DNA from: a virus
IMG/VR virus record: IMGVR_UViG_3300025769_000832
Location: 1 to 24,102 of that record
Strand: one strand, 5' to 3'
Length of the DNA: 24,102 nt
The position numbers and the translations under genes are program-made. Positions 1 to 24,102 of the stretch are shown here, piece after piece (the stretch's first letter is position 1; every line of letters starts with the position of its first letter). The notes beneath the pieces were generated by a model. The model was not told the origin of the DNA. It did not search any database and worked only from the letters and a program-made list of their open reading frames with translations.

Positions 1-291
1 GACCCAGACAAAAAAGCAACCCATAGCAACTCAAACTGGAAGCCCTATGTGGGCAAGGAACCAGGTGATGTGGTTCTAAGCAAGGACACGCGGCATCAAA
101 TCTCTGTCTTTGCAAATGAAGATGGGTCGATTGATGTAAGCATCAGTGAACGTATCGCAGAGGACTACACAAGCGGCGAAAGCATTGCTGCTAACGTAAG
201 ACAGGGCGGCATGCGTAAGATTGCAGAGTCAATGGAAACACCAGCCGCGCCAAAGCAGCAGATTGCCCTTGATGATGAAGTGCCATTCTAA
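1..291 (+). CDS. C-terminal part of a protein with an SSB-like acidic tail (partial)
   Basis: The frame is open from base 1, so the start lies outside the window; 96 residues are visible before the TAA stop. The last residues, A-L-D-D-E-V-P-F, resemble the acidic tip by which single-stranded DNA-binding proteins recruit partners (D-D-x-I-P-F type). They follow a Pro/Gln-containing linker, again as in SSBs. The visible part before the linker includes an N-S-N-W-K-P segment and a beta-rich stretch (H-Q-I-S-V-F-A, G-S-I-D-V-S-I). I cannot identify the fold from this fragment. A phage SSB or another replisome-associated protein with an SSB-type tail is the best guess. It is the first of four close-packed + strand genes. 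Confidence 0.5.
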   Translation, partial: DPDKKATHSNSNWKPYVGKEPGDVVLSKDTRHQISVFANEDGSIDVSISERIAEDYTSGESIAANVRQGGMRKIAESMETPAAPKQQIALDDEVPF

Positions 292-586
292 TTTGGAAAC
301 TGCCTTCCATGCTTTAGACCATTGCAAGGACATACTCTTGGAACGGTCTAAGTATGGGGCGGTTGGTGATAACTTCCGGCAAATCAGTGAGATGGGGTCT
401 ATGATTACAGGCCACAAGATGAGTGCGACACAAGTTTGCGCGTTCATGGTTGCGTTAAAGCTGTCCAGGCTGTCGGCAAAGGATGAGTTTGGACTTAACT
501 GTAATGATGTAGACTCATTCGTAGACATCATAGGCTACAGCGCAATCGCTTTAGAACTGCTGGAAGATGGCAAAGAAAAAGTTTGA
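272..586 (+). CDS. DUF6378-like phage protein
   Basis: This 104-aa protein matches what I remember of the DUF6378 family of small helical phage proteins. It has an A-L-D-H-C-K-D-I-L-L-E-R segment followed by Y-G and N-F-R-Q-I, then a central V-A-L-K-L-S-R-L helix, and near the end D-S-F-V-D-I-I-G-Y-S-A-I-A. The spaced acidic residues on helices recall MazG-type nucleotide pyrophosphohydrolases, but that relation is only suggestive. The start is uncertain: ATG at 272 and ATG at 275 both overlap the previous gene by about 20 bases and lack a good Shine-Dalgarno, and a TTG at 293 is also possible. The biochemical role is unknown. Confidence 0.65.
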   Translation: MMKCHSNLETAFHALDHCKDILLERSKYGAVGDNFRQISEMGSMITGHKMSATQVCAFMVALKLSRLSAKDEFGLNCNDVDSFVDIIGYSAIALELLEDGKEKV

Positions 587-797
587 TTCACGGCAGATTG
601 TTTGCGCCGTGTGCGGTTACAAACATTACATACAAAACGGTGGATGGGTAATGCTTGGGAGTAAGCAGCCCATCTGCTATTCGCTAAACAGGAGGGAATG
701 TTATGAACAGATGCGAGTGTTGTGGGCAGCCAAAGCTAGGCAAGCCAATAAAGAAAAGAGGAAGGTGGACATTCTTAAAGAGTTTGAAAGTTGGTGA
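567..797 (+). CDS. Small cysteine-containing protein, possible zinc-binding
   Basis: This is a 76-aa protein that I do not recognise. It starts M-A-K-K-K, carries a C-A-V-C pair near residues 13-16 and two further cysteines around 37 and 45, an arrangement that could bind zinc. The C-terminal third is basic and helical (K-A-R-Q-A-N-K-E-K-R-K). It overlaps the preceding gene by 20 bases. Its last 95 bases overlap the next gene, which has a much stronger ribosome-binding site, so its true extent is uncertain. The N-terminal cysteine region lies outside that overlap and favours a real gene. Function unknown. Confidence 0.5.
   Translation: MAKKKFDSRQIVCAVCGYKHYIQNGGWVMLGSKQPICYSLNRRECYEQMRVLWAAKARQANKEKRKVDILKEFESW
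690..705 (+). promoter_or_regulatory. Strong Shine-Dalgarno site inside the preceding gene
   Basis: AGGAGGG at 690-696 stands six bases before ATG 703. It fixes the start of the 73-aa gene even though it lies within the coding sequence of the 76-aa gene. Confidence 0.75.
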
Positions 798-924
798 AGC
801 ACTTACATTTGATAACTGGCTTGAACATGAAAGGGCAAGGGATGCTGCGCGACACTACAACATCCCTTACAAATCATTCAAACACAGAGATGGTTCTGGC
901 TATAGCCTAGTTATTTCTTCTTAA
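703..924 (+). CDS. Small conserved-looking phage protein with N-terminal CxxC-type cysteines
   Basis: This 73-aa protein opens with M-N-R-C-E-C-C-G-Q-P, a likely metal-binding knuckle. A basic stretch follows, then a compact domain with L-K-V-G-E-A-L-T-F-D, an A-A-R-H-Y helix and a final G-S-G-Y-S-L-V-I strand. The last part resembles small DNA-binding or regulator-like phage proteins in which a helix is followed by a beta hairpin, but I cannot name a family. The start is well supported by AGGAGGG six bases upstream. It is the last + strand gene. Its TAA at 922-924 shares the TTAA palindrome with the stop of the opposing late operon. Confidence 0.6.
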   Translation: MNRCECCGQPKLGKPIKKRGRWTFLKSLKVGEALTFDNWLEHERARDAARHYNIPYKSFKHRDGSGYSLVISS

Positions 925-1190
925 CAATCCCACTTGCGTAGTGACTTGTTTATACGGCTATTCGGGTCACGCGCTGTCTTTTTGCTTGTCAGCTTCTTCT
1001 TCATGCCCTTCATCCTAGCGCAAAAACTTCTGCGTCTAGCTGCTGCCTTGGGTGATTTCTTTGCCTGCTTGCGAGACACAGGGGCTTTTAGATTCATGCC
1101 CTGGCGTTTGGCAGATGCACGGCCCTTGGCGTTCAAGCCACCTGACTTACTCTTGCCTGCCTTGCGCTGCCATGCTGGTGATTTAGCCAT
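921..1190 (-). CDS. Basic conserved phage protein (DUF6321-like)
   Basis: This 89-aa protein is very rich in Lys, Arg and Ser. It contains S-P-A-W-Q-R-K-A-G-K near the start, G-G-L-N-A-K-G-R-A-S at 17-26, L-K-A-P-V-S at 34-39, and C-A-R-M-K-G-M before a final L-R-K-W-D-C. I recognise this pattern as a widespread small family in phages, plasmids and bacteria, which I recall as DUF6321 (number from memory). No function is established to my knowledge. The protein is soluble, with no membrane segment. Its ATG overlaps the end of the endolysin gene in the sequence ATGGCTAA. It is the last gene of the late operon. Nucleic-acid binding is plausible from charge alone. Confidence 0.75.
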   Translation of the reverse strand: MAKSPAWQRKAGKSKSGGLNAKGRASAKRQGMNLKAPVSRKQAKKSPKAAARRRSFCARMKGMKKKLTSKKTARDPNSRINKSLRKWDC

Positions 1191-1638
1191 CTTTCTTCAA
1201 CCCGTGGGTATACCCGTCTTTTTTGTTATATGTAAGCGACTCACCTCGACCGCCTTCAACGTAGCTACAATGTATCCAGCCAGAGTTACCGCCAGTATAA
1301 CACTCAAGAATAAGCTGGTCATAGTCTAGGTTGTCCTCAATCCATCTCGCCAAGTCATAGTTATCTATGCCAGCTACCTCAAAGTCTGCTGCCTGACCCT
1401 TGGCATGTTGGCTATCAATAGATGAACCTATCGCAATACATAACTCTGGGCTGCGGTATCCAGAAGAAACCATGAACGAACCAAACTCATCACGGATAGG
1501 CTGCAATATCTTTTCGCACAACAGTTCCATAGCCTCAATGTGGTGCAGTTCTGGGGTGTTGGGAATACCCTTGCGTTCCGCAGTCTGAGACTTGACCATT
1601 TCTTCCAATGAGAAGTTAGGTGACAACGGGAAGGTCAT
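1183..1638 (-). CDS. Endolysin, peptidase M15 family (D-Ala-D-Ala carboxypeptidase-like)
   Basis: This 151-aa protein is a single M15A-type zinc peptidase domain. The zinc-site signature S-x-H-x-x-G-x-A-x-D is at residues 76-85 (His78, Asp85), followed by D-F-E. The third ligand is His123 in W-I-H-C-S. The N-terminal F-S-L-E-E-M-V-K-S motif and S-S-G-Y-R-S-P at 58-64 are also typical. It should cut peptide crosslinks of peptidoglycan to release progeny. There is no signal peptide, so access to the wall needs a holin; candidates lie just upstream. Its ATG overlaps the stop of the 50-aa basic peptide gene (ATGA). The length is normal for a single-domain phage M15 enzyme. Confidence 0.9.
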   Translation of the reverse strand: MTFPLSPNFSLEEMVKSQTAERKGIPNTPELHHIEAMELLCEKILQPIRDEFGSFMVSSGYRSPELCIAIGSSIDSQHAKGQAADFEVAGIDNYDLARWIEDNLDYDQLILECYTGGNSGWIHCSYVEGGRGESLTYNKKDGYTHGLKKDG

Positions 1639-1787
1639 TTCTTTTTCTTCTTTGCTGTCTTTGCCGATTGCTTAAAAGCCTTAGCTGTCGGCGCACCCTT
1701 GCTTCCAGGCTTGCGCATCTTCTCGCCAGAACCAGCAGCAATACGTTTCTTTTTTGCATGAATGTTTGCGTATAAACCTTTTTTCAT
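1635..1787 (-). CDS. 50-aa highly basic peptide, conserved marine-phage type
   Basis: This short gene starts at ATG 1787 and stops at TGA 1635-1637, overlapping both neighbours by ATGA. The product begins M-K-K-G-L-Y-A-N-I-H-A-K and continues with I-A-A-G-S-G-E-K-M-R-K-P-G-S-K-G-A-P-T. It ends in a run of lysines. I recognise this as a short family common in marine phages next to lysis genes, with near-invariant G-S-G-E-x-M-R-K-P-G. No function is established to my knowledge. About a third of the residues are Lys or Arg and there is no membrane segment. Binding to nucleic acid or anionic cell-surface polymers is conceivable but not shown. Confidence 0.8.
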   Translation of the reverse strand: MKKGLYANIHAKKKRIAAGSGEKMRKPGSKGAPTAKAFKQSAKTAKKKKK

Positions 1788-2179
1788 TTTGTCAGCCCCT
1801 TTGATTTTTCATAGCTACGCATGCCGCCTAGCCCAAGCATGCCTAATAATACAGTCATTAGGCTATCCATGTCAAAAGATGGATAAGCCACAGCTTCTAT
1901 ACCCATGTATGCAGTAATAACATCGGCAGTTGGGAACACAAGAAAGTGTGCAAACAATGCTAGGCCACATGACCACCCCACAAATGGACGCCAGCCAGCC
2001 ACAAAAACATTTCTCGACTTGGCTTCTTCAGCATTGATAGCTAACTGACCCTTGGCTAGTTCTTGCGCGTGACGGTCAGCCATAGTAGCCAACTCATGCG
2101 CCAGCTTGTTCTTCTGGTCTTTGTCCTCAACAAATTTATCTAACAGCCCTGTTACCGGCCCTATCAATGCCTGTATCAT
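1784..2179 (-). CDS. Holin, GTA 3TM type
   Basis: This 131-aa protein matches the 3TM holin family first named from gene transfer agents (PF11351 as I recall). It has an amphipathic N-terminal half ending A-I-N-A-E-E-A-K-S at 47-55, then the diagnostic G-W-R-P-F-V-G-W-S-C-G at 62-72 leading into a membrane segment (about 66-84). Another hydrophobic stretch, L-M-T-V-L-L-G-M-L-G-L-G-G, lies at 107-119, before a basic end. The likely role is a membrane pore letting the M15 endolysin reach the peptidoglycan. ATGA overlaps join it to the coiled-coil membrane gene upstream and to the basic peptide gene downstream. Confidence 0.85.
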   Translation of the reverse strand: MIQALIGPVTGLLDKFVEDKDQKNKLAHELATMADRHAQELAKGQLAINAEEAKSRNVFVAGWRPFVGWSCGLALFAHFLVFPTADVITAYMGIEAVAYPSFDMDSLMTVLLGMLGLGGMRSYEKSKGLTK

Positions 2180-2469
2180 TGTTTAGCCCTTACCATAAGT
2201 TTAAGTTTTTCTATCTCAATCTCTAAGTCATGCACCCTGGTCACAGTATCTTGGACGCTTTTAGGTGGTTCAAAGCTATCAATCCAACTATCATTTTCCT
2301 CGACTTCTTCCATTACAAGTTCAAGGTTGTGTTCAAGGAAGCTAATCCGTTCTGTCAGTCCAAAATAAACCCAAACACTGACCGCCGTGAAAGCAATCAT
2401 GCTTATGAGGTTACGCAATGGAATGGTTATTTCGCTTGCCTCATTAAGTTTTGTAGCTGCTTGTTTCAT
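2176..2469 (-). CDS. One-TM coiled-coil protein, spanin-like or holin accessory
   Basis: This 97-aa protein has one membrane segment at about residues 18-38 (rich in I, V, A, W), then a long charged helix. E-R-I-S-F-L-E-H-N-L-E-L-V-M-E-E-V and a C-terminal I-E-I-E-K-L-K-L-M-V show heptad-like spacing. That is the topology of inner-membrane spanins (Rz type): N-terminal anchor plus coiled coil. The periplasmic part is short for a spanin, and no separate lipoprotein partner with a lipobox is evident in the next frames. A structural accessory to the neighbouring holin is therefore equally possible. It overlaps both neighbours by ATGA. Confidence 0.55.
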   Translation of the reverse strand: MKQAATKLNEASEITIPLRNLISMIAFTAVSVWVYFGLTERISFLEHNLELVMEEVEENDSWIDSFEPPKSVQDTVTRVHDLEIEIEKLKLMVRAKQ

Positions 2470-2663
2470 TTCGACTCACTTCCGCACCATACAGCAAAAG
2501 CACCTGTAGCTGCGCCAACTATAGTGCTAACAAAAGCTGTCTGTTGAGTGGTAGCGTTAGCGCCAAGGGCCATGAACCAATCGCACACATTCCAGGCCAT
2601 AATAGTAAATGCCAGCATCATTAGACGCGGTATGATTTTGTACTCTGTCAATGCCTTAGCCAT
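2466..2663 (-). CDS. Small two-TM membrane protein, holin-like
   Basis: This 65-aa protein has two hydrophobic segments, about residues 12-33 (M-M-L-A-F-T-I-M-A-W) and 42-60 (T-A-F-V-S-T-I-V-G-A). They are separated by a short turn with N-A-T-T-Q-Q. This is a class II holin shape, but the sequence does not let me assign a named family. Its ATG overlaps the end of the nuclease gene (ATGGCTAA), and its stop overlaps the following gene by ATGA. It may be a second holin, an antiholin, or a membrane partner of the 3TM holin. Confidence 0.6.
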   Translation of the reverse strand: MAKALTEYKIIPRLMMLAFTIMAWNVCDWFMALGANATTQQTAFVSTIVGAATGAFAVWCGSESK

Positions 2664-3075
2664 TTCTGCGTCCTCTTACTGTTGCCAACGCTTTATTAAA
2701 CGAGTGCAGTTCCGCTTTAGGCGCATCAAAAAGCTGAGGCGACATGCGCTTCGACTTTTGTTGCACCTGTTGAATGGGCAAGAACAACGCTTTACGTTGG
2801 CCCAGGCCGATACAGCATAAAATGTCATAGTCTCTCTCATTCGGTAAAACTTTATTCTTTTGTCCACTGCCAAACTGAAAGTGGTACACCGGATTTCTAG
2901 CAGCTTTTTCGCCAGATAGCTGCGCAGTCTTAACTTGTATCCTGATATATTCATCTTCTTTCCACGCTACTAGGTCAACTTTATCTTGCTGGCACATCGA
3001 CACTCTCCAGCCCAATGATAACACAATTCCTGCTGCTAGGTATTCACCAATCAAGCCTGTGGTTGTCTGACTCAT
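2656..3075 (-). CDS. PD-(D/E)XK superfamily endonuclease-like protein
   Basis: This 139-aa protein has the sequence order of a PD-(D/E)XK nuclease of the resolvase-like group. Glu11 lies in G-L-I-G-E-Y-L-A-A, Asp34 in K-V-D-L-V-A-W, and Gln47-x-Lys49 in I-R-I-Q-V-K-T-A, a known QxK variant of the catalytic motif. Then D-Y-D-I-L-C-C-I-G and a hydrophobic F-L-P strand follow, as in this fold. Likely a metal-dependent DNA endonuclease; the substrate is unknown. The ATG at 3075, one base after the preceding stop, is preferred over an in-frame TTG 18 bases upstream. Its position between structural and lysis genes is unusual for a DNA-metabolism enzyme. Confidence 0.65.
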   Translation of the reverse strand: MSQTTTGLIGEYLAAGIVLSLGWRVSMCQQDKVDLVAWKEDEYIRIQVKTAQLSGEKAARNPVYHFQFGSGQKNKVLPNERDYDILCCIGLGQRKALFLPIQQVQQKSKRMSPQLFDAPKAELHSFNKALATVRGRRNG

Positions 3076-3076
3076 A

Positions 3077-3589
3077 CTAAGCCTGTACCGCAACCCATAT
3101 AATAAATAACAGTGCAGCGCCAGTTAGCAAAGTTGCAGTTAAAACAGCCAGCACTTCGATTATCTGGCGGCGCTTCTCTTGCTGCTTGTAAATAGCTTCC
3201 TGTCTCTGCTTCCTTATCCTGCCTTCCAGTTGTATCAAATCTGCCCAGGCTTGTGGCCCGTATGACATATTCAAAAAGTTCTTTAGTTCTTGTCGTTGTG
3301 CTTCCAGCTTTTTTTTAGCCGCGTAAGCTTGCAAAGCTTCTTCCTCAACAGACCCAGCAGACAACAGCTTCTTAAATAAGGGTGGGTTCTTGGCTTGTTT
3401 TGCTGCCTGGTCAACATCAGATGCCATCCTCATCCAGCGCGAGACATCACCTATGCAGGACTCCATATCCCTGCCAGCAGCAATCATGCTTTTGATGGTG
3501 TTGAACGCCGCTGTAGCCCCGCTAACAGCCGCTGTGATGCTAATAGGGTCTATGACAACATCCCCTTTTTCAAAACTTGGCATCGCCAT
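3077..3589 (-). CDS. Conserved phage protein with C-terminal membrane anchor
   Basis: This 170-aa protein has D-P-I-S-I-T-A-A-V-S at 14-23 and N-T-I-K-S-M-I-A-A-G-R-D around 30-41. Then come N-P-P-L-F-K-K-L-L-S-A-G-S-V-E at 68-82, S-Y-G-P-Q-A-W at 109-115 and a basic helix R-I-R-K-Q-R-Q-E-A-I-Y-K-Q-Q around 124-137. It ends with a membrane segment at about 143-166. I recognise this general pattern from marine phages, where it is left as hypothetical near tail or lysis genes. The coil plus C-terminal anchor could place it at the inner membrane. The start is ATG 3589 or ATG 3583. It overlaps the upstream gene by 40 bases. Confidence 0.7.
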   Translation of the reverse strand: MAMPSFEKGDVVIDPISITAAVSGATAAFNTIKSMIAAGRDMESCIGDVSRWMRMASDVDQAAKQAKNPPLFKKLLSAGSVEEEALQAYAAKKKLEAQRQELKNFLNMSYGPQAWADLIQLEGRIRKQRQEAIYKQQEKRRQIIEVLAVLTATLLTGAALLFIIWVAVQA

Positions 3590-3753
3590 TGTTTAGGCAT
3601 CAAGCCGTGGGTCATCTCGCCAACGTCACGCCCCATTTCCATAGCCCTGCGTTCACAGGCAGCGCGGGTGTCGTAGGGGCCGCGAGTGTCGTGAAATTCA
3701 ATACAATCGGTTGGGTTTGCTATCGCACAAGCTAGTACGATTGCCTTAAACAT
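3550..3753 (-). CDS. Small phage protein with hydrophobic N terminus and conserved cysteines
   Basis: This 67-aa protein starts with a short hydrophobic stretch, M-F-K-A-I-V-L-A-C-A, possibly a weak signal or anchor. It then runs D-C-I-E-F-H-D-T-R-G-P-Y and A-A-C-E-R-R-A-M-E-M-G, with a further cysteine at 58. The C-x-E-F-x-D-T-R-G-P-Y pattern is familiar from marine-phage proteins of unknown function. The cysteines (9, 17, 33, 58) could form disulfides if it is exported, or Cys9 could be lipidated; neither is shown. AAGG lies four bases... just upstream of its ATG, which overlaps the end of the 58-aa gene. Confidence 0.65.
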   Translation of the reverse strand: MFKAIVLACAIANPTDCIEFHDTRGPYDTRAACERRAMEMGRDVGEMTHGLMPKQWRCQVLKKGMLS

Positions 3754-3922
3754 TGCCTTGGATGCGCTTGATAATGCGCCTCACCGTGTCGGTTTCGTAG
3801 ATACGAATCAAAATCCACACGCCAGTAAACAAAGCCACAACGTCAGGCACCATTGCCATATATGCGGCGGCGGTGCCGGTGCCAGCTACAACGTCAACGA
3901 TGACTTTGTTTTCCTCGTTCAT
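3746..3922 (-). CDS. 58-aa holin-like single-span membrane protein
   Basis: ATG 3922 is formed by the last base of the preceding stop context (TAATG), and translation ends at TAA 3746-3748. The product starts M-N-E-E-N-K-V-I-V-D and has a hydrophobic region from about 18 to 40 (A-Y-M-A-M-V-P-D-V-V-A-L-F-T-G-V-W-I-L). It then has I-R-I-Y-E-T-D-T-V and a basic tail. The R-I-Y-E-T-x-T-V ending is typical of small holin-like proteins annotated in many phages. Its ribosome-binding site is the GGAGA inside the C-terminal codons of the last array gene, so its synthesis is probably coupled to the adhesin array. Confidence 0.7.
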   Translation of the reverse strand: MNEENKVIVDVVAGTGTAAAYMAMVPDVVALFTGVWILIRIYETDTVRRIIKRIQGNV

Positions 3923-3936
3923 TATGCAAGGTCTCC
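3920..3936 (-). promoter_or_regulatory. GDLA-coded Shine-Dalgarno (array gene 8 to holin)
   Basis: GGA GAC CTT GCA TAA TG: the last four codons of the 3922-4317 gene supply GGAGA upstream of the holin-like gene's ATG (TAATG overlap, ten bases after GGAG). Confidence 0.75.
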
Positions 3937-4317
3937 AAAAATTTGAGTAGATATGCTATTCGCATTAGCGGAACTATTTATAGATGCTGCGTTTGTAGTC
4001 CAAAAGCCGCCTGAAGAAGAGGTAGAACGTGCATGACTTCCTGCTATTTCTGTACCTGTTAGCAATCCGAATGTAGTTTCATCAATAATTGCAGCACCAC
4101 CAAAAGAAAAATTGGCATTGTTCATATTGTTGGTAAATGCGTACTTATAATTACCAGTTCCGTTGTCGGTCAGTGTGCTTGAGTTAAAGCTATCTGCGAA
4201 AGCAATAGTTCCTGCTGTACCGTCAAAAAAGTTCCAAGCCTTCGCCAACCCCTCGACAGCATTAGGGCCGCTAGAGATACCGCTGCCAAACTCGGCTAGT
4301 TCTGCTGCTTTACTCAT
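3922..4317 (-). CDS. Array paralogue 8: short tail-fibre/adhesin-type protein
   Basis: This 131-aa protein is the last member of the family. The start at ATG 4317 overlaps the preceding TGA. The N terminus (M-S-K-A-A-E-L-A-E-F) differs from all other copies. The family core spans about 23-70: G-L-A-K-A-W-N-F-F-D-G-T, D-S-F-N-S-S-T-L-T-D-N-G-T-G-N-Y and N-N-M-N-N-A-N-F. It carries an inserted residue pair in the usual N-G-T-G-T turn. Residues 71-127 are variable and Ser/Asn/Thr-rich, and the end is the invariant G-D-L-A. The likely role is a virion surface or receptor-binding accessory. This is inferred from position behind the tail fibre and family resemblance, not proven. Confidence 0.75.
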   Translation of the reverse strand: MSKAAELAEFGSGISSGPNAVEGLAKAWNFFDGTAGTIAFADSFNSSTLTDNGTGNYKYAFTNNMNNANFSFGGAAIIDETTFGLLTGTEIAGSHARSTSSSGGFWTTNAASINSSANANSISTQIFGDLA

Positions 4318-4697
4318 GCTAGGTCTCCATTGATACAAACGTGCGTGTATGAAACATCAGTTCCACCAACTCCCGCAACAGCATTACTAAAATTACAAGC
4401 ACTTGCTGTTGATGTTGTATACCTTCCACCAATAGCAACACTATTGGTGTCGCCAGTTGCGCCAGTTACGTTTGCGCCGTACTCAGCGTTGTTCATAGCA
4501 CTTGTAAAAGTAACTGTATAATTTCCTGTTCCATTATCGGTGATACTTGCGGCGTTACTGCTTGAACGTATGGCAATGGTTCCAGTTCCGTTAATGTTGA
4601 CATATGCCTTCGCACTACCGTTGGCAACAGTAGACATACCCACGCTGTTGTTCCCAGCGGCATCCTTCAGGGTGTTTACTCTAAGTTCGCTTGCCAT
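4314..4697 (-). CDS. Array paralogue 7: short tail-fibre/adhesin-type protein
   Basis: This is a 127-aa member of the array family. It opens M-A-S-E-L-R-V-N-T-L and then has V-A-N-G-S-A-K-A-Y, a variant of the K-x-W entry to the core that is shared only with paralogue 3. The core at about 30-73 reads V-N-I-N-G-T-G-T-I-A-I-R, A-S-I-T-D-N-G-T-G-N-Y-T-V-T-F and A-M-N-N-A-E-Y. The variable part is 74-123, and the end is G-D-L-A. It lacks signal peptide and membrane segments. Placement as the fourth gene of the second block mirrors paralogue 3 in the first block. Confidence 0.8.
   Translation of the reverse strand: MASELRVNTLKDAAGNNSVGMSTVANGSAKAYVNINGTGTIAIRSSSNAASITDNGTGNYTVTFTSAMNNAEYGANVTGATGDTNSVAIGGRYTTSTASACNFSNAVAGVGGTDVSYTHVCINGDLA
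4315..4328 (-). promoter_or_regulatory. GDLA-coded Shine-Dalgarno (array gene 7 to 8)
   Basis: GGA GAC CTA GCA TGA: GGAG lies seven bases before the next ATG, which overlaps the TGA stop (ATGA). Confidence 0.75.
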
Positions 4698-4711
4698 TAT
4701 GCTAGGTCTCC
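4695..4711 (-). promoter_or_regulatory. GDLA-coded Shine-Dalgarno (array gene 6 to 7)
   Basis: GGA GAC CTA GCA TAA TG: the C-terminal codons of paralogue 6 form the ribosome-binding site of paralogue 7, with stop and start overlapping by one base. Confidence 0.75.
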
Positions 4712-5149
4712 TAAATGTGCTACATAGTTTTCTATGTGGTCGTATGATTGACCATTAGAACTTCCTGTTGAACCAAGTCCTCCATAATGTGTGATTTGAC
4801 TTGTTGTCTTAGAAATTACTGTTCCATCACCTGCTATGCCTACTTGAATTTGAAAAGTTGGACCCCTACTGTGATTGTATTCAGTAACCCCACTACAAAT
4901 AGGTGCATAGTTAGAATTAGAAAAAGATGAGGAAAAACCAACTGTATAGTTTCCCGTGCCACCATCTGTCAAACTACTGTTATTTAAGCTGTCACGAGTT
5001 GCTATCGTACCCGTACCATTAAAGTTAATCCACGCCTTCGCCAAACCCTGCTGAAGTGATTGCGTAGCCGCCCCACCCTCGCTAGTCACAGTAATGTCAC
5101 CAGCCGCTGTGATACCTTGCAGTTCGTCTACTTTTAAGATACTAGCCAT
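4697..5149 (-). CDS. Array paralogue 6: longest short tail-fibre/adhesin-type protein
   Basis: At 150 aa this is the longest array paralogue. Its N terminus, M-A-S-I-L-K-V-D-E-L followed by A-G-D-I-T-V-T-S-E-G-G-A-A-T at about 16-29 and L-Q-Q-G-L-A-K-A-W at 32-40, nearly repeats that of paralogue 2. The core follows with N-F-N-G-T-G-T-I-A-T-R-D-S-L-N-N-S-S-L-T-D at 42-62 and G-T-G-N-Y-T-V to about 81. The variable domain (82-146) is about 20 residues longer than in the sister copies and rich in Gly, Ser, Thr and His. The end is G-D-L-A. An N-terminal constant part with a swappable C-terminal binding domain is the natural reading. Confidence 0.8.
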   Translation of the reverse strand: MASILKVDELQGITAAGDITVTSEGGAATQSLQQGLAKAWINFNGTGTIATRDSLNNSSLTDGGTGNYTVGFSSSFSNSNYAPICSGVTEYNHSRGPTFQIQVGIAGDGTVISKTTSQITHYGGLGSTGSSNGQSYDHIENYVAHLGDLA

Positions 5150-5163
5150 TATGCAAGGTCTCC
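5147..5163 (-). promoter_or_regulatory. GDLA-coded Shine-Dalgarno (array gene 5 to 6)
   Basis: GGA GAC CTT GCA TAA TG at the junction of paralogues 5 and 6; one of two junctions besides none other in the array proper using CTT, the other being at 3920-3936. Confidence 0.75.
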
Positions 5164-5526
5164 GTTTGTCGTGATGGTCGTTATTGCACCATCTCTTGCA
5201 CCAGCACTTTCATTTCTGAAGTCCATTGCAAAATTACTTGCGGCAAGAGTGCGGGGATTAAAGGTTAATCCGATAGCTGTGTTCGCACTATTTTGGCCCG
5301 AACCATTGGGTGCATAATCTGCATCACTCATTGAGTTGGTGAAACTTGCAGTGTAATCACCTGTTCCATTGTCAGCGATTGAAGCAATATTTATTGAAGC
5401 CCTAATTGCCAGTGTACCTGTACTATTAAAATTTGCCCAAGCCTTCGCCGCACTTTGCTTAGTCAACTCAACAGGTGACGTACCGTCCTTCGCCGCAATG
5501 CTATCTACATTCAATACGCTGGTCAT
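5149..5526 (-). CDS. Array paralogue 5: short tail-fibre/adhesin-type protein
   Basis: This is a 125-aa protein. ATG 5526 overlaps the TGA of the upstream gene and has GGAG seven bases ahead, so I prefer it to an in-frame TTG further upstream. The N terminus has D-G-T-S-P-V-E-L-T-K-Q at 14-24, nearly the same as in paralogue 1. The core is K-A-W-A-N-F-N-S-T-G-T-L-A at 28-40, A-S-I-A-D-N-G-T-G-D-Y-T at 48-59 and S-M-S-D-A-D-Y to 71. Residues 72-121 are variable, with N-P-R and a D-F-R-N-E segment, and the end is G-D-L-A. It follows the second long fibre-type gene, as paralogue 1 follows the first. Confidence 0.8.
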   Translation of the reverse strand: MTSVLNVDSIAAKDGTSPVELTKQSAAKAWANFNSTGTLAIRASINIASIADNGTGDYTASFTNSMSDADYAPNGSGQNSANTAIGLTFNPRTLAASNFAMDFRNESAGARDGAITTITTNGDLA

Positions 5527-5984
5527 ACGATACTCCAATATCCGTTAACAGTGACGGTGGCATTGTCCTGTGTGATAGGCCCAGCCGATACGCCATTCTC
5601 ATCGCTGTCAATCGTAATGTCTGCGCTGATGGTCTGCCCATTCAAACGGATGATGCTGTCATTGCCCTTGAATGGATAGCGTGTGTCACTTTCAGTCTTG
5701 GTGTAGCTGTTCGCAATGCTAAAGGCATCATAGGCTACAATCTCCACCACATCATTCAAGCTGGCACCAGTGATAAGCACGATGCTTGTGCCGCTGGTGG
5801 CTGTGTAGTCAGTCACAGGCTTGAGTAGCACACCATTCTGATACACATCGACATACAGGCCATCCGTGTAGGTCAGTGTCTTGCTATCTGCATCACTGCC
5901 AGTAAAGCTAGTTTGACCAGCAGTGGCTTGGTAGATGTATCGGTTGCGAACACCGAAGGATGGGGATTTACCTATGTATGCCAT
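5523..5984 (-). CDS. Long fibre-type protein, copy 2
   Basis: This 153-aa protein is a paralogue of the 8376-8840 product. Both begin M-A-Y-[IL]-G-x-S-P. Both carry a beta-rich N-terminal half; here it is V-D-V-Y-Q-N-G-V-L-L-K-P-V-T-D-Y-T-A at 45-62, then G-T-S-I-V-L and D-V-V-E-I-V-A-Y. That is a segment type common at the start of marine-phage tail-fibre proteins. Both end in T-I-D-x-D-E-N and A-G-P-[IL]-T followed by T-V-T-V, a pattern of short beta repeats likely to trimerise. Here the end is N-G-Y-W-S-I-V. The start is ATG 5984, from the TAATG overlap with paralogue 4. Likely a fibre or adhesin subunit. Confidence 0.75.
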   Translation of the reverse strand: MAYIGKSPSFGVRNRYIYQATAGQTSFTGSDADSKTLTYTDGLYVDVYQNGVLLKPVTDYTATSGTSIVLITGASLNDVVEIVAYDAFSIANSYTKTESDTRYPFKGNDSIIRLNGQTISADITIDSDENGVSAGPITQDNATVTVNGYWSIV

Positions 5985-5998
5985 TATGCTAGGTCTCC
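5982..5998 (-). promoter_or_regulatory. GDLA-coded Shine-Dalgarno (array gene 4 to fibre copy 2)
   Basis: GGA GAC CTA GCA TAA TG serves a gene outside the short-paralogue family, so the device is not limited to paralogue-to-paralogue junctions. Confidence 0.75.
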
Positions 5999-6379
5999 GT
6001 GATAAACGTACGAACAAGTGCTTAAATCAGCTAATGAACCACTGGTGTTGTGCATACTCTGTTGTGGGCTGCCAGAGGAACTTTTTGCTTCAGTGGTGGA
6101 TACGCTTACTCCGTAAGAAGAACTATTTCCTATTGAATTTGAACTAATCGGATAATTTGCTGAACTCATATTATTTATTAAATTAGGCGTAAATCTTCCC
6201 GCTGACGTATCAGTTATTGAAGTCGTATTCAGGCTATCCAAAACAGCGGGCGTGGCTTGATTAAAATCACCCCAAGACTTCGCCAACCCCTGCTGGACAG
6301 AAGTGGTTACAGCACCGCCCTCAGACGTAGCCGTCAGGTTTGCACCCAAACCATCCTTTACAATCTGTGTCAGTGCCAT
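5984..6379 (-). CDS. Array paralogue 4: divergent short tail-fibre/adhesin-type protein
   Basis: This 131-aa protein is the most divergent core in the family. The N terminus keeps A-T-S-E-G-G-A-V-T at 17-25 and V-Q-Q-G-L-A-K-S-W at 28-36, as in paralogues 2 and 6. The N-G-T-G-T turn is replaced by N-Q-A-T-P, and the usual G-T-G-x-Y reads S-A-G-R-F. L-D-S-L-N-T-T-S-I-T-D and N-N-M-S-S-A-N-Y remain. The variable region (77-127) is very Ser-rich, and the end is H-G-D-L-A. It has a conventional GGAGATAGG ribosome-binding site after the assembly-protein gene, so it restarts the array after that insertion. Confidence 0.75.
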   Translation of the reverse strand: MALTQIVKDGLGANLTATSEGGAVTTSVQQGLAKSWGDFNQATPAVLDSLNTTSITDTSAGRFTPNLINNMSSANYPISSNSIGNSSSYGVSVSTTEAKSSSGSPQQSMHNTSGSLADLSTCSYVYHGDLA

Positions 6380-6390
6380 AACCTATCTCC

Positions 6391-6765
6391 TTATGCGTAA
6401 GGGCTATCGCCAAGTACGTCTGTATCCCAAGCTGCTTTTAGGTCGTTAATGTTAGAGGCTGATGTAATTGCAGAGTCTGCCGGTGCATCGCGCAGCGCAG
6501 CTTTCTTGGCTACTGATGCTGCTTTAGCAGTTGCATCGTCAGCTTCTAATGCCTTCATATACACAACATCCTCTGCATCAAGCAGTGGTGCGCGAACCTC
6601 ACGAACCTTGTCCTGGAATATTGTCTTTGCTGTTTCTAAATCCTCTGAGATAACTGAACCGCTAAGTGTCCAAGCACCTCTAAAGTCTCTGCTGTTTGGA
6701 ACGGTAGCAGTTGAAGCGTCAATCTGATTACCGTCCTTGTCTACGATGTAAGTTGTAACTGCCAT
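6391..6765 (-). CDS. Tail-fibre-assembly-like protein
   Basis: This 124-aa protein has S-R-D-F-R-G-A-W-T-L-S-G at 24-35, then a helical region with a K-V-R-E-V-R-A-P-L-L-D motif, D-V-V-Y-M-K-A-L-E and A-L-R-D-A-P-A-D. It closes with N-D-L-K-A-A-W. This order (R-x-F-R-x-A-W, then R-x-x-R-x-P-L-L, then L-R-D, then L-K-x-x-W) is the pattern I know from small phage proteins encoded beside tail fibres and often labelled tail-fibre assembly or DUF4376-like. It probably chaperones folding or attachment of the fibres around it. AGGAGA stands seven bases before ATG 6765. The gene sits inside the adhesin array, splitting paralogues 3 and 4. Confidence 0.65.
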   Translation of the reverse strand: MAVTTYIVDKDGNQIDASTATVPNSRDFRGAWTLSGSVISEDLETAKTIFQDKVREVRAPLLDAEDVVYMKALEADDATAKAASVAKKAALRDAPADSAITSASNINDLKAAWDTDVLGDSPYA

Positions 6766-6774
6766 TGTTTTCTC

Positions 6775-7242
6775 CTATGCGGCTACAGTTAGGTCATCAG
6801 AGATACGCCAAGCGTTTCTCCATTCGCGAGTTTGTGGTAACTGCTGCTTAGTACAGATTACCATCTTTGGGCGGTTGCCCTCATCCCAAGTCTGCCATAC
6901 AGACTGTGGACAATCTTTCATAATCAAGTATTCAATTGCTTCTTCTTCAGTCATTGCTGGCATTGGTTCTGTCTCATGCAACAGATAGCCACGAGTATGC
7001 TTCTTGAAGTCAGGTTGTGCTTCGTCCTTCGCCAGTTCGTGATATACCCAGACAGGTGGTAAGATACCGCCCTGAAGCGCACACGCCATCCAGTTAGGGT
7101 CAGGCACAAGTATCTTAGCGCACTCGTCAATGCTGCTTTCATAAACAACACGATAGTCTGACTGCACACCCTCTAGGTTTTCCTTTGCCCAGCATAGGCG
7201 GTCAAACAGGTGTGTGCCTTGAAATTCAGGTGTCACTGTCAT
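6775..7242 (-). CDS. Conserved phage protein of unknown function inside the fibre array
   Basis: This 155-aa protein starts at ATG 7242, overlapping the TGA of paralogue 3. It has L-F-D-R-L-C-W-A-K-E-N-L at 13-24, a Trp/Pro-rich middle (V-P-D-P-N-W-M, P-P-V-W-V-Y-H-E-L) and an acidic segment with E-E-E-A-I-E-Y-L. The last part reads R-E-W-R-N-A-W-R-I-S. It is soluble, with no repeats. I recall similar proteins beside tail-fibre genes in marine podophages but know no function. The R-E-W-R-N-A-W segment echoes R-D-F-R-G-A-W in the next gene, so the two may be partners or have a shared origin. Confidence 0.65.
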   Translation of the reverse strand: MTVTPEFQGTHLFDRLCWAKENLEGVQSDYRVVYESSIDECAKILVPDPNWMACALQGGILPPVWVYHELAKDEAQPDFKKHTRGYLLHETEPMPAMTEEEAIEYLIMKDCPQSVWQTWDEGNRPKMVICTKQQLPQTREWRNAWRISDDLTVAA

Positions 7243-7613
7243 GCGAGGTCTCCCGATGTTTGAAAACAAACCTGAGAACAATCTGTTGCAGAATTATTTT
7301 CATATGACTTAATACCACGCACAGTAGCTGAACGGTTTGTTAAAGTTAAATTAGCGCCTTGATTTGAAGAAGCGTTGTTTTTGGCTGTGGTGGTGCAATA
7401 GTTGCTAGAACTAAAGGCACTAGAGTGGGTAAAGTCATAGTCGCCAGTTCCACTGTCAGCAACAGATGCCACGTTTAGGCTGTCGTCTAATGAGATTGTT
7501 CCTGTGCCGTCTAATATAGCCCAGCTTTTTACACTACCATTCACAACGTAACTTGTATCAAGTGACCCAGCGGTGCTGTGTTCCAGCGTATCTGCTATAA
7601 TTTTTCCAGCCAT
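7239..7613 (-). CDS. Array paralogue 3: short tail-fibre/adhesin-type protein
   Basis: This 124-aa protein starts at ATG 7613 by TAATG overlap. The N terminus is M-A-G-K-I-I-A-D-T-L, then V-V-N-G-S-V-K-S-W at 23-31, a variant shared only with paralogue 7. The core runs D-G-T-G-T-I-S-L-D-D-S-L-N at 35-47, A-S-V-A-D-S-G-T-G-D-Y-D at 49-60 and S-S-S-N-Y to 72. The variable part holds an N-N-A-S-S-N-Q-G stretch and three cysteines, more than in most sister copies. The end is S-G-D-L-A. It is the fourth gene of the first block. Confidence 0.8.
   Translation of the reverse strand: MAGKIIADTLEHSTAGSLDTSYVVNGSVKSWAILDGTGTISLDDSLNVASVADSGTGDYDFTHSSAFSSSNYCTTTAKNNASSNQGANLTLTNRSATVRGIKSYENNSATDCSQVCFQTSGDLA
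7240..7253 (-). promoter_or_regulatory. GDLA-coded Shine-Dalgarno (array gene 3 to the 155-aa gene)
   Basis: GGA GAC CTC GCA TGA with GGAG seven bases ahead of ATG 7242; the downstream gene is not a paralogue. Confidence 0.75.
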
Positions 7614-7627
7614 TATGCGAGGTCTCC
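7611..7627 (-). promoter_or_regulatory. GDLA-coded Shine-Dalgarno (array gene 2 to 3)
   Basis: GGA GAC CTC GCA TAA TG; the ATG shares its first base with the end of the TAA stop region. Confidence 0.75.
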
Positions 7628-8002
7628 TAAAACCATAAACTGCGCTTCTGAAACATCCGCAACAGAACCTGTGCTTCCCACACGATAAAATGTATCTACA
7701 TATGCTACATTCATTTCGTTGCCGGAACATACGTTAGTGCTTGCGTTGCCAGCAAAACCAGCGGCTGCGTAGTCATTGTTTGCCATATTGTTTGTGTAGT
7801 TGGGGCGGTAATTTCCTGTGCCAACATCCGTAAGACTGGCGTAGTTTAGGCTGTTAGTAATGGATGTTCCTGCATTGTGCTGTATCCAAGCCTTCATCAA
7901 ACCCTGCTGCAACTGCATAGTCGCCGCACCGCCTTCAGAGGTCACTGTGATGTCACCAGCGGAGGTCTTGCCAGTGAGGGTGTCTACTTTTATCTCACTC
8001 AT
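7613..8002 (-). CDS. Array paralogue 2: short tail-fibre/adhesin-type protein
   Basis: This is a 129-aa protein. It opens M-S-E-I-K-V-D-T-L-T and has A-G-D-I-T-V-T-S-E-G-G-A-A-T at 15-28 and L-Q-Q-G-L-M-K-A-W at 31-39, almost as in paralogue 6. The core is somewhat degenerate (H-N-A-G-T-S-I in place of N-G-T-G-T-I), but N-S-L-N-Y-A-S-L-T-D and G-T-G-N-Y are kept, ending with N-N-M-A-N-N-D-Y at 71-78. Variable residues 79-125 follow, then G-D-L-A. The start overlaps the TGA of paralogue 1. Confidence 0.8.
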   Translation of the reverse strand: MSEIKVDTLTGKTSAGDITVTSEGGAATMQLQQGLMKAWIQHNAGTSITNSLNYASLTDVGTGNYRPNYTNNMANNDYAAAGFAGNASTNVCSGNEMNVAYVDTFYRVGSTGSVADVSEAQFMVLGDLA

Positions 8003-8379
8003 GCTAGGTCTCCAATCAAACCAGTAGATTGCAAATCTTGGTCTTGTAAGGTACTTGCACTTCCAAAATTTCTTGACCGCATAGCACTCGTTGTCTGTGT
8101 AGAAATTGCGTATGGCGACATAACAACAGCAGCGTGAGTAGCACCCGCACCAGCATTCCCAAAGATTGCGTAGTTTACTGCGCTGAAGGCATTGCTAATT
8201 GTTACAGTATAGTCGCCTGTTCCATTGTCCGTAAGACTACTAAAGTTAAGACTGTCTCGTGCTGCAATCGTACCTGTGCCGTTAAAGTTTACCCACGATT
8301 TTAATGCTTCCTGTTTAGTCAGTGTGACAGGACTGGTGCCATCGCTGGCAGTGATTGTGTCTGTGCGTAATTCACTCAT
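7999..8379 (-). CDS. Array paralogue 1: short tail-fibre/adhesin-type protein
   Basis: This is the first of the eight short paralogues in transcription order, 126 aa, and gives the clearest view of the family plan. Residues 1-25 are an N-terminal segment (M-S-E-L-R-T-D-T-I, then D-G-T-S-P-V-T-L-T-K-Q). The core is 26-70 (L-K-S-W-V-N-F-N-G-T-G-T-I-A, R-D-S-L-N-F-S-S-L-T-D-N-G-T-G-D-Y-T-V). A variable region follows at 71-122, and the invariant G-D-L-A at 123-126. The core motif is familiar from C-terminal parts of large marine-phage tail fibres; here it is a free-standing protein. The preceding gene ends with GGTGATAGCATGA, a weaker version of the same start device. Confidence 0.8.
   Translation of the reverse strand: MSELRTDTITASDGTSPVTLTKQEALKSWVNFNGTGTIAARDSLNFSSLTDNGTGDYTVTISNAFSAVNYAIFGNAGAGATHAAVVMSPYAISTQTTSAMRSRNFGSASTLQDQDLQSTGLIGDLA
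8000..8013 (-). promoter_or_regulatory. GDLA-coded Shine-Dalgarno (array gene 1 to 2)
   Basis: GGA GAC CTA GCA TGA with ATGA overlap; first use of the device in the direction of transcription. Confidence 0.75.
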
Positions 8380-8840
8380 GCTATCACCAGATTACCGCCG
8401 GATGTTACCGTCAGTGTTACCCCTGTTGCTACAGTCAATGGCCCAGCAGCCAGTGCATTTTCATCTGCATCAATGGTTGTGTTGGTGTCTAGCTGTTGCT
8501 GATGGACACGGAAAATGTCGCCACCGCCAGCATTAATCTCACCATTCTCACCTTTGAATGTGCCACCACCACCACCGCCAGTAGATGTTACAAGGGCTTT
8601 GCCTTGAAAGTTCACATAGAAATCATCTGTAGCAACAATGCTGCCTGTCATAGACAAGCTAGTGCCACTTACAGTGTACGCAACGGTAGGTTCCTGACGG
8701 ACATTGTTTACAAAAACCTCTATCTCAGCAGCGTTACCTACGGGATGGTCTAGCGTAAAAGATGTGCCAGTGCCACCAGTCAAGTCCTGATAGGCCATTG
8801 CTGTGGTTTGTACTGCCGGTGATAACCCAAGGTATGCCAT
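8376..8840 (-). CDS. Long fibre-type protein, copy 1
   Basis: This 154-aa protein starts M-A-Y-L-G-L-S-P and pairs with the 5523-5984 gene. Its first half has I-E-V-F-V-N-N-V-R-Q-E-P at 40-51 and V-S-G-T-S-L-S-M-T, the beta-rich fibre segment. A six-glycine run at 88-93 separates this from the C-terminal part. There, G-T-F-K-G-E-N-G-E-I-N leads to T-T-I-D-A-D-E-N-A-L-A-A-G-P-L-T at 121-136 and a strand-repeat ending L-T-V-T-S-G-G-N-L-V-I-A. The flexible glycine linker suggests two separately folding halves. It probably forms part of the tail-fibre or adhesin complex; no catalytic motif is visible. Confidence 0.75.
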   Translation of the reverse strand: MAYLGLSPAVQTTAMAYQDLTGGTGTSFTLDHPVGNAAEIEVFVNNVRQEPTVAYTVSGTSLSMTGSIVATDDFYVNFQGKALVTSTGGGGGGTFKGENGEINAGGGDIFRVHQQQLDTNTTIDADENALAAGPLTVATGVTLTVTSGGNLVIA

Positions 8841-8850
8841 TGGCTAATCC

Positions 8851-9195
8851 TTATGTAATATCTAGGTGACTCATATGCACATCGGCAGATGAGGCTGTGT
8901 CTGACGTTACCTTCAATACATCACCTGGTTCCATCACAACTTTCTGGTCGCCGCCTATAACAACCAGCGAACCACCAACGGGAACCGGTGCATCCTTCAC
9001 AAGATAAACGCTGTCTACCGCGCCAGATGTGCGGCCCGAACCGTCAAGTTGCACATCAACTGCAATCTGTGATGTAACGATGTTGGCAATACTTAGACCA
9101 ATGATTGTCGTCTCAGTGCTACTAGGACAGGTGTAAATTGTTGCGGCACCTGTGCCTACCGCTGTATCTGTCTCTGATAAAAATGCGTTTGCCAT
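8851..9195 (-). CDS. Small virion/tail accessory protein, beta-rich
   Basis: This 114-aa protein begins M-A-N-A-F-L-S and has I-Y-T-C-P-S-S-T-E-T-T-I-I-G-L-S-I-A-N at 20-38. It continues with alternating hydrophobic strands (V-A-V-D-V-Q-L in variant form, S-L-V-V-I-G-G) and V-M-E-P-G-D-V-L-K-V-T-S. The I-G-L-S-x-A-N and E-P-G-D-x-L-x-V-x-S patterns are typical of small beta-sandwich proteins encoded beside phage fibres and decoration proteins. The structural role is inferred. AAGG precedes ATG 9195, four bases after the fibre gene's stop, so it is probably coupled to the fibre. Confidence 0.65.
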   Translation of the reverse strand: MANAFLSETDTAVGTGAATIYTCPSSTETTIIGLSIANIVTSQIAVDVQLDGSGRTSGAVDSVYLVKDAPVPVGGSLVVIGGDQKVVMEPGDVLKVTSDTASSADVHMSHLDIT

Positions 9196-9199
9196 TGCC

Positions 9200-10588
9200 T
9201 TATCCTAACGCTATTGCCATTGCGATGCCGCCATCGCCTGTTGCCGGTAAGTTCGTCAGCCCAGAACCATCGCCCGATACTGATGTTGCCGATACCCCAC
9301 CAGTAACCAAAATACCGCCTGCGCGTACAGCCAGCTTTTCACTGCCTTGGTGATACAACGTAACTGACTTGGTTGCGCCTGGTGACATTTCCATTGTTAG
9401 GTTACTGTTGGCCTTGCTGCGGAAAGCGTAACCATCAGCCTTGAATATGTTGTTGTTGCTACCGCTGTCATGCACGATAGTTAGGTCACTGTCGTCACCA
9501 AACACCGCTGCCACATCATCGCCATAAACAATGTCGCCTGTCATTGTACCACCAGACAATGACAATACAGAACCACCAGAGATGTAAGCCGCTACCCAAG
9601 CTGTGCCTGTGTAGACTTTCATAGCGCCATCTGTGCTATTAAAGTACAGCATGCCAGCAACTAGCGCGTCACCGTCATTGTCCGTTGCAGGGTCTGATGC
9701 CTTAGCGCCAAGGTATCTGTCATCAAAATTATCATATGCAGCTAGTGTATTTGCCTCTGCTGTCTGGGCTGCTGTCGCTGAGTTAGCTGCTGCTGTTGCG
9801 CTGGTGGACGCAGCCGATGCGCTTGTAGCCGCAGCAGACTCAGAGTTGGACGCATTTGTTTCTGATGTTGACGCAGCCGATGCGCTTGATGCCGCTGCCG
9901 AGGCTGATGCCGCTGCCGAAACAGCGTCTACAATCAATGCCCAATAAGTAGTGTTTGTAAGTGCAGTGCCAGTAGGCGAATCCTGCAACGCAATGTATAC
10001 GTTGTTTAGCTGCGCTGTTGTGGTGGACTTAACCAGGTCACGGGCATCATAGTCTACAGTCGTTACAGTAGCGTCCGTGCCTCTAAAGATGCCAATCTCT
10101 TGTAGAACTGTTAAGTCACCGCTACCGTCAAAACCAAGCACCTTGTTGGCACGGGCTGATGCACCAACTGTAAATTCTGCCGTGGCAATCTCGTTTGTTT
10201 TAGACAGTTTAACCGCACGGCCTATTTCTTCTTGTAATTCCTGCGTGATAAATGTCAGCTTGTCCAGCGCGTTTTCGTGTGATTCTGCTGGGAATGGGTC
10301 GTTAGGTGTATAGTCCGTAATCTGGGTCAGGGGGGTTGACCTAATCAGCACCACAGTCTTGCCACTAGCAGGGGCTGTGCCAAAAGTAATGTTGCCACCA
10401 CCAGCATCGCCTACGCCTGATACAGTGTAATGCGTGGTCTTTGTCTGTGTGCTTTCAGCAGCCGTTGCATCATCACGCAGAATAACCGCAATGTCGTCAT
10501 CGTCAAAAATCTTGAACGTGTACGCGAATACGGTTGTGCTTCCGTTGCCGGAATAGCTATTTCTGGTGTTGGTGCTACTTACTGTCAT
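9200..10588 (-). CDS. Tail fibre protein, T7 gp17-like N terminus
   Basis: This 462-aa protein begins with the virion-attachment domain of T7-type fibres at about 1-135. Recognisable parts are S-Y-S-G-N-G-S-T-T-V-F-A-Y-T-F-K-I, V-V-L-I-R-S-T-P-L-T-Q and F-P-A-E-S-H-E-N-A-L-D-K-L-T-F-I-T-Q-E-L. Residues 220-282 are an almost pure Ala/Ser/Thr region, likely a trimeric coiled-coil stalk. Then come R-Y-L-G-A-K, G-M-L-Y-F-N-S-T-D-G and M-K-V-Y-T-G-T-A-W, seen in many marine fibres. The C terminus (345-462) contains G-D-G-S-G-L-T-N-L-P and no obvious peptidase. It anchors to the tail and extends toward the receptor. AGGAG precedes the ATG. Confidence 0.9.
   Translation of the reverse strand: MTVSSTNTRNSYSGNGSTTVFAYTFKIFDDDDIAVILRDDATAAESTQTKTTHYTVSGVGDAGGGNITFGTAPASGKTVVLIRSTPLTQITDYTPNDPFPAESHENALDKLTFITQELQEEIGRAVKLSKTNEIATAEFTVGASARANKVLGFDGSGDLTVLQEIGIFRGTDATVTTVDYDARDLVKSTTTAQLNNVYIALQDSPTGTALTNTTYWALIVDAVSAAASASAAASSASAASTSETNASNSESAAATSASAASTSATAAANSATAAQTAEANTLAAYDNFDDRYLGAKASDPATDNDGDALVAGMLYFNSTDGAMKVYTGTAWVAAYISGGSVLSLSGGTMTGDIVYGDDVAAVFGDDSDLTIVHDSGSNNNIFKADGYAFRSKANSNLTMEMSPGATKSVTLYHQGSEKLAVRAGGILVTGGVSATSVSGDGSGLTNLPATGDGGIAMAIALG
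9807..9887 (-). repeat. 18-bp direct repeat in the fibre stalk
   Basis: The same 18 bases (gacgcagccgatgcgctt on the + strand) occur at 9807-9824 and 9870-9887, a 63-bp period equal to 21 codons. They encode part of the Ala/Ser stalk and suggest stalk growth by in-frame duplication. Confidence 0.75.
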
Positions 10589-10636
10589 GTTTTACTCCTA
10601 GCCGTAATTTAGCAGATAACGGGTATTTTATAAATA

Positions 10637-13600
10637 CTAATCAACGCGAGATGTTTCTGGGGCTGCTTCCACAAGTTTATTTAGCCCTTGTTTGATGCCT
10701 AGCGCGTTCTGCAACGGTAACAGTGAGTTTGATGCCCGTTGCTGGCCTTTAGACCATTGGAAATCTTCGTTTACTAAAGAACCAAACGCACCGCTGACAG
10801 TCTCAAATGCCTTCTCTCCAAGGTCTACTGTAGGTATGCCTTGTACTAAGTTTGATGCAATGCCCGTTGTGCGACCATATGCAAATATAGGGTCTTCTTT
10901 TACTAAGGCAGCACCAGTATCAACCATAGCTGGAATAAAGTTTGCCCATGAACTGCGCTGGAATGAAGCCTTTGCAATCTCTGTTGGGTCAAGGCGCTTT
11001 TCTAAAAACTCATCAGCATCTTCTCTGCCAATAGCGTTTACTTGCTGTTGCGCAACATAACTAAGACCAGCAAATGCAACTGAATATATCATACCAAGTG
11101 CAGCTTGTGCATCTTTTGCAGCTAAATGGTGCAGGAACTGTTTTGAATAAGACACAAGCATAAATGTTCTGAACTGTGTAATGATTTTACCCATAGTAGT
11201 GGTCATATATTTGTTTAAGTTGCCCAGGTCATTCTGTTGAATTGATTGCCTAGTCATGCGTGATACAGCTACAAGGAACGCATCACGCGCATCTTCATCA
11301 GCCCATTCAGCAAGGTTGATTTTGCGTATCTTGCGGTTTCTGAACAGCATTGATTCTGTGGTCGCGGCGTTATCCCGTATCTGTTCAAACACACGGTTAG
11401 CCATATCATCATCCAAGCCAAGGCCGCGTATTCTTTTCACAGACATGGTTCTAGCACTAAACGCCAAGTCAGTTATCTTTTGTACCGCAACTCTTGCAGC
11501 AAGGCGTTCCAACGCAAGCGTAATTGGTGCCATACCTGACAAGTCAGCTACCACACGTTTGAGGGGCTGGATTGCGAATGATGCTTTGTCAATCCAATCT
11601 CCACGACCTTCAACAAACAAGTCTTGGGCATCATGGCGGTTCATTGCTTGGTGTATCATGCGGTCAGCGCCGATGCCTTCGGCAGCTTCAATTTCATTCA
11701 ACACATCATCTTCTAGTTCGCCGTTCCTAGCGCGTTTTAGCATGCGGCGCATTTCCGGCACATTTTGCAACACACCGCGCCAACCTCCCAAGGCCAAGGC
11801 GTTACCTAATTCCGCTACCTGTGCAAAACCAACTTGGTTCATAAGGCGTATAAAATTGTAATCCTGAACAAGCCTTGCAATCCGTGGGAAAGTGCCAGTC
11901 GGGTCATCAACTAATGGCGATGAACGGCCTAGTATCATGTTATAAAGCACATCAACTGTCTGTAAATCGCCAGCAATATCCTCCTCAACCAAACCTAAAT
12001 CACCGGCCTCTGCCCTAGTTCTATCAACAAGCCTTGTATAGTCAGCCTCGCTACGAATTCCTTTCTGTGCCAGTGCAATTCTGCCCCACATCTGGGTCAC
12101 ATACTGTGTGAACACCTGTTCTGCATCACGCTGCATCAGGTCAGTAACGCGCAATATATTGCCGTCACCAACATCAATCGCGGCATTTATGTCAATCTTC
12201 AGGCGGCGCTTAGCCCGTGGTGAAATTCCTTCAGGGCGTGTTTCAAGAAGTGATATTAGTCGGTCTGCATCCACCTGTTCTAATATTTCTTCTTCGACAA
12301 GGATGTCGCGCAGTACGTCTTTTGAATCAGTTGTAAATGCACGGGCTAGACCGCTTTCCATGCCAAGGGCTTTTTTACGCAACTTCTTGGTCATGTTCTT
12401 GGCTATTTTTTCGGTAATTTCCTCATCTACACCAGCCATTCCACGGCTAAGTGCCACCTTCAACAATGCCTGAACCTTATCTGTGCCGTACTTGACGCCA
12501 AGGCTTTGGAACTTGAACCCATCCCATAGATGCGTGAAGTATGTCAAATCCTCTGGAATAGAATCAAAGCCTTTAACCTCAACCCGTTTGGCTTCGCCAA
12601 GCATATTAGCAAACAGCCTTGACTGAACACCAGCAGCACGGCGAACAGCCGATGATACAGGAAGCCCTGGCTGTTCTACGGCTTGACCCACAAGATTGCC
12701 AAATTGCTGCCTTGAACTGCCAAACTTTGACTTAAAGTAACCTATGCCGTTCTCTTTTGCCCACTCTCTGTAGGCTGGTTCATACACGCGGTAATATTGG
12801 GCTAATGTACCCTTCATTCCGTTTGTCTTAATGATGTCTGCTGTTGCTTCTAAAGCCTCACCACCCTTGTTGAAGCCAACGGCATCTTCACCAAGAATAT
12901 TGCCGAAGTATCTAATCCCACGCAAAGACGATTTCTTCAGCATGCCTGTCATATCAAACCGCGCCTTACCAAAAACAGATGTTTCTGGGTCGCCTACATC
13001 AGAAAGATAGTCATCCATGTCTGTGCGCAAATCATCAATCTGGACAGGCCGTGACATTGGGTTTTCAGCCGCGCCAACACTTCTGTTTATTTCTTCTGGG
13101 CTGACTATTGTTTCTTCAGAACCCATGCGACCCTGAACGACTTTGGCGGCATCTGACACTTGCGCCTTATTGGTATCTTCTGCGACTTTGCCAAGCGCCT
13201 GTGTAAATTCGTCAGGCTTTGTGCCACGCAAATAACCTATGCCGCCACCTAAAAACAAACCAGCAGTGGCTGCATATAATATATCGTATGGGTCTTTTGT
13301 TTCGTTTTGAGAAACTAAGTACGCTTCAATAGCGGCATTAGACGCTGCTGCGCCAGTTGCGCCAGAAAAAGCACGGGCTAACCTTGTGGCCTTACCACCC
13401 CAAACCGCTGGTGCCAAGACACCCTCAGTGGCAACAGACACACCTATAGCGGCTGGGTCTAGTATTGATGCCGCTACCCTTAAACCAACGCCGCCCCAAC
13501 CATAACTTGCTAGTGTTTTTTCGTTCTCCATAGATTGCAGGACTCTGTTGCGCAACTCTAAAGCATGCGCTGGGCTTACTGCGTCTACAACAAAATCTTT

Positions 13601-13849
13601 GTATTCTTCAGGTATATCTTTTGTTAGTTCATCATAACTTTCTTCATCTAACCTGAAGTCTGGGTCTGGTTCATACTCTGGATTTTCTCGAAACAAGTAA
13701 GACATCATGTTGTCTTCTTGAAACGCCGCAGACACAGCATCGCCAAATTCTATATTTTCGGCATAAATTTCAGACTCTTTCTCAGCAGCCAAAATATCTT
13801 TTTTAAGAACAGGCCGGAATGGTTCTATGGTGTAATCTAGTTCTGCCAT
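10637..13849 (-). CDS. Large internal virion (ejection) protein, gp16-like position
   Basis: This 1070-aa protein is the largest in the window and sits where T7 has gp16, the largest core protein that crosses the cell envelope during DNA entry. The N terminus is acidic. A hydrophobic, Gly/Ala-rich stretch follows at roughly 115-205 (W-G-G-V-G-L-R-V-A-A-S-I-L-D-P-A, then A-T-A-G-L-F-L-G-G-G-I-G-Y). The rest is helical, with a late hydrophobic region (A-L-G-M-I-Y-S-V-A-F-A-G-L-S-Y-V-A) around 905-925. I see no transglycosylase motif at the N terminus, unlike T7 gp16. The start overlaps the previous stop as TAATG. Function is assigned mainly by synteny and size. Confidence 0.75.
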   Translation of the reverse strand: MAELDYTIEPFRPVLKKDILAAEKESEIYAENIEFGDAVSAAFQEDNMMSYLFRENPEYEPDPDFRLDEESYDELTKDIPEEYKDFVVDAVSPAHALELRNRVLQSMENEKTLASYGWGGVGLRVAASILDPAAIGVSVATEGVLAPAVWGGKATRLARAFSGATGAAASNAAIEAYLVSQNETKDPYDILYAATAGLFLGGGIGYLRGTKPDEFTQALGKVAEDTNKAQVSDAAKVVQGRMGSEETIVSPEEINRSVGAAENPMSRPVQIDDLRTDMDDYLSDVGDPETSVFGKARFDMTGMLKKSSLRGIRYFGNILGEDAVGFNKGGEALEATADIIKTNGMKGTLAQYYRVYEPAYREWAKENGIGYFKSKFGSSRQQFGNLVGQAVEQPGLPVSSAVRRAAGVQSRLFANMLGEAKRVEVKGFDSIPEDLTYFTHLWDGFKFQSLGVKYGTDKVQALLKVALSRGMAGVDEEITEKIAKNMTKKLRKKALGMESGLARAFTTDSKDVLRDILVEEEILEQVDADRLISLLETRPEGISPRAKRRLKIDINAAIDVGDGNILRVTDLMQRDAEQVFTQYVTQMWGRIALAQKGIRSEADYTRLVDRTRAEAGDLGLVEEDIAGDLQTVDVLYNMILGRSSPLVDDPTGTFPRIARLVQDYNFIRLMNQVGFAQVAELGNALALGGWRGVLQNVPEMRRMLKRARNGELEDDVLNEIEAAEGIGADRMIHQAMNRHDAQDLFVEGRGDWIDKASFAIQPLKRVVADLSGMAPITLALERLAARVAVQKITDLAFSARTMSVKRIRGLGLDDDMANRVFEQIRDNAATTESMLFRNRKIRKINLAEWADEDARDAFLVAVSRMTRQSIQQNDLGNLNKYMTTTMGKIITQFRTFMLVSYSKQFLHHLAAKDAQAALGMIYSVAFAGLSYVAQQQVNAIGREDADEFLEKRLDPTEIAKASFQRSSWANFIPAMVDTGAALVKEDPIFAYGRTTGIASNLVQGIPTVDLGEKAFETVSGAFGSLVNEDFQWSKGQQRASNSLLPLQNALGIKQGLNKLVEAAPETSRVD

Positions 13850-16260
13850 TATTGAGTTTCTTCTGATTGTTGTGATTCACCAAAACCAAGTATTTCTAAC
13901 AGTGATTTACCAGCATCATCATCTGGAAGCATCATGTCATCTGGCGATACTAAAGACTGTTCTATTTCATTAATTCTAGCGTTTTGCTTTCTGTTATGTG
14001 CAGCCAATCTAGCATCCCTAGCCGCTTTTGCTTCAGCACCTAGTAAATCTTCCAACTGGCTTTTTGTGTATTGTTTGCCAGTAGGCAACCCCCCAGCATA
14101 TACAACATTCCAAAGGTCAGGCGAACCAGGTATAGCTGGTTTAATAGCTAATTCTTTTTCCTCAAGTTCAGAATCTGGATTATCTAGCAAAAATTCAGCA
14201 ATAGCCACTTGTGATTTCTTTTCTATATCAGGCGGCATATTTTCCATTCTTGGAAGCAACACATTGCCAACCATCATGTGAGTTTTTGTGATGTCCTTCT
14301 TGGCGTAATCAAGCGCCTTACCTTCTTCCATCCCGTATCTTATAAACATTTTAGCGCGCTTTTTTAATGCCACCTCAATATCAGATGAATTGGTAGCTTT
14401 TGTCTCAAAGAAGCCAAGGAAGCCTCCCTGCGATGTGTCTCCTATTACCTCTTTGACACGCTTGTCTAACGATTTAGACTTTACAGCCAAATCGGCATCG
14501 CTAATCTGCGCAGCGTTTGAAACAAACTCTACTGCGCCAGCCGTGCCAAAAGCCTGTTCAAAATCCAATACCGCATCAAAGAACGCACGTTGCGTATCAT
14601 TAACATGGTTTGCCACAACGCCTGGCCTCAAACGCATGACGCGGTATAACTCTATAGTGTCCATAACAACTTTGTCAGGGTTTTCTGGGTCAAACGCTGG
14701 GCTTTGGGCGCGTGATAATGCGCTAGGAAAAACAGCCGCAACACTGTCAAGTTTGATGGCATTGTTCTCAAGCAGATTAAATATTTGTGCTGGTTTTTTA
14801 TCCTGCATAGCCAAGGAAATTGCAGATGACTTTTCATCTGGCTTCAAGCTATCTACAACCTGATACCAAGTACCATCTCCGATACTGTCTGCCCCAACTT
14901 TTATTTTTGCTTGACGCTGCACCTCTTTGTTTAATGCACCGCGCAACTTAGCAATCCTAGAAACATTTGTTTGCGCTTTTTCGCCAGTAGAACCACTAAG
15001 CCTATATATTGGGTTTCTACCGTCAACAGATTGCGTTAGTGATTGTTCAGCAATATCCAATGCCCTACGCATCCCAGCAACATCTGAAATATCACCAGAA
15101 TCTATTAAGTTAGCCACTGAGTCTACGGTTTGTTCTGATGACTCAGCAACCATAGCATCTATGTCTTCGCCGCTTTTGCCTAAGTTCTTTGCGCTTTGAA
15201 CACTAGACACGACAACACTGAACCCTTGTTCAACAGTAGCTGCCCCCTCTACACCATCAGTCATGCTTAAAATTACGCTATCAGAAACCGTGTCTTCTAT
15301 TTCTTTTGCACGGGCTTCAAATTCTTTTGCTAAAGATGCTATATTTTTATTTGATAAGCCGTATGCCTGTGGGTCTATGACTTGTTGTTTACCGTTGACT
15401 GTGACTGTAACTGGTTTACCAGCGCGTAAATCAGAAGCAAATTGGCTAAGTTCTTCTCTACTGCCATCAACAGTGTTTACGGTTCCTATCAACTGGTCAG
15501 TTACAACAGTTCTCACACGACTTAAAGCTGATTGGTTGCCTTTCAGTAACTTTGCTTTTTCATCTCTACCAAGGTCACTTGCAAATATCTTCTGCCTTGT
15601 TTCTAAAAGACCGGCAGCATTAGATGCCTGTTCATCGCCAAGGTTTTTTAATTGAAATCCACGCTTGCTTATTTCTAACGAAACATCATTCATATCCATT
15701 TTAACATCTAAGCCTTGCGCTTGGGCGTCTGTTGTTATGGACTGAATATCGTTCATAATAAGTTTGATATTGGCAGGGTTTGCTGCGCCTTCATCAATTA
15801 GATAATTAAGTGCTTTATTTGTATCATTGGAACGTCTTTTTTGCTGGTTGCTAAAAACATTACTACGTCCAGCAGATATTTTGCGGTCTATAACCCCGCC
15901 AAGGCTTGCTTTGATTGATTCTTTCTGGTTACTCGTCAAGTCATCCCGTGCTTCAATAGAACTCAGCGCGTTCTTCCTAAACTCGCCAGCCTCTATATTA
16001 AAGCCTTGAACCGTACTGCTTTTAGGGTTGTTTACCAACTCATCAGCTTGTGCGCCATATGTAGCTAATGACTCTCTATAAACTCTGTCAGCTTCTGCCT
16101 TTTTCTCAGCCATACCAAACTGAAACGCTACTTGCCCTGCTGACTGTGCTAAACCAGCCACAGCACGACCAGGTGCTTCAAATGCAGCAGAACTTGCCCG
16201 TGGCCCCAAGCCACCAGCCGCTACTTCTACCTGTTGTCTGTATACTGGAATCTTGGGCAT
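13849..16260 (-). CDS. Internal virion (core) protein, gp15-like position
   Basis: This 803-aa protein opens M-P-K-I-P-V-Y-R-Q-Q-V and soon has G-G-L-G-P-R-A and an A-F-E-A-P-G-R-A-V-A-G-L-A segment. This opening is common in internal core proteins of marine podophages. The remainder is long, charged and mainly helical (Lys/Glu/Ala/Gln), without membrane segments. By position it corresponds to T7 gp15, which builds the ejection tube with gp14 and gp16. A Ser-rich, Gln/Glu-rich end is present. GAGG lies upstream of ATG 16260. The 3' end is joined by TAATG to the gp16-like gene, suggesting matched production of the two core proteins. Confidence 0.75.
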   Translation of the reverse strand: MPKIPVYRQQVEVAAGGLGPRASSAAFEAPGRAVAGLAQSAGQVAFQFGMAEKKAEADRVYRESLATYGAQADELVNNPKSSTVQGFNIEAGEFRKNALSSIEARDDLTSNQKESIKASLGGVIDRKISAGRSNVFSNQQKRRSNDTNKALNYLIDEGAANPANIKLIMNDIQSITTDAQAQGLDVKMDMNDVSLEISKRGFQLKNLGDEQASNAAGLLETRQKIFASDLGRDEKAKLLKGNQSALSRVRTVVTDQLIGTVNTVDGSREELSQFASDLRAGKPVTVTVNGKQQVIDPQAYGLSNKNIASLAKEFEARAKEIEDTVSDSVILSMTDGVEGAATVEQGFSVVVSSVQSAKNLGKSGEDIDAMVAESSEQTVDSVANLIDSGDISDVAGMRRALDIAEQSLTQSVDGRNPIYRLSGSTGEKAQTNVSRIAKLRGALNKEVQRQAKIKVGADSIGDGTWYQVVDSLKPDEKSSAISLAMQDKKPAQIFNLLENNAIKLDSVAAVFPSALSRAQSPAFDPENPDKVVMDTIELYRVMRLRPGVVANHVNDTQRAFFDAVLDFEQAFGTAGAVEFVSNAAQISDADLAVKSKSLDKRVKEVIGDTSQGGFLGFFETKATNSSDIEVALKKRAKMFIRYGMEEGKALDYAKKDITKTHMMVGNVLLPRMENMPPDIEKKSQVAIAEFLLDNPDSELEEKELAIKPAIPGSPDLWNVVYAGGLPTGKQYTKSQLEDLLGAEAKAARDARLAAHNRKQNARINEIEQSLVSPDDMMLPDDDAGKSLLEILGFGESQQSEETQ

Positions 16261-16267
16261 TATTACC

Positions 16268-16717
16268 TCACGCCATTAACTGTGCGGCTTGCGAACCGCC
16301 TTGTAACAAAGATTGATAAGACTGTGTTCTTAATGCAGATGAACGTGCGCGGCCTTCTGCACGGGCTAATGCAGCCTCCGATACCTTTGCGGTTTGTTCT
16401 ATATCTGCTGCATATTGGATATTCAGCGCGTCCATTTCAGTAGCAAAGTACGAATCAGCCAATGCCTGCAACGCACTACCTGACATCTGTATTCCAGATG
16501 CTGCTGTTGTTACACGCTGCGATGCAATAGTGCGTTCTGCTGACTGCCGCATACTTGCTTCTTCAGCAACTTTCTTTCTCTGCAATAAGATTGCCTCATT
16601 CTCTGCAACCTGTGCATTAAACTCAGCAGTTTGCTTGGCAGCTTTAGCCGCAGCTTGATTGCCCTTATAGCCCATAACCCCGCCACCCAATGCGGCTGCG
16701 GCAGCAAGTTCAATCAT
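16268..16717 (-). CDS. Internal virion protein, gp14-like
   Basis: This 149-aa protein starts with an Ala/Gly-rich hydrophobic stretch (I-E-L-A-A-A-A-A-L-G-G-G-V-M-G). A long helical, Ala/Gln/Glu-rich body follows: K-Q-T-A-E-F-N-A-Q-V-A-E-N-E-A, S-G-I-Q-M-S-G-S-A-L-Q-A-L, and A-D-I-E-Q-T-A-K near the end. The pattern of a short N-terminal hydrophobic segment then A-E-x-N-A-x-x-A-E-N-E-A and S-G-I-x-x-S-G-S is typical for the small ejection protein of T7-like phages, which inserts into the outer membrane during entry. It begins at TAATG with the GNAT-like gene. Confidence 0.8.
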   Translation of the reverse strand: MIELAAAAALGGGVMGYKGNQAAAKAAKQTAEFNAQVAENEAILLQRKKVAEEASMRQSAERTIASQRVTTAASGIQMSGSALQALADSYFATEMDALNIQYAADIEQTAKVSEAALARAEGRARSSALRTQSYQSLLQGGSQAAQLMA

Positions 16718-17139
16718 TACATCACCCTTGCCATGCGGTAATAGTCGCTACCGTCTGGCCCAAATTTATACATAATACCTTCATCTTCAAATCCCATCCA
16801 TCTAGCAAACCTAATCGCCTCTGGGTCGCCCATGTGAATACTAGCTTGCACACGATGTAAAGTCGTTGTCGCCAGTATACTACTAAACAGTGTCTTAGCA
16901 TACCTAGCTAGTGACAGCTTCCATTTCGGCGCATGCTTGGACAAAACAACCCAGCCCTCGCCAACACCAGGCCACATCTCATGTATACCGCCAACAGCAA
17001 CAACATCCTTGTCGCCCATGATTGCATAGCCTACAACTTGCTGCCCGTTGTCAAACGCAGCCCTCATGCTTTCTGGAAAGTCAAAGTCAGTCTCAATGCT
17101 GTTAATAAGACTAGAGTTGAATGGCACAATTCTAAGCAT
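16717..17139 (-). CDS. GNAT-fold acetyltransferase-like protein, gp13-like position
   Basis: This 140-aa protein has the usual GNAT order: V-V-G-Y-A-I-M at 35-41, V-V-A-V-G-G-I-H at 46-53, a helix around 74-90, and H-R-V-Q-A-S-I-H at 95-102. The end is E-A-I-R-F-A-R-W-M-G-F-E-D-E-G-I-M-Y at 107-124, the C-terminal motif of these enzymes. A clear acetyl-CoA loop (R/Q-x-x-G-x-G/A) is not obvious. It may therefore be a structural relative rather than an active enzyme, as is thought for the T7 gp13-type proteins at the same position. It overlaps the tail tubular B gene by eight bases. Confidence 0.7.
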   Translation of the reverse strand: MLRIVPFNSSLINSIETDFDFPESMRAAFDNGQQVVGYAIMGDKDVVAVGGIHEMWPGVGEGWVVLSKHAPKWKLSLARYAKTLFSSILATTTLHRVQASIHMGDPEAIRFARWMGFEDEGIMYKFGPDGSDYYRMARVM

Positions 17140-19873
17140 CGAAAGTGTTTGACCTCCGCATAATTGCCAGCACAGTCATAGGTAACGCTTGTGACTGCCG
17201 GATAACAACACGGGCATCGTTCTCATAACCCGCTGGGAAATAGATTTCCTTGTCACCAGTGAACAACGGTACGGCCTCATCCATAGACATGCTGCTATCG
17301 CGGAACGGTAAGCGGTCTAGGTTTTCTTCATCCGGCCCTAACTCTGCGCCAACAGTCTTAAAGAAACGTGCAGTCACGCCATGAATACGTTTAATCTTGC
17401 CCTGTGCAATGCCATCATCTGCGCCAGATTCCATACGCAAAGTCTCTAATGTAGACCTGTACCCATACCCAACATGCACCTTAGATGCGCTAACATCCAA
17501 AGTTACCTTGCCGTCAGTCACAGTCTCATCATCATGCGTTGCACCATCTGCAAGTATAGTTACTATCTCGCCTTCAAGGTGGTTTAGCCCTGTTATTGTG
17601 CTAGTGGCAGCGCCGCTGTATGTCAGCCCTGTGTCCACATAAAACGCATCCTCAACCTCATCACCGAACTCAATGGTTTTAAGGAACTCAATATGCCGTA
17701 CTGTGCTTCCGTCTATCTCACGCTTTACTGACAAATACACCTGGTCTTCTGCGCCTGATGGAATAGATGTAATACTTTCTACCACCGCCCCTGTCTGGTT
17801 TGTAGCAGCTAACCTGGTAGTATCTGAACTATCTATAGTTAGTAACCCGCCAGCACTAGGCGCAACTTCTTTAATTGTAATCACGTTAGCAGCAGGGTTT
17901 GCCACAACAAAGTCTGCATGTGCATTGATAGCTGTGTATATATTGTCAGCAGTATCGTTGTTTGATGCGTTAGGTCTAAAGCCAAGTGTCGATGCCGGTG
18001 CGCCGCTACCCAATGCTTCAGATGTAAACGTGACGCTAGTGCCGTCACTCTTAGTCAGTTTCAGTGTAGTGCCAGTCGCTATGTTTGCGTAATCAGTAAC
18101 AGTGACTGTTGCATGCGCAGTAAACCCGCCTATCGCGTGGTCATGCCATCCAATAGCAGCATTGGCACGGTCATATGTCAGACCCACTAGCCGCCCGTCA
18201 TTATGCACAAACCACAAGATTAACTCTGGTTCCTGCTGCCAGACCATATCAATCAACCCGCCACGCGGAATATGGTCAGCCAAGATAGTCAAGTCGATGC
18301 CTAACAAGCCGTCAGTATCCAAGTCAAAGGTAATCTCTTTAACTTTCTCTTGGCCTTTCTGGATTAGAATGGTGCTGTTTCCAGCCCGTACAGGACGCAC
18401 CTCAGAACTGCCAAAGGTTGTTTCACGCAGCACGTTGACGTTTGTTGGTGTTACTGGTGTAGAACCTGTGCCACCAGACAGCGTAAACTCGGAACTTGTA
18501 GTCAATATCTGCAAGAAACGCGCAGGCAACAAATGCCGGATGACGTTCACCTTGTCGGATGCAATCGTCAGGTTTACCGCACTGTCATCTAACGTGCCTG
18601 GTGTCATGTTCTCAAAGTCTGCCGATACACTGCCAAATATGGTCTGTGGCTGTCCTGTAGTACCAGCAAAGTACAGACGCTGTTCGTAAAAGCCAACGGC
18701 CTTGGGGAAGCCTTGTGCGCCGCCGAAAGCCCCTAATGACCAGCGTGTGTTAGCATTGCTAGAACCAACAGAACTATCAGGTAAACGTGAATTGCCATAC
18801 TGGTCTGCGTGTACCGTAGCGGTTACTGTTGTCGCATTTGTAAACGCTGTAATCTCTACATGACCGTGTTCGTCATGTAAGTATTCCCAATCTATAGCGC
18901 CGTATGTTTCTGTGCCTGTAAGGTGGACTGGCGGTGTATTGCCAGATGTTTGGGTGCTTCCAGTCGCTTGTTTATAAACATGCCCTGCAAACCTGACCGT
19001 TGCGTTGTTAGCGTAGCTGGTACTAGCAGCCCACTCATCATGTTCAATCTCTAGGATTTCCCTAAATCTAATCAGCCTGCCTACGTCAGAACTAGCAAAC
19101 GTATTGGCAGAAGCTGCAATAGTAACGCTACCAGTGGCAGCAGATGCGTACAAAGTTGTTGCTGTGTCGTTCTCATCCAAGTACGGGCCATCAACAAAAT
19201 CAATGTCTGCAAGTGTAAAGCTAGTAGCTGAGGTGCGTGTAAGCTTAGCTGGCGCGTGGTCTTTATGCGCTAGGTACAATATATCGGCAGACTGTGTGTG
19301 GTTAATCTCAAATATATCTGTGACGGTATAGGTTGTCGTAACCTCCACAATAGTAGCAGCCGTGCCTGCGCTTGCATACGCATCAAAGTTAGTGCTGTCT
19401 ACGCCTGATAGTTCAAAGGTATTCACCCCAGCATTTGCTACCGTAAATTCACGATTATTCACTTGTGACATACCAACCACATCTTTGATGAATATTCTGT
19501 CACCATTTGTGAACGTATGTGAACTAATTGTCACAACAGCAGGGTTTGCCCGTGTTATGGCTGTAATCGTTTGGTTGGCTTCAGTTAGCAATCCACCGTC
19601 TTTGTAGAACCGCACATAGCTTGCGCCAAACTCTAGGACGTATGCCTGTTCGTCACTAAACTCAAAGTTGATAAGTCTTACCTTGCCACCGTCCTTAGAA
19701 CGCCCAGCAAAGAATGTGCCTGGTCTACGGGTCACACCGCCAGACGGAAACACAACCATGTTGTTTACTGTTTGCGCAGACTCATTGTACTTTTGTAGGT
19801 CAATACGCCCCTCTAACTTTGGCGATATTTCACCAGTACGAAAGTTGGTAACAATACTGGATACACGGGCCAT
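17132..19873 (-). CDS. Tail tubular protein B (nozzle), gp12-like
   Basis: This 913-aa protein has the hallmark start of podovirus nozzle proteins: F-R-T-G-E-I-S-P-K-L-E-G-R near residues 11-23, Y-N-E-S-A-Q-T-V-N-N-M, and V-F-P-S-G-G-V-T-R-R-P-G-T. Beyond this, E-Q-A-Y-V-L-E-F-G and Y-V-R-F-Y-K-D-G-G are standard. G-F-P-K-A-V-G-F-Y-E-Q-R-L-Y-F-A-G-T falls in the middle third. The protein closes the tail tube below gp11 and carries the fibres. It is longer than T7 gp12 (about 794 aa), mainly through beta-rich inserts with many Thr and Ala. It follows tail tubular A after two bases. Confidence 0.92.
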   Translation of the reverse strand: MARVSSIVTNFRTGEISPKLEGRIDLQKYNESAQTVNNMVVFPSGGVTRRPGTFFAGRSKDGGKVRLINFEFSDEQAYVLEFGASYVRFYKDGGLLTEANQTITAITRANPAVVTISSHTFTNGDRIFIKDVVGMSQVNNREFTVANAGVNTFELSGVDSTNFDAYASAGTAATIVEVTTTYTVTDIFEINHTQSADILYLAHKDHAPAKLTRTSATSFTLADIDFVDGPYLDENDTATTLYASAATGSVTIAASANTFASSDVGRLIRFREILEIEHDEWAASTSYANNATVRFAGHVYKQATGSTQTSGNTPPVHLTGTETYGAIDWEYLHDEHGHVEITAFTNATTVTATVHADQYGNSRLPDSSVGSSNANTRWSLGAFGGAQGFPKAVGFYEQRLYFAGTTGQPQTIFGSVSADFENMTPGTLDDSAVNLTIASDKVNVIRHLLPARFLQILTTSSEFTLSGGTGSTPVTPTNVNVLRETTFGSSEVRPVRAGNSTILIQKGQEKVKEITFDLDTDGLLGIDLTILADHIPRGGLIDMVWQQEPELILWFVHNDGRLVGLTYDRANAAIGWHDHAIGGFTAHATVTVTDYANIATGTTLKLTKSDGTSVTFTSEALGSGAPASTLGFRPNASNNDTADNIYTAINAHADFVVANPAANVITIKEVAPSAGGLLTIDSSDTTRLAATNQTGAVVESITSIPSGAEDQVYLSVKREIDGSTVRHIEFLKTIEFGDEVEDAFYVDTGLTYSGAATSTITGLNHLEGEIVTILADGATHDDETVTDGKVTLDVSASKVHVGYGYRSTLETLRMESGADDGIAQGKIKRIHGVTARFFKTVGAELGPDEENLDRLPFRDSSMSMDEAVPLFTGDKEIYFPAGYENDARVVIRQSQALPMTVLAIMRRSNTFDA

Positions 19874-19875
19874 AT

Positions 19876-20472
19876 CTAAAACCTAATGTTTGTATATGTG
19901 TCTGCCACTGGCTGTTCTGGATAGCCCTCCATCGCATCTATAGACTTGGCCTCACGCAACCTCTGTTCGTATAACGCCTGCATAGTTTGCGCTATAGTTC
20001 CGCTGCCCGTGATGTTGTAAGCAAGTTTAGCCGCTATCCGATGCGCAATGGTTGCTGAAAGAAGCGAGTCATATTCTTCTGTGTTGGTTACTCTGCCGAT
20101 ATAGACAATGTTGCAAGTGCCTTCGTTAGACAGTATTTTGCGGCCTTCAATCTTATACATGACATTGCTGTCATATGCGGCAAGTTCGTTATTTACGTTA
20201 GAATCCCAGAACGATAATACCCGCAAGCAGTAAGGGTCTGTCGGTAATGTAAACTGGTTTGTAAAACCAAAGGCCGGAGAAGCAGCATCTTTGGCTAGTT
20301 CTTTGCGTGTGACCGCAACATTCCAAGGGTGTGCGCGTAACACGGCATCACGCACTGGTTCAAAGTTTCTGTTACACAACCTGGCTTCTTTAGAGTTATC
20401 AGTTAGTGAGATGATGGTTGCTGCACCTAGCAAGTCCAACGCTTCATTACATATGTCAACAACTGAGGGCAT
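19876..20472 (-). CDS. Tail tubular protein A (adaptor), gp11-like
   Basis: This 198-aa protein is a standard adaptor of the T7 type. It has I-C-N-E-A-L-D-L-L-G-A near the start, then A-R-L-C-N-R-N-F, R-D-A-V-L-R-A-H-P-W-N-V-A-V-T-R, and F-T-L-P-T-D-P-Y-C-L-R-V-L. The length matches T7 gp11 (196 aa). It forms the dodecameric ring between portal and nozzle. ATG 20472 overlaps the end of the nuclease gene by 17 bases, with AAAGG some eleven bases upstream. Confidence 0.92.
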   Translation of the reverse strand: MPSVVDICNEALDLLGAATIISLTDNSKEARLCNRNFEPVRDAVLRAHPWNVAVTRKELAKDAASPAFGFTNQFTLPTDPYCLRVLSFWDSNVNNELAAYDSNVMYKIEGRKILSNEGTCNIVYIGRVTNTEEYDSLLSATIAHRIAAKLAYNITGSGTIAQTMQALYEQRLREAKSIDAMEGYPEQPVADTYTNIRF

Positions 20473-20824
20473 GATTTACTAACCTTTCAACTCTAATCAG
20501 TACGCCGAGGCTTGCGTTACTATCCCCACCCTTGAACGCACCTCGCTGTCTAAATGCTTCCCTGGCAATGATTTTCAACTTCTCTGTAGCCAATAATATA
20601 ACAGTTTCATCATCTAGTACGAACGCCCAATGTGTTGCCTGTGATATTGCTATTCCGCTTGGTTTCCCCCAGCAATGATATTCAACATAAACATTACCAG
20701 TTTCTAACGCTTTGAAGTCTCTTTTAACTTCTATTGTATTCCCGTCTAGTATTTCTCCTAGCCATCTTTCGGCTATTTGTCCTACTTCTAAATCCCAGCG
20801 AAAATCGCCGCACGGTTTCATCAT
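20456..20824 (-). CDS. PD-(D/E)XK nuclease-like protein between capsid and tail genes
   Basis: This 122-aa product is counted from ATG 20824, which is followed at once by a second ATG (20821). GGAGGG at 20829-20834 serves either. An ATG at 20875 would add 17 residues read through a GC hairpin and is less likely. Key residues are Glu19 in G-Q-I-A-E-R-W, Glu32-Val-Lys34 in N-T-I-E-V-K-R-D, and T-G-N-V-Y-V-E-Y with Glu48. Then S-G-I-A-I-S-Q-A-T-H-W follows. This is the layout of a small PD-(D/E)XK nuclease family common in phages. The metal-binding set looks intact. Its role among structural genes is unknown; DNA trimming, resolution or exclusion of rivals are options. Confidence 0.7.
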   Translation of the reverse strand: MMKPCGDFRWDLEVGQIAERWLGEILDGNTIEVKRDFKALETGNVYVEYHCWGKPSGIAISQATHWAFVLDDETVILLATEKLKIIAREAFRQRGAFKGGDSNASLGVLIRVERLVNHALSC

Positions 20825-20850
20825 ATCGCCCTCCAGCATGATGAGTTGTA

Positions 20851-20872
20851 TGGGGGCGGTTTCCCGCCCCCA
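20851..20872 (-). terminator. Strong GC hairpin with GAAA loop between capsid and tail genes
   Basis: On the - strand TGGGGGCGG pairs perfectly with CCGCCCCCA around a GAAA tetraloop: nine base pairs, eight of them G-C or part of the G-C block. It begins seven bases after the stop of the decoration-protein gene. No U-run follows, so it is not a classic intrinsic terminator. It may slow RNA polymerase partially or protect the 3' end of capsid mRNA. T7 has its only major late terminator at the same place, after the capsid gene. Confidence 0.55.
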
Positions 20873-20878
20873 CATGAC

Positions 20879-21358
20879 TTAGTTTACAACGTATTCAATG
20901 ATGAATGACATGTCACCAGCAGTGCCACCTGTCGCAGAAAATGTTGCTGCGATGTAGTAGTACGCTTCGTCACCATTTGAATCGCCAGCCATCTCAAACA
21001 ACTGCTGACCGATGGTGTTGATGTCGGCTTCTTCATTACGAAGGTCAGTCATAGCTGCTTGGTCAGCAACCAGAGTGCCAAAGAAGTCTTCATCTTTTAC
21101 CACGCCAGCGTCTGTGTAGATGCCAACATTGAATGTGCATGAACCACCCAGGGTGTCGCTACCAATCTTCAGTGAAGTGATAGAGGCATTTGCTGGGATA
21201 GGTGCAAGCATAACAATGTCGTTGTCTGTGCTGTCGCCAGCCGCCAATGCAATGGTTCCCTGTGCTACACGGACAACACCGTGCAGATTGTGGGCAGCAT
21301 TAGCAACTTGAGGAGTAGCTTCAAAGTTAGCTACAAGTGTTGAGTTCTTAGTAGTCAT
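20879..21358 (-). CDS. Probable head decoration or capsid-associated protein
   Basis: This 159-aa protein lies directly after the major capsid gene and has its own GGGAGAG ribosome-binding site. It is Ala/Thr/Asp-rich and beta-type: G-T-I-A-L-A-A-G-D-S, N-D-I-V-M-L-A-P-I-P-A-N-A-S-I-T-S-L-K-I-G at about 46-66, F-N-V-G-I-Y, and A-Y-Y-Y-I-A-A-T-F near the end. The I-P-x-N-A-x-I-x-x-L pattern is typical of small capsid-proximal proteins in marine podophages. High expression is likely from its place and ribosome-binding site. The decoration role is inferred from position; no sequence motif proves it. Confidence 0.65.
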   Translation of the reverse strand: MTTKNSTLVANFEATPQVANAAHNLHGVVRVAQGTIALAAGDSTDNDIVMLAPIPANASITSLKIGSDTLGGSCTFNVGIYTDAGVVKDEDFFGTLVADQAAMTDLRNEEADINTIGQQLFEMAGDSNGDEAYYYIAATFSATGGTAGDMSFIIEYVVN

Positions 21359-21371
21359 TTGTCACTCTCCC

Positions 21372-22235
21372 TTAAGCTGATTCGTCACAGTCAATCTGGA
21401 CAACTTTTTCTTCTTCCATACGAGTGGAACCGATTGACATGCAATAGTACACCTGAGTTGCATAGCCTTTGTCGCTACGCTCATCAATACGCGCCATTAC
21501 GTCACGGCCCACTGCCAATGCAAGACCATCCTCTGCCCATGCAAAGCATGAACGGATGTTGCCAGTTTTTGACAGACGGTTAGAAACGATGAAGTTAAAG
21601 CCCATGAACTGGTTTACTTCACCTTGAACAAGTGCCTTCACAGTGTTGAAGTCGCTTGATGTGACGTTTGTGTCAGCCAAGAGTGCTTCAATCTGGTCAG
21701 GGCCACATGCGATGTAACGTGGGATAGATGGGTCAACATCTGCCAAGTCAAGAATCTTCTTGGCTTCACGCAACTTTGCAAGTGACATGTCAGCAGAACC
21801 GTTAGCAATTTGCTGGCCTGCTGGCAACGCTGTTGAGGTTGAACCTGTCTCACCAGTAAATGCTGTGCCGAGTGCTGAAGCGATGATTTCATCGTCCATT
21901 GCGCGGCCCATAGCTGCGGCAGCAGCTTGTGCATATGCTGATGTTGGGTCGATAAGCATGCGTACTTTGTCCTGGTCATCAATCAGGTCTGCATACTCAT
22001 AGTCAACGAGTGATACACGGCGACGTGCGTGTGGTGTATCAATCTGTGGTGTGTCGGCGTGGCGAGTTGTACGCTTTTGCGCAGTTGCCTTACCAACCTG
22101 GTCAAAGAAAGCATTTTTACCAGTCATATTCTCTACGCGCACCGCATCACGCAGACGGGAACCCATCTGCTGCGATAGCATCTGCACGTTTGCAGAATAC
22201 TGCTGGACAAATGCCGTGGTTACTTCTGTGGACAT
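21372..22235 (-). CDS. Major capsid protein
   Basis: This 287-aa HK97-fold capsid protein is of the kind found in many marine and N4/T7-type podophages. It starts F-V-Q-Q-Y-S-A-N-V-Q-M-L-S-Q-Q, then has F-F-D-Q-V-G-K-A, R-H-A-D-T-P-Q-I-D-T-P-H-A-R-R-R-V and L-V-D-Y-E-Y-A-D-L-I-D-D-Q-D-K. A-A-A-A-M-G-R-A-M-D-D-E-I-I-A-S at about 105-120 marks the long helix region. It ends G-S-T-R-M-E-E-E-K-V-V-Q-I, a standard closing. The length is short for T7 gp10 (about 345 aa) but normal for this capsid family. A very strong ribosome-binding site precedes it. Confidence 0.95.
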   Translation of the reverse strand: MSTEVTTAFVQQYSANVQMLSQQMGSRLRDAVRVENMTGKNAFFDQVGKATAQKRTTRHADTPQIDTPHARRRVSLVDYEYADLIDDQDKVRMLIDPTSAYAQAAAAAMGRAMDDEIIASALGTAFTGETGSTSTALPAGQQIANGSADMSLAKLREAKKILDLADVDPSIPRYIACGPDQIEALLADTNVTSSDFNTVKALVQGEVNQFMGFNFIVSNRLSKTGNIRSCFAWAEDGLALAVGRDVMARIDERSDKGYATQVYYCMSIGSTRMEEEKVVQIDCDESA

Positions 22236-22246
22236 AGCGTCCTCCT
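22233..22246 (-). promoter_or_regulatory. Very strong Shine-Dalgarno for the capsid gene
   Basis: AGGAGG at 22241-22246, preceded by AAA, stands five bases before ATG 22235. It is the best ribosome-binding site I see in the late operon, fitting the need for many capsid copies. Confidence 0.8.
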
Positions 22247-22247
22247 T

Positions 22248-22496
22248 TTACACGGTTACATTTGAACTTTGCGGTGCGCTACCCGTTTTACGGACACTCC
22301 TAGTCTTTACAGCCGACTTATGGCCCCCATCTTTCTGGTCGTCAGCAGGACGAGTTCCCTCGCTACCCCGCGTTACCCACTCATAGTATTGGTCTGCGAG
22401 TAGGTGTGGATTGAGTACGTCACGCTGGCTACCAAACTCGACAGCTAATCGTAGGCACTCAAGCCGAATATCTGTGACGGAAAGTTCATTATCCAT
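22248..22496 (-). CDS. Small protein between scaffold and capsid genes
   Basis: This 82-aa protein has a helical N-terminal half, with V-T-D-I-R-L-E-C-L-R-L-A-V-E-F at 7-21 and H-L-L-A-D-Q-Y-Y-E-W-V at 31-41. A polar, basic, probably disordered tail (K-D-G-G-H-K-S-A-V-K-T-R) follows. The R-L-E-C-L-R-L-A ... A-D-x-Y-x-x-W-V pattern recurs in small phage proteins encoded next to head genes. I know no function. Its ATG overlaps the scaffold end by eight bases and its stop is only twelve bases before the capsid ATG, so co-production with head proteins is likely. Confidence 0.65.
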   Translation of the reverse strand: MDNELSVTDIRLECLRLAVEFGSQRDVLNPHLLADQYYEWVTRGSEGTRPADDQKDGGHKSAVKTRSVRKTGSAPQSSNVTV

Positions 22497-23334
22497 GTAA
22501 CTGTTCCATCAAATGTTGCATCCGTTCTACAGCCCTGTTTCTTGCAATCGGGTTCTTTTTATCCCAATAAGCATGAGACTTGTCATTCATAATGGCATCA
22601 ATCTCAGCTTGCGCTGTAGCTGGTGTCATTACACTTGACTGTGACATTTCTGCAACAGTGTCTTCACTGGTCACAGTTTGCCGGAAATCAGCAATTTTTG
22701 CAAATGCTTTAATAAACTCAGCGTTATCACCAAGCTTTGAACCATCTGCTAAAGTAATGTTGAACATATCAGGATTGCCGAACTCTTGGGCAACCTGTGC
22801 AGCAGCTTCAACTTTTTGGTCAAAAGCCCTGCCCCACTCACTGCGCAAGGATTCTACTGTCTGTTCTTTGGCAACCTCTGCCGCTTCTAATGAAGCAGCC
22901 CCAGATTGTTCAACAGTGCTTCTGTAATAATCGAGAACACCCTTGGCTTGGTCTGGTGTAAGGCGCAACTTATGCGCAACATCAGCGTAATTTGTAGCCA
23001 ATTCCTCAGTAATTACGTTGCCATCGACATCAATGCCGTAGTCACCAGGCTTTTCTGGTCTGCCTAGTCGGTCATAAATGCGGTCTAAGTCTTCGTCTGT
23101 TGGGTTGACTGGCACTGCAATCTTGTCTGCGCCAATCAATCTTTGTGCGTTTACATAGGAACGGGCTAGATTTTCAACATCCTTAATAGGTGATATGCTT
23201 GGATGTTCGCGTAATTCCTCTGGTATCATCTGTAAAAAATCGTTACCAGACCCGCCTGATGCAACCTCTGATGGTGTCTCCATCATCGGCGCAGCCTCTG
23301 GCTGGGCTACCTGTTCGACCATTTCTTCTGACAT
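22489..23334 (-). CDS. Scaffolding (capsid assembly) protein
   Basis: This 281-aa protein has a disordered, acidic, Pro/Glu/Gln-rich N terminus, then a helical region. Recognisable segments are S-I-S-P-I-K-D-V-E-N-L-A-R-S-Y-V-N-A-Q-R-L-I-G near 47-69 and R-L-G-R-P-E-K-P-G-D-Y-G-I at about 90-102, which is highly typical of podophage scaffolds. The C-terminal quarter is basic and helical, ending M-N-D-K-S-H-A-Y-W-D-K-K-N-P, R-N-R-A-V-E-R-M and a short tail. It directs procapsid assembly by contact with the major capsid protein and leaves before DNA fills the head. The start is one base after the previous stop, with GAGGAA in front. Confidence 0.9.
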   Translation of the reverse strand: MSEEMVEQVAQPEAAPMMETPSEVASGGSGNDFLQMIPEELREHPSISPIKDVENLARSYVNAQRLIGADKIAVPVNPTDEDLDRIYDRLGRPEKPGDYGIDVDGNVITEELATNYADVAHKLRLTPDQAKGVLDYYRSTVEQSGAASLEAAEVAKEQTVESLRSEWGRAFDQKVEAAAQVAQEFGNPDMFNITLADGSKLGDNAEFIKAFAKIADFRQTVTSEDTVAEMSQSSVMTPATAQAEIDAIMNDKSHAYWDKKNPIARNRAVERMQHLMEQLHG

Positions 23335-23335
23335 A

Positions 23336-23539
23336 TTATTCCTCTTTCATCATGTTGTGGATATGAAGGATAACTGCACGTTTCCCTTCCTCAAATGCTG
23401 TGGCGTTTGCATCGCCAGCAACATAACTCAAGGCACGATAGTTACACCGTGCCTCTAAGTCAGCTAATACTTTAGCTGAACTGTCTGTGTTAAATGTCTG
23501 TCTGTAAAGGTCTTTTAGCTTTTCTATTTCTTGGTTCAC
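23336..23539 (-). CDS. Bbp19-like small head-region protein
   Basis: This 67-aa protein has Y-R-Q-T-F-N-T-D-S-S-A-K-V-L-A-D-L at 12-28 and A-F-E-E-G-K-R-A-V-I-L-H-I at 48-60. The F-x-T-x-x-x-x-x-V-L-x-D-L and F-x-x-G-x-R-x-V-x-L-x-I pattern matches what I know of the Bbp19-like domain, small proteins beside portal genes in podophages such as Bordetella phage BPP-1. The molecular role is unclear. The start is GTG 23539, overlapping the portal's TGA (GTGA); no in-frame ATG exists near the N terminus. No strong ribosome-binding site is present, so it probably depends on translational coupling with the portal gene. Confidence 0.7.
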   Translation of the reverse strand: MNQEIEKLKDLYRQTFNTDSSAKVLADLEARCNYRALSYVAGDANATAFEEGKRAVILHIHNMMKEE

Positions 23540-24102
23540 TTGCTAACCATTCTGGACGCTTGCGCTAGTTGGGCTGCGTTCTGGACATCTTGCTGTTCTT
23601 GCATCATCTCCATCTGCTGCTGCTGTTGCGCTGCACGTTCCTCTCTAACTTGCTGTACTTCACGTTCCGACTTCAATGCTGTCTTAGGAACACCTAGTGC
23701 ATCAGTCACATGCTTTACTAATCCATCTGCATCAATGTGGTCGCCCACTGGTATTGACTGTGATAGTGGCATTAATATCTCTAACGCCTTCATTGTGCTG
23801 TTAAGACTGCTTGACTTCTGCGCACGGGCTAATGGAGATACATATTCAACATCAACATCGCGTCCTTGCAAAATCTCAGGCGGTTGTTGAAGCATATCAC
23901 TGCGCAGCATTAGCGCAAATACACGGTCAATAAGAGGCCGCAGCATCTCATTCATCAACCTACCCAGCACAGGGCCAATGACCCGCATGCGTTCTTCCTG
24001 CCTTTGCACAACCTCTGTAGCTGTCATGTTAGGGCCAGTGCCACTAAGAAGCTGGTCAACATAGAACGCTGAACGGATAGCTGAACGGCGCTGTTCTTCC
24101 AT
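23536..24102 (-). CDS. Portal (head-tail connector) protein, C-terminal part
   Basis: These 188 residues are the end of a T7 gp8-type portal; the 5' end lies beyond the window. Diagnostic segments are M-T-A-T-E-V-V-Q-R-Q-E-E-R-M-R-V-I-G-P-V-L-G-R-L in two adjoining pieces near visible residues 26-49, L-R-P-L-I-D-R-V-F near 55-63, and V-E-Y-V-S-P-L-A-R-A-Q-K about 85-96. A Gln/Glu-rich coiled C terminus follows (run of Q residues around 157-161). The portal is the dodecameric channel for DNA packaging and exit. The ATG at the window edge is internal to the domain and should not be taken as the start. Confidence 0.92.
   Translation of the reverse strand: MEEQRRSAIRSAFYVDQLLSGTGPNMTATEVVQRQEERMRVIGPVLGRLMNEMLRPLIDRVFALMLRSDMLQQPPEILQGRDVDVEYVSPLARAQKSSSLNSTMKALEILMPLSQSIPVGDHIDADGLVKHVTDALGVPKTALKSEREVQQVREERAAQQQQQMEMMQEQQDVQNAAQLAQASRMVSK

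Follow-up and report, generated by a model that had tools for sequence, protein, structure and literature searches.

A GDLA junction that likely doubles as the next gene's ribosome-binding site in an ordered array of exchangeable phage tail-tip genes

Analysis of a viral DNA of 24,102 nucleotides (IMG/VR record IMGVR_UViG_3300025769_000832; "the window" denotes this whole stretch) points to an array of tail-tip genes laid out as ordered cassettes, in which a short junction probably does double duty as the C-terminal residues GDLA of one protein and as the Shine-Dalgarno (SD) sequence of the following gene, with translation of the neighbours coupled and the modules exchangeable; we consider this reading likely. 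As we envisage it, each gene would open with an N-terminal tag particular to its slot (some 22 residues, in part helical in a structure model), continue with an exchangeable beta-domain of ~100 residues and close with a common 3' junction, GGAGAC-CTN-GCA plus TAATG or ATGA, which would be read twice, first as the last four codons of the upstream gene (GDLA) and then as the SD of the next. Because the next start overlaps the stop and the SD lies at the junction, the array genes are very probably translated from one mRNA by termination-reinitiation, and even stoichiometry among the tips may be expected. Since the landing site for the next gene sits at the module border, exchange of modules between slots would leave the following gene active instead of silencing it, and we surmise that the evolution of the last four residues is shaped mainly by their role as the leader of that gene.

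Junctions and neighbouring genes in the window

Eight short paralogous genes, designated slots A to H (Table 1), all match the phrog_11355 tail fiber family (PHROG profiles, E 5e-13 to 8e-22); a Pfam search of the tip genes gave no match above cut-offs. As the initial annotation had claimed, all eight end in GGA GAC CTN GCA followed by an overlapping start, the stop-start overlap being 4 or 1 nt in 8/8, with the ATGA form at three junctions (8013, 7253 and 4328) and TAATG at five. A scan of the whole window found eight GGAGACCTNGCAT blocks on the minus strand (the 5' G of each is the higher coordinate of its row in Table 1), none on the plus strand and none elsewhere. The proposed spacing was likewise borne out, the distance from the end of GGAG to the next ATG being 7 nt at ATGA junctions and 10 nt at TAATG junctions, and the Leu codon is CTA in four copies, CTC in two and CTT in two. 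Fixation of GCA at the ATGA junctions was discarded as evidence, being circular, as its final A belongs to the ATG. The chance of GGA plus GAC in 8/8 copies would be ~1e-8 were the copies independent, which they are not; the real test of junction conservation is the comparison with relatives.

The same device serves three non-paralogues, as had been proposed, namely the 155-aa gene, short fibre copy 2 and the 58-aa gene. The initial annotation needs correcting on two details: the residue preceding GDLA is not unique to each copy (I, L, S, H, N, L, N, F, with L and N each occurring twice; His in 179/456 relatives), and the 58-aa gene behind the last block, described there as holin-like, has no holin match. 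A clear holin, of the GTA-type with three helices, is encoded at 1784-2179 and, together with an M15 peptidase endolysin at 1183-1638, likely represents the actual lysis genes; beside them lies a gene of the PD-(D/E)XK endonuclease family (PF11645; 2656-3093). The tail of fibre copy 1, GGTGATAGC (about 8379-8390), is a weaker SD-like word that is kept across loci ahead of slot A.

Table 1. Genes and junction blocks of the array in the window
Feature	Position	Strand	Sequence features	Profile match
Short fibre copy 1	8376..8840	-	MAYLGLSP...NLVIA; tail GGTGATAGC precedes slot A	
Slot A tip gene	7999..8379	-	ORF; tag MSELRTDTI, GDLA end	phrog_11355 tail fiber, E 4e-16
Junction	8002..8013	-	GGAGACCTAGCA; GDLA codons and putative SD of slot B	
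Slot B tip gene	7613..8002	-	tag MSEIKVDTL, GDLA end	
Junction	7616..7627	-	GGAGACCTCGCA; GDLA codons and putative SD of slot C	
Slot C tip gene	7239..7613	-	tag MAGKIIAD, GDLA end	
Junction	7242..7253	-	GGAGACCTCGCA; GDLA codons and putative SD of 155-aa gene	
155-aa non-paralogue	6775..7242	-	putatively started from GDLA block	weak HNH-like match, phrog_5411, E 0.0013
124-aa gene interrupting array	6391..6765	-	SPYA end, then intergenic SD	phrog_20196, E 5e-32
Slot D tip gene	5984..6379	-	tag MALTQIV, GDLA end	
Junction	5987..5998	-	GGAGACCTAGCA; GDLA codons and putative SD of fibre copy 2	
Short fibre copy 2	5523..5984	-	MAYIGKSP...YWSIV; tail TGG AGT provides slot E with GGAG in another frame	
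Slot E tip gene	5149..5526	-	tag MTSVLNVD, GDLA end	
Junction	5152..5163	-	GGAGACCTTGCA; GDLA codons and putative SD of slot F	
Slot F tip gene	4697..5149	-	tag MASILKVDE, GDLA end	
Junction	4700..4711	-	GGAGACCTAGCA; GDLA codons and putative SD of slot G	
Slot G tip gene	4314..4697	-	tag MASELRVN, GDLA end; structure modelled	
Junction	4317..4328	-	GGAGACCTAGCA; GDLA codons and putative SD of slot H	
Slot H tip gene	3922..4317	-	tag MSKAAELA, GDLA end	
Junction	3925..3936	-	GGAGACCTTGCA; GDLA codons and putative SD of 58-aa gene	
58-aa gene	3746..3922	-	putatively started from last GDLA block	

Conservation of the terminal codons among relatives

Homology searches of IMG/VR yielded 633 distinct relatives with downstream sequence, of which 483 were coupled, defined as having an ATG that overlaps the stop; all counts were taken without correction for shared descent. 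Loci fetched by pattern (L089-L198), having been chosen by motif, were left out of the codon frequency tests and included in the slot, swap and variant analyses and in the FR control below. An alignment of the eight paralogues, tried as seed for a collection scan, was dropped as too divergent. GDLA ends 446/483 coupled relatives vs. 11/150 not called coupled, several of these 11 being followed by a GTG start or by one that lies 3-4 nt on. Among the 446 coupled GDLA genes, Gly is encoded by GGA in 438, compared with 27.6% elsewhere in the same genes; Asp is GAC in 419/446 (94%; background 35%), while Leu uses five codons (CTC, CTA, TTA, CTT, TTG), with a CTC share of 42% vs. a 3.5% background. 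By position, conservation is near-complete from -12 on, dipping at the Leu codon, and in 470/489 GDLA-type genes the SD word falls within the upstream coding sequence. Only six GDLA genes are clearly uncoupled, five of them using GGA and most often a TAG stop, too few to settle whether GGA is kept without coupling. A genome collection search returned two relatives only, from an Aminobacter genome and an Agrobacterium MAG (L353, L354), in which the tip domain ends long ORFs (352, 536 aa), the Aminobacter ORF finishing in GGA GAC TAA AATG; a relative in Vibrio phage 1.052.A has neither a GDLA nor an FGD end.

Several lines of evidence support that selection acts on the nucleotides GGAG within the GDLA tail. 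In all seven GSLA variants (Asp to Ser), the codons are GGG AGT or GGG AGC, which rebuild GGAG one base along, while Ser elsewhere in these genes is AGY in 41% and TCN in 59%; that these variants are always GGG AGY suggests that GGAG is the conserved word. Replacement of Asp by Glu or Gly mostly keeps GGAG as well; the word is missing from a minority, comprising Asn, Tyr and some GGG forms. At the passage from fibre copy 2 to slot E, where the upstream tail is WSIV and out of the GDLA frame, Ser is AGT/AGC in 113/113 WSIV ends and GGAG stands at -10 in 89/94. The most direct comparison comes from a sister lineage with VFGD and similar ends, as evidenced by: 1) Gly is GGA in 73/81 genes with an ATG/GTG within 10 nt vs. 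14/47 without (Fisher p 2e-12, which overstates independence as the loci are related; the downstream contexts differ); 2) for GD ends only, the counts are 54/57 with a close start vs. 7/30 without; 3) among 23 loci with both kinds of junction, 17 have GGA at the close and another codon at the far junction, and none the reverse. At three exceptions in this lineage, an ATG at +6 opens a frame below our length cut-off.

FGD tips without a following start keep FGD, encoded with GGC/GGT. Terminal Gly-Asp therefore exists without coupling and GD is not purely a by-product; because it also ends these uncoupled relatives, the tail has in part a protein-level history. The original proposal, that the tail is a by-product of SD selection, survives in part: selection on GGAG supports it, but Gly-Asp persists in uncoupled genes and directly follows the last beta strand in the structure model. 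We interpret the data as supporting a tail that doubles as the SD of the next gene and, in the GDLA clade, behaves as its leader.

The other fixed synonymous sites are less readily attributed to the ribosome. GAC as an extension of the SD was rejected, since GAT would pair at least as well with the 16S tail and FGD genes use GAT; the excess of GAC, as well as that of CTC, is unexplained by pairing with rRNA. A third, FR lineage (IFR ends) conserves TTC in 96/109 vs. 25%, together with CGC, and has no SD in its coding end, the SD lying in the spacer in 83/117 and being absent in 31/117; in such arrays (e.g., L040, L057, L252) the tips end ATC TTC CGC TAA. Since terminal codons are conserved in this lineage where no SD is present, synonymous conservation cannot by itself be taken as proof of SD selection, and the initial attribution of the fixed sites to the SD is retained for GGA and withdrawn as a general account. 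We read the FR codon conservation as a recombination-border effect operating alongside SD selection, other causes being possible. The same observations, together with the over-conservation of GAC and CTC without pairing value and the finding that between-slot swaps break at the junction on their 3' side (see below), would suit the alternative that the junction is a 3' homology border for module exchange, in which recombination would repeatedly propagate an identical stretch of 12-15 bases and the SD role would be secondary. This is a serious but somewhat doubtful alternative, as it predicts neither the choice of GGA vs. GGC/GGT by distance to the next start, nor the compensated GGG AGY variants, nor GGAG in the unrelated WSIV tail.

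We deem it unlikely that GDLA is a functional protein motif (the end of the last strand, a subunit contact or a processing signal) around which an SD was fitted. The choice among synonymous Gly codons goes with the downstream start, substitution of GDLA by GSLA, GELA or GGLA is seen mainly where GGAG survives, FR-type relatives do without GD, and GDLA is almost confined to coupled genes; what speaks for such a motif is the recurrence of terminal GD in uncoupled relatives and long fibres as well as the slot G model (mean pLDDT 85.7), which places GDLA (residues 124-127) right after the last strand (117-123) with a pLDDT of about 92.

Slots, exchanged modules and the linkage of the tail

About a dozen N-terminal tags were recognised (219/811 genes were not assigned), and their order is largely kept: A>B in 29/32, B>C in 59/75, E>F in 95/104, F>G in 78/104, G>H in 74/93 and D>fibre 2 in 6/7. 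Tag identity is 69-89% within slots vs. 34% between them, while the C-terminal modules are 24-27% identical within and 24% between slots (22% when shuffled), differing across their entire length and also in length. Recent simple duplication of one gene, which would account for the homology of all copies and for their common junction, is thus highly improbable, given module bodies near shuffled identity, seven proteins only 30-43% identical to the first, Leu codons and stops that vary while Gly does not, and a pattern that extends across hundreds of contigs.

To delineate exchange, modules of different loci were paired when the 40 residues ahead of the tail were at least 80% identical, and pairs were kept if their tags were clearly the same or different. 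Of the 113 pairs, 74 carry different tags and 39 the same tag, where random pairing would give ~12% in the same slot. As an example, the slot B module of L199, the contig that matches the window with slot B included and through which the window's slot B was compared, is identical over 42 residues to the slot G module of L302. Modules swapped between slots span about 100 residues, their DNA identity extending over ~300 nt and dropping at the stop (the 3' border). The 5' border falls 4-6 residues before an AKAW motif in 27/48 and matches the domain boundary, since the slot G model has helices within residues 12-27 followed by a beta domain. Many phage tail fibres finish in similar predicted domains, and a Foldseek search against the PDB gave weak matches only (best, cyanophage Pam1 tailspike, E 0.13); the modules may serve in receptor binding, and homologous recombination is a plausible mechanism for their exchange.

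The tail is linked to what lies downstream of it. Stop geometry sorts with the downstream slot (TAATG in 110/110 before G and 72/72 before C; ATGA in 72/73 before H), and the mutual information between Leu codon and downstream family is 0.265 bits vs. 0.067 +/- 0.012 upon shuffling. Among swapped modules, 51% have matching Leu codons, a value between the 33% expected if the codon followed the downstream slot and the 80% identity at third positions in the swapped module body, implying that crossovers do not occur at one point; so they would appear to fall at or inside the GDLA/SD block. A GSLA junction, GGGAGTCTCGCATAATGGCTGGAAAA, occurs behind five unrelated modules and always before slot C. 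Because one variant recurs behind unrelated modules with the same next gene, we surmise that the tail evolves as the leader of the downstream gene, and that the last four residues of the upstream protein are largely that leader.

We further postulate, with the arguments for and against evenly poised, that the 12-base block is a dual-use connector in a grammar of tag, tip and connector, acting at once as ribosome-binding site for the gene that follows, as shared C-terminal peptide of the one before and as 3' crossover border. If so, phages could reshuffle many receptor tips while the polycistronic operon stays translatable.

Relation to known systems and phage context

It is already known that SD sites can lie inside upstream genes and influence how these genes end (PMC2784483, PMC6728339), and coupled pairs of overlapping genes often encode subunits of heteromeric complexes (PMC10666635, available part). 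Termination-reinitiation at overlapping genes (PMC6728339, PMC10666635) resembles the array in its short stop-start overlaps and in an SD inside the upstream gene; the array differs in that one near-invariant C-terminal peptide would supply the SD in many successive swappable genes, the coupling here being read from sequence. Likewise, the adaptation of gene ends to the next SD in PMC2784483 (citing Eyre-Walker) covers the stop codon and spacing, whereas in the array it is the four C-terminal amino acids of a protein family that are affected, and the sister lineage switches between GGA and GGC within genomes. Variable receptor modules are known in marine phages (metaviromic islands; PMC3909814), with conserved N-terminal attachment and variable C-terminal recognition, as here; in contrast to those, the array consists of many small separate genes in fixed order, with modules exchanged between slots.

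The nearest counterpart is Puniceispirillum phage HMO-2011 (GU557055), with a syntenic array that has five GDLA junctions and in which most genes are annotated as putative tail fiber proteins; the window array shares 76% DNA identity with it over 39% of the array. Junction and slots are unannotated in HMO-2011, which also carries additional genes without GDLA, a C1q-domain gene among them, and they are not described in the available text of two papers on HMO-2011-type phages (PMC6918029, PMC9038755). The 155-aa gene with the weak HNH-like match keeps the same place in the HMO-2011 array.

The junction is found in a large group of marine bacteriophages. For these abundant phages, it may offer a modular route to reshuffle host-recognition tips with expression unbroken. 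More generally, the array may be a natural case, with controls inside the same genomes, of a conserved protein terminus set largely by the start signal of the next gene, and a warning that C-terminal motifs in operons need not reflect protein function.

The 15 best matches of the major capsid protein (window 21372-22235) are all HTVC010P-type or other pelagiphages (66-76% identity), with HMO-2011 not among them. As the capsid is HTVC010P-like while the array is HMO-2011-like, the tip array (window 3922-8379) appears to move between phage groups. At 44-48%, the GC content is high for a pelagiphage.
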